NCBI RefSeq assembly: GCF_017571525.1 | Contig: NZ_JAGETY010000021.1 | Span: forward strand, 1-64,000 | Direction: 5' to 3' | Length of the DNA: 64,000 bases | Source of the DNA: Hymenobacter sp. BT559 | GTDB taxonomy: Bacteria > Bacteroidota > Bacteroidia > Cytophagales > Hymenobacteraceae | Shown: piece after piece, positions 1 to 64,000 of the stretch | Layout: the number at the start of each line of letters is the position of its first letter | Numbering within the stretch: the stretch's first letter is position 1 | Position numbers and translations under genes: made by a program | Notes under the pieces: model-generated | Told to the model about the DNA's origin: nothing | The model's input: the letters and a program-made list of their open reading frames with translations, nothing else | The model's database searches: none

Positions 1-93
1 GGAATGGAGGTGGTCATGCAGCAGCAATTAGAGGGCGCGCAAGGTAGCAAACCAGCCGGCCGCGTGCACAACTCACTTGCTGTCGGTACATAG
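1..93 (+). CDS. C-terminal end of an unidentified gene (5' truncated by window edge)
   Basis: An open frame runs from the first base to a TAG at 91-93 and codes about 30 residues ending in HNSLAVGT. It precedes the conjugation genes on the same strand, so it may be the end of another transfer gene, but 30 residues are too few to assign a family. It could also be a chance open frame. Confidence 0.3.
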   Translation, partial: GMEVVMQQQLEGAQGSKPAGRVHNSLAVGT

Positions 94-236
94 CTAGGCC
101 GGTCTTGGCGTCAAACAACTCCAAAGCTTCGCCATAGCTGCTTCAAAACTTCTCCTAAAGCAGAACTTATACGGAAGTGCTCCGTATAGTTGCCGCAAAT
201 GCTCACAAAAAACTTCGACCCGCTTGCTTGAACTCG

Positions 237-704
237 ATGCTCTGGTTGCTGCTCTTTCTGCTGCTATCGGCCCTGGGCGTGCTCTGGTGGCGCTTTGCAA
301 TGCCCTCGGGCGCCGCTGCAGCGGTAGCACCGCCGGTGCTCGGCGGCAACCACCCTTCGCTGCGCACCCGGCACTATCGGCTGGCTGATTTCTACCCGGC
401 GCCTGTAGTGGTGCCGCCAGCCCCGGACCCTGTTCCCGAACCGGAACAGCCCGCCCTCAGCCCGGAAGAGGCACCAGTAGCTGAAACTGCGCCGCCCGAA
501 TCGGAGGAACCCTCGACCCAAGCGTCCGAAGCCGGGCAGCTGCCGGAAGGCGCCCGGCACAACTACCTCACGGCACCGGCCCCGACGGCCACCGACGAGC
601 ACAACCGTAGCGTGGAGCTCACCGCGGCCGAGCGCCGCGCCAAAATGCGCGCCCTGATGGGCACCGCCCTTGAAAACCGCCGCGCAGCGCCGGCCTCCGC
701 TTAA
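237..704 (+). CDS. Membrane-anchored proline/glutamate-rich protein of the transfer region
   Basis: This protein of about 155 residues starts with a single hydrophobic helix (MLWLLLFLLLSALGVLWW) and continues as a long low-complexity stretch rich in Pro, Glu and Ala, followed by a charged C-terminus. The frame is open upstream to 177, but the ATG at 237 begins directly at the membrane segment and is preferred. I do not recognise a family. It sits just ahead of the TraE-like gene on the same strand, so it could be an inner-membrane accessory of the mating pore with a periplasm-spanning Pro-rich linker, as in TonB- or VirB10-type proteins. That role is inference from position and architecture. 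Confidence 0.55.
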   Translation: MLWLLLFLLLSALGVLWWRFAMPSGAAAAVAPPVLGGNHPSLRTRHYRLADFYPAPVVVPPAPDPVPEPEQPALSPEEAPVAETAPPESEEPSTQASEAGQLPEGARHNYLTAPAPTATDEHNRSVELTAAERRAKMRALMGTALENRRAAPASA

Positions 705-759
705 AGATTACGCTTTTCCCTTATCTGCTTTTCCATTCCATTCACCCATTTCCTTTTCC

Positions 760-1179
760 ATGCAAACTCCCTTGCTCACGCGCCTGCACCATGGCGCCGC
801 CCAAGCGGCGGCCGGCGGGCTGCGCCTGCTCGCGGCGGGCCACACCTACCAACCCTCCCGCGCCGAACGCTTCGCCATGGCCCTGCTGCTGGCCACTTCC
901 CCGGCCCTGGTATTCGGCCAGTCTGGTGCCGGCGGCCGCGCCGTGGGCGCTCTGCGTAGCGTGCAGACCATTGTCATCAGCATCGTGCAGGTGCTTTTCA
1001 TCATCGTGCTGGCCATCGGCCTGGTGCGGGTCGTGCAGAAGTTCATCAGCGGCGCGCCGGATGCGCTGGGCTCCCTGGGCTGGCTCATGGGCGGCGTCAT
1101 CCTCTGGTTCGGCTTCAACTACTTTAAAGAAGACTTGGCCAGCGCCATGGGCGGGGGCGAAGGCGGCGTCACTCCCTAA
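760..1179 (+). CDS. traE: TraE-like (DUF4134, VirB2-type) conjugation protein
   Basis: The protein of about 139 residues has a positively charged N-terminus, a hydrophobic segment near residues 34-50 ending in LVFGQ (possible signal cleavage), then two hydrophobic helices separated by a short loop (VQTIVISIVQVLFIIVLAI, then WLMGGVILWFGFNYF). A short protein with two closely spaced helices, directly followed by TraF and TraG homologues, is the hallmark of the Bacteroidetes TraE/DUF4134 family, thought to correspond to the VirB2 pilin position. The frame is open from 670, but the ATG at 760 gives the normal family size. The TraF-like gene starts 12 bases downstream, so the genes are probably co-transcribed. 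Confidence 0.75.
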   Translation: MQTPLLTRLHHGAAQAAAGGLRLLAAGHTYQPSRAERFAMALLLATSPALVFGQSGAGGRAVGALRSVQTIVISIVQVLFIIVLAIGLVRVVQKFISGAPDALGSLGWLMGGVILWFGFNYFKEDLASAMGGGEGGVTP

Positions 1180-1191
1180 GCAAACCGGCCC

Positions 1192-1539
1192 ATGCGTTCC
1201 TACAAAAGCATCGAGCGCCCCGCCCAGGTGCTGGGCATGAACCTGCCGGACCTGGGGCTGGTGGTAGGCCTGTTTCTGGCCGCCGTGCTGGCCATTGGCG
1301 TCGCGGGGCTGGTCGTCACCGTCCCGCGCTTCCTCTACCTGCTGATTCTGGTGGTGCTGGTAGTGCTGCTTTATGCCCTGCGCTACCTGGCCAAGCACCG
1401 CCCGCCGGGCTTTTTGCTCAGCTGGCTTTCCTTCCACCGGCGGCAGCCGCGCCGCATTGCCCTGGGCCGCGCCCGTTCGGGGCCTTCGGCGGGCGGCGCC
1501 ACCGCACTTCCCTCTTCGCATGAACATTCCCACCGCTAA
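1192..1539 (+). CDS. traF: TraF-like (DUF4133, VirB3-type) conjugation protein
   Basis: This 115-residue protein begins MRSYKSIERP, has two adjacent transmembrane helices around residues 20-65, then a basic C-terminal tail with HRRQPRR. A small two-helix protein placed between the TraE-like gene and the VirB4-type ATPase is typical of Bacteroidetes TraF/DUF4133, the VirB3 counterpart, which helps seat the ATPase at the inner membrane. Its last 20 bases overlap the start of the next gene in another frame, which indicates translational coupling. Confidence 0.78.
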   Translation: MRSYKSIERPAQVLGMNLPDLGLVVGLFLAAVLAIGVAGLVVTVPRFLYLLILVVLVVLLYALRYLAKHRPPGFLLSWLSFHRRQPRRIALGRARSGPSAGGATALPSSHEHSHR

Positions 1540-4171
1540 GGCTGCCGACCGCACTGCCGACTTCGCGGACCTGCACCCGGCCTATGCCTACCAGGACGAC
1601 AAGGTCATCTTCCGGGATGGCCGCGTAGGCGTCGGCTTTGTCCTCGAATGCCCCGAAATGGAGAGCTGGCAGGCCGAAGAGTTTGCCAACCTTCAGTCGG
1701 CGCTGCTCGGGACCCTGCGCACCCTACCCGTGGGCACGGTGGTGCAGAAAACCGACATCTACTACGACCGGCCCTTCCAGGGCATCGGCGAAGCCCGCCC
1801 CGGCTACTTCGAGGGCAAGATGAACGCGCACTTTTCCGACCGGCTGGTGCTCTTCCACCGGGCCTACCTGTTCGTCTCGTTTGCGCCCGCCGACGAAGCC
1901 AAGCCCGTTCGGCCGAATGCTTTGAGTGCATTGGTGAACCGCGCCGGCGAGAAGCTGGCCAAGAACCCGTTTGCCGGCGTGGTGCAGACCCTGGACGCAG
2001 CCGAGCGCATCGCCACCGAGCTGCTGCAGAGCCTGCGCGGCCTCGGGGGCCTTGACTACCGCCGCCTCAACCAGGCGCAGCTGCCGCAGGTCTTCACCCA
2101 GTACTTTAACCTGGAATTTGACCAGCAGCCCGCCGGGCTGACCCGCGAAATCAGCAACGTGCCGGGCGCCTTCACCGTGGGCGAGAACCGTGTGAGCATC
2201 GTCTCGCTGGTTGGGCAGGGCTCGGAGGCCCACCCCGCTGTGCGCAATGGCTACGGCGTCACTTCGCCCATGCTCTACCCGCTCACGGCGTTTCTCTCCT
2301 GCCCGCATGTGCTCACCCAGGCCATGCTGATTCAGGACTCCCGCACCGAGCTCAAAAGCCTCGACAACGACAAGAAAATCAATAATTCGCTTTCTTTCCT
2401 GGCCACCCAGGACAACCACCTGCGCGCCGCTGAGATTGACGAGTTCACGGCCGAAGTTCGCTCGGGCAGCAAGCAGGTCGTGGGCCTGCACCTGTCGGTG
2501 CTGCTCTGGGACGTGGACGACCAGGCCCGGCGCGAGCACGTGGAAAAGACCACGGCGGCCTTCCGGTCCATCTTCGGGGCCGAAGCGGTGGTGGAAAGCT
2601 ACCTGACCCTGCCGCTGTTCTTCGGCCTGGCGCCCGGCAACGCCTACCAGGTACCGGACCGCTGGCTGACTACCTCGGCCGACCGTGCAGCCTGCTACTT
2701 CCACTGGACCACCACCTACCGGCCCGAGCCCACGGGAGAGTATCTGTGTGACCGGTTCCGCAACCTGGTCAAGGTAAACCTGTTCAACACCGACCTCGAC
2801 AACCAGAACGCGCTGGTCATCGGCCCCTCCGGCTCGGGCAAGAGCTACACGTTCGGCAACTTCATCGTGCAGCGCTACGAGCGCGGCGCCCGCCAGATTA
2901 TCATTGACATCGGGGGCACCTACCGCAACGTGTTCCAGAGCCTGATGGGGCCGGACTTCGAGAACACCTACTTCGAGTACGACCCGCAGAACCCGATTGA
3001 GTTCAACCCCTTTTTGCTACCGAGGGAGGGCGAAAACGGCCCCTGGCACTACTCCGACGAAAAGCTCAACTTCCACCTGGCCCTGCTGGCCGCACTCTGG
3101 AAAGGCGGCAAGGACCGCGCCCTGAGCAAATCCGAGCGCACCATCCTTTCGCGCTTTCTGACCGGCTACTACCACGACCTGAACCAGCACGAGCGGCTGG
3201 GCCAGTCGGACGAGGAGTTTCCGGGAATGGAAAGCTTTTATAAGTACGTGCTGCGCTTCGACCAGTGGATGCGGGCCGAAACGCCGGCGGCAGGGGAGGG
3301 GGAAGCACCCGACGAGAGCACCGCCGTGCTGGCCCTGCAGCGGGCCCAATACCAGACCGACATGAAGTACATCGACATGCACGAGTTCTTCCTCGTGCTG
3401 GGTGAGTTCGTGACGGGCGGGCGCTACGCCAAGGTGCTCAACTCCACCCGTGAGGCCCAGCTGAGCCAGTACCCGCTGATTTGCTTTGACCTGGCCCGAG
3501 TGAAAACCGACCCCACGCTCTACCCCGTGGTGGCCATGCTCATCACCGAGCTGAGCCTGGACCTGTTCCGGCAGTTTCCCGACGCGGTGAAGTACATCGC
3601 CCTCGACGAGGCCTGGGCACTGCTCTCGGGTGTGCTGGAGGAGTTCATCGTGTCGATGTACCGCACCATCCGCAAAACCAACGGCTCCATCACCATCATC
3701 ACCCAGGGCATTCAGGAAATCATCGACTCGCCCATCGGCTACACCCTGATTGACAACTCTTCCACCAAAATCATCCTGCGCCACTCCAACGAGGCCTCGC
3801 TCACCCGCCTGCAGGCGCCGCTGGGCCTCACCGGCCACGAGATGGATTTGATACGCTCGGTGCGCTCCACCGACTCATTCCGGGAGTTCTTCATCAAGCA
3901 GGGTGCCCAGGCCAAGGTATACGCCCTGGAAGCCTCACCCCAGCTCGACGCCGTGCTGACCTCGCGGCCGGCCGAGCGCAACTACCTCAACCAGCTCGTG
4001 CGGCACTACCAGCGCCAGCGGCCGGTGGAAGTGCGCGACGCGCTGGGCAACCTGGTGCGCGACGCCGACGGGCGGCCCACCTACACCACCGTCACCGAGC
4101 AGCGGCTGGACTTCGCCGTCGACCAGTTCGTGGAAGAAAAGCAGAAGCGCAAGGGGGCGCTGCCGGCATGA
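1520..4171 (+). CDS. traG: TraG-family VirB4-type conjugation ATPase
   Basis: This is the energy-supplying ATPase of the type IV secretion (conjugation) channel, about 883 residues. A Walker A motif GPSGSGKS lies near residues 435-442 and a Walker B region YIALDEAWAL near 691-700. A conserved TQGIQEI segment and an arginine-rich C-terminal ATPase lobe follow. The N-terminal half matches the TraG/VirB4 N-domain layout (long alpha/beta region before the P-loop). The frame is open from 1373, but the ATG at 1520 fits the family length and overlaps the TraF-like gene by 20 bases. The next gene overlaps its stop by 4 bases (ATGA). No key residue appears missing, so it is probably functional. Confidence 0.92.
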   Translation: MNIPTAKAADRTADFADLHPAYAYQDDKVIFRDGRVGVGFVLECPEMESWQAEEFANLQSALLGTLRTLPVGTVVQKTDIYYDRPFQGIGEARPGYFEGKMNAHFSDRLVLFHRAYLFVSFAPADEAKPVRPNALSALVNRAGEKLAKNPFAGVVQTLDAAERIATELLQSLRGLGGLDYRRLNQAQLPQVFTQYFNLEFDQQPAGLTREISNVPGAFTVGENRVSIVSLVGQGSEAHPAVRNGYGVTSPMLYPLTAFLSCPHVLTQAMLIQDSRTELKSLDNDKKINNSLSFLATQDNHLRAAEIDEFTAEVRSGSKQVVGLHLSVLLWDVDDQARREHVEKTTAAFRSIFGAEAVVESYLTLPLFFGLAPGNAYQVPDRWLTTSADRAACYFHWTTTYRPEPTGEYLCDRFRNLVKVNLFNTDLDNQNALVIGPSGSGKSYTFGNFIVQRYERGARQIIIDIGGTYRNVFQSLMGPDFENTYFEYDPQNPIEFNPFLLPREGENGPWHYSDEKLNFHLALLAALWKGGKDRALSKSERTILSRFLTGYYHDLNQHERLGQSDEEFPGMESFYKYVLRFDQWMRAETPAAGEGEAPDESTAVLALQRAQYQTDMKYIDMHEFFLVLGEFVTGGRYAKVLNSTREAQLSQYPLICFDLARVKTDPTLYPVVAMLITELSLDLFRQFPDAVKYIALDEAWALLSGVLEEFIVSMYRTIRKTNGSITIITQGIQEIIDSPIGYTLIDNSSTKIILRHSNEASLTRLQAPLGLTGHEMDLIRSVRSTDSFREFFIKQGAQAKVYALEASPQLDAVLTSRPAERNYLNQLVRHYQRQRPVEVRDALGNLVRDADGRPTYTTVTEQRLDFAVDQFVEEKQKRKGALPA

Positions 4172-5268
4172 GTGCGCCCCTGCTGCTGCTCGTCGGCATG
4201 GACCTCGACACCGACTTCATCACGGCGGCGGACGGGGCCCTGCGCAAGGTGCTGCAGGCCTGCCAGCTTTACCTGATTCCTCCGTTTCTCTCGGTGGCGC
4301 TGCTCTACACCGTGGGCCGGGGCTACCTGCAGGGCGGACAGCTGCGCATGGACTTTTCGCCCCTGCTCAAGGCGCTGTTCGTGTACTTCATCCTGTTCTT
4401 CTACCGGGACTTCATGGACTTGATTGGCGGGGCCATCGGCGGGTTTTCCAGCCTGGTGGCGCCGGCTAAGCCCGGTTTCATTGCCGAGGCCCTGCAAAGC
4501 CTGACCAATCCGGCGGGGGCCGCCTCCATCGAGCCCGACAAGGCTACCAACACGGCCGGCTTTGTCAACGACCAGATTGGCGCTATCACCTCCTTCTGGG
4601 ACAAGCTCACCAACTTCTCCCTGCTCAACCTGCTCACTGAGCTGTTCACGACCAGCACCGTCGTGCTCATCCGGCAGGTGCTGGTGATGGTACGTCAGTA
4701 CATCGTGGCCTTCTTGTACGTGAGCGGGCCCATTGCCATCTGCCTTTCCGCGCTGCCGCCCTTCGCGCAGCTGGGCAAGCAGTGGCTGCAAAATTTCATG
4801 GCCGTGCAGTTCTGGTCCCTGACCTACTCGCTGCTGGATACCATTTACGCCAACTACGCCGGCACCCGGCCCGCGACGGGCAACGTGCTGTTGCCCACCG
4901 GCATGACCCCGGGCGATTACGCCAATGATGTAACCTACCTCATAAATTCTATCGGCTTCGTCATCCTCTACTGCATGGTGCCCTGGCTGACGAGCTTCCT
5001 TATCGGCTCCTCGGCGGTGCAGGGCTTCGTGGGTATGTTCGGTGGGGCCGTGGCAGGGGCTGCCGGGGCCGTGAGCAGCGTGGTATTTCCCGGCGCCTAC
5101 GGCGGCGGGGCCAGCGGCGCTCTAGGTCGCAAGCTGGGCTTCGGCCCTGACAAGGGCGGCAGCAGTTCCGGAGGCGGGGCCAGCAGTGCGCCTTCGGGTT
5201 CAGCCTCGGCCGAACTGCCCACCATGTCCTCCGCCGATTCAGGCGCGCCCACGCGCCGCCGGCGCTAA
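4168..5268 (+). CDS. traJ: TraJ-like polytopic conjugation channel protein (VirB6-type)
   Basis: This 366-residue inner-membrane protein has several hydrophobic segments (around residues 30-50, 70-90, 165-200, 205-225 and 265-310) and a Gly/Ser/Ala-rich hydrophilic C-terminal tail ending TRRRR. It occupies the slot right after TraG where Bacteroidetes elements encode TraJ, the VirB6-like polytopic core component. Its ATG overlaps the TraG stop codon (ATGA), so translation is probably coupled. An in-frame ATG ten codons later (4198, MDLDTDF) is an alternative start. The C-terminal tail after about residue 310 is low complexity and may be variable. Confidence 0.8.
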   Translation: MSAPLLLLVGMDLDTDFITAADGALRKVLQACQLYLIPPFLSVALLYTVGRGYLQGGQLRMDFSPLLKALFVYFILFFYRDFMDLIGGAIGGFSSLVAPAKPGFIAEALQSLTNPAGAASIEPDKATNTAGFVNDQIGAITSFWDKLTNFSLLNLLTELFTTSTVVLIRQVLVMVRQYIVAFLYVSGPIAICLSALPPFAQLGKQWLQNFMAVQFWSLTYSLLDTIYANYAGTRPATGNVLLPTGMTPGDYANDVTYLINSIGFVILYCMVPWLTSFLIGSSAVQGFVGMFGGAVAGAAGAVSSVVFPGAYGGGASGALGRKLGFGPDKGGSSSGGGASSAPSGSASAELPTMSSADSGAPTRRRR

Positions 5269-5280
5269 CCAATTCCTTCT

Positions 5281-5958
5281 ATGAAACAGCTTCTTTTAAG
5301 CCTGCTGGGTGCAGGCGTACTTCTGACCGGCTGCAAGAGCGACAACGAAGCCGCGGCGGAAAAGCTGCAGCAAGTCGCCACCGCAGTGGCCAATTCTCCC
5401 GAAGCCAAAGCCCGGGCAGCTGCCTGGAGCCTTGCTACAACCAAACCGCCGCAAATAGCTGCCGATAAGCCGGTTGATTTGCGGCCCGCCCTGGAGCAGC
5501 TACTGCCTAAGGACGGCTACCTGCAGCTGGTATCAGTTAAAGCGGCAGATGCAGCGCAGCCGGCTATCCTGCAGCTACCCATTCTGTGGCGCCCCATCAA
5601 AGGGAATTACCCGTCGGTGGCCCCCGGCTACCGCCTGCCCTTTGAAGCCGTGCTCAAGTGGAAGCCGATGGGCTACGGCCCGGGAGAGAAAATACCCGCC
5701 GTCATGGCACTGGAGGGCCCGTGGGCACCCGACACCCTGAACACTTTTTCGCTGCGAGAGCCCGAGGTGACCGTTCCTGGCCAGGCAGCGGCTGCGCCCA
5801 TCCTGCTCAAGCCGGGGCAGCCCGTAACTGTGCGCGGGGTGGCCTACGCCTATGCCACTACACCCGCGGCTGGCCAGGTGCACCGCCTGGTGCTGTACCC
5901 CTACCAAAATCCGCTGGGGCCGCCTGACTCTCGCAAGATGGTCTACCTGCCGCTCTAG
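5281..5958 (+). CDS. Predicted outer-membrane lipoprotein of the conjugation cluster
   Basis: This 225-residue protein begins with a lipoprotein signal (MKQLLLSLLGAGVLLTGC), so it should be lipidated at Cys18 and exported. The mature part is a hydrophilic, probably beta-rich domain with an Ala-rich helical start. I do not recognise a family. It lies 12 bases after the TraJ-like gene and 69 bases before the TraK-like gene. A lipoprotein in this slot suggests a VirB7-like job, stabilising the TraN/VirB9 ring in the outer membrane. At over 200 residues it is far longer than a classical VirB7, so this is only a positional inference. Confidence 0.7.
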   Translation: MKQLLLSLLGAGVLLTGCKSDNEAAAEKLQQVATAVANSPEAKARAAAWSLATTKPPQIAADKPVDLRPALEQLLPKDGYLQLVSVKAADAAQPAILQLPILWRPIKGNYPSVAPGYRLPFEAVLKWKPMGYGPGEKIPAVMALEGPWAPDTLNTFSLREPEVTVPGQAAAAPILLKPGQPVTVRGVAYAYATTPAAGQVHRLVLYPYQNPLGPPDSRKMVYLPL

Positions 5959-6027
5959 CAGTGGGCTGTGGGGCAAAAAGGCCGGGCGGCTGAGCTCCTT
6001 CTATTCTCCATCCACTTCAACTCACTC

Positions 6028-6768
6028 ATGAACTCTGTCCAAGACCTAAATAAGACGTTTATCACCATGCGCACCATGGCGCTGTCGGCCCTGGCCCTGC
6101 TGGGGGTAGTGACAGTGGCCGCCGGGGCGCTGCTCTACCGGGCCTATGAATCCACGGGCCAGCGCGTGTACGTCGTCAGTGATACCGGCTCCTTCTCGGC
6201 CCAAATTGGCCGCGGCGCGGGCCACACGCCCTTCGAGGCCCGCAACCTGGTCAAGACCTTTCTGCTGACCATGTTCGGCCACGACCAATACAGCTTCAAG
6301 CACAACCTCGACGCCGGCCTGCCCCTGATTGAGGAGCGCGGCGGACGCTTTCTGTTCGAGAGCTTCCAGCGCGGACAGGTGCTGCAGAACTACATCCGCT
6401 ACGGCGCCCGGCAGGCCGTCACGGTGGACAGCATCCACCTGGACATGAACCACCGCCCCATCACCGGCCGCGCCTACATCAAGCAGACGGTGTTCATCGG
6501 CGACCAGCAAAGCCAAAGCAAGCCCCTAGGCGCCAAGTTCGCACTCATCGAAACCGACCGCTCTGACGCCAACCCCTTCGGTCTGCTCATCACCGACTTC
6601 GACTTCATCCCCTACAACCCGCCCGTCACGCAGGAAGAGAAAGACCAATTGCGCGACCAGGAGCAGGCCCGGCAGCGCAAGCTGCGCGAAGAAGCCGAAG
6701 CCGCTGGCGTGCCCCTGGCGCAACCGGTCCCTACAACGCCGGCTCCTGCGGCTCAACCTGCTCACTAA
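6028..6768 (+). CDS. traK: TraK-like (VirB8-type) conjugation protein
   Basis: The 246-residue protein has one N-terminal transmembrane helix (about residues 14-35, MALSALALLGVVTVAAG) and a periplasmic domain of about 190 residues. The pattern FEARNLVKTFLLTMFGHDQYSF, split here by position near residues 70-95, and the motif RAYIKQTVFIGDQQ are typical of Bacteroidetes TraK. TraK proteins correspond to VirB8, an assembly factor of the secretion channel. The frame is open from 5968, but the ATG at 6028 places the start directly before the membrane helix. The C-terminus is a charged coiled-coil-like stretch followed by a Pro/Ala tail. Confidence 0.82.
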   Translation: MNSVQDLNKTFITMRTMALSALALLGVVTVAAGALLYRAYESTGQRVYVVSDTGSFSAQIGRGAGHTPFEARNLVKTFLLTMFGHDQYSFKHNLDAGLPLIEERGGRFLFESFQRGQVLQNYIRYGARQAVTVDSIHLDMNHRPITGRAYIKQTVFIGDQQSQSKPLGAKFALIETDRSDANPFGLLITDFDFIPYNPPVTQEEKDQLRDQEQARQRKLREEAEAAGVPLAQPVPTTPAPAAQPAH

Positions 6769-6788
6769 GCTACTCCTATCCAATTCCT

Positions 6789-7712
6789 ATGCGTTTCCCT
6801 TTCTCCTTTGCTACCTGCGCGCTGCTGGCGCTCCTACCTGGCAACTTGCTAGCGCAGACCTTAGCTTCGACTGTCACCCGTTCCGCCGGTGTCCAAGCCC
6901 CGCACCCGGCTAACGTGGCGCCGAAAATGCAGCTGGAAATAGCTGTTTCCGACTCCTCGACGACCTACCTGGTTTTCCCGGGGCCGGTTTCCCTGGTCGA
7001 CGTGGGCCAGGCACCGCACTACCTGGTCAAGATTGAGAGTAACGCCGTCTTCGTGCGGGCCAAGCGGCGCAACCCGCCGCCCACGCCTATTCTGGTGCGC
7101 TACGGCTCGCGCTATTGGATGGGGCACCTGGTGTACACTGGCCGGCCGGTGCTGCAGCTCTACGACTTTCAGGATGGCGGCGCCCTGGGCGTCAGCGCCG
7201 GCGGCAATGCCCGCAATGGCGCCGGCGTGGATGATGCGCTGGCCCTGGACCAGGGCCACGAAAAGCGGGAGTTGGCCGAGACACGCTTGGCCAAGCTGGC
7301 CACCGCCAAGCATGCCGATACCAGTGGGCTGCGCACCGCCGACAACGACCTGGTACTCTCGCTAGCCAACGTACGCAACGACAAGGATTTTACCTACCTG
7401 CGCCTGAAGCTGCGCAATACCACCACCATCGACTATGCCGTGGATTTCACTGACTTCGAACTGGTGGAAAACTCGCGCAAGAAGTTTCTGGGCAAGAAGA
7501 AGAATGAGGCCCGGCGGCCCCTGGCGCCTGCCGGCGGGGCCGAAAGCCAAACCATCCCGGCCCGGGCCATGGGCTACCTGCTATACGCCGTGCCGCTCTA
7601 TGCGGCCACCGACCGGGGCCACCTGGAAATCACCCTGCGCGAGAAGTTCGGGGCCCGGGTGCTGGTGCTGAAAGTGCCGAGCAAAGTCATCAACACGGCT
7701 GCCGCCATTTAA
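6789..7712 (+). CDS. traN: TraN-like (DUF4138, VirB9-type) conjugation protein
   Basis: This 307-residue exported protein has a signal peptide (MRFPFSFATCALLALLPGN, cleavage after LLAQ). The first half contains the beta-strand-rich motif of TraN/VirB9 proteins (SSTTYLVFPGPVSLVDVG), in which the sheet contacts the outer-membrane ring. The second half carries the repeat-like segment NTTTIDYAVDFTDFEL, also typical of Bacteroidetes TraN. It is 20 bases downstream of the TraK-like gene and 11 upstream of TraM. Together with TraM it should build the outer-membrane core of the channel. Confidence 0.8.
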   Translation: MRFPFSFATCALLALLPGNLLAQTLASTVTRSAGVQAPHPANVAPKMQLEIAVSDSSTTYLVFPGPVSLVDVGQAPHYLVKIESNAVFVRAKRRNPPPTPILVRYGSRYWMGHLVYTGRPVLQLYDFQDGGALGVSAGGNARNGAGVDDALALDQGHEKRELAETRLAKLATAKHADTSGLRTADNDLVLSLANVRNDKDFTYLRLKLRNTTTIDYAVDFTDFELVENSRKKFLGKKKNEARRPLAPAGGAESQTIPARAMGYLLYAVPLYAATDRGHLEITLREKFGARVLVLKVPSKVINTAAAI

Positions 7713-7723
7713 TACATCTTACC

Positions 7724-9133
7724 ATGTCCGAGCACAACATGCAGCCGGTGTATCCTGCCGGCGATAATTCCACGACCGAACCGCAGCCCGCTTCCGGTCC
7801 TGCTTCTGTATCTATTACCCCCGCCACACCTCGCCCCTCTGTAGGAGAGCTGGCCCGCCGGCACTGGTTGACCCTGCTGGTCGGCATCGGCCTGCTGACG
7901 GCCGTGACGCTGTTTTTCTACGCTCGCTCCCTTTCTCAGGAAGTAGCGCAGCAGGCCAGCCCCGTGGCGGCGACCTCCCAAAATCTGGAGCCCACCATTG
8001 CGCCGGCCACGCCCGAAGCGGCCCCAGCTCCCACGGATGTGCTGGAGCAAAAGCAGGCGGCCGCGCGGCAAGCCGGGGCGCAGCTGCCGGGCACCGTTCC
8101 CTCCCCGGACCAGTTGGCCGGCGGCATGGCCGTCGATACGGTAGGTCAGGCGGCCCTCCGGCGGCGCACGGCGCTGGCCGCAGCGGAGCGGCAGGCTCGG
8201 GCGGCCGCGAACCGCGCGGCCCTGCCGCCGCCCGACTCCACGGAAGTAACAGCGGTGGATGCACAGACCGGCGCCTACCGGGCCGTGCGCATCCCGGTGG
8301 TGCAAACCGGGGGCCGCAGCTCCGGCTACGGCGCTGACCCGCGCCGGCATTTACGGGCTGGGGCCCGGCCGCGCACGGCCCCCGATGGAGTGCCCTATGA
8401 GCAAAACGACGACGTGCTGGACATGCTCGACGCGGCTTCTCCGGCCTCGCGTGCTTCGTACGAGCAGATGACGGGGCGTCGCTACTTTGACCGGCGGGCC
8501 GCGCTACGGGCCGGCGGTGCCGATGCGCCGGGTAGCAATAGTGCTATGGCCTATGATGCATTTGGCACCATCAAGGCGGGCTCCTACCGCTATGCTGCCG
8601 ATAATGGGCAGACGCAGCTGCTGCCAGATATTTTCTATAAAGCCGTGGTGAACGGCGAGCAGAAGATTCGCACGGGTTCTGTCGTGCTGTTGCGCCTGGT
8701 CGAGGACGCCGTTATCAGCGGGCAGACCTTTCCCAAAAACCTGGTGTTTGCCGGCGTGGCCAGCGTCGAAACCAACCACGTGGCCATTCGCATCAGCCGG
8801 CTGGGCCCTACGCGGGTGGCCGCCGACATCTATGATTACCACTACCTGCCCGGGCTCATGATTGACCCGCAGAAGCGCCAGCCGCTGCCGGCCGCCGACA
8901 ACCCCCTAAACGATGCCCGCGCCATCGGCGCCCAGGAAGTAGGCCTGGCCATTGACCGCTCAGCTTCAGCAGCCAACTCTGTGGTCGGTGTGGGCGGCCG
9001 GGTAGCAGCGGCTATGGTGGGCCGGGCCTCCACGCCCCGCCAGAAGCTGCGCGACGTGCGCCTGCCCGACGGCTACCCGGTGCTCATCACCACCGGCGCG
9101 ACTGATGCGGGCGCGCCCACGGCTAATAACTAA
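7724..9133 (+). CDS. traM: TraM-like (VirB10-type) conjugation protein
   Basis: The 469-residue protein has a cytoplasmic N-terminus, one transmembrane helix near residues 45-65 (LTLLVGIGLLTAVTLFFYA), a long Ala/Pro/Gln-rich linker, and a C-terminal beta-rich domain (about residues 285-430) with the stretch IRTGSVVLLRLVEDAV. This layout is that of Bacteroidetes TraM, the VirB10-type protein that spans both membranes and couples ATPase activity to channel opening. Order TraK-TraN-TraM differs from the classical Bacteroides K-L-M-N order, so the cluster belongs to a rearranged subtype. Confidence 0.82.
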   Translation: MSEHNMQPVYPAGDNSTTEPQPASGPASVSITPATPRPSVGELARRHWLTLLVGIGLLTAVTLFFYARSLSQEVAQQASPVAATSQNLEPTIAPATPEAAPAPTDVLEQKQAAARQAGAQLPGTVPSPDQLAGGMAVDTVGQAALRRRTALAAAERQARAAANRAALPPPDSTEVTAVDAQTGAYRAVRIPVVQTGGRSSGYGADPRRHLRAGARPRTAPDGVPYEQNDDVLDMLDAASPASRASYEQMTGRRYFDRRAALRAGGADAPGSNSAMAYDAFGTIKAGSYRYAADNGQTQLLPDIFYKAVVNGEQKIRTGSVVLLRLVEDAVISGQTFPKNLVFAGVASVETNHVAIRISRLGPTRVAADIYDYHYLPGLMIDPQKRQPLPAADNPLNDARAIGAQEVGLAIDRSASAANSVVGVGGRVAAAMVGRASTPRQKLRDVRLPDGYPVLITTGATDAGAPTANN

Positions 9134-9155
9134 GTATCACGTCACTGTCCAAGCC

Positions 9156-10034
9156 ATGAAAAGGATTGCCTTTGCCCTCGCGCTGGCTGTTGTGGCCAGC
9201 ACCGTTCCGCACCTCGTTTCTGCCCAGATGGTTGTCAACGACCCCGTGCACATGGGCGTGCACATCGGTCAATTTGCCAAGCAGCTCAAGCAGTGGACCG
9301 AGACCATTAAGAACTACCAGGTCATCAAGGATGCCCGCCAGATTGCCGGCGTCACCCGCGACATCACCGGCCAGGTGAAGGAGCTTACCTACGAGGGGCT
9401 GGAGCTGCAGCGCCAGATTCAGGCCGACCTGCGCAAAGTGGCATCGGTGAAGGATTTGCGCTACGCCAACCCGTTGGAGCTGTTCGGCCGGGCCATGGCC
9501 ATGAATACCAGCTCCCAGCCGGACTACATGCCGCCGGTGAACAAGGCACGGCGCCTGCGCCAGGCGCTGCAGAGCCGCACCGAGCAGGACGTGGAAACGG
9601 TGTACCAGGCCTTCTCGGGGCTGGATATTGGTCGCAATGGGGCCCAGTCCTTTACCTACCGCGACTACAAAAACATGCGGCAGGAAGCTTTTGCATCGGC
9701 CTATGCTTACGAGGAAGTGCTCAAGAAGAAAAACGTCGAAACGGCCTTCAACTACCAGAAGATTGCCGACGAGATGACGGCGCAAAGCGTTGAGCTCATG
9801 GCCACGCTGAAGAACCCCGGCCGGTACTCCATGACCGAAGCCGAACGGCTACGGGCCATGGGGCAGGCCAATGACAACATGGTAAAGGCCCTGCAATTGC
9901 GGCAGGAAGCCGACCGCCTCATCCACGAAGCGGGCCGGCCTGGTCCCGCTCGGCAGGCCGTAGAAGGGGCTTACCGGGACCAGCTACTGCAGAATCAGCT
10001 GTTAAAGAGTATTAGTAGGTCAGGCAGATTTTAG
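9156..10034 (+). CDS. VirB5/TraI-like exported conjugation protein (DUF4141-like)
   Basis: The 292-residue protein has a signal peptide (MKRIAFALALAVVASTVPHLVSA) followed by a largely helical mature part with the opening VVNDPVHMGVHIGQFAKQL and long amphipathic helices. Exported helical proteins starting with a VxDPxxH-type motif are typical of the VirB5/TrbJ family; the Bacteroidetes counterpart is TraI/DUF4141. The frame is open from 9105 inside the end of TraM, but the ATG at 9156 starts exactly at the signal peptide. It is the last + strand transfer gene visible here; the following gene is on the opposite strand. Confidence 0.72.
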   Translation: MKRIAFALALAVVASTVPHLVSAQMVVNDPVHMGVHIGQFAKQLKQWTETIKNYQVIKDARQIAGVTRDITGQVKELTYEGLELQRQIQADLRKVASVKDLRYANPLELFGRAMAMNTSSQPDYMPPVNKARRLRQALQSRTEQDVETVYQAFSGLDIGRNGAQSFTYRDYKNMRQEAFASAYAYEEVLKKKNVETAFNYQKIADEMTAQSVELMATLKNPGRYSMTEAERLRAMGQANDNMVKALQLRQEADRLIHEAGRPGPARQAVEGAYRDQLLQNQLLKSISRSGRF

Positions 10035-10077
10035 CTTACTCAGACTGCCTTCCCTTAATGAGCCTAACTGCCTATAC

Positions 10078-11271
10078 CTAGCCGCGCCAGCGCCAGGCTC
10101 TTCTAAAGCCCTGGACCTCGGCTTCTGCTACAGTTAACGCGTAAAACTCTCCCGCTTTGTCCAATTTGGTTCGGTCATACATCTGGTCAAATGGCAAATG
10201 ATAAATTCGCTCACCTGTTGCCGTACTAATGTGGCATTTTATCATCGGAAAGGCTCCTAGCTTCACTTGCTCTCGCACTTGAATGCCCAAAGCCCGGGCA
10301 AACTTGCGGGCTGTATCGGACAAGTCCGTAGAAGTGCAAAACACCCCTGTGATGTTATTGGCGGACAGCAACTGTGGAAAAAGGTGTAACTGCTCGGCTA
10401 GCTTTTTCTGCGCTGAATCCAAGTAGAATTTGACTGTGGTGCCAAACAGTTGGTTGACGTGCTTCTCGTGGATAAGCTTGTGCTTGCTCCAGTATTTGCA
10501 TTGGACAATTAGGGTGTTTCCATTCTTACGGCATATCAAGTCTCTGCCCATATCTTCCTTGCCGTTCTCAATACCGAAGTAGGTAACGGTATAGCCTTCG
10601 CACTCATACAAGTAGCCCACGTACCGCTCATAGTCCCGACCCAGCTGATAAGGGCTTTTCCGCCCCTGCATATACCGCTCAAGGGCCCGCTGATTTCGCT
10701 CGGTTACGGAGAGGCTATTATACTCACCTGCCGTCACATAGACACTCACCGGGTCTGCTTCCTGCGGTGCTTGTTCGCCAAACGTGTCTTTTATCTCCAG
10801 CAATGCCTCCTCAATCTCTCCTTCACGAAACTCCGTTAGAAAAGGGAACAGGCCTTCGTACTGGTTGATGACATACTGCAGGTGCTTAAGTTGAGCAGCA
10901 AGGATGCGTTTCTCTTTTCCAACTTCACGCACAGTCTGCGCAGATGACTTAGCAGGATGAGGCTTGAAGGCTAAATAGTCGGCTATCTTATTGTTATTAA
11001 GCAATACCACGTCCGCAATTGCTCCTGCGAGCCAAGGAAAGCTTTTGCTCTTTTCCGCCAGTACTTTTTCCAATCGGGTCAGCTCAGTCGCCCACTTGTC
11101 CAGCGCTTTCGCGCGGCTGTTTAATTCAGCGTTTTTGGTTTGGTACTCTGCATTGAGATGGCTCTTTTCTAATGCCATCTTCTTTTCAAGCTGGTTTTTT
11201 CGAACGAGCAACAGAACTAGTCCCGCCACAAATCCGAGCACAGCCAACCATAGATACTGGTCCATAAGCAC
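10078..11271 (-). CDS. Membrane-anchored Mrr-type restriction endonuclease
   Basis: The 397-residue protein starts with a transmembrane helix (residues 5-24), then a coiled coil (about 25-80), a linker, and a nuclease domain. The nuclease domain has Glu215 in GRDYERYVG, Asp244 in GRDLICRK and Gln257-x-Lys259 in IVQCKYW, the PD-(D/E)xK variant (E...D...QxK) of Mrr-like enzymes. Such enzymes cut modified or foreign DNA. The membrane anchor suggests it meets DNA at the cell envelope. It starts 5 bases after the stop of the upstream minus-strand gene, so the two form an operon. Its base composition is clearly more AT-rich than the transfer genes, a sign of separate acquisition. Confidence 0.8.
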   Translation of the reverse strand: MLMDQYLWLAVLGFVAGLVLLLVRKNQLEKKMALEKSHLNAEYQTKNAELNSRAKALDKWATELTRLEKVLAEKSKSFPWLAGAIADVVLLNNNKIADYLAFKPHPAKSSAQTVREVGKEKRILAAQLKHLQYVINQYEGLFPFLTEFREGEIEEALLEIKDTFGEQAPQEADPVSVYVTAGEYNSLSVTERNQRALERYMQGRKSPYQLGRDYERYVGYLYECEGYTVTYFGIENGKEDMGRDLICRKNGNTLIVQCKYWSKHKLIHEKHVNQLFGTTVKFYLDSAQKKLAEQLHLFPQLLSANNITGVFCTSTDLSDTARKFARALGIQVREQVKLGAFPMIKCHISTATGERIYHLPFDQMYDRTKLDKAGEFYALTVAEAEVQGFRRAWRWRG

Positions 11272-11276
11272 TCAGA

Positions 11277-12203
11277 CTACTGGCAAGCTTGCACCAGCGC
11301 CGTCACACTCAGCGTAGCCGTGGCATCGGTCGTGTAATTATCGTTGTTGACGCACACGTAGAGCCGCCGGGTACCAGGCTTGATGGCCAGTGACTTTGTT
11401 TCCGTCGGCGTGTTCTGTTCCGCCTTGTAGCACACATTGGGCTTGGTGATGTAGCCTTTCGTGTCCAAAAATTGCTGAGCGGCCTCGGCGTCCGGCGTGA
11501 TGTACCAGTGGCATTTCGTGCTTTTGGTCGGAGCCCCACCGGTGGTCTGCTTGTCAATCTTCGAGGCCGCAAAAGACATCAGGGCCATGGTGCCGGTAGC
11601 CGGATTGCTCATGGCCCCGGCCAAGCTAAGTGCCGTGGTCCAAGTGATGGGAGGCTGGCCCTCGTCGCGCACATCCAGCTTGTACATAATGCCCACCGCT
11701 CCCTCGGGTATGTCAACCTCAAATACCTTGCGGCTCAAGTGCATGCAATTCGAGCAGTGCATGGTGGCTGTACTGATGGGTAGCGCGTCCTGGGTCGAGT
11801 AGCGGCATTTGATTTCGCGCCCGTCCTCGCGCCAGCTCTTGAAATCCGCTTGCGCCTGCCCCTTCACATACGTGCCCCGGAAGTTGAGCTGGCCATTTTC
11901 GTACCAGCCCGTGCATAGGCCCGTCAGCACGTCGGGGCTTTCGCTCAGCAACTTGCCTTCGCCTTGTTTCTTCCAGGACGGATAGAAATAGTCCCTCACG
12001 GAACCCACGGTTTTGCCGCTCGCATCGTGGCGGGCTATGCGGGCGTAGGCCACTTCCTCCAGCGTTTCGGTGCGCTCCCAGTCCCGGTCAAAGTAGATGG
12101 TATCAGCGGGGGGCGAAGTAACAGCCGCCGGTTTGGGCCGCTGAGCCAGCGCGGGTAGACTTGTTACAAGGAGTAAGAGGTAGAAAGAGTAGCGTTTTAC
12201 CAT
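11277..12203 (-). CDS. Secreted protein with a MORN-like segment
   Basis: The 308-residue protein has a signal peptide (MVKRYSFYLLLLVTSLPALAQ). The central part (about residues 85-135) contains the MORN-like pattern LCTGWYENGQLNFRGTY, common in Bacteroidetes secreted proteins. The C-terminal part looks beta-rich and I do not recognise it. Cysteines are frequent (CSNCM, CYKA, CVNN, CQ), compatible with an oxidised exported protein. The frame is open to 12302, but the ATG at 12203 begins at the signal peptide. It lies immediately upstream of the membrane nuclease gene. Whether it belongs functionally to that nuclease is unknown. Confidence 0.65.
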   Translation of the reverse strand: MVKRYSFYLLLLVTSLPALAQRPKPAAVTSPPADTIYFDRDWERTETLEEVAYARIARHDASGKTVGSVRDYFYPSWKKQGEGKLLSESPDVLTGLCTGWYENGQLNFRGTYVKGQAQADFKSWREDGREIKCRYSTQDALPISTATMHCSNCMHLSRKVFEVDIPEGAVGIMYKLDVRDEGQPPITWTTALSLAGAMSNPATGTMALMSFAASKIDKQTTGGAPTKSTKCHWYITPDAEAAQQFLDTKGYITKPNVCYKAEQNTPTETKSLAIKPGTRRLYVCVNNDNYTTDATATLSVTALVQACQ

Positions 12204-12362
12204 ACAGGGAATGGGTGGGTGATAAGCGGAATGGCGGAAGGTAAATGTACTAAGGATGATGTTTCCGACCTCCACCGCTTTCGGACGCTCGTCACTTTCC
12301 ATGAAGGTGATACCAGCTAGTAAAAAATCCCTCCGGAGGTTGGTAAAGCGTAACTTGCCGCT

Positions 12363-15300
12363 ATGCTGGCCTTATCAACTCTATCCCCATCTCAGGCTGT
12401 AGCGGCCGATTCTACTCTTCGACGCCTGAAGCCGACGGCCGGGCAACTATCCGAATTTAGAAAGCGGCTCGCCGAGCTGTTGAAGCATCTGGACCCCACC
12501 CAGCGGGAGAAGCACGGGGAAAAACACATCACGGCCTTTCTAGAGCATGCTACCGGGCCGGGGCTGCATACCAATGCGTCCACCCGCTACGTCAATAGCA
12601 AGGGCAACCGGGACCTAGTGCTGCACTTCGGCGACTCGGCGGCATCGCCGGTGGGGGTTCTGGTAGAAGTGAAGGGCAACAAGAACACCGCTGAAATGCT
12701 GGCGCCCGGCGACCTCAACCGCAAGGCATTCCAGGAGCTGGTGTACTACTATTGCGAGGACGAAGCCATTGGGGAGGCCGCGGAGTTGAGCCGCCTCATC
12801 GTGACCACGGGGTTCGACTGGTACATCTTCGATGCGCGGGACTTTTACCGCCTGTTCGTGAAGGACAAAGCCTTTCACGGGTTGTTTGAGAAGTTTAAAA
12901 AGGGAGCCTTGCCGGGCACCACCACGGATTATTTCTACAAGAACGTCGCGGGCGAGCACCTTAAGAAGCTTGACGAAACCCTGCAGGCCGTACACGTCAC
13001 CCTCGTTCCGGGGGCTGCCCTCGGCGACACGGAGCTGGCCCATCTCTGGCGCATCTTCGGGCCTGCCTACCTGCTGAAAGAATACCCCGACACCCGGCCC
13101 GACGCCAATACCCTGAACCAGGAGTTCTATAACGAGCTGCTGTACTTAATGGGCCTGAAAGAGCAGGAACAAGGCGGCGTGCGGAAGATTGGGCGCTGCC
13201 CGGAGCCAGAGCGCCAACCTGGCTCCCTGCTGGAAAACATCCTTTACCAGATGGACATTGGCCACGGCCTGAGCAGAGTGCCCACCGATACCCTGGCCGA
13301 TTACGGGGACACGGCGGAAGTCCAACGCGAAGAAGTAGCGCTGGCGTTGTGCCTGATGTGGGTGAACCGCTTGCTGTTTCTCAAGCTGCTGGAAGGGCAA
13401 TTGGTGCGTTACCACCCAGCGGAGCACGCCGGCGCGTTTCGGTTTCTGACCTACGCGCGGCTTCCCGACTTCGATGAGCTGCACGGGCTCTTCTTTGGCG
13501 TGCTGAACCGTCCACCCGCTCAGCGGCCCGCCGACGTGCGGGCGGCTTTCCGCGAGTTGCCTTACCTGAACTCGTCCCTGTTTCAGCCGGCCCCGCTGGA
13601 GGAGCAGGTGCTCTACATCCGCGAGTTGAATGACCGCGCCGGTCTCAAGCCCTTTTCGCATTCGGTATTGCGAAAAAAGGGCGCTACTGCACCCGCTGCC
13701 GCACCCAATGCGGCAGGGAGTTGGTTGGCCCTTCCGTATCTGCTAGGCTTCCTTGATGCCTTTGACTTTGGTTCCACCCTGGGCGAAGTGGGCAGCGGGG
13801 AAGAAAAGGGCGCCCCCTCGGCGAGCACCGCCGCGCCCGCCCGGCCCCTGCTGTCAGCGGCTGTTCTAGGCCTCGTCTTTGAGAAAATCAACGGCTACCG
13901 CGACGGCTCCTTTTACACCCCGGGCTTTGTGACCATGTATATGGCGCGGCACACCTTGCGCCGCGCGGTGGTGCGGCGGTTTACCCAGGGGCAAGGCGCC
14001 AGCAAATTCCCCGAGCTCAAGGGCTGCTCCACCTGGGAAGACCTGCGTGACAGCTTCGATAAAAAGCGCCGGGCGGAATACAGCCAATGGTTTAACGGCC
14101 TGACGGTCCTCGACCCTGCCGTGGGCTCTGGCCACTTCTTGGTAAGCGCGCTCAATGAGTTGCTGGCGCTGAAAGCAGACCTAAAGTTGCTGGTGCATGC
14201 CGATGGCCAGTACCTGGATTACACCCTGCGGGTAGAGCACGACGAGCTCATCGTGCTCGACAACGACACCGACGCCCTGGCTCTCTACCAGGTAGCGCAC
14301 TACGACCCCGAGACGGGCCAGCGCAAAGTGGCCGACAAGTTTACCCGCCTGCAGGCCACGCTGTTCCATGAAAAGCGCGCGTTGATAGAGCATGCGCTGT
14401 TCGGCGTCGACCTAAACCCAAACAGCGTCCGCATTTGCCGGCTGCGCTTGTGGATAGAGCTGTTGAAGCACGCCTACTATCGGCCAGATTCTGGGTTTGC
14501 CGACTTAGAAACCCTGCCCAACTTGGATTTAAACGTGCGCACGGGAAACTCCCTTATCAGCCGACACGCGTTGCAAGCTCCGTTGGGGCAAGTCTTCCGC
14601 CGGTCGGGCATCACAGTAGCACGTTATCGTACCATGGTGCACGAATACTTTGGTGCCAGTGGGCAGGCTGCGCGCCAGCAATTAGACACGGCCTTGGCTG
14701 AACTAAAGGCTAATGTCAGTCGAAATATCAGTCAAGCAGACCCTTACGTCAAAAAATTACGGGACGCCGAACAGCAGTTACAAAGGCTAGAACTCGGGCG
14801 CACTGACCTTTTTATGATGCGAGTAAGCGACGAGATATACGCTTCTGAACATCTTAAACACACACAGCTGGTTGAACAACGCAGAAAAGAACTGGCAGAG
14901 CATCAACAAGGGCTGTTTTTTCAAAATGCATTTGAGTGGCGTTTTGAGTTTCCAGAAGTATTAGATGATGATGCTCAATTCCAAGGGTTTGACGTTGTGA
15001 TGGGCAATCCACCATACATTCGCCAAGAAGCATTTATCAACAGTAAGCCCTTTTTCAAGCAGCGATTTTCCACCTTCGATAGTAAGGCAGACCTCTATGT
15101 CTACTTCATCGAATTGGGCTTAGACCTTTTAGCTCCAGGTGGCGAGATGTCCCTGCTAGCACCAAATAAGTGGCTTAGTTCCAGTTACGGTGTACCCTTA
15201 CGTCGGTGGCTGCAGAGGGCACACGAAATAGTTGAGTTTGTTGATTTTGGCGACCTATATGTATTTCCTCAAACTAAAGCTTATCCCGCCATTCTGACTG

Positions 15301-16358
15301 TTCAGCGCAAAGAGCCTACAGTCGATAGTAGCTTTCGTGCTGCTGCAATCCCTAAGCTACCTCCGCCTTCTCTTGACTCGCTGGTAAACACACACGTCCA
15401 TATCGTATCGCAGAATACTTTGAAAGCGGACGGGTGGACTATGGCCGATGTACCTGGCCAAGAGTTGTTGGATAAGCTTAAGCAGGCAGGTGCTCCTCTA
15501 AAGGAGTACCACGGCGGGAAAGTCTACTCTGGCATCAAAACCGGCTATAATGCTGCTTTTATAATTGATGCAGCTACCAGGGACCGGCTTATAGCACAGG
15601 ACCCCCGTTCCAAAGAGGTAATTAAACCCTATCTGGTCGGCCGAGACATCAAACATTATTCACCGCTTAGCACAGGCAAATTTTTGGTGCTAATTCCTAG
15701 CGGCTGGACCCGACGCCAAATGGGATGGCAACAAGTCAAAAAAGGTGGTCAACTCATCCCGCCTGCTTCACCTGTATTCGATACGGCTTGGGAAGCTTTA
15801 ACTTCTAATTATCCAGCTATTGCAGAACATTTGCTACCCTTTGAAAAAGCGGCTTCGGCACGTTCCGATATGGGGAACTACTGGTGGGAGTTGCGTTCTT
15901 GCGATTACTATGATGACTACGAACGACCAAAAATAATTTTTCCAGACATCGCTAGCAGAAATCAATTTACTATTGACAGAAATGGCTTCTATCTGGATAT
16001 GACAGCCTTTTTCATTCCGCTCGAAGACAAATACTTACTCGGAATTCTCAATTCAAAAGTCGTTCAGTACTTTTTCTGCAACATCAGCCCTGTAATTCGA
16101 AGTGGCTTCTTGCGTTGGAAAAGGCAATACATAGAGCAAATTCCGATACCTGAGCCTACAACATCCCAAAAGGTTGAGTTAGCCCACCTAGTGGATGACA
16201 TTCTTACCTCCCGGTCAAAAGATGACAAGGCAAAAACGGTAACCGCTGAAGAAGCCATTGATAAGTTGGTCTATCAGCTATATGGGCTTACAACAGAGGA
16301 ATCCGAATTGGTGCGAGATAAAGTGACTGCATTTGCGGCTGCGCCCTATGCAAATTAG
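12363..16358 (+). CDS. Type IIG (Eco57I-like) restriction-methylation fusion protein
   Basis: This 1331-residue protein combines nuclease, adenine methyltransferase and target recognition in one chain. Near the N-terminus Asp84 and EVK (102-104) form a PD-ExK nuclease site. Methyltransferase motif I is DPAVGSGHF (from residue 584) and motif IV is NPPYIRQ (from residue 882), typical of N6-adenine enzymes. The C-terminal third (about 1010-1320) carries GIKTGYNAAFIID and YLVGRDIKHY, as in TaqI-like specificity domains. It should methylate host DNA and cut unmodified DNA without partner subunits. Base composition changes from GC-rich to distinctly AT-rich near 14,640, inside the methyltransferase domain, suggesting that the 3' half came from another source. 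Confidence 0.88.
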   Translation: MLALSTLSPSQAVAADSTLRRLKPTAGQLSEFRKRLAELLKHLDPTQREKHGEKHITAFLEHATGPGLHTNASTRYVNSKGNRDLVLHFGDSAASPVGVLVEVKGNKNTAEMLAPGDLNRKAFQELVYYYCEDEAIGEAAELSRLIVTTGFDWYIFDARDFYRLFVKDKAFHGLFEKFKKGALPGTTTDYFYKNVAGEHLKKLDETLQAVHVTLVPGAALGDTELAHLWRIFGPAYLLKEYPDTRPDANTLNQEFYNELLYLMGLKEQEQGGVRKIGRCPEPERQPGSLLENILYQMDIGHGLSRVPTDTLADYGDTAEVQREEVALALCLMWVNRLLFLKLLEGQLVRYHPAEHAGAFRFLTYARLPDFDELHGLFFGVLNRPPAQRPADVRAAFRELPYLNSSLFQPAPLEEQVLYIRELNDRAGLKPFSHSVLRKKGATAPAAAPNAAGSWLALPYLLGFLDAFDFGSTLGEVGSGEEKGAPSASTAAPARPLLSAAVLGLVFEKINGYRDGSFYTPGFVTMYMARHTLRRAVVRRFTQGQGASKFPELKGCSTWEDLRDSFDKKRRAEYSQWFNGLTVLDPAVGSGHFLVSALNELLALKADLKLLVHADGQYLDYTLRVEHDELIVLDNDTDALALYQVAHYDPETGQRKVADKFTRLQATLFHEKRALIEHALFGVDLNPNSVRICRLRLWIELLKHAYYRPDSGFADLETLPNLDLNVRTGNSLISRHALQAPLGQVFRRSGITVARYRTMVHEYFGASGQAARQQLDTALAELKANVSRNISQADPYVKKLRDAEQQLQRLELGRTDLFMMRVSDEIYASEHLKHTQLVEQRRKELAEHQQGLFFQNAFEWRFEFPEVLDDDAQFQGFDVVMGNPPYIRQEAFINSKPFFKQRFSTFDSKADLYVYFIELGLDLLAPGGEMSLLAPNKWLSSSYGVPLRRWLQRAHEIVEFVDFGDLYVFPQTKAYPAILTVQRKEPTVDSSFRAAAIPKLPPPSLDSLVNTHVHIVSQNTLKADGWTMADVPGQELLDKLKQAGAPLKEYHGGKVYSGIKTGYNAAFIIDAATRDRLIAQDPRSKEVIKPYLVGRDIKHYSPLSTGKFLVLIPSGWTRRQMGWQQVKKGGQLIPPASPVFDTAWEALTSNYPAIAEHLLPFEKAASARSDMGNYWWELRSCDYYDDYERPKIIFPDIASRNQFTIDRNGFYLDMTAFFIPLEDKYLLGILNSKVVQYFFCNISPVIRSGFLRWKRQYIEQIPIPEPTTSQKVELAHLVDDILTSRSKDDKAKTVTAEEAIDKLVYQLYGLTTEESELVRDKVTAFAAAPYAN

Positions 16359-16431
16359 AACATGTCCCTTAGAACTTATGCTCTCTGGTTTCCAAGGCCA
16401 TAGGTGAAATAGCATTAACAATTAGCGCTTA

Positions 16432-17481
16432 GTGAAAGCATACTTGAAATCCATTGTCTTCGTCATCAGCCCACTTCGAGGCCATTACCGACTTGGTGAC
16501 GTGTTACAGATTTTCCCTTGTGACTATCCAAATGCGCCAAAGTCAGACCATGCCCAACGTTACCCATGTGTAATGGAATATGCGTTGGAAGTCCCGGAGC
16601 CAAACCCGTTTACGACGGATACCGACTTTAAAGTCTTTGCTCCTTGGAAGGAACGCCAGCTCGACCGTGCTAATAGCTTGCGCCGGTTGCTTTCCGCGAT
16701 TACCAACCATCACTTCTTTCTTCAAGACGAAGTGCTAAAATCCGGGGTATGGGGAATACCTAAAGACGCGGACCCAGATTCTGATAGAGATGAGGCTTTC
16801 CGTAGCATTTGGGTAGAAGAACTTTACATGTGGCCAGAGATTGGAGAAGATATGTATAGCGTGCAGGAAGCCGGTTTTTCGCAGCAAAGGCATGTGGATG
16901 CTCCCATTGTACCTGCTATCGACACCGTGGGGAATTACCAATACTATTTAGATGGCTCTCCCAAGTCCTACCCCAATGAAGTTGTATTCCCGGACTGTGC
17001 CGCTGCCGTGTTGGAAGCTTATGAGGCATTGGATGAAAAGACCCAACGCACAATTGACGCCATCACGCAGCTGATTGACAACGGCCTGGCCTTGGTTGGA
17101 AGAATGAAGAGTTTGTCCTTCCTGTCATTTGTTTCGGCTATTGAAGCATTGGTTGCTTTAGATAACACCGAAGACCCCGAGAAGTGTGAGTCGTGTGGTC
17201 AGCCGAAGTACCGCGTGACAAACAAGTTCATTAACTTCCTAGACACCTATGTTGACGGTGGCCGAAAAATTGGAAAGAACCGGCGCATATTCAGCGACAT
17301 CTACAAGCGCCGTTCTGAGATTGCGCACACCGGGGCCCTACTACTTGGGGATGCGCACGAGCACTGGGAAGCCAAGGAAATGCGGGAGAAGCAATTCCGG
17401 CTTCATAAAATGGCCATGCAATTTTCTCGTCTGAGCTTAGTAAACTGGCTTCTGACTCGCGGCGCCATTCCTTCAGCTTAG
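16432..17481 (+). CDS. ApeA-like HEPN-domain protein
   Basis: The 349-residue protein has an uncharacterised N-terminal region (1-200) and a helical C-terminal region with FLSFVSAIEAL, a zinc-type CESC pair (Cys252/Cys255) and YKRRSEIAHTG. The last contains Arg294-x4-His299, the Rx4-6H signature of HEPN ribonucleases. This arrangement resembles ApeA-type HEPN abortive-infection proteins, which stop phage growth by cutting RNA. The start is a GTG, with no obvious upstream ATG in frame. It follows the type IIG gene by 73 bases and is AT-rich like its downstream neighbours, so it may be part of one acquired defence block. Ribonuclease activity is inferred, not shown. Confidence 0.65.
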   Translation: MKAYLKSIVFVISPLRGHYRLGDVLQIFPCDYPNAPKSDHAQRYPCVMEYALEVPEPNPFTTDTDFKVFAPWKERQLDRANSLRRLLSAITNHHFFLQDEVLKSGVWGIPKDADPDSDRDEAFRSIWVEELYMWPEIGEDMYSVQEAGFSQQRHVDAPIVPAIDTVGNYQYYLDGSPKSYPNEVVFPDCAAAVLEAYEALDEKTQRTIDAITQLIDNGLALVGRMKSLSFLSFVSAIEALVALDNTEDPEKCESCGQPKYRVTNKFINFLDTYVDGGRKIGKNRRIFSDIYKRRSEIAHTGALLLGDAHEHWEAKEMREKQFRLHKMAMQFSRLSLVNWLLTRGAIPSA

Positions 17482-17620
17482 TCAGGCCCTGCTTCTCATT
17501 TCTTCACATACATCCATACGCTTAGCATACGTGACGTGCTTCTTCAAGGCATGTGCCGCAACCTAGCTTTAGTCTCTCCTGGGTTCACCCCTGCAGGCCT
17601 TGAATAAACACCCACGCATT

Positions 17621-19501
17621 ATGAACTACAAACTTGGACCACAGAAGCAATACACGTTGTCGGAACGTGCATTGAATCACATTATTTCAGGAGATATCGC
17701 TGACCGGCAAGACAAAGACCTCACGGGAAAAACTGTCTTGACAAAAATTATAGCAGGCGGCTTGCATACCTTTTCAGCTTGGGAGGCTTATCGCCATCTC
17801 CGGCCAGCCATTCCACACGGCCTGTTAATTGACGTAAATCACCCTACTACTTGGTACTACGCCCGAGAGCTACAGAACGGGGTAATTTTGTTAAAAATAC
17901 CCCGAGAATGCTTTCAAGGGAAAGCCGCACAAATCACGGTTTTCCCAGAAACCTATTACAAGTCAGGGTACTTGTGGAAAACGCTGTTTCCTAAATCATA
18001 CGATACCGCTGCTATTATTGCTTGTATCGATGAGGCACTGCATACTATTGATGCAACAGAATCCAAGGAGGGGTTAATGATAGGGTATACTAACCCTACC
18101 GATATGTTTAAAGCCTTGAAAGTGCGAATTCAGCTCAGAGGCACCGAAATACAGTCAGCATTTCCAACCTGGGACCAGCCAATGACGGGCAATAACGGCA
18201 AACCCTTTTCGCACATTGATGCCATAAACACCATCATATCAGGGTCAAGTCTTTTTTCCGGTAATGACGAATCCAAATACTTAGCTGGGACAATCCGCAA
18301 ATGGACAGCGGACTCGTTGAATGCTTTACATGTGGCTACCCCACAAATAATTTTCACTCGGAAACCTCCAAAAAAGGATGCTTCCAGAAAACAGCAGCTA
18401 GTAACTTGGCGAGCAACTCTTGCCACTCACGGGCAGAAAATAAGCGATGCGGAGGCAAACCATTTATTTTCTCTACTGATTTCAGATGAGTACATAAGAA
18501 ATATATTTGACTTTAGTAGGTTCTTATATGCCACTAATTACAAATCGATAAAGAACAATCTTAAGCTTAGAAATACCGCTTCTTTGTTCGAGAATTTCAA
18601 GGACTCTCTTCTAATCCTGAGCTCATGGGATAAGAAAAATGGCCAAAGCCTTGCCTTCCAAGTCATACGCGTGTTGCTAAAGACCAGATTTATTAGAACA
18701 GGTGGTTTAGACCAATGGGAGGTAAAAAGGCTTTCTGCCTTGGTGGCAGAAATTACGCTGGCCTATGAAAATCCAGCATATTCCCTTGAGTTTTTACAGT
18801 TACTCAGTGTTTCACCGCTTAGAGTTGGGTTCTATGTGGAATTCAACTTAAATCCCTTTTTTATCACACGTCCTGAAGTAATTGGGCTTACGGGAAATCA
18901 GCCGGTTCCATTGACAGAAAAGCACTTTTACACGTTTACTGCACAGAATTTAGGAATAAATTATACGGCGAATTTTTCGGATGATTTTAACCTTGGACTA
19001 GCCAAAGAGCTACAAACCCACGACCATCCATATGGCTTGGCCATTGTCAAAGATTCACTAGCTTATGCTGTTGGCTCGGATTTCCAGTACTTTTCGGGCA
19101 TCCTGTTGGAAATAGCAAAATCCATATCGATTACCGTTAGTGCAATTGATGTAATCGACAAAATCGTGTACGATTACCACCGCTGTACTGCGGCCAGCGT
19201 TCTGCGTATCATAGCTAAGTATAAGGACTTATTTAGCCAAGATTTGGATTTCGGCGACAAGGATTTTATCAAATTCACCAAAGCCAAGCACGAGCATCAG
19301 TTTCTCTGGTTTCTAAATAAAACCCTTATCGATGGCTTAGCCGGTCTATTTCGCACTTATGGTTTTGTAACGCAGGCAGAAAAGATGGAAAGTAATTATT
19401 CGTCGCTTTCCAAGGAGGTCCTGAAAATTCCGATGCCTAAGGCAGTGCCCATTTACTTGAGTGGAGAAGAAGAATCCGGCATCGTCAGCTTTGACCAATA
19501 G
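17621..19501 (+). CDS. Large protein with an EndoU-like ribonuclease N-terminus
   Basis: The 626-residue protein has no signal peptide. Residues 10-185 follow the pattern of bacterial EndoU ribonuclease domains: His20 in LNHIISGD, His49 in AGGLH, Lys120 in LWKTLFPKSY, and a closing strand pair KVRIQLRGTEIQSAFP. The spacing and the KTxFP element are what I use for the call; two His and a Lys are the usual EndoU triad. The remaining 430 residues match nothing I recognise and look helical. EndoU domains are usually found at the C-terminus of secreted toxins, so an N-terminal position in a large cytosolic protein is unusual. A TTG seven codons upstream (17600) is an alternative start. AT-rich like its neighbours. 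Confidence 0.55.
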   Translation: MNYKLGPQKQYTLSERALNHIISGDIADRQDKDLTGKTVLTKIIAGGLHTFSAWEAYRHLRPAIPHGLLIDVNHPTTWYYARELQNGVILLKIPRECFQGKAAQITVFPETYYKSGYLWKTLFPKSYDTAAIIACIDEALHTIDATESKEGLMIGYTNPTDMFKALKVRIQLRGTEIQSAFPTWDQPMTGNNGKPFSHIDAINTIISGSSLFSGNDESKYLAGTIRKWTADSLNALHVATPQIIFTRKPPKKDASRKQQLVTWRATLATHGQKISDAEANHLFSLLISDEYIRNIFDFSRFLYATNYKSIKNNLKLRNTASLFENFKDSLLILSSWDKKNGQSLAFQVIRVLLKTRFIRTGGLDQWEVKRLSALVAEITLAYENPAYSLEFLQLLSVSPLRVGFYVEFNLNPFFITRPEVIGLTGNQPVPLTEKHFYTFTAQNLGINYTANFSDDFNLGLAKELQTHDHPYGLAIVKDSLAYAVGSDFQYFSGILLEIAKSISITVSAIDVIDKIVYDYHRCTAASVLRIIAKYKDLFSQDLDFGDKDFIKFTKAKHEHQFLWFLNKTLIDGLAGLFRTYGFVTQAEKMESNYSSLSKEVLKIPMPKAVPIYLSGEEESGIVSFDQ

Positions 19502-19580
19502 TTCTAGTTATCTTTTTCTGCGATTCTACAATACTGTTCAGAGTGCGACTTTAAGACCAAACCTTTAATCAAGGCAGTAT

Positions 19581-20435
19581 ATGATATACGGCGACCAAAA
19601 GGACAGTGATATTCTGCGTCGGCACATCGACCAACTGGTTGCCAACATTGATGCTGTAGGTTCACGCTTTACAACTGTGAACCTTACCCAGCACACCTAC
19701 CTGGATTTGCTGCGCCGCATCCGGTGCACGCTGCTGGGTGTTTCATTGCAGTTGGGGCAGTGGCCAGATGTGGCCGAGTTGAAGCTACCTATTTCCCTAT
19801 TGTTCCGCTCTGTAGTCACGGACGTCTTAACAGGTCTGTACCTAGCCACATTCGACACCGATGATGAAGCCTTTAAAAACGAGTTGATGATGCTCGACTT
19901 GAGCTTCGTCGGATACGTGAAAACAATCTTCGAGCATACCGGCTTAGAAATGCCTGATGCTTCAGAAGCTGAAGTAGCCCAAGAAATTCAAGCTCGGCTG
20001 GATGACTTATATGCCAAGGCAGAGCATTTGTTGGTAGCACCTGGCAACACGCAATTAAAGAAGTCTGGGCAAATAAGGGCCACCAGTGACCCGATGCTTT
20101 TCAAGGCAGGGCTTCCTGCAGCAAAGCTTGGTAGTCTGTCCGAACGGGAGATGTTTGAGCAAATCAAAGCTCATCCGGCCACGGTTCATCTGGCCAGGGT
20201 CTATATTCTGCAACGGCACTTATCCCAAAGCCATCACTATGCACCTGCGAATCGCGGTTTTATTCAGTTGCCACCGGACATTGAATGCAAGCATTGGTTT
20301 GAAGCCATGGTTTATGCTAACGAAGTAACCGGTCTTCTATCAAATCTGCTCAAGATGCCGGCCGAGGTAATGCAGCCTTTCCGGGATTCTCAAGCCTCCT
20401 TGCTGGCCCACTTAAGTTCTGGTATGCCCGACTAA
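19581..20435 (+). CDS. Uncharacterised all-helical protein (DUF5677-like pattern)
   Basis: The 284-residue protein is soluble and mostly helical. The segment LPISLLFRSVVTDVLTGLYL and, near the C-terminus, RVYILQRHLSQSHHYAP recall the layout of DUF5677-type proteins, a group distantly resembling HEPN folds, where an Arg in one helix and a His in a late helix are conserved. The resemblance is weak. It lies 79 bases after the EndoU-like gene on the same strand and 60 bases before the recombinase gene. It could act with the HEPN and EndoU-like proteins in one defence system, for example as a regulator or antitoxin, but nothing in the sequence proves it. Confidence 0.55.
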   Translation: MIYGDQKDSDILRRHIDQLVANIDAVGSRFTTVNLTQHTYLDLLRRIRCTLLGVSLQLGQWPDVAELKLPISLLFRSVVTDVLTGLYLATFDTDDEAFKNELMMLDLSFVGYVKTIFEHTGLEMPDASEAEVAQEIQARLDDLYAKAEHLLVAPGNTQLKKSGQIRATSDPMLFKAGLPAAKLGSLSEREMFEQIKAHPATVHLARVYILQRHLSQSHHYAPANRGFIQLPPDIECKHWFEAMVYANEVTGLLSNLLKMPAEVMQPFRDSQASLLAHLSSGMPD

Positions 20436-20446
20436 AGTGCAAGGCA

Positions 20447-20483
20447 CTTTAGGTATCATAACGTTTAATTATGATACCTAAAG
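20447..20483. repeat. Perfect 15-bp inverted repeat with 7-bp spacer before the recombinase gene
   Basis: The arms CTTTAGGTATCATAA (20447-20461) and its exact reverse complement (20469-20483) enclose CGTTTAA. The start codon of the tyrosine recombinase follows 12 bases later. Two inverted arms around a 6-8 bp spacer are the architecture of a tyrosine-recombinase core site, so this may be the attachment or resolution site of the adjacent enzyme. It could instead be an operator through which the protein controls its own gene, or a terminator-like hairpin for the upstream gene. Confidence 0.75.
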
Positions 20484-20495
20484 TATCTTGCCGCC

Positions 20496-21509
20496 ATGAG
20501 CACCGAAATCACCCGAATTCCCGACGAACCGCAGGCCCTGGGGTCGCAGTTGTCCACGGCCGCGGCCAACGTGGCCCGCTACATCAAGGCCGGCCTGGAG
20601 GGCGCCGACAACACGGTGCTCGCGTATTCGGCCGACCTGAAAAGCTTCGGGGATTTCTGCCAGCTCCACGGCCTGAACCCGCTGCCGGCCGACGTGGCCA
20701 CCGTCGCCCGGTACGTGGCCGACCTGGCCGACATCCCGCGCAAGCTCTCCACCATCCGGCGGCACTTGGCCGCCATCCACAAGCACCACCAACTGCGCGG
20801 CTACCCGTCGCCGGTGCGGGCCGAGGAACTGGCCCTGGTCATGGAGGGCATCACCCGCACGCTGGGCAAGCGGCAGAAACAGGCCCCGGCGTTTACAGTC
20901 GAGGAGCTCAAGGAAAGTATCCGGCGGCTGGACGTCACGACCACGGCGGGCCTGCGCGACCGGGCCTTGCTACTGCTGGGCTTCGCCGGGGCCTTTCGCC
21001 GCTCCGAGCTCGTGGCCCTGGACGTGGAGCATTTGGAGTTTACGGAACGGGCACTCATTGTGCACCTGGCCAAAAGCAAAACCAACCAAGCTGGGGAGGT
21101 CGAAGACAAAGCCGTCTTCTACGCCGCGACGGCGGCCTTTTGCCCGGTGCGCTGCACCCGGGCCTGGCTGCAGCAACTGGGACGCGACACCGGTCCGTTG
21201 TTCGTATCGCTGAAGCGCGGTAAGGTGAAAGGACAAGCCATGCCCACCTTGAAGCGGCTCTCGCCTCTGCGAGTGAATGAGTTGGTGCAGCTGCACCTGA
21301 ACCACGACGAGGAGGGCCACAAGATTCCCGAGAAGAACTACTCGGCCCACTCGCTGCGCGTCTCCTTTATTACGATATCCGTGCTTCGCGGCCAGTCTAA
21401 CCGGTTCATCAAGAATCAAACGAAGCAGAAGACGGATGCCATGATTGACCGCTACTCACGCTTAGATGATGTGGTAAGCTTCAATGCTGCTCAGAACTTA
21501 GGGTTGTAG
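20496..21509 (+). CDS. Tyrosine recombinase (phage-type integrase)
   Basis: The 337-residue protein has an N-terminal SAM-like core-binding domain (about 20-115) and a C-terminal catalytic domain. Visible catalytic residues are Arg168 or Arg169 in GAFRRSEL, Lys195 in AKSKTNQ, His285 and Arg288 in AHSLR, and Tyr320 in MIDRYSR. Nine residues before the tyrosine, where most family members have His or Trp, stands Gln311. The gene is GC-rich, unlike the AT-rich genes on both sides. Its 3' end overlaps the convergent kinase-like gene by 29 bases. It probably catalyses site-specific recombination for element integration or plasmid dimer resolution. The 15-bp inverted repeat just upstream is the natural candidate substrate. 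Confidence 0.88.
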   Translation: MSTEITRIPDEPQALGSQLSTAAANVARYIKAGLEGADNTVLAYSADLKSFGDFCQLHGLNPLPADVATVARYVADLADIPRKLSTIRRHLAAIHKHHQLRGYPSPVRAEELALVMEGITRTLGKRQKQAPAFTVEELKESIRRLDVTTTAGLRDRALLLLGFAGAFRRSELVALDVEHLEFTERALIVHLAKSKTNQAGEVEDKAVFYAATAAFCPVRCTRAWLQQLGRDTGPLFVSLKRGKVKGQAMPTLKRLSPLRVNELVQLHLNHDEEGHKIPEKNYSAHSLRVSFITISVLRGQSNRFIKNQTKQKTDAMIDRYSRLDDVVSFNAAQNLGL

Positions 21510-22053
21510 CAGAGGTGTGGGTAAGTAAGCTCTCAACACTGGTTTTGACTTTTTCAACTACAGTATCCAAAGTACCTGTTGAGCTTACAACTACATCGGC
21601 AATGCTTGGTAGCAATTCCAACACCTGCTCTTCAGTGGGGTGATTGTTCATTCGTATTCGCTCGCTTTCTTCAACTACACCTTCGCGGGAAGTGACTCTG
21701 GCTTCTCGCATCGGTTCATCCAGTGCAAGATGTATGTGAATCAACTGCTGTGGGATTACGAGGCGTTTGATGATGGTCAATACATCCACATGTCTTATTC
21801 CATCAACTACAAGTCCGTGTTGCCAATCTGGCGCTTGTGAAAGCACGGCTTGACAGAAACCCTCTGCATCAGCCTTTAACAACTTCTGACCTAAATCTTG
21901 AAGGTTCTGTCGACTCGACTCTAAGTGCTTTGCAACCGCCTGTTTGCGCACATAATCACCAAAGCTCACCCATGGCAGATTCAGAGCGTCTGCTGCGGCC
22001 GCCGATACGGACGATTTCCCACTTCCAATTTTTCCAGAGAAGGCAAGTACCAT
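21481..22053 (-). CDS. P-loop nucleotide-kinase-like protein
   Basis: The 190-residue protein opens with a Walker A loop (GKIGSGKSS, residues 7-15) and resembles dephospho-CoA kinases and viral deoxynucleoside monophosphate kinases: a helix-rich lid region, an LALDEP segment, and a late V(V)SSTGTLD motif in the position of the NxG/D-type adenine contact. It probably phosphorylates a small molecule or nucleotide; the substrate is not readable from sequence. It is the last gene of a seven-gene minus-strand operon, 33 bases after the ASCH gene. Its 3' end runs 29 bases into the convergent recombinase gene, so the two transcripts overlap. Confidence 0.72.
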   Translation of the reverse strand: MVLAFSGKIGSGKSSVSAAAADALNLPWVSFGDYVRKQAVAKHLESSRQNLQDLGQKLLKADAEGFCQAVLSQAPDWQHGLVVDGIRHVDVLTIIKRLVIPQQLIHIHLALDEPMREARVTSREGVVEESERIRMNNHPTEEQVLELLPSIADVVVSSTGTLDTVVEKVKTSVESLLTHTSATTLSSEQH

Positions 22054-22086
22054 AGGTGCTAAGTGTAAGTGTAGACCGGTAAGGTA

Positions 22087-22632
22087 CTACAACGCTAACC
22101 ACCCACGACGGTCGCTTTTAATGAATGGGATAGATGGCTCCACAACACGAACGTGCCGAACCTTCATGAGAGTAGCATAATTGGCTTTCTTCTTTTCCTC
22201 CCAAAAGGCAGGACTCTGAATGCAGAGCGCTTTTGCATGTTGGGACTTCAACGTATCCCATTCGGCTGCATCAAGGGTGTAAGACCAAGCATGTGTTATT
22301 TGACATAGACCCACAATTGGGCCTCCAGACCGCTTAAGAAGTAAAAGGTCGCCGTTCTGCACCTTACAGTAAGGAGCCGTACGATTAATGGAAAAACGAG
22401 ATTCTAACGTCTTTTTACCATCAATGATTAGCTGTAGATAAGGCTCTATGAAGACACCTAGATGAATTGTATTCGACTTACTTACCTTAAAATTTGCTAG
22501 CAGAGGCTTCCAATAGGCATCGTTAACCATGGCCTGTTGTAAGGCTTCTAACAGAACTGGCACACAAGCCTTGCTGTCTTGTGCTGAATAAAAGATGGTG
22601 GGTGGGAAGTCGTTTTTAGTTGGTTGCTTCAT
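22087..22632 (-). CDS. ASCH-domain protein
   Basis: The 181-residue protein contains an ASCH domain, a PUA-like fold that binds RNA or modified nucleosides, from about residue 55. The signature is HLGVFIEPYLQLIIDGKK followed by TLESRFS, with the ExR pair usual for the family, then VQNGDLLLLKRSGG. Some ASCH proteins act as nucleoside amidohydrolases or ribonucleases, others only bind. Its start codon overlaps the stop of the upstream methyltransferase-like gene by 4 bases, so the two are translationally coupled and probably made in fixed ratio. Confidence 0.72.
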   Translation of the reverse strand: MKQPTKNDFPPTIFYSAQDSKACVPVLLEALQQAMVNDAYWKPLLANFKVSKSNTIHLGVFIEPYLQLIIDGKKTLESRFSINRTAPYCKVQNGDLLLLKRSGGPIVGLCQITHAWSYTLDAAEWDTLKSQHAKALCIQSPAFWEEKKKANYATLMKVRHVRVVEPSIPFIKSDRRGWLAL

Positions 22633-23858
22633 TGTGTGAGTTCGTCCAGCAAAGCTATCAAGTCTGCCTGTTCTTTATGATGTATCAAGCCTTGGGAAAC
22701 CAAAGTGCTCACAATTTGAGGGATACTGTGGTTGGCTTCTAACTGCCTAAAGCATTCGTGTAACACGCAAATACCGGTCACAGTGTAAGCGTAGTTATCT
22801 GAACTCCAGACATCTATATCTTTCCGAAATGGAGACCGACGGGATACTTGAGTTAAAATGGTGCCACTGGGGTCTGCTGCACGGTAGCTAAAAGGGGTCA
22901 TATCAACAGGATTACCCGGCTTCACCTTAATGCGCTTCCTTCCAACTCGGTATTCTACCCAGATAGGCTCATCAATTGTCACGGGCTCGACTAAGCCTTC
23001 ATTGCTTTCCTGCTGCTTTTCAAATACCCAAAGGTCCCCTCGCCTCCAGTTTTGACAATACAAGCCGTAAGCATTTAGCGATTGCTGTTCAAAGCCTGGC
23101 GTTTCGTAAGACACTGAGCCCGCGACTTGGTTGACTAAGACCATTCCCACTGCTGCTGCCTCCTCTAACAAGACCATCCTTTCAGCCTTTGCTCCGGGCC
23201 GCGTAAGCTCAGGAAGAACACTCAAGTACATTATTCCCCCTACTCTTAGTAATTCAGCCGTTCGCCGCAGAAAGGCCTGATAGTAGTCAAGATACCAAGG
23301 TGGGTCGGCGAGCACTACGCTGTAACTGTTACTATAGGCGGGCAGCGGCAATGCCAAGTCACATTCTACTAACCCTGCGGTATAGCCTGCGCTTCGCAAG
23401 TCGTCTAGTATGGCCTTGCTCTTGTTGAATAGTGTTACATCTGCCCCTAGCTCGATAAGAGGAGGAAATACTGTTTTAGTACCAAACAGAGCAATTTTCC
23501 CTCCTTTGGCTTCCGCCATCAGTCTATCTGTAAGATTGAGCACAGTGGCTGAATCAAACCGCCAATCGTAATCAGCTGGATGCGGGTCAGCGAATAGCGA
23601 AGGTGGTACAGCTAGTTCTGATTCACTTTTGCTGAGAGTATTTGCCCGGTACGCCCAATGGTCTTCTTGGTAAGATATACCTAGACTATTCAAGGTGGCA
23701 AGTACATCAACTGGGTAAGCCCCGGCAGACTGCACAATGATTTGATGTAGTGTTTTTTCAGTCGGTCGACCGTCTATATGGTTTTCAACGGCTGCTCTAA
23801 CTGCCTTTCCTAAGGACTTGGTGTACTCACTGTCCGTATTGAATAGTTGTATATGCAT
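22629..23858 (-). CDS. DPPW-motif methyltransferase-like protein
   Basis: The 409-residue protein has an N-terminal helical, possibly winged-helix part (1-100), a Rossmann-like domain (about 105-265) and a C-terminal domain (about 290-405). DPPW (185-188) in SVVLADPPWYL is the catalytic motif of amino-methyltransferases acting on adenine or cytosine amino groups. The SAM-binding glycine loop is unusual: IALFGTKTVFPP replaces the expected GxGxG. It may thus be a divergent DNA/RNA methyltransferase or a related aminopropyl- or group-transferase. It sits between the radical SAM gene (3 bases upstream) and the ASCH gene (4-base overlap), which argues for a shared modification pathway. Confidence 0.68.
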   Translation of the reverse strand: MHIQLFNTDSEYTKSLGKAVRAAVENHIDGRPTEKTLHQIIVQSAGAYPVDVLATLNSLGISYQEDHWAYRANTLSKSESELAVPPSLFADPHPADYDWRFDSATVLNLTDRLMAEAKGGKIALFGTKTVFPPLIELGADVTLFNKSKAILDDLRSAGYTAGLVECDLALPLPAYSNSYSVVLADPPWYLDYYQAFLRRTAELLRVGGIMYLSVLPELTRPGAKAERMVLLEEAAAVGMVLVNQVAGSVSYETPGFEQQSLNAYGLYCQNWRRGDLWVFEKQQESNEGLVEPVTIDEPIWVEYRVGRKRIKVKPGNPVDMTPFSYRAADPSGTILTQVSRRSPFRKDIDVWSSDNYAYTVTGICVLHECFRQLEANHSIPQIVSTLVSQGLIHHKEQADLIALLDELTQ

Positions 23859-23861
23859 GTC

Positions 23862-24887
23862 TTACTGGTATTTGATACGCATGCCTAAGTCATGGCTATA
23901 AATTCGCTCCGCACGCGTTTTATCGGAGAATCGTCGCATTAATTCAGAATTCCACGCTGCGGCAGCTTCTTGCTGAATTAGAAGCGACCGGTGGTGTTCA
24001 TCACTCATCCTAGAAGCCGTAGGAGTAAATTCGAGAATAGGGAGTGGTACAGTACGCAATGGGAACAAGGGATGCACCTCCTCTTGCAGACGATTGACAA
24101 AGTCGGCTACCTTTTGTGGAATGCCCTCGTCGCTATTCGCTGTAAGCGTGACATAGGCATACATATCCAACCCCGTGTCTACCAAACGCCGCATGACTTT
24201 GAACTGCTTATCAAAAAGCGAAGGCTCAGCGCGTGTATTGAAGGCAAATGAGTCCGCATCAAAGCCTTTAAAACACCCTACACGTCCGTAAGTGGGGTAA
24301 GTGACCAGCCGTTGTAATTCGTCTACAGTTAAACATTCCCATAAAAATTCATTGCTCAGATTGTCATCTGACCATAGGTAAACTTTGTGCTCAAGTCCCC
24401 TGCGCTTTAACGCATCCATCATCCACAATACCCACTCGGGGACTAAGTCAGGTTGCCCCCCTGATAAGTCGATTATAGGGCACTGAGTTGACTCCGCTAG
24501 GAATAAGTCCAGTAAGTCATCAGCGGAGAGGAACTTTGACCGTTTTGGGTTACCGTCAAGTAGATTGTAATCCACGAAGCAGTACCAACACCGCCAACTA
24601 CAAACCGCGTTCTGGAACACTTGGGCTTGCATCATTGACTGAGCAGGTAAGCCCAATGCTCGGCTGGCCGGGTCCAATGGCAAAGGATTGGAGTTAAATC
24701 CCGGCGCTGCAGCAGTGCGGCGAAAATGATGAATCCGCCCTACTCCCTGGCAATTATATGAGAGAGTAATATCTTGGCTCTGCTTGCTAGAAGCGAATTC
24801 CGTAATAAGAATTTGCTGCGCTTCCTTATTTAACCCTTTGGTTCGATAGTGGACCGAACGCTCTTCAGTATCGATGTATGAACCCAT
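23862..24887 (-). CDS. Radical SAM protein
   Basis: The 341-residue protein carries the radical SAM cluster motif C-x3-C-x2-C at Cys96, Cys100 and Cys103 (AVCSWRCWYCFVDYN), with a following aromatic residue and a later GG motif in IDLSGGQPDL that contacts SAM. It should bind a 4Fe-4S cluster and generate a 5'-deoxyadenosyl radical to modify a substrate. The tryptophans inside the motif are unusual. No extra auxiliary-cluster cysteine cage is apparent. The substrate is unknown; neighbours suggest a nucleotide or nucleic acid. It lies 8 bases downstream of the DUF4186 gene and 3 upstream of the methyltransferase-like gene. Confidence 0.8.
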   Translation of the reverse strand: MGSYIDTEERSVHYRTKGLNKEAQQILITEFASSKQSQDITLSYNCQGVGRIHHFRRTAAAPGFNSNPLPLDPASRALGLPAQSMMQAQVFQNAVCSWRCWYCFVDYNLLDGNPKRSKFLSADDLLDLFLAESTQCPIIDLSGGQPDLVPEWVLWMMDALKRRGLEHKVYLWSDDNLSNEFLWECLTVDELQRLVTYPTYGRVGCFKGFDADSFAFNTRAEPSLFDKQFKVMRRLVDTGLDMYAYVTLTANSDEGIPQKVADFVNRLQEEVHPLFPLRTVPLPILEFTPTASRMSDEHHRSLLIQQEAAAAWNSELMRRFSDKTRAERIYSHDLGMRIKYQ

Positions 24888-24895
24888 GAGAGAAG

Positions 24896-25489
24896 CTAGG
24901 AAGGCAAAGACAAGGTTAATTGTGGCGAAGAATCAGGAAGGTCAGGCAAACGAGTCTCGATATACTTCATCACCAACTGTTGTAAGTAATGCTCTTCAGC
25001 TGGCTCTAAATCCCGGTCATAGGGTATGCCATGCCAATACTTGATACACTTGCGACAACAGGTGGCCGTTGCATGCTGGGCATAGAAGATGATATTCTGT
25101 TCATCTACTGGGGTTTGAGTTCCATCTCGAAAACGCGTGGACCCAGCCTCAAAGACCGAATTTTTAAGGCGTTTAACTACCTCTTTCTGTAGCCTATTCT
25201 TCCCCTTGTTGAATAACAAGCGTTTATACTTGTCCTCAAGGGGCATCTGCCAGAAATGCTGACGGATGAGTTCATTTCGCATTTGTGCGAACAATGTATC
25301 TGCTTGTGTGATATCCCGATTGTGCGCTTGCTGCCAATCAATCATTTCTTCTTTACAAGCATGGCAAGCTCCACCAGTCAGGGTTTTGGGGTTCGCCCGT
25401 TTGGGACGAAAACAATGCAATCCTTCCTCACACTTAGTGTTGGTGCATTTAACCTCTGGGAGCGGCTCCCCAAAACCTAGACTTTCCAT
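24896..25489 (-). CDS. DUF4186 cysteine-rich protein
   Basis: The 197-residue protein shows the DUF4186 pattern: an N-terminal set of cysteines (15, 20, 26, 42, 45; KCTNTKCEEGLHC and CHAC), a central HFWQMP helix region, and a C-terminal IIFYAQHATATCC with CRKCIKYWHGIP. The cysteines could bind two zinc ions or a metal cluster. The family has no function known to me. Position directly before the radical SAM gene in a tight operon suggests partnership with that enzyme, for instance as substrate adaptor or electron carrier, which is inference only. Confidence 0.72.
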   Translation of the reverse strand: MESLGFGEPLPEVKCTNTKCEEGLHCFRPKRANPKTLTGGACHACKEEMIDWQQAHNRDITQADTLFAQMRNELIRQHFWQMPLEDKYKRLLFNKGKNRLQKEVVKRLKNSVFEAGSTRFRDGTQTPVDEQNIIFYAQHATATCCRKCIKYWHGIPYDRDLEPAEEHYLQQLVMKYIETRLPDLPDSSPQLTLSLPS

Positions 25490-25506
25490 GGCGGATGCTG
25501 TTTTGA

Positions 25507-26961
25507 TTAATTCAGGGCATTCATTAATAATTCACGTTCGATTTCTGGCAACTGGTCAAACCTAGCGTGTTGAAGCACTTCATCACGAGCTGCTTCCCAA
25601 TGGTTATTCCCGGTTGTTTGGAGGTTAGTTGCTGTACCCCACCAGTTCACTTTTTTCTCAGCCATTAATCTAAAGGCAAGGTAATTAGCTAAAAATCCAG
25701 CGTCTAGTCCCTCTGATGCTGCTAGCTTTTGCACCTTGCTTTTCAGCAATGACACTTCACCTCCCGCCTCTTGAATTGCTCTTACTGCAAGCTCATTGGC
25801 TCGGTCAGCTAACATGACCTGTCCAGCGAATACGTTGGCGTCGATTTCGTCCTTAGAGCCAATCATGTCTCGCGTGAAGTCATCATCTGTTTCAATTATA
25901 TCTAGTGTTGGCTGGTCAGGATTCTGAGCTGCGTGCCTAAGTTCATGAAGCAAGTCAAATAACCACCTAGTAGAATAGGCCGTCTTCTGTTTCAACACGA
26001 TGACATTCCAGCCATCCACACGCCAGCACGCGCCATGGAAATGACTAGTGTCATTAAGAGGAAGCACTGGTATGCCTAGTTGCCAAGCGTAACGCAACCC
26101 TGTCTCAAATGTCAATTCGCCGTAGCGTTCTAAAATCTCCCTGCGGAAGTCGGCTGTTGACTTTGGTATCGGGCGGCGCTCCAAATGACGGCAAGCATCA
26201 AGTAGGGTTAATGCCATCATCTGAGCATAGATGGTGTAGGGAGCAATTTTTTGCAGTTTCGCATTACTTGCTTTCTTGAAGCGAGCTTGGTAAACGGCGC
26301 CCATGTCTAGCGTCAACTGCTGATTTCCCAACAACTGAGCTGGGTCCACTTTCAGCATTCTACTGATGATTGAGGCCGCCTGCAGGACAACTTGGCGTAT
26401 TGCTTCTTCTCCTTCCAAAATTGGGCTAGTTAGGTAAGCAGCAATTTTTTTGGGGACCAATTTCTGAAGTACAAACTCCTTTTTGAAGCCTAGTCGAGCA
26501 AGGTTATTGAACAAGTTGGAGCGCGATACAACTCCTTCTGATACAAATAGCTCTTCACGAACGCTGAGTCCTAGTGCTTGTATGACCTCTTTGAGACGTG
26601 TGAAGCTTGCTCCTGCGTATTCGGTATCCTCGTAACGCTGTACTTGCTGCTCTCTCATGTTGAGAATATCAGCTAAATCTTTCTGCGTCATGCCAGAAGC
26701 TATGCGAGCTCGAATTAACGCAACTGGCAAGGCTTCAAAAGACTCTACTTTAAGTGACTTTACTTGTCCTTGCTTTAGCGCCTCATACTCTTCTAACTGT
26801 TGACACAGTTCTTCATGCTGGCTTTTCATTGCCGCTTCGTACAGCTTTTTTCGCAGAGGGGAGAAGTCAGCGTCTTGGGTATTGGCAAAGTCTGCGGCAG
26901 CAGCAGCAAACTTATTTGCCTGAGCTCGGGTGAGCTTGTATTGCTGTTCGTTCTTAATCAT
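25507..26961 (-). CDS. HTH regulator fused to ImmA/IrrE-type metallopeptidase
   Basis: The 484-residue protein has an N-terminal helical part, an XRE-type helix-turn-helix at about 81-117 (IASGMTQKDLADIL), a middle region, and a C-terminal ImmA/IrrE domain with the zinc-protease motif HELRH (339-343). In related systems such proteins either repress their own operon or cleave a repressor after DNA damage. Here DNA-binding and protease halves are on one chain, so self-control is plausible. The operon promoter is overlapped by a 7-bp inverted repeat that could be its operator. It lies 12 bases after the DUF6932-like gene, resembling a toxin-antitoxin style pair. Confidence 0.82.
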   Translation of the reverse strand: MIKNEQQYKLTRAQANKFAAAAADFANTQDADFSPLRKKLYEAAMKSQHEELCQQLEEYEALKQGQVKSLKVESFEALPVALIRARIASGMTQKDLADILNMREQQVQRYEDTEYAGASFTRLKEVIQALGLSVREELFVSEGVVSRSNLFNNLARLGFKKEFVLQKLVPKKIAAYLTSPILEGEEAIRQVVLQAASIISRMLKVDPAQLLGNQQLTLDMGAVYQARFKKASNAKLQKIAPYTIYAQMMALTLLDACRHLERRPIPKSTADFRREILERYGELTFETGLRYAWQLGIPVLPLNDTSHFHGACWRVDGWNVIVLKQKTAYSTRWLFDLLHELRHAAQNPDQPTLDIIETDDDFTRDMIGSKDEIDANVFAGQVMLADRANELAVRAIQEAGGEVSLLKSKVQKLAASEGLDAGFLANYLAFRLMAEKKVNWWGTATNLQTTGNNHWEAARDEVLQHARFDQLPEIERELLMNALN

Positions 26962-26973
26962 GATTTCCGGTTC

Positions 26974-27420
26974 CTAAAGCTGTAGTCCAATGATTCCCTT
27001 GGCACCCCCCGTATTTTTATCCAGCTGGAAAAAATCTAGGTAAAGTGTAGCCGGCGGCGCAGCAACGAAGCTGCATGGGAAGAACTCCCCTAAGTACCTC
27101 GCCTTTTGAGCAGCTCTTCCTTGCTCAAACTCGAAGAGCAGCGGAGCAAGGGAATGGAGCTTTTCTAAATCAACGGGTGTATCGTCCCAGCATACGTCAA
27201 AGTCGCCTGGAACTTCTTTAGCAGTACAGAAGCTGCCATCGATGTAGATGAGCTTACAGCCTGCCTGTTTCAACGCCCCTAGTCCGTCCATCAAACCGAA
27301 CAAGAGGTTGGCCCGATGCGGTGTGTGACCAAATCTGTCCCGTATCTCACTCCAGGTAGCCCAATGGATGCCAGGTGGCAACAGCCCGGCTTCTGTAAAT
27401 GGCGGTAGATTTGAATTCAT
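26974..27420 (-). CDS. DUF6932-like nucleotidyltransferase-fold protein
   Basis: The 148-residue protein contains IYIDGSFCTAKEVPGDFDVCWD at about residues 56-77 (quoted in pieces: GSF, then GDFDV), which is the G-S-x(n)-D-x-D pattern of minimal nucleotidyltransferases. Small proteins of this kind are often coded next to HTH-ImmA proteins. It is the first gene of the seven-gene operon. An ATG three codons upstream (27429) is possible but would fall inside the presumed operator and close to the transcription start, so 27420 is preferred. It may be a nucleotidyltransferase toxin or a signalling enzyme; activity cannot be judged from sequence alone. Confidence 0.68.
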   Translation of the reverse strand: MNSNLPPFTEAGLLPPGIHWATWSEIRDRFGHTPHRANLLFGLMDGLGALKQAGCKLIYIDGSFCTAKEVPGDFDVCWDDTPVDLEKLHSLAPLLFEFEQGRAAQKARYLGEFFPCSFVAAPPATLYLDFFQLDKNTGGAKGIIGLQL

Positions 27421-27425
27421 AATCA

Positions 27426-27475
27426 ACACAACGATTTTGTTGTGTCAAAGTTACAAAACGTTTGTGATATTTCAA
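27426..27475 (-). promoter_or_regulatory. Promoter and overlapping operator of the seven-gene operon
   Basis: On the minus strand, TTG (27475-27473), a 19-base spacer and TAACTTTG (27453-27446) match the Bacteroidetes promoter consensus. Directly downstream is an inverted repeat ACACAAC/GTTGTGT (27426-27432 and 27439-27445, 6-base spacer) covering the likely transcription start. This is where a repressor, such as the HTH-ImmA protein of the same operon, would bind. Confidence 0.65.
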
Positions 27476-27566
27476 CTCGCTTCTGTTTTTATCAATGATG
27501 TGGTGAGTTAGATGGCGATAAAACCAGGGCCACAAGCCACCATGCTAACAACTTGCTTTCTTTAAA

Positions 27567-27620
27567 ACTAATTTTATTAGCCATAGTTTGTACTAATTTT
27601 ATTAGCAGGACGTATACTTG
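27567..27620 (+). promoter_or_regulatory. umuDC promoter with two identical palindromic operators
   Basis: ACTAATTTTATTAGC occurs twice (27567-27581 and 27592-27606), 25 bp apart; each copy contains the palindrome CTAAT-TTT-ATTAG. Between and after them lie TTTG (27587-27590) and TATACTTG (27613-27620), a near-consensus Bacteroidetes promoter with a 22-base spacer. The copies flank the upstream element, as expected for repression by a LexA-like or UmuD-type regulator. The position also argues for the ATG at 27645 as the umuD start. Confidence 0.6.
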
Positions 27621-27644
27621 CGACGCACACTAGTTCCGCGCCCT

Positions 27645-28112
27645 ATGCAAAACGTTCAATTAATCCCCGTCCACGACTCCCAAACGCCATTTTTACTTCC
27701 ACTTTTCAGCTGCTCAGTATCCGCCGGCTTCCCCTCCCCGGCCTCAGACTATACGGATGAGCTCTTTGACCTGAACCGCTTGCTGCTGCGTCACCCTGAT
27801 GCCACATACTTAGTGCGGGTGAGCGGGGAGAGCATGAAAAACGCCGAAATTCACGAAGGTGACCTGCTGGCCGTGGACAAACAGATGGAAGCCGACCACA
27901 ACCACATCGTAGTGGCGGTGGTCGAGGGCGAGTGCACCGTCAAGCGCCTGGTCTGCGAGCATGGCACCTGGTGGCTCAAGCCGGAAAACCCCGATTACCA
28001 GCCCTGGGAAATCCACGACGCCGGCGATGTACGCATTTGGGGCGTGGTCACGCACGTGCTCCATGAGTTGATTCCCGGTAAACTAGCGGCCTTGCTGCGC
28101 ACCCGCGACTGA
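27645..28112 (+). CDS. umuD: UmuD-type SOS mutagenesis protein
   Basis: The 155-residue protein is a LexA/UmuD-family serine peptidase that cleaves itself after RecA activation. The cleavage site is Ala27-Gly28 in SVSAGFPSP, the nucleophile Ser63 in GESMKN and the general base Lys100 in CTVKRLV. After cleavage the shortened form joins UmuC to make a translesion polymerase. The gene is 2 bases upstream of umuC, as usual. A TTG at 27618 is in frame, but it falls within the promoter's downstream element, so the ATG at 27645 is chosen. Confidence 0.9.
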
Positions 28113-28114
28113 CT

Positions 28115-29413
28115 ATGTACGCCTTAGTCGACGCAAACAACTTTTACGTGAGTTGCGAGCGGGTTTTCCAGCCCCGGCTCGACGGCCGACCCGTCGTGGT
28201 CCTCTCAAACAACGACGGTTGCATCATTTCCCGCTCCGCCGAAGCCAAGGCACTGGGCCTGCAGATGGGAGACCCCTACTTTCAGGTTAAACCCCTGCTG
28301 GAGCAACACAACGTCGCCGTATTTTCCAGCAATTACGCCCTCTACGGCGATATGTCGCGGCGGGTAATGTGGTACCTGAACCAAGTAGCGCCCGCCGTCG
28401 AAATCTATTCCATTGACGAGGCCTTCCTCGACTTGCACGGCATGGAGCCCTTTGTAGTCAGCAGCCTGGAGTCCTTTGCCCGCACCGTGCGCACGAACGT
28501 CCTGGCCCGTACGGGCATTCCGACCTGCATAGGCATTGCCCCCACCAAGACGCTGGCCAAGCTGGCCAACCGCCTGGCCAAGAAAAACCCCGGCATGGGC
28601 GGGGTGTGCTACCTCGACACGGCGGAGCGCCGCCGCTGGGCCCTGGAGCAGGTAGCCGTAGAAGACGTGTGGGGCATCGGCCGGCAGTATGCCCAGAAGC
28701 TCTATGCCGCCGGCATCACCACTGCGGCCGGACTGGCCGGCTGCTCGGAAGCCTTTGCTCGCAAATACCTGGGCGGCGTGGTGGGCGCCCGCCTGGTGCG
28801 GGAGCTACAGGGCTTTCCCTGCCAGGGTCTGGCGCCGAGCGAGGACGGCACGCTCTCGCGGCGTAGCCTCTGCTGCTCGCGCACCTTTGGGCGGCCACTC
28901 ACGGACTTTCTCGATGTGACGGGAGCTGTGAGCGCGTTTGCTTCGCGGGCAGCCGAGAAATTGCGCCGTCAGGGCGATGCGGCCCACCTGCTCACTGTGT
29001 TCTTGAGCAAAAGCCGCTACGGGCTGGAAGCCCCGCCGTATTCCTCCTCGGCGGTGCTCACCCTACCCATGGCTACCAATGACACCATGGAGCTGGTGCG
29101 GCACGCCCGGGCGGCCCTCAAACGCCTCTGGCAGCCGGGCAACCGCTACACCAAAGCGGGCGTGATACTCGACGGCCTGGAGCCGGAAGGGCAAACGCAA
29201 CTCACGCTCTTTGAAGCCGCCCCCGTATCGGAGAGGCGGGCAAAGCTTATGGTCGAGCTCGACGCTCTGAATCGCCGCTTTGGCAAAGGGACCGTCAAGC
29301 TGGCCTCGCTGGTGCTGCCACCGGGCCAGCTAAGGGCACCATGGGAAGGTCAGGCGCAGTGGCGCACGCCGCAGTACACGACCCGGCTGGAAGATTTGCT
29401 GCTAGTTGGGTAG
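28115..29413 (+). CDS. umuC: UmuC-type Y-family translesion DNA polymerase
   Basis: The 432-residue protein has the full Y-family layout: [18 protein letters not shown] with the first catalytic Asp at residue 6, the second acidic pair in YSIDEAFLD, the helix-hairpin-helix segment [15 protein letters not shown], the little-finger domain and the C-terminal UmuC extension (DUF4113-like). It copies damaged DNA at the cost of mutations and is co-transcribed with umuD. Plasmid-borne umuDC copies usually raise UV tolerance of the host. No broken motif is visible. Confidence 0.93.
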
Positions 29414-29472
29414 GCTCCTTGCTTGTTGGGCCCCTGCATTGCATGCGTGCAGCACTGCAAGGAAGCTTTTGA

Positions 29473-29662
29473 CTTATAAAGTCTATTACTTCACCAGCTG
29501 TCAAGCTCGACCATACCCGGCTTGAAAGGCTAGGAAATAGCTTTTACAAGCACTTAAGCACCCTGTAGAATGCTAGCTGGTGCTTTTCGTAGCCGAATTG
29601 GCTACTTTTGAGATGCTGTTTTAGGAGTTCAGAGCTTTTGCTTAGGCTTATAAAAACTATTA
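29473..29662 (-). repeat. Outlying iterons in inverse orientation
   Basis: CTTATAAAAACTATTA (29647-29662) is the reverse complement of the iteron consensus TAATAGnTTTTATAAG, and CTTATAAAGTCTATTA (29473-29488) matches it with one change. A degenerate direct copy AAATAGCTTTTACAAG lies at 29535-29550. The stretch 29414-29850 holds no convincing gene. Distant, inverted iterons often act in copy-number control by letting bound initiators pair with the main array. Confidence 0.6.
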
Positions 29663-29850
29663 ATAAGCCTTCTGGTTGCTCTGGAGCCTGGTTAGAGAAG
29701 TCCTTCATAGTAGAAAAAGGTAAAAAATTCTTTAAAAAGTGCAATGCGATTTTGTGCTTGTTTAGACTTCCCTTTTTGTTGTTTTCGTTCGGACTTCGCC
29801 CTAAACCACCACTTTATAAGCTTTTGTACTGCAGCTTCAACAAGCTTGTG

Positions 29851-29877
29851 AGTATTTTAAGTATTTAAGGTATTTGC
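29851..29877. other. Probable DNA unwinding element (three AT-rich 9-mers)
   Basis: Three tandem 9-mers, AGTATTTTA, AGTATTTAA and GGTATTTGC, lie 45 bases upstream of the iteron array. Short AT-rich tandem repeats beside iterons are the usual melting site of plasmid origins. The assignment rests on position and composition only. Confidence 0.45.
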
Positions 29878-29921
29878 AGGGCTCACAACTTTTTGTACTT
29901 CAGTTACTTAAGCGGCTTTAG

Positions 29922-30243
29922 TAATAGGTTTCATAAGCGGGCTAATAGGTTTTATAAGCCAAGTAATAGGTCTTATAAGCTGGGTAATAGGTTTTATAAG
30001 CGTAAGTAATAGCTTTCATAAGCTCATTAATAGTACTCGCACGGCCGTCTATTAATTCGTCATTGTGGGGTAATTAATAGATTTTATAAGTCATTCTGGC
30101 CGCTAGCGAAGCTTGAGACTGCTATCAGCCGCACTGAACTAATAGGTTTTATAAGTCTAACTAATAGCTTTTATAAGTCTCACAGAAAGCTCGCGCTTGG
30201 CTAACTAATAGGTTTCATAAGTCTAACTAATAGCTTTTATAAG
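29922..30243 (+). repeat. Iteron array of the plasmid replication origin (oriV)
   Basis: Ten full copies of TAATAGnTTTyATAAG start at 29922, 29943, 29964, 29985, 30007, 30075, 30140, 30162, 30206 and 30228. A half copy (TAATAG only) is at 30028. The first four are spaced by exactly 21 bp, later neighbours by 21-22 bp (two helical turns), and copies come in pairs further on. Such a regular array directly before a RepB-type gene marks the initiator-binding origin. No gene lies in 29414-30347. Confidence 0.9.
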
Positions 30244-30270
30244 CCGAGGTGCCCATCGACTTACCCCAAG

Positions 30271-30342
30271 TTGATAGAGACAGAATTTCGCTCTATTACT
30301 TTCCGGTTTAAGCCGTATGTTTGCTCTGTATCCTTGATAGAG
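30271..30342 (+). promoter_or_regulatory. Presumed repB promoter with TTGATAGAG repeats
   Basis: TATGTTTG (30316-30323) is a perfect downstream promoter element. TTGATAGAG occurs at 30271-30279 and 30334-30342, and an inverted ATAGAG/CTCTAT pair spans 30274-30296. Repeats of this kind around a rep promoter often bind initiator dimers that repress the gene. No clear upstream TTTG element is seen at the right distance. Confidence 0.45.
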
Positions 30343-30347
30343 TTGCT

Positions 30348-31277
30348 ATGGCCGCGTCAGAGTCCACCGTACCGATTGAAATTCGGCAGCACAACGCGCT
30401 GACGACGGCCCGCTACGAGATGAGCGCCTGCGAGATGGACATTGTCTTTTCGCTGCTTTCCAAACTCACCAAGCAGGACCAGGCCGGCACCATCTACGAA
30501 ATCCGGGTGCAGGAGCTGATGGAGATGACCGGCCGCACCTGGAATTACAAGCAGCTGCTCGAATCCACCGAGAACCTCAACAGCCGGGTCTACCACATTG
30601 AGAACGGCAAGACCCTGCTGCAGGTGAGTCTGCTGGCCTCAGCGCTGTACCGCAAGGGCGAGGGCACCATTGAGCTAGAGATATCCGAGCGCATGCGGCC
30701 CTTCCTGATTGACCTGAAAAGCAACTTCACCTCCTACCGCCTGCAGGCCGCGTTCAGCTTATCGAGCAAGTACGCCAAGCGCATCTACCAGCTGGCCTCG
30801 CAGTGGAAGGACATTGGGGAAACCAAAACCTACTCGCTGGATGAGTTCAAGGGGATGCTCAAGCTCAAGGACCCCAAGGGCCAGGAGCCCGAGCAGTATG
30901 CCCAGATTTCGGCCCTGCAGAAGTACGTTCTCGACGTGGCCACCAACCAAATCAACGAGCACACCGACCTGCGCATCAAGTACGAGCTGCTCAAGAAGGG
31001 TCGCTCCTACCAAAGCATCAAGTTCTACGTCAACACCCAGGTCCCGCAGCAGCTACCCATCCCCTTCGAGCTGGAGGCCGACGATGCCAAGGTTCAGCTG
31101 GCGCGCAAGCACTTGGACACGCTGGGCATTGCCGAGCCCAAGCTGGTACAGGAAATTTTGCAGTCCGCCAAGCACGTGGATGCCCTGTTTGCTTTCGTCT
31201 ACAAGCTAAAGACCGATAAAATCAAGGCGACCAAGAACCCAGGCGGCTTGTTTCTGAAGATGCAGGGGCTACGTTGA
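30348..31277 (+). CDS. repB: RepB-type plasmid replication initiator
   Basis: The 309-residue protein belongs to the Rep_3/RepB initiator family with two winged-helix domains. The first has NALTTARYEMSACEMDIVFSL near the N-terminus (read in pieces), the second is centred on SKYAKRIYQLASQW and TYSLDEFKGMLKL. It should bind the iterons upstream and open the origin. The ATG at 30348 is preferred over a TTG at 30321 that lies within the promoter's downstream element. The family, the adjacent iterons and the conjugation genes together show that the element replicates, or did so, as a plasmid. Confidence 0.9.
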   Translation: MAASESTVPIEIRQHNALTTARYEMSACEMDIVFSLLSKLTKQDQAGTIYEIRVQELMEMTGRTWNYKQLLESTENLNSRVYHIENGKTLLQVSLLASALYRKGEGTIELEISERMRPFLIDLKSNFTSYRLQAAFSLSSKYAKRIYQLASQWKDIGETKTYSLDEFKGMLKLKDPKGQEPEQYAQISALQKYVLDVATNQINEHTDLRIKYELLKKGRSYQSIKFYVNTQVPQQLPIPFELEADDAKVQLARKHLDTLGIAEPKLVQEILQSAKHVDALFAFVYKLKTDKIKATKNPGGLFLKMQGLR

Positions 31278-31393
31278 CCACCTAGCGTTTGGCGTGAGCA
31301 GCTGCTTCGTATCGTTACTAAACGCCAGAGAAAAATCGCCTAGAGGAGCGGACCTTACCCGTTCCAAAGGCACTACCGCGCAAAATCACCTTT

Positions 31394-31702
31394 ATGAAAA
31401 CAAAAGTATTCCGGTGGAATGGCCAGTACTTTGGCTTTATCTACAATGACCGACTGTTTGATAAGAACTCAAAGTATCTTGGCTGGGTAGACGGCAGCGA
31501 GGTGTGGCGAAAGGACGGGCACTACCTGGGCGAAATTGTTGATGAGTGTTATATACTGCGCCGGGTGAATATGACAGCTCGCGCGGTACGTGCGGTGCGT
31601 GCCACCCCCGCTACACCTGCTGTTCCAGCAGCTCCAGCAGCCAGAGCGGCGCGTGCTGCTCGTGCAAGTACCGTAGATGCCTTAGACCAATACTGGCCTT
31701 GA
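31394..31702 (+). CDS. Small beta-hairpin-repeat protein with Ala/Arg/Pro tail, C-terminus altered by transposon
   Basis: The 102-residue protein has a globular first half (residues 1-56) of short repeated turns (FGFIYNDRLFDKN, YLGWVDGSEVWRKDG, YLGEIVDECYILRR) and a low-complexity Ala/Arg/Pro second half. Such small proteins recur in many bacteria without known function. The left end of the 17-kb transposon lies at its 3' end: the codons after DQY (Trp, Pro, stop) belong to the terminal repeat. Joining the two transposon flanks gives GAC CAA TAC TAA, so the original protein ended DQY and the gene survived insertion with two extra residues. Confidence 0.65.
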   Translation: MKTKVFRWNGQYFGFIYNDRLFDKNSKYLGWVDGSEVWRKDGHYLGEIVDECYILRRVNMTARAVRAVRATPATPAVPAAPAARAARAARASTVDALDQYWP

Positions 31703-31729
31703 TTAAAAGTTTGGTTCAAAAGTTAAACG
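31689..31729 (+). repeat. Left target duplication and terminal inverted repeat
   Basis: AATACT (31689-31694) is followed by a 35-bp repeat (31695-31729) beginning GGCCTTGATTAAAAG and ending AGTTAAACG. Read inward it equals the right terminus at 32 of 35 positions (differences at positions 8, 22 and 27). The stop codon TGA of the interrupted gene lies within it. Confidence 0.85.
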
Positions 31730-31930
31730 AACCGTTAGAAATTGTGTGGCCCTCCGGTATGAGTTCGCGCCATTCTACCTCTTCCGCTAACTACCGGGGC
31801 TCCTTCTAGCGCTGTAGTTTGGCTCGAGCCTGCTCCCCATGCTGGCCCGAAGGCCCATTGGCCCGCCAAAAAGGCCATTCTGAATGCCAGGACGGCGCGG
31901 TGGCGGTGGGTTTGGCTACCTTTAAAGCGC

Positions 31931-33046
31931 ATGAGCACGACCGCAGGGCCCTTGAAAACGCCGCAGAAGACCCCGCCCCTGGTGAGCGGCCCCACCATTG
32001 CCCTGGCGTGGCTGCTGTTCAGCGGGTTCATGGTGCTGCTGATTTTCGTGCAGAACCTCTCGGCCGGCACGCCCACCGACTGGCGCGAGGCCCTGGGCGG
32101 GCGCCTGCTGCACGGGCTGATTTGGGGGCTGCTCACGCCCGTGGTGTTCGCCCTGGCGGCGCGCTTCAACCTCCTCGAACGCCGCCACCGGCTGCCGCAC
32201 CTGCTGGCCCACGCGGCGGCCAGCTACGTCCTCACGCTTGCTTACCGGTTGGTGTACGCCACCGTGATGCACGGCAGCGGGGCTACGCCGGGCGCCATCT
32301 CTCTAAATACCGTCGTCGCCAACGCCAACAACTGGGTGCCCATCTACTGGATGCTGCTCTGCATTGCCTACGCCGTGCAGTACCGCGAGCGGTACCGCGA
32401 AGGGCGGGTGCGGGCGGCCCAGCTCGAAACCCAGCTGGTGCAGGCCCAGCTGCAGGCCCTGAAAATGCAGCTCCAGCCGCACTTCCTGTTCAACTCGATG
32501 AACGCCGTGTCGGCCCTGATGAGCCAGGACGTGAAGGCCGCCCGGCGCATGCTGGCCCAGCTCAGCCAGTTTCTGCGGCTGGTACTGGAAGGCACCGACG
32601 AGCAGGAAGTGACCCTGGAACAGGAGCTGCGCCTCACCCGCCTTTACTTGGAAATCGAGCAAACCCGCTTCCCCGACCGACTGGCCGTGCGCTATGACAT
32701 TGGCCCCGATACCCAGGGGGCGCTGCTGCCCGCCCTGCTGCTGCAGCCGGTGGTAGAAAACGCCGTGCGCCACGGCCTGGCGCCCCGCGCCGGGGCCGGC
32801 GAGCTGGCCGTGCGGGCCGAAAAACAGGGCGACCGGCTGCTGCTGCAAGTGCAGGACAACGGCCGGGGCGCGGCCGACACCGCCGCGCGGGGCATCGGCC
32901 TGCGCAACCTGGAAAGCCGGCTGGCCACGCTCTACGGCCCGGACTATGCCCTGGCGGTGGAGTCGGCCCCGGCGTGCGGCTACTGCCTGCGCCTGTCCAT
33001 CCCGTTCCGGCGGGCGGCGGCCGGCGTTACCCCAGAGCCCGCATGA
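31931..33046 (+). CDS. LytS-type sensor histidine kinase
   Basis: The 371-residue protein has four N-terminal transmembrane helices (about residues 18-140), a coiled-coil linker, and a LytS-type kinase domain. The phospho-accepting His184 lies in QPHFLFNSMNAV, and the N-box is VVENAVRHGL, followed by DNGRG and a GIGLRNLESRL motif. It should sense a membrane or extracellular cue and phosphorylate the LytTR regulator coded by the next gene, whose start overlaps its stop by 4 bases. It is the first gene of the transposon cargo. The 201 bases between the left terminus and this gene hold no evident feature. Confidence 0.9.
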   Translation: MSTTAGPLKTPQKTPPLVSGPTIALAWLLFSGFMVLLIFVQNLSAGTPTDWREALGGRLLHGLIWGLLTPVVFALAARFNLLERRHRLPHLLAHAAASYVLTLAYRLVYATVMHGSGATPGAISLNTVVANANNWVPIYWMLLCIAYAVQYRERYREGRVRAAQLETQLVQAQLQALKMQLQPHFLFNSMNAVSALMSQDVKAARRMLAQLSQFLRLVLEGTDEQEVTLEQELRLTRLYLEIEQTRFPDRLAVRYDIGPDTQGALLPALLLQPVVENAVRHGLAPRAGAGELAVRAEKQGDRLLLQVQDNGRGAADTAARGIGLRNLESRLATLYGPDYALAVESAPACGYCLRLSIPFRRAAAGVTPEPA

Positions 33047-33822
33047 GCCCCATCCGCACGCTGCTGGTCGACGACGAGCCCCTGGCGCGCAGCCTGCTGC
33101 GCGAGCTGCTGGCCGATTTTCCGGCGCTGGCCGTAACGGGCGAAGCCGCCAACGGCACCGAGGCCCTCGCCGCCCTGCACACCGGCGCATACGACGTCGT
33201 TTTCCTTGATGTGCAGATGCCCGACCTTGATGGCGTGCAGGTGCTGCGGCGGCTGCAGGCGGCCGGCCAGCCGCTCCCGCTGGTGGTGTTCGTGACGGCC
33301 TACGACCAGTACGCGGTGCAGGCCTTCGCCTTGCACGCCGTCGATTACCTGCTCAAGCCCCTGGACCCCGACCGGTTTGCCGACTGCGTAGGCCGGGTGC
33401 AGCAGCAGCTGGCGCTGCGCCAGGACCAGGCCCGCGTCCCCGAGCTGGAGGCCCTGCTGCACCGCTGGACCGCCCCGGCGGCCGACTACCAGGACCAGTT
33501 TCTGGTGAAACTGCCGGCGCGCAGCTTCTTCGTGCCGGCCGCCGAGGTGTGCTACTTCGAAGCCACCGGCAACGGCGTGCTGCTGCACGCGGCCGGCGGG
33601 CACTACCCGCTGCGCACGGCCCTGGGCCAGCTGGCCGAGCGGCTTGACCCGGCCGTGTTCCTGCGCATCCACCGCTCGTGCATCGTCAACCCGGCCCACA
33701 TCGTGGATTTTAAGCACTGGTCGCACGGCGAGTACCTGTTTCGCATGGCCAACGGCCAGCACGTCACCTCCTCGCGCAGCTACAGCGCCGGGGTGCAGCA
33801 GTTGCTCAAGCGCTTCGCCTAA
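33043..33822 (+). CDS. LytTR-type response regulator
   Basis: The 259-residue protein has a receiver domain (residues 3-120) with the acidic pair in LLVDDEPLA, phospho-acceptor Asp56 in FLDVQMPDLDG and a late Lys in LKPLD. A LytTR DNA-binding domain follows (about 160-255), with FLRIHRSCIVN characteristic of that fold. It is the partner of the LytS kinase upstream. The frame is open from 32974, but the ATG at 33043 overlaps the kinase stop (ATGA) and begins at the receiver domain. Targets are unknown; the DUF305 and YncE-like genes directly downstream on the same strand are candidates. Confidence 0.92.
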   Translation: MSPIRTLLVDDEPLARSLLRELLADFPALAVTGEAANGTEALAALHTGAYDVVFLDVQMPDLDGVQVLRRLQAAGQPLPLVVFVTAYDQYAVQAFALHAVDYLLKPLDPDRFADCVGRVQQQLALRQDQARVPELEALLHRWTAPAADYQDQFLVKLPARSFFVPAAEVCYFEATGNGVLLHAAGGHYPLRTALGQLAERLDPAVFLRIHRSCIVNPAHIVDFKHWSHGEYLFRMANGQHVTSSRSYSAGVQQLLKRFA

Positions 33823-33952
33823 GCCCAGACCGGGCCGTTGAAGTCCGGTTCAACCTGGTATTGGTCCAGTTGGCCCTCCGGCGGCAGTCATTTCCCCGGG
33901 TTGCGCGTTAGCCCTCCAGCCCCCCGCTAACGGGGCGGCCCCGGTGCACGAC

Positions 33953-34387
33953 ATGACCAAATCCCTCCTCTTTTTGCTGGCGCTCACCTTCGGCGGAGCC
34001 GTTGCGGCCCGCGCCCAACACCACCCGGCGGGCACGAAACCGATGCCGGGCATGGCCGGCATGCACATGAACCACGGCATGGCCGCCCCGGGCACCCCGG
34101 TCGCCGCCTTCCAGCACGGCATGGATTCGGTGATGGTGGTGATGGACGAGGGCATGCGCCGCATGACCGGCGCCAACCCCAACGACATCGACGCCAGCTT
34201 CGCGGCCATGATGCTGCCCCACCACCAGGGTGCCGTGGACATGGCCCGCCTGCAACTGCTCTACGGCAAAGACCCGGCCCTGCGCCGCCTCGCCCAAAGC
34301 ATCATCGCCGAGCAGCAGGTCGAGATTCAGCAGATGGCCGCCTGGCTGAAGCAGCATCCGGTGGCGAGCCAGAGTTCTGGCAAATAG
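33953..34387 (+). CDS. Exported DUF305 protein with Met/His-rich segment
   Basis: The protein of about 144 residues has a signal peptide (MTKSLLFLLALTFGGAVAARA) followed by a His/Met-rich stretch (PMPGMAGMHMNHGM) that could bind copper or silver, and one DUF305 domain with the family motif MMLPHHQGAVDMA. DUF305 is a ferritin-like helical fold frequent in metal-resistance loci. A GTG three codons upstream (33944) is an alternative start. It lies 130 bases after the response regulator gene, within the transposon cargo. Confidence 0.82.
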   Translation: MTKSLLFLLALTFGGAVAARAQHHPAGTKPMPGMAGMHMNHGMAAPGTPVAAFQHGMDSVMVVMDEGMRRMTGANPNDIDASFAAMMLPHHQGAVDMARLQLLYGKDPALRRLAQSIIAEQQVEIQQMAAWLKQHPVASQSSGK

Positions 34388-34484
34388 CGCCCAATCCATC
34401 AGAACCGTCATGCTTCGACTACGGCTGCGCTCCTGGCTTGATGCGCCACATGCTCAGCATGATGTTCTTTTCCCCCAATCCCAA

Positions 34485-35891
34485 ATGAAATTTCCCCTTC
34501 TCCCCGGCCTGCTGCTTATTACCAGCGCCGCCGCGGCCCAGGCCGTGAGCCACCGCGACCGGGTGTACACCGCCGACCAGATTTCCAACACCGTTTCGGT
34601 CATCGACCCCGCCGACAACCAGCTGCTGGGCCAAATTGTGCTGGGCAAGCCGCAGCCCGATTTGCTGTCGGCGCTCTACAAAGGGCAGGCGCTGGTGCAC
34701 GGCCTGGGCGCTTCGCCCGACCACAAATTGCTGGCCGTGGTGTCGGTGGGCTCCAATAACGTCACTTTCATCGAGACGGCTACGAATGCCATCCGGGGCA
34801 GCGTGTACGTGGGCCGCGCCCCGCACGAGGCTACGTTCCGGCCCGACGGCAAGGAGGCCTGGATAACGGTGCGCGGCGAGGACTACCTCTCCGTCATCGA
34901 CGTGGCCACGCTGCGCGAAACCCGCCGCGTGCCCGTGCCCAACGGCCCCGGCCAGGTGGCCTTCAGCCCCGACGGCCAGCGCGCCTTCGTGTGTTCCAGC
35001 TTTTCGCCCGAGCTGGCGGTGGTGGACGTGGCCACCTACAAAGTCATCAAAAAGGTCCCCGTGGTGAGCCCCTTCTCGCCCAATATCTTCCCTACCCGGG
35101 ACGGCCAGCAAATCTGGTTCACGCACAAGGACGTGGGCAAGGTGTCGGTGCTGGATACCAAGACGCTCACCATCAGCGGCGTGCTGACGACCGGCCCCAT
35201 CTCCAACCACGTGGCCACGGTGGACGTGGCCGCCGGCAAGCTGGCCTACGTGACGGTGGGCGGCGAGGACGTGGTGAAGGTGTACAGCCGCGCCCCGGGT
35301 TTTAAGCAGTTGGCCACCATTCCGGTGGGGGCGCTGCCGCACGGCATCTGGCCCTCGGGCGATGGCAGCCGGGTGTACGTGGGCCTGGAAAACGGCGACT
35401 CGGCCGTGGCCATCAGCACCGTGAGCAATAAAGTGCTGGCCAAAATAAAAGTCGGGCAGGCCCCGATGGCCCTGATGTACGTGCCCAACGCCGTGCCGGC
35501 CGGCGCGGCCGCCGCCACTGGCCTGGGCCGGCAGCTGGTGGACCAGCCCGCCCTCGTCCGCACCCTGAAGCCGCCCACGCCCGGCCCCGCCACCGGCACC
35601 ATGACCCTGCGCTCGGAAGGGCTGGTGGATTTGGCCACTTTCGCCCTGCGCGGCCTGACGCCCAACACCGACTACGACATCTTCCTGACCAGCGGCACCA
35701 AGGCCCTCTACCCCCGCGACTACGCCCTGACCACCGTGCGCACCGACGCCAAAGGCGGGGCCATGGGCCAGGCGCTGGGGCCGGTGCAGCGCATCGCGGG
35801 CGGGGATTTGAATACATCCGGCAAAACGTTTTCGCGGGTAATCGTCGCGCCCAAAGCCGCTGACAGCGAACCCGTTTTGGTGGCCGAATAG
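34485..35891 (+). CDS. Exported YncE-like beta-propeller protein
   Basis: The protein of about 468 residues has a signal peptide (MKFPLLPGLLLITSAAAAQA) and repeated blades with DRVYTADQISNTVSVID, GLGASPDHKLLAVV and THKDVGKVSVLD, typical of YVTN/YncE seven-bladed propellers. A C-terminal extension (about 370-468) looks like a separate beta domain. The frame is open from 34410, but the ATG at 34485 starts at the signal peptide. It is clearly paralogous to the lipoprotein at 37340-38812: the blade order and many phrases are the same. Such proteins often act as extracellular binding or redox-partner scaffolds; its role here is unknown. Confidence 0.82.
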   Translation: MKFPLLPGLLLITSAAAAQAVSHRDRVYTADQISNTVSVIDPADNQLLGQIVLGKPQPDLLSALYKGQALVHGLGASPDHKLLAVVSVGSNNVTFIETATNAIRGSVYVGRAPHEATFRPDGKEAWITVRGEDYLSVIDVATLRETRRVPVPNGPGQVAFSPDGQRAFVCSSFSPELAVVDVATYKVIKKVPVVSPFSPNIFPTRDGQQIWFTHKDVGKVSVLDTKTLTISGVLTTGPISNHVATVDVAAGKLAYVTVGGEDVVKVYSRAPGFKQLATIPVGALPHGIWPSGDGSRVYVGLENGDSAVAISTVSNKVLAKIKVGQAPMALMYVPNAVPAGAAAATGLGRQLVDQPALVRTLKPPTPGPATGTMTLRSEGLVDLATFALRGLTPNTDYDIFLTSGTKALYPRDYALTTVRTDAKGGAMGQALGPVQRIAGGDLNTSGKTFSRVIVAPKAADSEPVLVAE

Positions 35892-35894
35892 TCC

Positions 35895-35929
35895 GCCTTT
35901 GGACGGCCACCCAAAGGCCATTAATGGCC
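35895..35929. other. Hairpin-forming repeats after the first propeller gene
   Basis: GCCTTTGG (35895-35902) and CCAAAGGC (35911-35918) form an 8-bp stem with an 8-base loop, followed by the palindrome GGCCATTAATGGCC (35916-35929). They start a few bases after the stop codon and may end or stabilise the transcript, but there is no T-run. Confidence 0.35.
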
Positions 35930-36002
35930 GCCGGGACAACCATTCCTGCTGCAATGCCGAGCTAATCTAAACTGAATTCACTTGTAACCACAACCTTACA
36001 AT

Positions 36003-37232
36003 ATGCAATCCATTTTCAATCAACACACTGGCATCAGCTCGCGGGCGCATTCGCTCAAGCGGTTTCTGCTGCCGGTGGCGGCGTGTGCGCTGCTGCTCGG
36101 CGGCTGCAAGAAAGACAACGAGGCCATCGCCGACACCAGCGCGCCGCCGGTGCTCAACATCGTCTCGCCGGTGGAGGGCGCGACCATCATGCCCGGCGGG
36201 CGGCTGGGCAACGCCACCACGGCCGACTACAACGGCACGGGCTTCGCCATCAACCTGGAAATCGTGACCAAGGACACCGTCACCATCCCCACCAAGGAAA
36301 GCCTCAACATCCGCAACACCGCCGCCCTGGGCCAGCCCAACGTGAACCTGCCCGGCTTCGCGGCCAGCCTCGACGTGGACCTGATTAAGCCCGACGGCGG
36401 CACCATCCCCAAGGGAACCAACCTGGCCTCGCTCTTCAACATCGCCGGCACCGACGACACGCCCGGCCCCGGCGTGACCACCTGGGTGAGCTGGCACGTG
36501 CTGGAGTCGGTGGCGGCCGGTACCAGCAGCTTCACACTCACGACTTCGGTAACGGACCGCGCCGGCCGCAAGGTCACGGCCACCCGCTTGCTGAAAGTAG
36601 GCCCCGGACCCAACGGGGCCCTCAGCGGTGAGGCCCTGACGCCCGCCCCCAAACCCATCACATACGGCACGGTGGACAACCCCGACGGCCCCACGGTGAC
36701 CATGATTGCCCCGCGCACGCCCAGCAGCGTCAGCCCCGGCATCCAGACGGCCGGCGTGCTGCCGGTCCCGCCCACCAGCGGCGCGCTGTTTTTCATCCAG
36801 GTGTCGGCGCTCGATAAGTCGCGCAACGGCATCAACGTGGCCGAAAACGGGGACGGCACCTTCGGCAAGCCCGCCGCCGACCGCGGCACGATTGAGGACA
36901 AGACGCAATCCAACGCCGGCGTGAACCGCTACGTGCCGGGCCTGAAAGTCACCTTCGACGTGCCCCTGCTCCAGCCCAACGGCAACGTGATTCCGGCCGG
37001 CGGCAACCTGGCCCCGGTGTTCAACACAGCCGGCAGCGAGCTGGACCCGAGCGGCTTCGTGCGCACCACCTTCGGCTGGAGCGTGGGCGGCACCCTGCAG
37101 CTGGGCGGCAAAACCAGCGTCACCATCAAAGCCGCCGTAACCGACGCGGCCGGCAAAACCGGCAGCACCACGCAAGTCGTGCAAATCAGCCCCGTGGCCA
37201 ACGGCCAGCTGCTGACCCCGGCCCCGCGCTAA
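36003..37232 (+). CDS. Lipoprotein with two similar beta-rich domains
   Basis: The 409-residue protein has a lipoprotein signal ending LLLGGC (Cys about residue 36) followed by KKDNEA. The mature chain contains two related units: each has a VDLIKPDGGTIPKGTNL-like or VPLLQPNGNVIPAGGNL-like strand pair, then a WVSWHVL or TFGWSV segment and a TSVTDRAGRK or AAVTDAAGKT closing strand. The repeat suggests an internal duplication of an Ig-like or related beta fold. I do not recognise a family. It lies between the two YncE-like genes on the same strand, so the three products probably work together at the cell surface. Confidence 0.75.
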   Translation: MQSIFNQHTGISSRAHSLKRFLLPVAACALLLGGCKKDNEAIADTSAPPVLNIVSPVEGATIMPGGRLGNATTADYNGTGFAINLEIVTKDTVTIPTKESLNIRNTAALGQPNVNLPGFAASLDVDLIKPDGGTIPKGTNLASLFNIAGTDDTPGPGVTTWVSWHVLESVAAGTSSFTLTTSVTDRAGRKVTATRLLKVGPGPNGALSGEALTPAPKPITYGTVDNPDGPTVTMIAPRTPSSVSPGIQTAGVLPVPPTSGALFFIQVSALDKSRNGINVAENGDGTFGKPAADRGTIEDKTQSNAGVNRYVPGLKVTFDVPLLQPNGNVIPAGGNLAPVFNTAGSELDPSGFVRTTFGWSVGGTLQLGGKTSVTIKAAVTDAAGKTGSTTQVVQISPVANGQLLTPAPR

Positions 37233-37267
37233 GGCCCCGAATTTTAGGCCGTAGCCCCGCAACGGTC

Positions 37268-37309
37268 CGAAGGCTGGCCCGTTTCACGACGAGCCAGCCT
37301 TCGTTTTTT
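37268..37309 (+). terminator. Rho-independent terminator
   Basis: A perfect 11-bp stem CGAAGGCTGGC/GCCAGCCTTCG (37268-37278, 37293-37303) with a 14-base loop is followed by six T. It ends transcription of the repeat lipoprotein gene before the second propeller gene, which therefore probably has its own promoter. Confidence 0.88.
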
Positions 37310-37339
37310 AGCATCCCTTCCACTCCATTTTATTCTTCC

Positions 37340-38812
37340 ATGCGCATTACTAACTTATCCACCTGGGCCCTCGCGGCCACCCTGCTGCTCGGGGCCTGCT
37401 CGAAAAAGAACAGTGAGGAGACCCTGCCCGACATGGTGGTGCCGCCCGACCCCGGCCCCGTCGCGGCCAGCGCCGCCGACCGGGTGTACCTGGCCGACCA
37501 GTCGTCGAACACGGTGTCGGTGCACGACCCGAGCACCAACCGGCTGCTGGGCGTGATTCGCCTGGGCAAGGGCCGGCCCGAGTTCCTGAGCCCGCTCTAT
37601 GATATGGAGTCCAACGTGCACGGGCTGGGCGTGTCGCCCGACGGCAAGACGCTGGGCGTGATTGCCACGCTCACCAACGCCGTTATCTTCATTGACCTGG
37701 CCACCAACACCGTGAAAGGCAAGGTGTACGTGGACCGCAACCCCCACGAGGGCTTTTTCACGCCCGACGGCAAGCAGTTCTGGGTGGCGGTGCGCGGCAA
37801 GGATTACGTGACGGTGATTGACGTGGAGAAGCTGCAGGTGGTGAAAAACATCGCCACCGAGCACGAGCCCAGCATGGTCGTGTTCCGGCCCGATGGCAAG
37901 GTGGCGTTCGTGGACCACTCCCAAACGGCGATGCTCGACGTGATTGACGTGAAGACCCGCGCGGTGATTGCCCGGGTGCCGGTGGTGAGCAAGTTTTCGC
38001 CCAATCTGGTGGTGACCGAGGACGGCCAGCAGGTGTGGATGACGCACAAAGACGTGGGCAAGGTGACCGTGGTGAATGCCCAGACCTACGCCGTGGAAGG
38101 CGTGATTGACACCGGCCCCGGCACCAACCACGTAAACATGGCCGGCCCCGGCGGCGGCACCCGCTTCAGCGGGGCCAGCGCCGGCGACTTCGCCTATGTG
38201 ACGGTGGGCGGCGAAAACGTGGTGAAAGTGTACTCGCGGCAGCGCCAGCTGGTGGCCACCATTCCGGTGGGCCCCAACCCCCACGGCGTGTGGCCCAACG
38301 GCGACGGCAGCAAGCTCTACGTGGGCCTGGAAAACGGCGACGCGCTGGTCAGCATCGACACCAAAACGAATACCAAACTCACCGAAACCGGCAGCGGCCA
38401 GGCCCCGCAGGCCCTGCTCTACGTGGTGAAAGCCGGGGGCGGCAGCCCCGGCACGGGCAACCTCGAAGCCTTCACGCCGGTGACGCCAGTGAATATTCGG
38501 CTGGTGCCCCTGGGTACGCAGCCAGTGCCCGGCGTGGGCGGCGGGGCCACCATCCGCCCCACCGAAGACCTCGACGAAATGGTGCTGGCCCTCAAGCAGC
38601 TGGCCGCCAACACCACCTACACGCTGTACCTGTCGGACAGCAAAACCGCGCTGGTGGCCCCGGAACCCGTCATTTCTTTCAAAACCGATGATGGCGGGGC
38701 GGTCGAAGTCAACGCCTACTACCAGATTCGGCTGCGGCTGGCGGGGCGCTTTGCCGTGGTGGTGCTCGGCGACAAGAACCCGGCCGGCGCGGTCACGCTC
38801 ACGCAGCCGTAA
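37340..38812 (+). CDS. YncE-like beta-propeller lipoprotein
   Basis: The 490-residue protein has a lipoprotein signal (LAATLLLGAC, Cys about residue 19) and a seven-bladed YncE/YVTN-type propeller with DRVYLADQSSNTVSVHD, GLGVSPDGKTLGV and THKDVGKVTVVN. It is a paralogue of the exported protein at 34485-35891, but anchored by lipid rather than soluble. The C-terminal extension from about residue 375 is a separate beta-rich part. A bidirectional terminator follows its stop. The duplication around a third surface protein suggests a cell-surface complex of the cargo. Confidence 0.82.
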   Translation: MRITNLSTWALAATLLLGACSKKNSEETLPDMVVPPDPGPVAASAADRVYLADQSSNTVSVHDPSTNRLLGVIRLGKGRPEFLSPLYDMESNVHGLGVSPDGKTLGVIATLTNAVIFIDLATNTVKGKVYVDRNPHEGFFTPDGKQFWVAVRGKDYVTVIDVEKLQVVKNIATEHEPSMVVFRPDGKVAFVDHSQTAMLDVIDVKTRAVIARVPVVSKFSPNLVVTEDGQQVWMTHKDVGKVTVVNAQTYAVEGVIDTGPGTNHVNMAGPGGGTRFSGASAGDFAYVTVGGENVVKVYSRQRQLVATIPVGPNPHGVWPNGDGSKLYVGLENGDALVSIDTKTNTKLTETGSGQAPQALLYVVKAGGGSPGTGNLEAFTPVTPVNIRLVPLGTQPVPGVGGGATIRPTEDLDEMVLALKQLAANTTYTLYLSDSKTALVAPEPVISFKTDDGGAVEVNAYYQIRLRLAGRFAVVVLGDKNPAGAVTLTQP

Positions 38813-38826
38813 GCCGGCTGCTGACC

Positions 38827-38866
38827 AAAAAGGCCCCTGGTGCATGACGCAGCAGGGGCCTTTTTT
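38827..38866. terminator. Bidirectional rho-independent terminator
   Basis: AAAAAGGCCCCTG (38827-38839) pairs perfectly with CAGGGGCCTTTTT (38853-38865), with a further 3-bp stem in the loop. T-runs occur on both strands, so it serves both the propeller gene on the left and the convergent minus-strand genes on the right. Confidence 0.9.
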
Positions 38867-38914
38867 ATGGGTGCAAACGCTTTTGGCTCGGGTAGCACCG
38901 GGGGTGTTGGTTGC

Positions 38915-39196
38915 TCAACCACCGCCGCCAGCCGGGAGCTGGCAGGCCGCCAGCTCCCGGCGGTGCGCCCGAAAGCGCAGCAGCCCTACCGCCAGCACCA
39001 ATCCCGCCACGGCCAGCGCGGAGTACCCCAACCGGCCGCCCCGCTCGGGGTGAAATTGAAGGAGCGCCAACCCGAAGCCCACCAGTGCCAGGCTGGTGCG
39101 CACGTAGGTGAGCAAGGTCCGCTCATTGGCCAGCCGGGTCCGTTGCAGGGCCAGCCGGTCCGACAGGGCGAGGGGGTTGGTGGGGGTAAGCGGCAT
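38915..39196 (-). CDS. DUF202 (YidH-type) membrane protein
   Basis: The 93-residue protein has the DUF202 signature LALQRTRLANERTLLTYVRTSLAL at its N-terminus (residues about 15-38, with RTxLAxER) and two hydrophobic helices. DUF202 proteins are small inner-membrane proteins of unknown function. It is the last gene of a minus-strand run and starts 9 bases after the stop of the MBL-fold gene upstream of it. It ends 49 bases from the bidirectional terminator. Confidence 0.82.
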   Translation of the reverse strand: MPLTPTNPLALSDRLALQRTRLANERTLLTYVRTSLALVGFGLALLQFHPERGGRLGYSALAVAGLVLAVGLLRFRAHRRELAACQLPAGGGG

Positions 39197-39205
39197 GGGG
39201 GTGGG

Positions 39206-39868
39206 CTACGGGAGGGTAATGGCCGCGCCCGGTTCGGCCAGCCGGTGAAACGTGATGCCGTGCTTCTCAAAGTACGGCCCGTAGTTCTCGTATCGCTGCT
39301 GCACGAAGAAGGGCTTCAGGTAGCCGTCGTGCACGGGCAGAATCTGCTGCGGCCGCATTTTCAGGGCGAAATCGGCCACCACCAGCTCCGTGAGAAAAGG
39401 CGCGGTGACGGGCAGAATGAGCAGCTCCACGCCCGCGAATTGCAGCAGGTTGTGCGCAAAAGAGTCGGCCGGGTTCAGCACCTTGCCATTCACCAGCCAG
39501 GCCGTCATCTGTGGCAAGGGGCTGTCGAGAATGGCCTCGTGCTGCACCGGAATGGCTTGCAGCTGAAACGCGCCCAACTCCAGGGGGCCTTCCTCGTGGA
39601 TTTGCACGGCCAGGCCGTGCTTTTTCAATTCGGCCGCCACTTCACGATTGGAAATGATGACGGCCTGGCGCAGGGCCACGATTTTCTTTAGCGCCGCCAC
39701 GTCGAGGTGGTCGGGGTGATTGTGCGTGATGAGGACGACCGACACGTCTTTGAAAACGTCCGGCTGCACCAGGCCTTCGTTGAAGGAAAACTTGCCGGGG
39801 TCGAAGAGAATTTGTTGGCCGTCGAGCTCAAACAGCAGGCAGGAATGGATGTATTTGGTGATTTTCAT
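39206..39868 (-). CDS. MBL-fold metal-dependent hydrolase (UlaG-like)
   Basis: The 220-residue protein is a compact metallo-beta-lactamase-fold enzyme. The metal-binding motif is THNHPDHLD (about residues 48-56), preceded by ILFDPGKFS and followed by VQHEA and LPVHDGY, which supply further ligands. The layout resembles UlaG/YycJ-like hydrolases without a signal peptide. The substrate cannot be read from sequence. The frame is open to 40039, but MKITKYIHSC at 39868 is the natural start. It lies in a minus-strand run between a four-helix membrane protein and the DUF202 gene. Confidence 0.82.
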   Translation of the reverse strand: MKITKYIHSCLLFELDGQQILFDPGKFSFNEGLVQPDVFKDVSVVLITHNHPDHLDVAALKKIVALRQAVIISNREVAAELKKHGLAVQIHEEGPLELGAFQLQAIPVQHEAILDSPLPQMTAWLVNGKVLNPADSFAHNLLQFAGVELLILPVTAPFLTELVVADFALKMRPQQILPVHDGYLKPFFVQQRYENYGPYFEKHGITFHRLAEPGAAITLP

Positions 39869-39956
39869 GCCCAGACTTAAATAGTGGGGAAGGACGGAAA
39901 TGCGCGCCGAGAAGAGCGGAAATTTAACAGGCAAACGCTTACGGAAACCAGCGCTG

Positions 39957-40442
39957 CTAGACCCCTGCCGCCTCCTGCTGCTGGCGCAGGTACGCATACA
40001 GCCCGCCCAGCACCAGCCCAAACACCGCGTTGGCAACAAAAAAGTACGCCATGCCGCCGGCCGTCAGCACGTGCCCGCCCGCCAAGCCATGCCCCAGCAG
40101 CGGCAGCACCACGAAGCCGTTGAGGACCCAGGGCAGCAGCGAAAACAGGCCGCCTTTTACCCAGCCATTGCCCGGCAGCCGGGGTTCGAACACCAGCACG
40201 TACAGCCCCACCATGCCCAGCCCCGTGAGGTAATGAAACAGCAGCTTGAAGCCCTCGGCTTTGACCACGGGCAGCAGCCCGGCCGGCAACACCGGCGTGG
40301 TATGCAGCAGCCCAAGCTTGAGCAGGCCACCGCTTTCGGCGTTGACGGCCATCAGCGGGGCCGCTTTCAGCACCAGCGTATTGGCGGTGATGGCGACCAC
40401 GCCGGCCAGCAGGCCCAGGTACAGGCGGGGGTGTTTTTTCAT
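39957..40442 (-). CDS. Uncharacterised four-helix membrane protein
   Basis: The 161-residue protein has about four transmembrane helices (residues 7-27, 65-85, 95-115 and 125-148) and no recognisable enzymatic motif. The start at 40442 (MKKHPRLYLGLLAG) gives a normal membrane-insertion signal; an upstream ATG at 40493 is less likely. I do not recognise a family. It lies in the minus-strand group between TMEM175-like and MBL-fold genes. Confidence 0.65.
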   Translation of the reverse strand: MKKHPRLYLGLLAGVVAITANTLVLKAAPLMAVNAESGGLLKLGLLHTTPVLPAGLLPVVKAEGFKLLFHYLTGLGMVGLYVLVFEPRLPGNGWVKGGLFSLLPWVLNGFVVLPLLGHGLAGGHVLTAGGMAYFFVANAVFGLVLGGLYAYLRQQQEAAGV

Positions 40443-40525
40443 GGGAGGGAGCAGAAAGGAAATAGGACAGGCAATGGGGGAGTATACGGCCACCCACGCG
40501 GCACCATTTGGCCCCGATGGGTTCT

Positions 40526-41176
40526 TCAGTCGCCCAGCCAGCGGTCGGCCACCAGGCCCAGCGCGTAGTTAAGCTGCACCAGCAGCAGCAGCCCCGCCCC
40601 GGCCGGCACGCTGAGCAAGCACAGGCCCGCCGCTGCCGCGTACTGCACCTGCATCAGGCCCAGGCGGCGCACCAGGGCCCGGCCCACGGCCGCGTGTTCG
40701 GGCCGCAGCAGTCCGTGGCGCTGGGCGTAGCGGTAGCTGCCCAGCAACGCCCCGCCCAGCAGCAGCAGGTTGGCCCAGTACACCAGCACGGCCCCGCGCA
40801 GGGGGAAATGGGTGGTGAGAAACGCCGTGGAAAAGGGCAGCAGCCCCACCACCAGCAGAAAGGCAATGTGCCACCAGGCCAGCCGGCGGTCGCTGCGCGC
40901 CAGGTAGGTGAACTGCGTGCTCTGGCACACCCAGAAAATGCCCAGCGAGAGAAACCCCAGCACGTAGCCCCCGATACTGGGCAGCAGCGCCCGCAGGGCC
41001 GGCCCCACGTCGGCCTCGGTGCGCACCAGGGCGGCGGCCGGCACCCGCAGGTTGAGCACGAGCAGGGTCATGGCGATGGAAAACACGCCGTCGCTGAGCG
41101 ACTCGATGCGGCGCAGGCTCTGGCCCGCTACTTCAGTGTAGGCCAGGGGCGGTGCGTGGGACGAAGACTGGGCCAT
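40526..41176 (-). CDS. TMEM175-family ion channel
   Basis: The 216-residue protein begins its first helix with RIESLSDGVFSIAMTLLVLNL (about residues 22-42, quoted in part), the RxxxxSDxxFxIAxTLL pattern of TMEM175/DUF1211 proteins. Six hydrophobic segments are visible, as in the bacterial channels, which conduct potassium or related cations as homotetramers. It starts 3 bases after the stop of the small exported protein upstream. Its role within the transposon cargo is not evident. Confidence 0.82.
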   Translation of the reverse strand: MAQSSSHAPPLAYTEVAGQSLRRIESLSDGVFSIAMTLLVLNLRVPAAALVRTEADVGPALRALLPSIGGYVLGFLSLGIFWVCQSTQFTYLARSDRRLAWWHIAFLLVVGLLPFSTAFLTTHFPLRGAVLVYWANLLLLGGALLGSYRYAQRHGLLRPEHAAVGRALVRRLGLMQVQYAAAAGLCLLSVPAGAGLLLLVQLNYALGLVADRWLGD

Positions 41177-41179
41177 CGG

Positions 41180-41467
41180 CTAGCGCGGCGAACCGCCCGC
41201 CCGCCGGGTTTTGCGCGGGGCGGGGGCCTGGCGATGGTCCAGCCGGTCTTCTTCCCGAACGAGCTTGGGCTCTTTGCTCAGGCTTTGGCCGTGGTTCACG
41301 CGGCCGTCGCGCATCATGCGGCGGTTTTCGCGCAGCAACTTGTCGTCGGTTTTGCCTTCTTTTTTAAGCATTTTGCCGCCTTCCTGGCCGTGACCCGGTA
41401 GGTTGATGGCGGTGAGCAGCAGGCCGGTCAGGGCGAGCAGGCCGGGGAGTTGAGCGAGACGGGTCAT
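41180..41467 (-). CDS. Small exported basic protein
   Basis: The 95-residue protein has a signal-like start (LPGLLALTGLLLTAINL, ending near HGQ) and a strongly charged mature part rich in Lys, Arg and Asp (LRENRRMMRDGR). I do not recognise a family. It lies 3 bases upstream of the TMEM175-like gene, so it is probably co-expressed with it. Confidence 0.5.
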   Translation of the reverse strand: MTRLAQLPGLLALTGLLLTAINLPGHGQEGGKMLKKEGKTDDKLLRENRRMMRDGRVNHGQSLSKEPKLVREEDRLDHRQAPAPRKTRRAGGSPR

Positions 41468-41532
41468 GGGGTTTGGATGATGGAGAAGCGGTTGCCGCAG
41501 GTACGGCGGCCCGTATTTTCAAACTTGCTTTG

Positions 41533-41733
41533 TTAGCCCCGCTGCAAGCGAAACAGCGTGGAAAGCGTGCCCGCCACCAGAGCCCAGGCCATGCCCGTAA
41601 GCAGGTACTGTTTGGCAATGGTCTTGGGGTCCTGGCTGAATATGTAGCGAAACAGCCAGTGCGGCGTTTCGTGGTCGGCCGGGGGGGGGGGCGGGGTGCT
41701 AGGCACCGGCATCGGAAGCGAAGGAATAGCCAT
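41533..41733 (-). CDS. 66-residue protein resembling only the N-terminus of cytochrome c oxidase subunit I
   Basis: After a Pro-rich start, residues 25-66 read HWLFRYIFSQDPKTIAKQYL then LTGMAWALVAGTLSTLFRLQRG-like, matching the first membrane helix of heme-copper oxidase subunit I (FSTDHKxIGxQYL), which then stops with TAA. The subunit's remaining eleven helices and its metal-binding histidines are absent. It may be a functional single-helix protein or a remnant of a deleted oxidase gene. The Pro stretch is coded by an 11-base C/G run (41681-41691) that could slip in replication. Confidence 0.55.
   Translation of the reverse strand: MAIPSLPMPVPSTPPPPPADHETPHWLFRYIFSQDPKTIAKQYLLTGMAWALVAGTLSTLFRLQRG
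41681..41691. repeat. Eleven-base G run within the small oxidase-like gene
   Basis: An uninterrupted run of 11 G (C on the coding strand) codes the prolines of the 66-residue protein. Runs of this length change length easily and could switch the gene on and off. They are also a typical place for sequencing error. Confidence 0.7.
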
Positions 41734-41849
41734 GCGAATGCGGGAAAGCAAGGTGGAATAGTGAAAACCAAGAGCCATTTGCCCGTCCTGCTGAGCGCAG
41801 CCGAAGCAGGACGTTCTTCGTGTTTGCTTTCCGGCCGCCAACGCCCGGC

Positions 41850-42614
41850 CTATTCCCAGCCGTTGCGGCGGAAAATGGCGTGCCCGTCGGCCGACTGCAG
41901 AAAGGCCACGAACTGCCGGGCCGCGGCGGCCTGCGTGGTGCGCTGGGTGAGGGCAATGGGCGTGCCCCGACTCACGCGCTGGTCGCGGGGCAGGCGCACG
42001 AGGGCCGAGCCGGGCAGGCGCGGCTGCCAGGAGGCATAGGTTATCCAGGCGTCGTAGTCCTGGGGCTTTTGCTGCCAGAGGGCCACGGCCTCGGCGCTGG
42101 TTTTGACCGACGTTTTGGTGTTGTGCTGCAGGTTGCTGATGAGGGCCGGGGTGCGGGCCATGTCCTCGGTCATGCCCATCTGGCCGGCCCCGTTCACGTC
42201 GAGCAGGCGCACGCCGGGCCGGGCCAGGTCTTCGAGCCGCTTGATGTGCAGCGGATTGCCCGGGCGTACCAGCACCGCCGACTCGCGGGCATACAGGCTG
42301 GTGCGGCTGGCTTCGTCGATAAAGCCGGGGTGGGCCAGCTCCGTTTGGGTGAGCATGTACTCGGCCCCGCCGTACACCAGGTCGGCGTCCTGCTGCGCCT
42401 GGGCCAGCCACTTGGGCTCGGGGCCGGCCGTGACGGCCACGTCCAGGCCGGTTTGTTTGGTGAAGGCGGCGGCGCATTCCTTCATGGCCGTGGCCGGGCC
42501 GCCGGGGCCGTACACGTGCAGGGTTTGGGCGGCGGCCGGCGCGGCCGCGAGCAGAGCAGGAGACATGAGCAATAGAGCGAAGCGGCGGAGCCGGGTAAGC
42601 GGGGATGTTTTCAT
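41850..42614 (-). CDS. Periplasmic anion-binding protein (ModA/Sbp-type), first copy
   Basis: The 254-residue protein has a signal peptide (MKTSPLTRLRRFALLLMSPALLAAAPAAAQ, read in parts) and the type II substrate-binding fold: LHVYGPGGPATAMKECAAAF at the start, DADLVYGGAEYML, and a C-terminal QFVAFLQSADGHAIFRRNGW motif shared with ModA and sulfate-binding proteins. It starts 13 bases after the stop of a second, similar gene. No permease or ATPase gene lies nearby, so it may feed a chromosomal transporter or act as a sensor. The sulfur context favours a sulfur oxyanion as ligand, but molybdate or another anion remains possible. Confidence 0.75.
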   Translation of the reverse strand: MKTSPLTRLRRFALLLMSPALLAAAPAAAQTLHVYGPGGPATAMKECAAAFTKQTGLDVAVTAGPEPKWLAQAQQDADLVYGGAEYMLTQTELAHPGFIDEASRTSLYARESAVLVRPGNPLHIKRLEDLARPGVRLLDVNGAGQMGMTEDMARTPALISNLQHNTKTSVKTSAEAVALWQQKPQDYDAWITYASWQPRLPGSALVRLPRDQRVSRGTPIALTQRTTQAAAARQFVAFLQSADGHAIFRRNGWE

Positions 42615-42627
42615 GGGTATTAGCGCG

Positions 42628-43584
42628 TTACTTAACGGGCGGCAAAAAGCCGTATTTCTGGTACACGGCCTGCCCGTCTGGGCTGTTAAGGAAGGCCACA
42701 AAGTCTTCGGCGGCCTTGGCGTGGGGCGCGGCTTTCATCACCCCGGCCACGTAGTTGGCCATGATGTTTTCCTTGGCCGGGATGGCCACGCTTTCCACCG
42801 GGTGGCCCAGCATTTTCTGATAAAAGGCCTCCGTGTACCACACCGGGGCCGCGTCGGACTGGTCGTAGAGCACCCGCAGGGGCGACTGGCGGTGGTGAAT
42901 CTGGGTCAGGTAAGTGCTGCCGGCTTTCACTTTGGTCGTCATCACGGCCGTTTTCAAGGCCGCGCCCCCGGCCTTCTCGTACGATTCCTCGATGCGCTTG
43001 CCGATGCCTTCCCATTCGGGGTTAGGCATGCTCACGCGCACCTCGGGCCGGCCCAAATCGCGCAGGCTGGTCACCTTCTTGGGGTTGCCCTGGCGCACGA
43101 GGATGGCCAGCCGGTTCTGGGCGTAGCTGGTGGTGCGGGCAAACCACTCCGGCGTCATATCCATGCGGTTTTTGCCGGCCGCGTACACGTCGGGCTTCAG
43201 CTCGATGCGCAGGTTGCCTACTACCAGGCTGCCCTGCGTAATCTGCTTAGCCAGGATGCCGGGCGGCAGCGTTTCCACGAAAATGCGCACGTACTCGGGG
43301 TGGGCCTTGCGGAACTCCTTCAGCAAATCATCGAGCACCATGAACTGGTTGCCCCCGAAAAACACCACCAGCTGCGGGTCCACCACGTCGCCGTAGAGGT
43401 CGGGCGCGTTGTCGATGCCCGGCACCGTGAAGGGCACTCCAGCCTGAAACGGCGCGTTCCAGGGCGGGTCAAAGCGGTTGGCCGGCTCGGGCGGCGTGGG
43501 CTTTTGGATAGGCATGGTCTGGGCGAAAAGGGTAGCCGGGGCGGCCAGTGCCAGCGCCAGCAGCAGGTGCGGAAGGGGTCTCAT
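42628..43584 (-). CDS. Periplasmic anion-binding protein (ModA/Sbp-type), second copy
   Basis: The 318-residue protein has a signal peptide (MRPLPHLLLALALAAPATLFAQ) and a substrate-binding fold ending FVAFLNSPDGQAVYQKYGF, the ModA/sulfate-binding C-terminal signature. An insertion near residues 30-65 makes it longer than usual. The segment VVFFGGNQFMVLDDLLKEF resembles the ligand-binding start of the family. It is the upstream gene of a pair with the first copy. It lies 53 bases after the stop of the DsrE-like gene, again without transporter partners. Confidence 0.75.
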   Translation of the reverse strand: MRPLPHLLLALALAAPATLFAQTMPIQKPTPPEPANRFDPPWNAPFQAGVPFTVPGIDNAPDLYGDVVDPQLVVFFGGNQFMVLDDLLKEFRKAHPEYVRIFVETLPPGILAKQITQGSLVVGNLRIELKPDVYAAGKNRMDMTPEWFARTTSYAQNRLAILVRQGNPKKVTSLRDLGRPEVRVSMPNPEWEGIGKRIEESYEKAGGAALKTAVMTTKVKAGSTYLTQIHHRQSPLRVLYDQSDAAPVWYTEAFYQKMLGHPVESVAIPAKENIMANYVAGVMKAAPHAKAAEDFVAFLNSPDGQAVYQKYGFLPPVK

Positions 43585-43637
43585 GGGGTTGGGTAAGGAA
43601 AGCGGAGAAAAGCACGAAAGCAGCGGAGAGCCCGGCG

Positions 43638-44132
43638 CTACGGATGCACCAGTGACCAGCCCTGGGCCTGCCGGATAATGAGCTCGCCGTTGCCGCTGGG
43701 CACGTAGGAAATCAGCGGCAGCAGCTCGTCCTTGCTGATTTTCTTTTCCTTGAGTGTGTTCAGGCACTGGGCCAGAATCACGCCTTTCTGCTTCAGGGCC
43801 GTGAGCTGGGCCTCGTAGGGCTGGTCCTTGCGGTAGAGTGTGGTGCCCCCGCCGAAGGCAATCAGCTCCACGGTGAGCTTGCCTTTAAGCCGGCTGTCCT
43901 CCAGCGCGTTGCCGATGTTACGCAGCGTCTGCTGGATGAGCTTGGAGTCGTCGCTGTCGAGCTGGTAGATGACGTGGTACTGGGCCTGGTCGGCCGTGGC
44001 CCCTTGGAAGGCACCTTTTTGAAATGCTTCGCGGTCATGCATGGCGGTGGCGTTGCGGGTGGCGGGCGTCTGGGCGCGGGCCGAGAGGGTGAGGCCGGCG
44101 AGCAGCGCGGCGGTCAGCAGCAGGTGTTTCAT
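43638..44132 (-). CDS. Exported DsrE-family protein
   Basis: The 164-residue protein has a signal peptide (MKHLLLTAALLAGLTLSARA) and a DsrE-like domain with YHVIYQLDSDD, VELIAFGGGTTLY, a Cys in LAQCLNTLK and a closing LIIRQAQGWSLVHP. DsrE-type proteins carry or accept sulfur on a conserved cysteine; periplasmic members with this pattern are common beside sulfur-oxidation genes. It lies 74 bases after the stop of the TsdA-like gene, on the same strand, which supports a role in handling sulfur produced from thiosulfate. Confidence 0.8.
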   Translation of the reverse strand: MKHLLLTAALLAGLTLSARAQTPATRNATAMHDREAFQKGAFQGATADQAQYHVIYQLDSDDSKLIQQTLRNIGNALEDSRLKGKLTVELIAFGGGTTLYRKDQPYEAQLTALKQKGVILAQCLNTLKEKKISKDELLPLISYVPSGNGELIIRQAQGWSLVHP

Positions 44133-44206
44133 GGCAACTGGGGAAATGGCACCACCGAAGCAGCGCGGTGAAAACGAAAGGGGTGAAACTGGAAATCGGT
44201 GCGGGG

Positions 44207-45337
44207 CTACTCGCCGCCCTTTTTGCCCGCTTCCATCGCCGCGTAGGGACCAAACTGATGCTGGTGCTGCGTAAACCGGTCGGCGTAAGGCGGGTAAGGG
44301 CAGTCGGCGGGCTTCTTTTTGAGGTTGGGGTAGTCCTTTTCCAGGTGGGCCATGCGCGGGCGGGGCAGCGAGTTGATGTAGGCGGCCACGTCGTAGGCGG
44401 CGTCATCGGTGAGGATGCTGTGCTCGGCCGTGGCGCCGAAAGGCATATTGGCCTTGATAAAGCGGGCCGCCGTTTGCAGGCGGTGCATGCCGGCCCCGTC
44501 GTTGTAGCTGTCGGGTCCCCACAGCGGCGGGTACTGGTAACCATCGGCGGCCAGCGTGCCGTTGAGGCGGCCCTGGCCATTGGCTCCGTGGCAGCTGGTG
44601 CACTGCTGGGCGAAGACGATTTTGCCCTGCCCGAGATTCGCCTCGCGGTTGGGCATGGTGAACTTAACAAAACCCTGGCCCTTCACCTTCTCCCCCACTG
44701 GCACCTGGCGGCCCAGCCATTTCATGTAGGTGATGATGGCCTTCATCTCCTTGCCGTCCACCGGCAGGGGCCGGCCGTTGAGGCTGCGCGTCATGCACCC
44801 ATTGATGCGGTCCTCCAGGGTGCTGATGGCATCCTCGCGCCCTTTGTAGGTGGGGTAAATGCCCCAGATGCCCACGTAGGGGGCCGAAAACGCCTTCTGG
44901 CCGGCCTGTAGGTGGCAGTTCTGGCAGGCCAGGTTGCTGCCGGCCAGCCGCAGGGCCGGGTTGGCCACTTGCGGGCCGAGGTAGTGGGCGGTGTGGGCAA
45001 TCAGCTCGTGGCCGTAGCGGATGAGCTGGCCCTCCGGGTCGGGCTTCACGCTGTCGAGCACGAAGCGAGCGGGCTGGAAGAAGTTGGTTTTGCTCCCCAC
45101 AGCCCCCCCGGCAACGTCAGGCAAGCCCGCCGCAGGCCCACTCGCAGCGGTGGCCGTCGTGGCCGGGGCATCGGCCAGCAGGTCGGGCGTTTTGGGGTTG
45201 AAGACGACGATGTAGGCCGTCACGGCTACTACCAGCACCATCAGGGCAATCACCCAGGTCAGCAGGCCAGCTATTTTGATGAAGGCCTGCTTGTCTTCCG
45301 GCTGCAGCCGAGGCGAGGGGTCGGGAGTGGTTTCCAT
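44207..45337 (-). CDS. tsdA: TsdA-like diheme cytochrome c (thiosulfate dehydrogenase type)
   Basis: The 376-residue protein has an N-terminal membrane helix (about 22-45) as anchor and two c-type heme sites, CQNCH (138-142) and CTSCH (246-250). RYGHELIAHTAHYLGP before the first heme and RINGCMTRSLNGRPL with Cys181 are typical of TsdA/SoxA, where this cysteine is an unusual axial ligand of the active-site heme. TsdA joins two thiosulfate molecules to tetrathionate and passes electrons on. A strictly soluble SoxA is less likely given the anchor. A 21-base palindrome lies 46 bases upstream. Confidence 0.82.
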   Translation of the reverse strand: METTPDPSPRLQPEDKQAFIKIAGLLTWVIALMVLVVAVTAYIVVFNPKTPDLLADAPATTATAASGPAAGLPDVAGGAVGSKTNFFQPARFVLDSVKPDPEGQLIRYGHELIAHTAHYLGPQVANPALRLAGSNLACQNCHLQAGQKAFSAPYVGIWGIYPTYKGREDAISTLEDRINGCMTRSLNGRPLPVDGKEMKAIITYMKWLGRQVPVGEKVKGQGFVKFTMPNREANLGQGKIVFAQQCTSCHGANGQGRLNGTLAADGYQYPPLWGPDSYNDGAGMHRLQTAARFIKANMPFGATAEHSILTDDAAYDVAAYINSLPRPRMAHLEKDYPNLKKKPADCPYPPYADRFTQHQHQFGPYAAMEAGKKGGE

Positions 45338-45382
45338 GAGGCCAAGGAGAGAGGTGAAACAGGCGGCAAAGGCCAGCCAGCG

Positions 45383-45403
45383 CGCAAAACAACTTGTTTT
45401 GCG
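45383..45403. promoter_or_regulatory. Perfect 21-base palindrome upstream of the TsdA-like gene
   Basis: CGCAAAACAA-C-TTGTTTTGCG is a perfect inverted repeat, 46 bases before the tsdA start on the minus strand and 75 bases after the end of yeiH. It has the look of a regulator-binding site. The LysR regulator at the end of the cluster is a candidate, though LysR sites usually have a T-N11-A core, which is not evident here. Confidence 0.5.
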
Positions 45404-45477
45404 GAATGCAGACAGTCAATTAGTTAAATCGGGCAAAGCAAGCGCTACCATTCGGCCGCTCTGCCCCGTTCAGGCGG

Positions 45478-46548
45478 CTAGACCGTGTGCAGAATCACGT
45501 AGAGCGAGCCGGTCGAAATCACCACCCAAAGCAGGATGCCCAGCACGTAGGGCTTTATTCCCACCGAGCGCACCACCTTGGCCGAGAGGCCCGCGCCGAT
45601 AAAGAACAGCGTCACCGTGAGGCCGATTTTGGCCAGGTTCACCATCACCGGGCCCAGGGGCTTGGCGGCGGGAATAAAGGTGTTGACCAGCATGGCGGCG
45701 ATGAAGCCGAAGATGAAGTAGGGAATTTTCACCTTCACGCCCTTCTGCTTGAAAATCATGGCCGTGCCGATGGAAATTGGGATAATCCACAGGGCGCGGG
45801 CCAGCTTCACGGTGGTGGCCACTTCCAGGGCCTGGTTGCCGTAGGCCGCCGCCGCCCCCACCACCGAAGAGGTGTCGTGGATGGCAATGGCGCACCACAG
45901 GCCGAACTGGTTCTGCGTCATGGCCAGGGCGTGGCCGATGGGCGGGAAGGCGAACAGAGCAACGGCATTGAGCACGAACACCGTGCCCAGCGCCACCGAC
46001 ATTTCCTCGTCCTTGGCCCGCAGCACCGGCCCGATGGCCGCAATAGCCGAGCCGCCGCAAATGGCGGTGCCGCACGAAATCAAATGCACCACGTGCTTGC
46101 CCAGCCCCAGCCACCGGCCCACCACCAGGCCCAGCAGCAGCGTGCCGAAGATGGACACCACCGTGAAAATGATGCCCTCCTTGCCGGCCTGCACCGCCGC
46201 GTGGGCATTCATGCCAAAGCCCAGCCCGATAACCGAAAACTGGAGCAGCTTGGCCGTGGCCTGCTTGGTTTGCGTGGTGAAGGGGTTGCCGATGGTTTGG
46301 GCCAGCAGCAGGCCCAGCGCCAGGGCAATGGGCGGCGAGGCCCAGGGCGTGAGGCAGAACACGAAGAACAGCACGAACACCACCTGCTTCAGGGTAAAGT
46401 CCTGCCCAAAGGCCACGCGGGGCGTGTGCAGGTGGCGGAAGAAGCCGGTGGTTTCGTTGAATTCGGAGGCGGCCGCTACCGGCGTCGAAGCGGGAGCAAA
46501 TTGCGCCTCGGGGGCCTGGGGAGTTGCGGGATGAACCGGGAGTGCCAT
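45478..46548 (-). CDS. yeiH: YeiH-family (UPF0324) membrane transporter, putative sulfate exporter
   Basis: The 356-residue protein has about ten transmembrane helices and the family signatures CGTAICGGSAIAAIGP and IHDTSSVVGAAAAYGN. YeiH/UPF0324 proteins are annotated as putative sulfate or sulfonate exporters, and many are controlled by a nearby LysR regulator. Here the LysR gene lies upstream on the same strand. Export of sulfate made by sulfur oxidation would fit the neighbouring genes. The start at 46548 (MALPVHPAT) is preferred; 46599 is possible. Promoter elements in the 140 bases downstream toward tsdA are not clear. Confidence 0.88.
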   Translation of the reverse strand: MALPVHPATPQAPEAQFAPASTPVAAASEFNETTGFFRHLHTPRVAFGQDFTLKQVVFVLFFVFCLTPWASPPIALALGLLLAQTIGNPFTTQTKQATAKLLQFSVIGLGFGMNAHAAVQAGKEGIIFTVVSIFGTLLLGLVVGRWLGLGKHVVHLISCGTAICGGSAIAAIGPVLRAKDEEMSVALGTVFVLNAVALFAFPPIGHALAMTQNQFGLWCAIAIHDTSSVVGAAAAYGNQALEVATTVKLARALWIIPISIGTAMIFKQKGVKVKIPYFIFGFIAAMLVNTFIPAAKPLGPVMVNLAKIGLTVTLFFIGAGLSAKVVRSVGIKPYVLGILLWVVISTGSLYVILHTV

Positions 46549-46671
46549 GAGCGGGAGGGGTTTGTTTCTGAGGCAAATATACGGCGACCCCTGCCTCATG
46601 GATTATCCAATCATGTTATCCTGCATAACCAAAAGTTATTAAAACCAAACCGATATTACCCCTTGAAACAG

Positions 46672-46706
46672 CCACGGCCGGCCTGCGCTGTGCAGACCGG
46701 CCGTGG
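46672..46706. terminator. Long GC-rich hairpin, probable terminator
   Basis: CCACGGCCGG (46672-46681) and CCGGCCGTGG (46697-46706) pair perfectly, with a further 4-bp stem CTGC/GCAG in the loop. It lies between the minus-strand hypothetical gene (46732) and yeiH. A T-run is missing, so it may slow rather than stop transcription. Confidence 0.5.
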
Positions 46707-46731
46707 GGGAGCCGCGTTCAGAAGCCGCCGG

Positions 46732-47202
46732 CTACAGGCCAGTTTGCTGGTCTTTCAAATCGAACACATCGCCGCCGGCGTAGCGCGGGTCGTCGAGGGC
46801 GTAGGCGGCGCGCTCCTCGGCGGCGTTGCCCCCCTCGGCCGCGGCAATGGCTTCGGGGTGCTGGTTCTGCTCGACGTGCCCGCGCTGCTTATGGGGGTCG
46901 GCGATGGCTTCGGTCATGCAGTAATGTTCGGTAGCGGCGGCGTGCTTGCCACGCAACTCGCTGAATTCGTCGGGGTTGTCGTTCGAACCGTCGTTGGTGG
47001 AAGCCTGGTAGTGACGGGGCGCGTTGGGGTCGGCCGGGTGGCCGAAATCGCCGTACTGCGGGGTGCCGTCGTGGGCGGCCTGCTGGTCGGCGGGCTGCGG
47101 ATTGGCGGGGGTGGGCTGCGGGGTGTTTTCCAAGAGGGGAGCTAGTGCGGTGACGACGAGCGAACCAACCGGCCCGCCTACGCTACAAGGATACGCGAGC
47201 AA
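46732..47202 (-). CDS. Hydrophilic hypothetical protein
   Basis: The frame codes 156 residues. From about residue 25 it is hydrophilic and rich in Pro, Asn, Gln, Asp and His (for example NTPQPTPANPQPADQQ and DPRYAGGDVFDLKDQQTG), with no membrane segment or recognised motif. The first 25 residues may be untranslated if a later start is used. It lies between the LysR and yeiH genes on the same strand. Coding status is supported mainly by composition and by fitting the spacing of the neighbours. Confidence 0.45.
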   Translation of the reverse strand: MLAYPCSVGGPVGSLVVTALAPLLENTPQPTPANPQPADQQAAHDGTPQYGDFGHPADPNAPRHYQASTNDGSNDNPDEFSELRGKHAAATEHYCMTEAIADPHKQRGHVEQNQHPEAIAAAEGGNAAEERAAYALDDPRYAGGDVFDLKDQQTGL

Positions 47203-47269
47203 GGCCGCCAGCAGGCAAACGGCTGGATACCGAATGGTTATCCGGCATCACCATTCTTTATCCGGCTCC

Positions 47270-48181
47270 TTACCGGGCTCCTTTGAACTGGGCCTGCGCA
47301 AAGCTCAGAAACCGCTGCGCCGGCCGGGCCAGCGGCTGCCCCTGCACCGATACCGCCTCAAACTGCCGGGCCAGGTGCAGCCCGGCAATGGGCACGATTT
47401 CGAGCAGCCCGGCCGCCAGCTCGCGGTCCAGGGCCCGGCGCGACACGAAGCCCAGGGCAGTGGGCGCGGCTTCGAGGTAGCGCTTGATAGCCTCCGTATT
47501 GTCCAGGTAAATGGCCACGGGCAGGGCGCTGAGCTTGATGTGCTGCGCCCGCAGGGCAAATTCGAGGATTTCCAGCGTGCCCGAGCCCCGCTCGCGCAGC
47601 ACCAGCGGGTGGGCCAGCGCCTCGGCCAGGGGCAGCGGCGCGGCGGGCGGGCCGCCGGGCGTGGTGCGGCGCACGGCCACCAGCTCGTCGGGCAGCAGCA
47701 GCTCGTAGTGCAGGTCGTGGCTCTTGGTGCGGCCCTCCACGAAGCCCAGGTCCAGCTCGCCGCGCAGCAGGGCCTCGGCAATGCGCTCGGAGTTGGCGTT
47801 CAGAAACGAGAGCTGCACCTGCGGGTAGCGGGCCTGGAAGGCGGGCAGCAGCCCCGGCAGCACGTACTGGGCCAGCGTGGTGCTGGCCCCCAGGCGCAGG
47901 CGGCCGGCGGCCTCGTCGGGGTCGCGCAGGCCCAGCAACTGGTCTTCCAGCTGCTGCTGGGCGGCGGCGGCGGCCTCGGCGTGGGCGTGCAGCAGGCGGC
48001 CGGCCTCGGTGAGGGTGACGCGGTTGCCGCGCCGTTCCAGCAGGCGCTGGTTGTACTGCGCCTCCAGCTCCCGAACGTGCTTGGTGACAGCCGGCTGGCT
48101 CACGAACAGCTCCTGCCCGGCCTTGGTGAAGCTCAGGTGCCGGGCCACGGCAGCAAATACGCGCAGACGGAAATCGGACAT
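47270..48181 (-). CDS. LysR-type transcriptional regulator (CysL/YeiE-like)
   Basis: The 303-residue protein has the LysR N-terminal winged HTH (MSDFRLRVFAAVARHLSFT, SQPAVTKHVRELE) and a periplasmic-binding-like effector domain from about residue 90. LysR proteins of this type next to yeiH-like genes control sulfate or sulfite export. It lies at the upstream end of the sulfur module and probably regulates it. The frame is open to 48277, but the ATG at 48181 starts at the HTH. Its 5' flank runs into a decayed serine recombinase gene on the opposite strand. Confidence 0.88.
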   Translation of the reverse strand: MSDFRLRVFAAVARHLSFTKAGQELFVSQPAVTKHVRELEAQYNQRLLERRGNRVTLTEAGRLLHAHAEAAAAAQQQLEDQLLGLRDPDEAAGRLRLGASTTLAQYVLPGLLPAFQARYPQVQLSFLNANSERIAEALLRGELDLGFVEGRTKSHDLHYELLLPDELVAVRRTTPGGPPAAPLPLAEALAHPLVLRERGSGTLEILEFALRAQHIKLSALPVAIYLDNTEAIKRYLEAAPTALGFVSRRALDRELAAGLLEIVPIAGLHLARQFEAVSVQGQPLARPAQRFLSFAQAQFKGAR

Positions 48182-48212
48182 GGCGGCAAAGTACGCAGAT
48201 GTGACATTTTGA

Positions 48213-48600
48213 TATGGACAACTAAAGGTCGCGGGCGTAGACCGCCTGATTTGGGAAAAAATCAGCGGCACGCTCACAGCGCCCGGTGCTCACCGAGCGG
48301 CTGGCCACGTTGCGTGCCGGAGACACGGTGACTTTAGCCCGCCTGAACCGGCTGGGCCGCAACAGCGCCCACATCACGTAGGTGGTGGCCGCTCTGCACG
48401 CCCGGCAGGTCCGCTTCGTCGCTCTGGACCTAGGCATCGATACGGCCACCCCGGCCGGACGGTCGGTCTTGGGCCTCTCGCCGCGCTGGCTGGGTATGGC
48501 CGCGAGAGTATCCATGAGCGGGCGACGGCGGGCATGCGACCACCCACGGAAGCAGGCCCTTGCAAACGGCTGGTGCAGAACGTAACCGTCTGTTGGAATT
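48213..48600 (+). pseudogene. Decayed serine recombinase (resolvase) gene
   Basis: Pieces of a Hin/Tn3-type resolvase are readable in order but in different frames. QLKVAGVDRLIWEKISGT (from 48219) is followed, after a frameshift, by RPVLTERLATLRAGDTV and LARLNRLGRNSAHI. A TAG then interrupts at 48379. HARQVRFVALDLGIDTATPAGR follows in that frame, and after a further shift AALAGYGRESIHERATAGM. The first ~30 residues, including the nucleophilic serine, are missing. With two frameshifts and one stop the gene is not functional. It supports the Tn3-type nature of the surrounding transposon. Confidence 0.78.
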
Positions 48601-48656
48601 GCCTTTGTTCCAACCAGTAGCTGCTTCATGCCCCGGCGGCCGAGCGCTAGTCCGTG

Positions 48657-48708
48657 GCAGATTGATGTGCTGCCAGCTCACGGGCGAGCTGGCAGCACAT
48701 CAATCTGC
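48657..48708. repeat. Perfect 23-bp inverted repeat with 6-bp spacer
   Basis: Positions 48657-48679 and 48686-48708 are exact reverse complements around ACGGGC. The right arm codes the WQHINL part of the transposase remnant, so the left arm is an inverted copy of transposase sequence. It was probably made by a local inversion or by template switching during the deletion that removed the rest of the gene. Confidence 0.85.
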
Positions 48709-48815
48709 ACGGCGAGTTCGATTTCTCGGACGACGCCCTAAAAGATTCACTCCCCTTCGATTTGGAGGCCCTTTTTGCCTTCGACTGGGAGTTTCCTGCG
48801 GCCCCGCCCGTTTAA
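48687..48815 (+). pseudogene. C-terminal remnant of a Tn3-family transposase
   Basis: The last 42 codons read SWQHINLHGEFDFSDDALK, then DSLPFDLEALFAFDWEFP and AAPPV, ending at TAA (48813-48815). WxHINLxGxYxF is the typical C-terminus of Tn3-type transposases, and the stop lies within the right terminal repeat as in intact elements. All upstream transposase sequence, including the catalytic DDE residues, is gone. Confidence 0.75.
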
Positions 48816-48849
48816 CCTTTGTACCAAACTTTTAACCAAGGCCAATACT
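48809..48849 (-). repeat. Right terminal inverted repeat and target duplication
   Basis: The 35-bp repeat occupies 48809-48843 and is followed by AATACT (48844-48849), the same six bases that precede the left repeat. Read inward it begins GGCCTTGGTTAAAAG. Beyond it the sequence continues TAACTCC..., giving the stop codon of the interrupted small gene when joined to the left flank. Confidence 0.85.
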
Positions 48850-48867
48850 AACTCCTTGACTGAAGCT

Positions 48868-48893
48868 AAGTCCCTGCGGTTACCGCGGGACTT
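48868..48893. other. Near-perfect hairpin between the transposon and the metal operon
   Basis: AAGTCCC-T-GCGGT-T-ACCGC-GGGACTT folds into a 12-bp stem with one bulge. Before the transposon inserted it lay about 20 bases after the stop of the small gene at 31394, so it may be that gene's terminator. It could also be a control site of the metal operon that follows. Confidence 0.5.
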
Positions 48894-48980
48894 GCCTCCT
48901 GAATGGTATGTGAACCTTTGCCCGCTGGTGCCGGTACATGCGGTAGCCGACAAGTTGCCCCTATCGTTACCTTTGCCCCG

Positions 48981-49310
48981 ATGCGCCTGCTTGCCCTGTT
49001 TTTTGCGTTCTACTTTGCCTGCCTCTCGACGCTGACCTGCGCCGACGGCGAAGTCGTGTGCAAAGACGCCAAGCAGACCACCGTGGCCGCGGCCTCGCAC
49101 ACCGATTGCAACGCCGGCGCCCTGGGCGACTGGTGCTCCCCGCTGTGCCAATGCCACTGCTGCGGCGGGGCCGTGGTGCCGCTGGCACCCCTGCCAGCGC
49201 TGACGGCGGCTCCCGCCGTGACCTGGGCCATGGCCCTGCGCCACGCCCGCATGCGGGTGGGCTCCCCGACCCGGGCCTCCGGGGACGTGTGGCAGCCGCC
49301 CCAGGCCTAA
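48981..49310 (+). CDS. DUF6660-like exported cysteine-rich protein
   Basis: The protein of about 109 residues has a signal peptide (MRLLALFFAFYFACLSTLTCADG) and many cysteines (CADGEVVCKD, HTDCNAG, WCSPLCQCHCCGG). This pattern is that of DUF6660 proteins, which precede cusA/czcA genes in Bacteroidetes. The CxCxCC cluster could bind copper or another soft metal in the periplasm. It is 190 bases upstream of the efflux pump gene on the same strand. The interval between them has no clear promoter or gene. The frame opens at 48903, but the signal peptide starts at 48981. Confidence 0.75.
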   Translation: MRLLALFFAFYFACLSTLTCADGEVVCKDAKQTTVAAASHTDCNAGALGDWCSPLCQCHCCGGAVVPLAPLPALTAAPAVTWAMALRHARMRVGSPTRASGDVWQPPQA

Positions 49311-49500
49311 CCCTTTCCGTTTCCTGCTGACTCCCCCGCTGGGGTAGCCTGGGCGCCCCTTTGGGCATTCGGGCTGCTGGCCGCTATCCGTTGTAACGGA
49401 CTAGTCGCCAGCGAGTATGCCGCGCTCCCGCCTTTAAAGGTCGGGAGCAGTAGGCCAGCAGGTTTTCCCGAAGCGTTAGACCTAACCCCCACAGCAACGG

Positions 49501-53934
<4,434 letters not shown>

Positions 53935-53958
53935 GGCTGCTTTCACCTCATCAAATCC

Positions 53959-55140
53959 ATGCGACACCTCACCACCTATTTCCTACTGCTGGCCCTGCTG
54001 GCCGGCTGCGGCAAGAAAGAAGCTGAAGAATCCAGCGAAGCCCCGGCCACGGAAAGCAAAACCGCCCCTGCCGAAGAAGCCGCTACCCCCGACCGCGTCA
54101 CCCTCACCACCGCCGAGCAGCAGGTGGGCGGCGTGCGCCTCGGCACTCTCACCCAGCGCCCTATGAGCGGCGGCCTCAAAGTCAACGGCGTGCTCGACGT
54201 GCCGCCCGAAAACCTCGTCTCCGTCAGCGCACCCCTTGGCGGCTTCGTCGACCGCACCGACCTGCTCCAGGGCTCGCGGGTGAGCAAAGGCCAGCTGCTG
54301 GCCGTCATCCGCAACCCCGATTTCGTGCAGCTCCAGCAGGACTACCTCGAAACCCGCAGCCAGCTCAAGCTCGCCAAAGCCGAGTACGAGCGCCAGGCCG
54401 AGCTCTACCGCCAGGAAGTGGCCCCGCAGAAAAACTACCAGCGCGCCCAGGCCGAGTACGAAGGCCTGCAGGTGAAAAGCAACGCCCAGGCCGCCCGCCT
54501 GCGCCTGGCCGGCCTGCCCATCGGCGGCCGCATCGTGAGCACGGCCAGCGTGCGCGCCCCCAAAGCCGGCTTCGTCAAAGCCGTCAACGTGAGCATCGGC
54601 CAGAGCGTCACGCCCACCGACGTCCTCTTCGAAATCGTCAACCCCGAGCACCTGCACGTGGAGCTGACGGTATTTGAGCGCGATATACCCCAGGTGAAGG
54701 AAGGCCAGCTCGTACGCTTCTCCCTCGGCAACGACTCCCTCAGCCGCGAGCGCACGGCCCACGTTTACCTCATCAGCAAGGCCATCAGCCCCGAGCGCAC
54801 CGTCCGCATCCACGCCCACCAGGACCGCGAGGACGAGCAGCTATTGCCCGGCACCTTCGTGCGCGCCGTCATCGAAACCAACCGCGTCACCGTGCCCACC
54901 CTGCCCGAAAAAGCCGTGGTGCAGTACGGCTCCCAGGCCTACGTATTCGTGGCCGCCGACTCGGCTGCCCAGGCCGGCACCGCCATTTACCGAATGGTGC
55001 CCGTGACCCGCGGCGTGAGCGAAGACGGCTACACCGAAGTCCACCTGCCCGCCGCCGAACAAGGCAAGCCGTTGCGCTTTGTCATTGCAGGTGCGTATGC
55101 TCTCCTTGGCAAGCTCAAGAATGCCGAAGAGGAAGAATAA
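53959..55140 (+). CDS. RND efflux periplasmic adaptor lipoprotein (CusB/CzcB-type)
   Basis: The 393-residue protein has a lipoprotein signal (FLLLALLAGC, Cys about residue 15) followed by an acidic linker, then the membrane-fusion domains: a lipoyl-type half-motif (VSAPLGGFVDRTDLLQGSRV), a helical hairpin (about 115-175), the second half (VRAPKAGFVKAVNVSIGQSV) and beta-barrel parts. It bridges the RND pump and the outer-membrane factor. It follows the pump gene closely, and the next gene starts 9 bases after its stop. There is no CusB-like methionine cluster visible, so metal specificity is open. Confidence 0.88.
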   Translation: MRHLTTYFLLLALLAGCGKKEAEESSEAPATESKTAPAEEAATPDRVTLTTAEQQVGGVRLGTLTQRPMSGGLKVNGVLDVPPENLVSVSAPLGGFVDRTDLLQGSRVSKGQLLAVIRNPDFVQLQQDYLETRSQLKLAKAEYERQAELYRQEVAPQKNYQRAQAEYEGLQVKSNAQAARLRLAGLPIGGRIVSTASVRAPKAGFVKAVNVSIGQSVTPTDVLFEIVNPEHLHVELTVFERDIPQVKEGQLVRFSLGNDSLSRERTAHVYLISKAISPERTVRIHAHQDREDEQLLPGTFVRAVIETNRVTVPTLPEKAVVQYGSQAYVFVAADSAAQAGTAIYRMVPVTRGVSEDGYTEVHLPAAEQGKPLRFVIAGAYALLGKLKNAEEEE

Positions 55141-55149
55141 CCCTGCCCC

Positions 55150-55482
55150 ATGCTCACACTACTTAAGCCCCTGCTCGTATTCTTCCTGGCCGGCCTCTGC
55201 GAAATCGGCGGCGGCTACCTCATGTGGCAGTGGCTCAAGGCCGACCGGCCCGGGTGGATGGGCGCGGCCGGGGCCGTGCTGCTCATGCTCTACGGCTTGG
55301 TGGCCACCTGGCAGCCCACGTCCTTCGGCAAGACCTACGCCGTGTACGGGGGCGTTTTCATCGTCATGTCCATCGCGTGGGCCTGGTACTTCGACGGCTT
55401 TCGGCCCGACCGGTTCGACGTCATCGGGGGCATCGTCTGCTTCGTGGGCATAGCCATCATCCTGTTCTGGCCCCGTTCCTAA
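55150..55482 (+). CDS. YnfA-family (UPF0060) small membrane protein
   Basis: The 110-residue protein has four transmembrane helices and the YnfA signatures FFLAGLCEIGGGYLMWQWL and YGLVATWQPTSFGKTYAVYGG (each read near the first and third helix). YnfA proteins resemble small multidrug-resistance transporters and often lie in metal-resistance clusters. It is closely spaced with the adaptor gene (9 bases) and the next membrane protein (11 bases), so it belongs to the same operon. Confidence 0.9.
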   Translation: MLTLLKPLLVFFLAGLCEIGGGYLMWQWLKADRPGWMGAAGAVLLMLYGLVATWQPTSFGKTYAVYGGVFIVMSIAWAWYFDGFRPDRFDVIGGIVCFVGIAIILFWPRS

Positions 55483-55493
55483 CCGCTTCGCCC

Positions 55494-56108
55494 ATGCTCG
55501 AACTGCTCACCGGTGCCCTCTTGCTTAGCCTGCTGCACGCCGCCATTCCCAACCATTGGGCGCCGGTGCTGGCCGTGGCGCGCGCCGAGAAATGGCCCGT
55601 GCGGCAGGCCGTGGGCGTCACCGCAGTGGCCGGGCTGGCGCACGTGTGCAGCACCGTTCTCATCGGTTTGGTGCTTGGCTTGTTGGGCTGGCGCCTGTCC
55701 GACCGGTTTGCGCACTTCGCCGGCTGGATAGCCCCGCTGCTCCTCATCGGCATCGGCCTGCTCTACGCCCTGTCCGGCCCCGGCCACACCCACCCCGACC
55801 CGGCATTTGTGCCCAGGCGCCGCGCCCGGCGGCGCGTGGTGCTCGGACTGGCCGCCACCATGTTCCTGGCGCCCTGCCTCGAAATCCAAACCTTTTTCCT
55901 CGCCGCCGGCACCCACGGCCCCGCCGCTTTGGCCCTGCTCATGGGCGTGTACCTGCTGGCCTCCGTGTCGGCGATGTGCGCCCTGGTCGCCCTGGCACAC
56001 CGCGGCTTGGGCCGCTTCCAGCTGGCCGGCCTGGCCCACCACGAGCGGCGCCTCACCGGCGCCGTGCTGGTATTGGTGGGCATCGCCGGCTTTTTCGTCG
56101 ACTGGTAG
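55494..56108 (+). CDS. NicO/RcnA-like membrane transporter
   Basis: The 204-residue protein has about six hydrophobic segments. Histidine-containing helices (LLHAAIPNHWAPVLAVAR and GLAHVCSTVLIGL) resemble the nickel/cobalt efflux family NicO/RcnA or the related TauE-type exporters. A loop with GHTHPD lies between helices 3 and 4. It probably exports a divalent metal, but the family call is moderate. The frame is open from 55224; the ATG at 55494 is the natural start after the YnfA stop. The P-type ATPase gene follows 49 bases downstream. Confidence 0.62.
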   Translation: MLELLTGALLLSLLHAAIPNHWAPVLAVARAEKWPVRQAVGVTAVAGLAHVCSTVLIGLVLGLLGWRLSDRFAHFAGWIAPLLLIGIGLLYALSGPGHTHPDPAFVPRRRARRRVVLGLAATMFLAPCLEIQTFFLAAGTHGPAALALLMGVYLLASVSAMCALVALAHRGLGRFQLAGLAHHERRLTGAVLVLVGIAGFFVDW

Positions 56109-56157
56109 CCGCCCCGGCCGCCGTCCCCTCTCATTCGCTATTCCAACACCGCTTCCC

Positions 56158-58293
56158 ATGCCCGACCCTTCATCCGATAACCTGAACGAGGAGCTGAACA
56201 CTGCCAAGCAGGTGCAGCCCGAAAACGTGGGCGCCCTCACCCGCGCCCAGCTCACGCCCGAGGCCGCCACCGCCCCCGAGGGCCACGACGTGCCCGGCCA
56301 CGACCACGACGCCGACGAGCACGCCGGCCACAACCACCCCGCCGGCAAGCGCGTGGTCGACAAAGGCCACGCCGCCGAAGACGAGCACGCCGGCCACGAC
56401 CACGGCAGCGGCGATGACCACGACCACGGCCCCGCCGGCGACAACCCCTACCTAGTGCCGGGCATCAGCCTGGTGCTCCTGCTGGCCGGCATAGCCCTAG
56501 ACTACTATAAAGTCGGCTTTTTCACCGGCTACGTGCGCCCCATCTGGTACGGCATCGCCTACCTCTTAGTGGGCTGGAAAGTCATTCGCTCGGCCATCCA
56601 GAGCATTCCCAGCGGCAACATCTTCAACGAGTTTCTGCTCATGAGCATCGCCACCATCGGCGCCATTGCCCTCGGCGAGTATGCCGAAGGCGTGGCCGTG
56701 ATGCTGTTCTACACCGTGGGTGAGCTGTTCCAGGACGCGGCCGTAAACCGCGCCAAGCGCAGCATCAAGGCCCTGCTCGAAATTCAGGCCACCGAAGTGG
56801 GCGTGCTCCGCAACGGCCAGCGCCTCGTGCTCGACCCCAAGGAAGTGGTAGTGGGCGACGTTATCGAAGTGAAGCCCGGCGAAAAGGTAGCCCTCGACGG
56901 CACCCTGCAGTCCGAGCGCGGCACCTTCAACACCGCCGCCCTCACCGGCGAGTCCGTGCCCCAAACCAAGCAAAAAGGCGAAACCGTGCTGGCCGGCATG
57001 ATTAACCAGGACACCCTGAGCCAGATTGCCGTCACCGCCGCGTTCAAAGACACCAAGCTGAGCAAGATTCTGGCCATGGTGCAGGACGCCGTGGGCCGCA
57101 AGGCCAAGACCCAGCAGTTCATCACCAAGTTTGCCCGCATCTACACGCCCATCGTGGTAGGTCTGGCCCTGATGCTCACCTTCCTGCCCTACTTTTTCGT
57201 CGACGACTACGTTTTCCGCGACTGGCTCTACCGCGCGCTGGTGTTCCTCGTCATTTCCTGCCCCTGCGCCCTGGTCATCAGCATTCCGCTCGGCTACTTC
57301 GGCGGCATCGGCGCAGCCTCCAAAGCGGGCGTGCTGTTCAAAGGCTCCAACTTTCTCGACGTCATGCGCGAAATTGACACCGTGGTGATGGACAAAACCG
57401 GCACCATCACCAAGGGCGTGTTCGCCGTGCAGCAGGTCGTCACGGCCCCGGGCCAAACCGAAGCCCGCTTCACGGCCCTGGCCGCGGCCCTCGAAGCCAA
57501 ATCCACGCACCCCATTGCCCAGGCGTTGGTGCAGCACGTCAAGGTCACGGGTACGCCGCTCACCGTGGAAAACGTCGAGGAAATATCCGGCCACGGACTG
57601 CGTGGCCGCGTCGACGGCCAGGACGTGCTGGCCGGCAACACCAAGCTGCTCACCAAATTCAACGTCGCCTACCCCGCCGAAATCGACCAGCTCGTCGACA
57701 GCATCGTGGTGGTGGCCGTGGGCGGCCAGTACGCCGGCTACCTCACCGTGGCCGACGAAATCAAGGAAGACGCCGCCCAGGCCGTGCAGGAGATGCGTGC
57801 CCAGGGCATCAAAACGCTGGTCATGCTCTCCGGCGACAAAGACACCATCGTGCAGCGCGTGGCCCAAACGCTCGGCATCACCGAAGCCCACGGCGGCCTG
57901 CTGCCCGAAGACAAAGCCGCTCACGTCGAGCGCCTCAAAGCCGCCGGCCACCGCCTAGCCTTCGTCGGCGACGGCGTCAACGACGCCCCCGTCGTGGCCC
58001 TGGCCGACGTGGGCATCGCCATGGGCGGCCTCGGCTCCGACGCCACCATCGAAACCGCCGACGTCGTCATCCAGACCGACCACCCCAGTAAAATTGCCAC
58101 TGCCCGCCGCATCGCCGTGGCCACGCACACGGTCGTGTGGCAGAACATCTGGCTGGCCTTCGCCGTGAAAGCCGTGGTGCTGGCCCTCGGCGCCGGCGGC
58201 CTGGCCACCATGTGGGAAGCCGTGTTTGCCGATGTCGGAGTCGCCCTGCTCGCCATCCTCAACGCCGTGCGCATCCAGCGCATGAAGTTCTGA
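56158..58293 (+). CDS. Heavy-metal P1B-type ATPase with His-rich N-terminus
   Basis: The 711-residue protein has a long His/Asp-rich N-terminal tail (GHDVPGHDHDADEHAGHNH, HAGHDHGSGDDHDHG) in place of a classical HMA domain. The core has the TGES loop, the metal-transport motif CPCALV in the sixth helix, the phosphorylation site DKTGTITKG, the HP locus (STHPIAQAL) and GDGVNDAP. CPC with a His-rich tail suits Zn/Cd/Co export; copper cannot be excluded. The start at 56158 follows the NicO-like gene by 49 bases. Its last base is shared with the ATG of the MFS gene. Confidence 0.93.
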   Translation: MPDPSSDNLNEELNTAKQVQPENVGALTRAQLTPEAATAPEGHDVPGHDHDADEHAGHNHPAGKRVVDKGHAAEDEHAGHDHGSGDDHDHGPAGDNPYLVPGISLVLLLAGIALDYYKVGFFTGYVRPIWYGIAYLLVGWKVIRSAIQSIPSGNIFNEFLLMSIATIGAIALGEYAEGVAVMLFYTVGELFQDAAVNRAKRSIKALLEIQATEVGVLRNGQRLVLDPKEVVVGDVIEVKPGEKVALDGTLQSERGTFNTAALTGESVPQTKQKGETVLAGMINQDTLSQIAVTAAFKDTKLSKILAMVQDAVGRKAKTQQFITKFARIYTPIVVGLALMLTFLPYFFVDDYVFRDWLYRALVFLVISCPCALVISIPLGYFGGIGAASKAGVLFKGSNFLDVMREIDTVVMDKTGTITKGVFAVQQVVTAPGQTEARFTALAAALEAKSTHPIAQALVQHVKVTGTPLTVENVEEISGHGLRGRVDGQDVLAGNTKLLTKFNVAYPAEIDQLVDSIVVVAVGGQYAGYLTVADEIKEDAAQAVQEMRAQGIKTLVMLSGDKDTIVQRVAQTLGITEAHGGLLPEDKAAHVERLKAAGHRLAFVGDGVNDAPVVALADVGIAMGGLGSDATIETADVVIQTDHPSKIATARRIAVATHTVVWQNIWLAFAVKAVVLALGAGGLATMWEAVFADVGVALLAILNAVRIQRMKF

Positions 58294-59477
58294 TGCGGCG
58301 CTTCGCTTACCTCACCCGCGCCGTTTGGCTGCTCTCGCTCATCAGCCTCTTCACCGACCTGGCCAGCGAAATGCTCTACCCGGTCATGCCGCTTTACCTG
58401 CAGTCCATTGGCTTTTCCGTGTTTTTCATCGGGCTGCTCGAAGGCGTGGCCGAAGCCGTGGCCGGCCTGAGCAAGGGCTATTTTGGGCAGTGGAGCGACC
58501 GCCTCGGCCGCCGCGTGCCCTTTGTGCAGTGGGGCTACGGCCTGAGCGCCCTCTCCAAGCCCATGCTCGCGGTGCTGGCCACCCCCGCGTGGGTGCTGCT
58601 GGCCCGCACCGTCGACCGCTTGGGCAAAGGCCTGCGCACCGGCGCCCGCGATGCCCTGCTCTCCGACGAAACCACTCCTGCCGACCGGGGCAAGGTGTTT
58701 GGCTTCCACCGGTCCATGGACACGTTAGGGGCCGTGTTCGGCCCCCTGGCCGCGCTGGCGTGGCTAGCGGCCTATCCGGGTCAGTTTCGCCCCTTGTTCC
58801 TGTGGGCCTTCGTGCCCGGGGTGCTGGCGGTGGGCATCACCTTGGCCCTGGGGGAGCGGCAAGCCGTGCCTTCCGGCCGGCCCGTAGTGCCCTTTTGGGC
58901 CTCGTTTGGCTACTGGCGGGTCGCCTCCCCGGCCTACCGGCGCGTGGTCGGCGCGCTGCTGGTGTTCGCCCTGTTCAACAGCTCCGATGCGTTTTTGCTG
59001 CTCCTGGCCCGGCAGCGCGGCCTGTCCGCTACGGCCGTTATTGGCTGCTACGTGCTCTACAACCTCACCTACGTGCTCAGTGCCTGGCCCTTGGGCCACC
59101 TGGCCGACCGCTTGGGCCCGCGCCGCCTGTTGGTGGCTGGCTTCCTGGTGTTCGCCGGCGTGTACGGAGGCATGGCGCTGGCCACCAGCGGGTGGGCCGT
59201 GGCGTCCCTGTTTGCCGTCTACGGGCTCTACGCGGCCGCTACCGAGGGCGTCGGCAAAGCATGGGTCAGCACCCTCTGCGCCAAAGCCGATGCCGGCGCC
59301 GCCTTGGGTACGCTCGGCGGGCTGAGCAGTTTAGCCGCCTTGGGGGCTAGTTCGTTCGCCGGCCTGCTCTGGCAGTGGCAAGGACCGGGCCTGCCCTTTG
59401 GCCTGGCGGCGGCAGCAGCCGTGGGCGTGGCCCTGTACCTGGCTCGGGTCCGTTTAAGTTCTTCCTTATCCAGCTAA
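58293..59477 (+). CDS. MFS transporter
   Basis: The 394-residue protein has twelve predicted helices in two bundles and the MFS loop signature GQWSDRLGRR between helices 2 and 3 and a mirrored LADRLGPRR in the second half. The start ATG overlaps the ATPase stop by one base (TGATG), so translation is coupled. MFS proteins at this position in Bacteroidetes metal operons are common; the substrate is not known. The frame is open from 58137, but the coupled ATG at 58293 is preferred. Confidence 0.88.
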   Translation: MRRFAYLTRAVWLLSLISLFTDLASEMLYPVMPLYLQSIGFSVFFIGLLEGVAEAVAGLSKGYFGQWSDRLGRRVPFVQWGYGLSALSKPMLAVLATPAWVLLARTVDRLGKGLRTGARDALLSDETTPADRGKVFGFHRSMDTLGAVFGPLAALAWLAAYPGQFRPLFLWAFVPGVLAVGITLALGERQAVPSGRPVVPFWASFGYWRVASPAYRRVVGALLVFALFNSSDAFLLLLARQRGLSATAVIGCYVLYNLTYVLSAWPLGHLADRLGPRRLLVAGFLVFAGVYGGMALATSGWAVASLFAVYGLYAAATEGVGKAWVSTLCAKADAGAALGTLGGLSSLAALGASSFAGLLWQWQGPGLPFGLAAAAAVGVALYLARVRLSSSLSS

Positions 59478-59480
59478 CCT

Positions 59481-60383
59481 ATGTCCTTTTCCTCCGAAGC
59501 TGCTCCCACCAACCGCGAGCGGGCCGAGCGCGGCCAATCGTCCACCCTGCTCGGCATTGGCGCCAACATCGCCCTGGTGCTCGGCAAGGGCACGGCCGGC
59601 GTGGTGGGCCATTCCTACGCCCTCATCGCCGAAGCCATTGAGTCGGGCACCGATATTTTCAGTTCCCTCATCGTGTGGCTCGGCCTGCGCACCGCCGCCC
59701 GCGAGCCCGACGAGAACCACCCCTACGGCCACGGCAAAGCCGAGCCGCTGGCCGCCATCATGGTGGCCGTGGCCTTACTCGGGGCCGCCGCCTACATTGC
59801 CACCGAAGGCATCATCCACATCATCACGCCCCACCAGCTGCCCGCGCCCTTCACGCTGGCCGTGCTGGCCGTGGTCATTATCATCAAAGAAACGCTCTAT
59901 CGCCGCGTCAATAAAGTGGGCGAAGAAGTGGACAGCAACGCGGTCAAAGCCGACGCCTGGCACCACCGCGCCGACGTCATCACCTCCTGCACGGCCTTCG
60001 TGGGCATCAGCATTGCCCTCATCGGCGGCAAGGGGTGGGAAGCGGCCGACGATTGGGCGGCCCTGGTGGCCTGCTGCTTCATCGTTTACAACGCCTACCA
60101 CATTTTCCGCCCGGCCTTCGGCGAAATCATGGACGAAGCGCCCGAAGGCACCTGGACCGAAGACATCCGCGCCCTGGCCGAAGCCGTGCCCGGCGTGGTG
60201 GCCACCGAAAAATGCTTCGTGCGCAAGATGGGCTTCGAGTACTTCGCCGACCTGCACGTGATTGTCGACGGCGCCATCAGCGTGCGCGAAGGCCACTACA
60301 TTTCCGGCGCCGTCAAAGCCGCAATCATCCGGGCCAAACCCGCCGTGTACAACGTGCTGGTCCACATCGAGCCCACCGAATAA
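59481..60383 (+). CDS. Cation diffusion facilitator (CDF) transporter
   Basis: The 300-residue protein has six transmembrane helices and a cytosolic C-terminal ferredoxin-like domain (about 205-298). The metal site is formed by residues in HSYALIAEAIESGTDIFSS and KADAWHHRADVITS, with HHRAD in the place of the usual HxxxD motif of zinc/iron/manganese CDFs. It exports a divalent cation in exchange for protons. It starts 3 bases after the MFS stop and is part of the same operon. Confidence 0.92.
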   Translation: MSFSSEAAPTNRERAERGQSSTLLGIGANIALVLGKGTAGVVGHSYALIAEAIESGTDIFSSLIVWLGLRTAAREPDENHPYGHGKAEPLAAIMVAVALLGAAAYIATEGIIHIITPHQLPAPFTLAVLAVVIIIKETLYRRVNKVGEEVDSNAVKADAWHHRADVITSCTAFVGISIALIGGKGWEAADDWAALVACCFIVYNAYHIFRPAFGEIMDEAPEGTWTEDIRALAEAVPGVVATEKCFVRKMGFEYFADLHVIVDGAISVREGHYISGAVKAAIIRAKPAVYNVLVHIEPTE

Positions 60384-60395
60384 TCACTTCTCCCC

Positions 60396-61064
60396 ATGAA
60401 ACGCTACCTCGCTTATTTCACCTTTTTACTCGGTGCCGGCCTCGCGTTCCCGAGCTGCAACTCCCGGCACGACACCGACGCCCACGAGCAGGAAGCCCAC
60501 GCCACGCAGCCCAAGCCCGCCCCCGTCGCCACCTCGCCCAACCTGCGCGACACCCTGCAGCTCCTGGCCCAGCAGCTCGATACTGTGTACCGCGAAGGCT
60601 GTTGGGACGATGACTTTGCTCGCCTCATGACCGTGCACCACGCCGGCGCCCAGCGCCTGGCCACCGTCGAAATTGCCAGCGGCAAAGATTCCACCCTGCG
60701 CGCCCTGGCCCAGCACGTGCTCGAAGGTCACGAGCGCGACAACCACGTTCTGGAGCTGGCCCTGACCAAGCAGCCGCCCAAAGGCCAGGAATACCGCCCC
60801 GGCAATACCAAAGACCCGTTCGTGCGCCGCATCACCGCCGCACTCGCTCCCCTGCGGCAGCCACCGCCCACGCCCGGCCCCCTCGACACCGACTTTGCCA
60901 CCCTCATGCAGGTGCACCACCAAACCGGCGTCGCCCTGGCCAAAGTGGAACTGGACTTTGGCAAAGTGCCCGAATTGAAGGAAGCCGCGCGCCGCATTGT
61001 CCGTGACGAGCAGGCCGAAATCCAGCGGTACCAGCGCTGGCTCAAAGCAAACCCCAGCAAATAG
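60396..61064 (+). CDS. Lipoprotein with two DUF305 domains
   Basis: The 222-residue protein has a lipoprotein signal (LGAGLAFPSC, Cys about residue 21) and two DUF305-type helical units with the motifs LMTVHHAGAQRLATVE and LMQVHHQTGVALAKVE. The His pairs are the expected metal or oxygen-species ligands. DUF305 proteins are frequent beside copper and mixed-metal efflux genes and may buffer metal in the periplasm. It starts 12 bases after the CDF gene and lies 4 bases before the ZIP gene. Confidence 0.85.
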   Translation: MKRYLAYFTFLLGAGLAFPSCNSRHDTDAHEQEAHATQPKPAPVATSPNLRDTLQLLAQQLDTVYREGCWDDDFARLMTVHHAGAQRLATVEIASGKDSTLRALAQHVLEGHERDNHVLELALTKQPPKGQEYRPGNTKDPFVRRITAALAPLRQPPPTPGPLDTDFATLMQVHHQTGVALAKVELDFGKVPELKEAARRIVRDEQAEIQRYQRWLKANPSK

Positions 61065-61068
61065 CCCC

Positions 61069-61848
61069 ATGCTGCTCGCCCTTCCCACCGCTGTCACCCC
61101 GCCCTGGACCACCATGCTCGGCTTCTCGCTGCTGCCGGCCGTTGTCATGATTGCCGGCGCGGCCCTAGCCGTATGGCGCGCCCCCGGTCCCCAGCTGCGC
61201 AGCGCCATCCTACACTTCGCCGCCGGCGTCATCTTCTCTGTGGTCGCCGTCGAGCTGCTGCCCGACATCGTCCAGCGCCACGCTCCCTACGAAGTGGGCC
61301 TTGGCTTCGGCCTCGGCGTGGCCGTCATGATGGGGCTGCGCTACCTCACCCAGCGCCTGGAGCAGCGCGATGCCGCCACTCCGGAGACCACCACCGCTTC
61401 ACCCGCCACCGCCGCCCTGCCGTGGGGCCTGCTGGTCGCCATCGGCATCGACATTCTCATCGACGGGCTGCTGCTCGGCATCGGCTTTTCCGCCGGCGCC
61501 AAGGAAGGCACCCTGCTGGCCATTGCCCTCACCATCGAGCTGCTCTCGCTCGGCTTGGCTACCGCCGTCGAGCTGCGCCAGGGCGGCCACGGCAAGGGCC
61601 GGGCCGTGGCCATCGTAGCTGGCCTCTCGCTGCTGCTGCTGGCCGGGGCCGGCATTGGCACCACCGTGCTGCGCGGGGCCAGCGGCAACCTGCTCGAAAT
61701 CGTGCTTTCCTTTGGCCTGGCTGCCCTGCTCTTCCTCGTCACCGAAGAATTGCTCACCGAGGCCCACGAAGAAACCGAAACCCCGCTGCTCACCCTGGCC
61801 TTTTTCGTCGGCTTTCTCTTATTCCTGTTGTTAGGCATGGTTGCCTAG
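61069..61848 (+). CDS. ZIP-family metal transporter
   Basis: The 259-residue protein has about eight transmembrane helices and ZIP features: LHFAAGVIFSVVAVELLPDI early, and a helix with GIDILIDGLLLGIGFSAG, where Asp/Glu take the place of the usual His in HNxxEG. A later ALTIELLSLG corresponds to the second metal-binding helix. These changes suggest altered metal choice or a non-classical direction of transport. An importer-type family member within an export operon is notable. The ATG at 61069 follows the DUF305 stop by 4 bases. Confidence 0.8.
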   Translation: MLLALPTAVTPPWTTMLGFSLLPAVVMIAGAALAVWRAPGPQLRSAILHFAAGVIFSVVAVELLPDIVQRHAPYEVGLGFGLGVAVMMGLRYLTQRLEQRDAATPETTTASPATAALPWGLLVAIGIDILIDGLLLGIGFSAGAKEGTLLAIALTIELLSLGLATAVELRQGGHGKGRAVAIVAGLSLLLLAGAGIGTTVLRGASGNLLEIVLSFGLAALLFLVTEELLTEAHEETETPLLTLAFFVGFLLFLLLGMVA

Positions 61849-61870
61849 CCCCTTCTCTTATCCGCCCCTC

Positions 61871-62137
61871 ATGCACACCGCCAAAATCGACCTGACCCTG
61901 GAGCCCGCCGGCCGCCGCATTGCCTTTTCTAAAGAAATGCTGGAAGTCGCCCACCTCTTCCGCCGCGTGGGCGGCGAAGCCAGCCCCTGGCAGCGCCTGG
62001 CCGTGAACACCCGCTCGCCCTACCTCGACACCGACACGTTCGCCCCCGGCACCCTACTGGAATACTACGTGCAGCACGAAACCCAGCACGGCGACGAGGA
62101 AGCCCGCAGCCACGTCGTGAGCACCACCCTGGCCTGA
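61871..62137 (+). CDS. Small soluble hypothetical protein
   Basis: The 88-residue protein (MHTAKIDLTLEPAGRRI...) has no signal or membrane segment and looks like mixed alpha/beta. It is rich in His toward the C-terminus (YYVQHETQHGDEEARSH). I do not recognise a family. It is in line with the metal operon, 22 bases after the ZIP stop, and its own stop overlaps a possible ATG of the next gene by one base. Confidence 0.6.
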   Translation: MHTAKIDLTLEPAGRRIAFSKEMLEVAHLFRRVGGEASPWQRLAVNTRSPYLDTDTFAPGTLLEYYVQHETQHGDEEARSHVVSTTLA

Positions 62138-62169
62138 TGCCTTCGATTCAGCGCCCCTATCTTTCCTCC

Positions 62170-62904
62170 ATGCTCCGTGCTGCCGCCTCCCTTCGTCATG
62201 TTGCCCAGGCATTGCTGCTAGCCGGTGTCCTGCTGCTAGGCAGCTGCCGCAGCGGCTCCGACGATACGGCCGACGTGCACGAGCCCGGCGCCCCGGCCAC
62301 CATGATGGCCGCCCTGCACACCATGGCCGAGCACTCCAAAGCCCTCCCACCGGGCACCAATCTCGACCTCTATTTCGCCCAGCTCATGCGCGAAAACCAC
62401 CGGGCGGCCGTGTCCATGTCGGCGCTGGAGCTACAGCAAGGCCAGGACCCCGAGCTGCGCCGCGTTGCGCAGGACATTCACCAAGCCCACCAGCAACTCA
62501 TTTTGGGGCTGGACTCGGCCATTGCACGCATCAGGGCCCTGCCACCTGCTTTCCCGGACCGCACGTTCCAGGCCGAACAATTAAGCCGGTTGCTGGAGGC
62601 GGCAACCAATGGGCTGCACCCGGCCGCCCACCGCAACATCGCTAAAGTAGAAGCTGGCAAAGACTCTCTAAGCCACCATCACACCCCCAAGCAGGAAGAC
62701 GCCGGCACCGGCAGCATCGACCACGACTACGCCGCCCTACTCGTGCCGCACCACCAGAACTCCATCACCCTGGCCCGGGCCGAGCTGGAGCTGGGCCGCG
62801 ACGAGCCCCTGCAGCGTGCCGCCTACTTCATCCTGCAGGACCAGCAGCGGGAAATTGAGCAGGTGCAAGTATGGCTCAGCCAGCACCCACGCCAGGGCAA
62901 GTAG
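62170..62904 (+). CDS. Lipoprotein with two DUF305 domains, second copy
   Basis: The protein of about 244 residues has a lipoprotein signal (AQALLLAGVLLLGSC) and two DUF305 units with LMRENHRAAVSMSALE and LLVPHHQNSITLARAELE. In the first unit the His pair is reduced to NHRA, so one metal site may be lost. It is similar in layout to the lipoprotein at 60396. An in-frame ATG at 62137 overlapping the previous stop is an alternative start, adding 11 residues. It is the last gene of the + strand metal operon. Confidence 0.82.
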   Translation: MLRAAASLRHVAQALLLAGVLLLGSCRSGSDDTADVHEPGAPATMMAALHTMAEHSKALPPGTNLDLYFAQLMRENHRAAVSMSALELQQGQDPELRRVAQDIHQAHQQLILGLDSAIARIRALPPAFPDRTFQAEQLSRLLEAATNGLHPAAHRNIAKVEAGKDSLSHHHTPKQEDAGTGSIDHDYAALLVPHHQNSITLARAELELGRDEPLQRAAYFILQDQQREIEQVQVWLSQHPRQGK

Positions 62905-62932
62905 TGTTCTCCCAGGACCATTCCCTCGTTCT

Positions 62933-63193
62933 CTAACCCACTTTGGTGACGGACCGGACCAATTGGTACCCTCCGGCTTCCAGCGCAGCCTGGATGGCTT
63001 TCAGGTCCGGGCCATTAAGGTGCGCGGTCGCTACTTCAGCCTCGCCTACGGCTACGCGGTCCACCACCAGGCCTAAGCCCACCAGCTGTTCGCGCACCCA
63101 GACGATGCAGTCCGGGGCGCACATGTTGTCGATGGTGAGCACGTAACGCATCAGCTGCGTCATGCCGGCAGTATCGTTTTCAGGAAAGGACAT
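62933..63193 (-). CDS. Small HMA-like ferredoxin-fold protein
   Basis: The 86-residue protein has a beta-alpha-beta-beta-alpha-beta pattern with MRYVLTIDNMCAPDCIVWV, where CxxxC replaces the CxxC of typical metal chaperones, and closing AALEAGGYQLV. Similar domains occur at the N-terminus of Bacteroidetes AraC-type regulators and as free proteins in metal loci. It could bind a soft metal, but the altered spacing is a caution. Starts at 63163 or 63151 are possible. It faces the + strand operon convergently. Confidence 0.65.
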   Translation of the reverse strand: MSFPENDTAGMTQLMRYVLTIDNMCAPDCIVWVREQLVGLGLVVDRVAVGEAEVATAHLNGPDLKAIQAALEAGGYQLVRSVTKVG

Positions 63194-63272
63194 AACGATG
63201 TAGCTGAAAAGCCGAAGTATACGGGCGGCTTCCCAAATGCAACGGAATCGCTGGGGGCCGTGTTAGGGGCGC

Positions 63273-63371
63273 ATGTGCCATCACCACAAGCCCGCGCTCA
63301 AACTCCAACGCTTCGGCATTTACCTGGCCGTGGGCGTGCTCCTTCTGCTAAGCCAGTACCATCCGTTTTAA
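63273..63371 (+). CDS. 32-residue membrane protein with a CHHH N-terminus
   Basis: A short frame codes MCHHHKPALKLQRF followed by one hydrophobic helix (GIYLAVGVLLLLSQ) and YHPF. The Cys-His-His-His start could bind metal, and the composition is far from random. No ribosome-binding site is evident. It lies in an otherwise empty stretch (63194-63520) between minus-strand genes, within a metal-resistance region. Confidence 0.4.
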   Translation: MCHHHKPALKLQRFGIYLAVGVLLLLSQYHPF

Positions 63372-63520
63372 CGAGGCTCCCTGCTGCCGGCCTTGTCGCG
63401 GAAATGCTACCCCAGGCGACAGCCAAGACCGGTCGCGCAAGCTCCAGCCTTCAACATCGTGGGCTGCAATTGTCGGCCGTTTATCCGTTTCCGGCGAGGG
63501 CTGTTCCAGGCTGCGGCAGT

Positions 63521-63763
63521 TCAACCGCAGCAGCTGGACTTCCCCTCCGTCTGAATGGGCGGGCACGGCACCGTGCCGTACGAGCAGTAGACGCAGCAGT
63601 CGCCGGCCAGCGGCTTGAGCACCGTGTGGCATCCGGGGCACTCGTAAAAGTACTGGCAGGCATCCGTGGGCATTTGCTCGGCTTGCTGGTGCTGGCAAAC
63701 CGGGCAGGTGAGCACGGACGTCAGGGTCACGGAGATGGTAGGCTGAAGAGGGGTCATATGCAA
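63521..63763 (-). CDS. GDCCVxC-type cysteine-rich small protein
   Basis: The 80-residue protein contains LTCPVCQHQQAEQMP, ECPGCHTVLKP and GDCCVYCSYGTVPCPP. The GDCCVxC motif defines a small family often coded beside mercury transport genes; in some members one Cys is selenocysteine, but here all are normal cysteine codons. Two CxxC pairs may hold zinc, while the GDCCVYC part may bind mercury or copper. It starts 3 bases after the stop of the HMA-containing gene upstream and is probably part of a mer-like operon. Confidence 0.8.
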   Translation of the reverse strand: MHMTPLQPTISVTLTSVLTCPVCQHQQAEQMPTDACQYFYECPGCHTVLKPLAGDCCVYCSYGTVPCPPIQTEGKSSCCG

Positions 63764-63766
63764 GGT

Positions 63767-64000
63767 CTAACGAGCGGTGGTGGAGGGAAGCACGTGGTAG
63801 CCGGTGCTGTTGATGGCACTTTCGACCTGGGCGGATTGAGCGTGAGCGGCGTCGAAGCGGACCTGGGCGGTGGCTTGGTCATAGGACACAGCTATAGACT
63901 GAACGCCGGGCACCTGCTGCACCGCACTTTCGACGTGGCGGGCGCAGGCCTCGCAGGTCATGCCGCCGATGCGGTAGGTGCGGGTTTGCCAAACGGGGGC
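63767..64000 (-). CDS. C-terminal HMA domain of a probable MerTP mercury transporter (5' end outside window)
   Basis: The frame is open to the window edge and codes at least 77 residues. RIGGMTCEACARHVESAVQQ is a classical heavy-metal-associated motif with CxxC, followed by the fold's remaining strands. Thirteen codons upstream of the first ATG (63961) remain in frame without a stop and read RTYRIGGMTC, so the domain is part of a longer protein. In Bacteroidetes, a MerT membrane part fused to MerP, followed by a GDCCVxC gene, is common. A free copper chaperone is the alternative. Confidence 0.7.
   Translation of the reverse strand, partial: APVWQTRTYRIGGMTCEACARHVESAVQQVPGVQSIAVSYDQATAQVRFDAAHAQSAQVESAINSTGYHVLPSTTAR

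Follow-up and report, generated by a model that had tools for sequence, protein, structure and literature searches.

Upstream of the Rep_3 plasmid initiator gene repB of Hymenobacter sp. BT559, three iteron copies stand apart from the ten-copy array beside the gene, on the far side of a conserved AT-rich core. This distal cluster is conserved in related loci, where it is likewise placed upstream and partly tracks each plasmid's own iteron word. We read it as a control cluster like incC of plasmid F, moved upstream, that would act by RepB titration combined with looping or handcuffing, and we put the probability of this reading at about 0.58. What is new is the position of the cluster and its clade-wide conservation, not the principle. 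An arrangement that looks odd in one sequence becomes a testable clade-wide design, in which array, operator-like repeats and upstream cluster are all built on one iteron word.

The replicon and its iteron array

The window, i.e. the whole 64 kb stretch of DNA analysed here, comprises bases 1–64000 of contig C13 (80,024 bp) in a genome of 5.12 Mb and 33 contigs. The ends of C13 overlap exactly over 77 bp, so that the contig probably closes into a circle of 79,947 bp, and the source of the region is probably a circular plasmid of ~80 kb. RepB contains the two winged-helix domains of a Rep_3 initiator, WH1 (PF01051, E = 1.1e-34) and WH2 (PF21205, E = 4.2e-14). A profile of 17 relatives matches nine distinct PDB sequences, including 1rep and 2z9o, which we take to be RepE of F, 2nra, the R6K pi protein, and 1hkq, presumably RepA of pPS10. 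Among the matches listed, the nearest RepBs are those of Hymenobacter, and a RepB match at E ≤ 0.001 occurs in 54 of 61 genomes drawn from the genus. The proposal of an iteron origin is well supported by the Rep_3 domains, the profile matches to solved initiators and the array beside rep; the best reading of the region is a theta-type iteron origin with the repB promoter. Genes for a Peptidase S24 (UmuD-like) protein and a Y-family polymerase lie directly upstream of the origin (window 27618–29413), and genes with these annotations are also found near rep in loci L016, L017 and L019.

The features are, by position in the window:

29473–29488, minus strand: distal iteron 1, inverted, TAATAGACTTTATAAG, one mismatch
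29535–29550, plus strand: distal iteron 2, direct, degenerate, AAATAGCTTTTACAAG, two mismatches
29647–29662, minus strand: distal iteron 3, inverted, perfect match
29700–29915, plus strand: AT-rich core, conserved, lying between the distal triad and the array
29852–29878, plus strand: three tandem AT-rich 9-mers, GTATTTTAA/GTATTTAAG/GTATTTGCA
29922–30022, plus strand: block 1, five direct iterons at steps of 21, 21, 21 and 22 bp
30026–30056, unstranded: operator-like inverted repeat O1, in-phase half-site ATTAATAG plus inverted half CTATTAAT, noticed by eye
30075–30090, plus strand: lone direct iteron
30140–30177, plus strand: iteron pair, step 22 bp
30206–30243, plus strand: iteron pair, step 22 bp, inside a 41-nt repeat that the preceding pair (30140–30177) shares at 98% identity
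30270–30300, unstranded: O2, a second operator-like inverted repeat, imperfect and noticed by eye (TTGATAGAG...CTCTATTAC), where the rep promoter is presumed to lie
30316–30323, plus strand: TATGTTTG, which fits the −7 element TAnnTTTG, just downstream of O2
30348–31277, plus strand: repB, Rep_3 initiator, 309 amino acids, WH1 PF01051 and WH2 PF21205

With up to three mismatches, the iteron TAATAGNTTTTATAAG is matched 14 times in the window, 13 of them within 29473–30243; 100 shuffles give 0.27 on average. All ten full direct copies named in the original prediction are present upstream of repB, on the plus strand, starting at 29922, 29943, 29964, 29985, 30007, 30075, 30140, 30162, 30206 and 30228. 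The near-regular spacing of 21–22 bp claimed for them holds for six of the nine steps and fails for the rest, the series being 21, 21, 21, 22, 68, 65, 22, 44 and 22. Similarly, helical phasing at 10.5 bp per turn is strong in block 1 (R = 0.97) and modest over all ten copies (R = 0.62, P = 0.03 against random placement), for which the best single period is 10.98 bp (R = 0.89).

The origin region also dominates the genome as a whole, where 13 of the 21 matches at up to two mismatches fall within 29473–30243. The eight others comprise one perfect match (C7:93499) and seven with two mismatches; these seven are at chance level, since a reversed-pattern control gives nine matches. The isolated perfect iteron, TAATAGGTTTTATAAG, has no array around it (G000:C7:93499-93514, L001:1501-1516) and lies ~350 bp upstream of an ORF that resembles, by eye, one on the plasmid of the window (L115:10572-11942).

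Distal copies, core and operator-like repeats in related loci

Two inverted outliers had been noted upstream, and they lie 449 and 275 bp, start to start, before the first direct copy. The layered origin drawn from these parts is present in every item listed; what it missed is a third outlier at 29535–29550, and its half-site had not been recognised as an operator-like arm. Together the outliers form a triad of orientation (−,+,−), whose third, newly found member is conserved in relatives.

The comparison started from 102 loci, namely the best 80 of 179 relatives (genome contigs), 20 plasmid records, the window itself and L010, the locus of a RepB on contig C12. Two loci with fewer than 700 bases upstream were skipped (L075, L098) and three with fewer than two steps of 20–23 bp were dropped (L046, L112, L069), leaving 97. 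L044 duplicates the record L016; it is counted in the 97 and among the 23 loci used for O1, and is left out of the tree, triad and co-residence tallies. L017 is likewise omitted from the tree, L017 and L049 from the triad count, and three other RepB-like genes of the window's own genome (L011, L012, L013) stand outside the 97. Iteron models were built from the proximal array of each locus alone and then scanned upstream, with thresholds from dinucleotide shuffles; simple shuffles set those for the cross-group, downstream, distant-replicon and F scans.

Upstream distal copies of a locus's own word were found in 95 of the 97 loci, with at least one inverted copy in 92 and at least two in 73. They amount to 378 sites (129 direct, 249 inverted) where shuffles predict about 9.7, and occur in all 13 word groups, the inverted ones in 11. 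The two exceptions among the 97, with no distal copies, are the Pontibacter loci L073 and L074. Inversion is not strictly required, since in L068 and L070 every distal copy is direct, as are most of those in the AGGAGG group.

Within the TAATAG group, to which the window belongs, 20 of 23 members (window included) show the (−,+,−) triad, with a first gap of 61–63 bp in 19 of the 20 and a second of 112–115 bp in 18. Triad and array lie 275–299 bp apart in 22 of 23 members (414 in L054), a variation that leaves no fixed phase between them. The near-universal presence of own-word distal copies and the spacing conserved in this close group support, by comparison, reading the outlying copies as genuine sites for the initiator.

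These data bear on the idea that the outliers are functionless relics of old arrays, left behind by rearrangement, which we consider very improbable. Such rearrangement does occur: in L017 the triad, core and block 1 are all inverted relative to a rep that is annotated as two pieces and has a second rep gene next to it, and L049 has inverted block-1 sites and a triad-like set of reversed orientation, 80% identical over 180 bp to the L017 rearrangement. The degeneracy of the third outlier in the window also suits relics. However, mean pairwise identity within the TAATAG group is 93% for triad sites and 58% for the spacers between them (131 equal-length comparisons), and the word of the distal copies is mostly that of the plasmid itself. 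An inverted triad–core–block 1 module common to L017 and L049 was considered and rejected, the core being undetected in L049 and inverted in L017 only. Neither locus shows that an inverted module works, because L049 has no detectable core and L017 has its rep in two pieces plus a second rep.

A role of the distal sites in regulating a nearby gene or in partition, instead of in replication control, is also highly unlikely. They do adjoin another gene, and initiators can act as regulators. That gene, however (28115–29413, plus strand), stops 60 bp short of the triad, which places its start far away; the annotated neighbour genes differ among the 20 plasmid relatives; and a ParA-like ORF, recognised by eye, lies elsewhere on the plasmid contig (L115:7381-8109).

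Between triad and array lies the core, with the three predicted AT-rich 9-mers at 29852–29878. Only the last of them, TATTTGCAG, is near invariant across groups, and aligning the window with 19 relatives reveals a few near-invariant words in the core. If a core is called clear when it exceeds ten simple shuffles by at least 15, it is clear in 94 of the 97 loci (window included; the best 80 of 179 relatives and others). It is reversed in L017 only, falls below the margin in L049, L073 and L074, and among the first 20 relatives gives a weak match in L031 and L033; L032 has a distal copy within the core stretch. Although AT-rich, the core is not the least stable stretch as duplex, the arrays being equally or more unstable. 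A single-strand hairpin within 29800–29915 was rejected, as there is no extra stability (z = −0.36).

No DnaA box TTATNCACA at up to one mismatch occurs in 29414–30347, and TTWTNCACA within 1,100 bases upstream of rep is found in three of the 97 loci against a shuffle mean of 11; the Hymenobacter box may diverge from this consensus. DnaA sites are described as part of such iteron origins in PMC5043065.

Core and distal copies keep constant company. Wherever the core is clear (94 loci) distal copies occur too, and L073 and L074 have neither; in L049 distal copies are present and the core is not detectable. The two Pontibacter loci, the only ones of the 97 to lack both, retain their proximal array. 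This company fits a brake and a positive element equally well. As a positive element, the cluster would belong to the origin itself: RepB bound to either side of the core would form one opening complex, with the triad needed for initiation. The joint loss of core and cluster slightly raises the standing of this alternative, to which the near-universality in the clade (95 of 97 loci), the distal copies in every clear-core locus and the conserved spacing of the triad sites also lend themselves. We nevertheless consider it unlikely: the number and orientation of distal sites differ between groups, the same pipeline finds no upstream cluster in F, and in the distant replicons L119, L120 and L124 the array beside rep comes with no upstream copy or a single one.

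Those three belong to a set of seven more distant Bacteroidota replicons, of which L118 has an upstream cluster (three direct and four inverted copies). Upstream copies number none in L119 and L122 (the latter without a proper array), one each in L120 and L124, two, both direct, in L123 and two in L121. Since these replicons are mostly without a cluster, the upstream cluster seems to characterise this plasmid clade and not all such replicons. The Adhaeribacter plasmid L121 also has five iteron matches, four of them inverted, just after rep (~2895–3060), a placement that recalls F.

A downstream cluster like incC was considered for the clade itself and rejected. The window contains no iteron copy downstream of rep at up to three mismatches, and over ~1.07 kb after rep only 15 sites appear, in 12 of 96 loci (102,375 bases; rep itself outside the scan), against the 378 upstream.

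Operator-like repeats complete the region. The half-site that had been described as exactly in phase is there, as TAATAG at 30028, 21 bp past the start of the fifth direct copy, and it faces an inverted half-site, CTATTA, at 30049–30054; it is better read as one arm of the operator-like inverted repeat O1. Among the 26 TAATAG-group loci, 23 have a recognisable block 1 (not L017, L049 or L050; L044 repeats L016), of which 22 share TAATAG as the half-site and L054 has TACTAG. For the inverted arm, 12 loci have CTATTA, 10 have CTATCA or CTATCG and one has CTGTTA.

O2, near the gene, was not picked by an automatic operator search of the window, whose best pair has three mismatches. Across loci, this search of the 130 bases preceding rep finds an own-word inverted repeat with at most one mismatch in 37 of 97. 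The corresponding figures are 0 of 291 for shuffles and 5 of 291 for foreign words, and the own-word matches are inflated by the last iterons, which the scan overlaps in some loci. In 58 of the 97 loci the −7 promoter consensus of Bacteroidota, TAnnTTTG, lies 5 to 70 bases ahead of rep, compared with 3.8 in shuffles.

Known systems and the proposed brake

Separate control iterons outside the origin are familiar from P1, whose oriR-repA-incA region has incA downstream of repA. The closest likeness is to oriS-repE-incC of F, which shares with the present region a Rep_3 initiator, direct iterons upstream of rep, an inverted repeat at rep (here operator-like and imperfect) and a separate cluster of inverted iterons. 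Passed through the same pipeline, F yields four oriS iterons, no upstream copies and five inverted copies downstream of repE, whereas here the cluster lies upstream of rep, across the core. Because the cluster is not downstream of the initiator gene, we treat it as an analogue of F incC and do not file it as a member. F, RK2 and pSC101 moreover have DnaA-assisted iteron origins, and in the present one no match to the DnaA box consensus was found at up to one mismatch.

In PMC13028717, incC is described as five iterons downstream of repE; copy number goes up when it is deleted, and a loop formed by RepE between oriS and incC is given as the likely block to initiation, with weight also on titration. 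In pPS10, according to PMC4857107, RepA dimers bind an inverted-repeat operator, monomers bind the iterons and handcuffing inhibits replication; the likeness extends to an operator-like inverted repeat with iterons and the profile match to 1hkq, and the pPS10 work names a four-iteron construct. Chromosome II of Vibrio cholerae has a separate regulatory iteron region, ori2-inc beside ori2-min, that handcuffs and titrates the initiator (PMC6090056); the likeness to the window is one of description, and ori2 differs in its RctB initiator and its 12-mers and 39-mers. No description of this upstream-cluster arrangement was recognised in the accessible text of the literature matches listed, and a search of the available library found no paper joining iteron, Hymenobacter and plasmid.

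By analogy with these systems, we infer that RepB binds the distal triad, loops the intervening DNA and thereby acts negatively on copy number. As in F and pPS10, RepB monomers would bind the direct arrays and open the adjoining AT-rich core, and RepB dimers would bind the half-iteron inverted repeats and repress repB. Once RepB-bound origins build up after replication, RepB would bridge triad and arrays; a bridge within one plasmid would form a loop enclosing the core, one between two plasmids would amount to handcuffing, and melting would be blocked. The triad would additionally titrate RepB.

Pure titration, in which the distal copies only soak up RepB and no loop is formed, is a still less probable account than the positive element. 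Extra sites do lower free initiator, and for F this effect is weighed alongside looping (PMC13028717). However, titration does not need the spacing and orientation conserved within the group, and there are just three distal sites to set against ten in the array.

The control-cluster reading can be carried further, if rather doubtfully, to a distinct control geometry of Hymenobacteraceae plasmids. The brake would sit across the core from the array, and a RepB bridge would clamp the melting region and not the rep gene; cluster and core would be kept or lost together, and co-resident plasmids would be compatible through their own word in array, operator and brake. As a natural variant of the F incC layout, the arrangement lets one ask whether the position of the loop matters.

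Iteron words, compatibility and other replicons of the genome

Word groups track the RepB tree, with 11 changes for 12 groups (95 rows); the words are nearly clade-specific and the independent changes therefore few. Foreign-group models give a mean of 1.6 distal hits and same-group models 4.0, with 0.1 expected. Right halves such as TTTTATAAG occur in many groups, which lets foreign models hit distal regions and weakens the test of covariation. As this cross-word PWM test is only partly discriminating, a left-half test was added: among sites picked by the right half alone, the left half is nearest the locus's own word in 250, tied in 20, nearest another word in 77 and within two mismatches of none in 240. 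Three small groups come out mostly nearest a neighbouring word, namely L089–L091 (0 own, 9 GCTAGG), L070 (1 own, 6 AAGGAAAG) and L072 (0 own, 2 ACTAATAG). Taken together, the pattern supports, without proving, recognition of array and distal sites by the same RepB.

None of the 22 co-resident pairs shares a word, where permutation gives a mean of 3.3 (P = 0.023); the pairs come from the 18 genomes with at least two counted loci, the genome scan having kept the best 80 of 179 relatives. The pairs exclude dropped loci, and G003, with two equally scoring RepB copies on one contig, is not included. This fits the iteron word as an incompatibility determinant, and the word may predict compatibility groups.

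The genome of the window holds further RepB-like genes. A second Rep_3 initiator (G000:C12:8111-9022, L010) has GGAAAG-type iterons and four inverted distal copies. No iteron array was found upstream of a RepB-like gene of 55% identity (G000:C8:64823-65731, L011) or upstream of L013. Contig G000:C18 (L117, L012), of 6,473 bp with a 77-bp end overlap, is probably a small circular plasmid, and its Rep_3-like gene is preceded by CGGGTTTTAG-type repeats at steps of 21–22 bp (300 bases of L012 covered).
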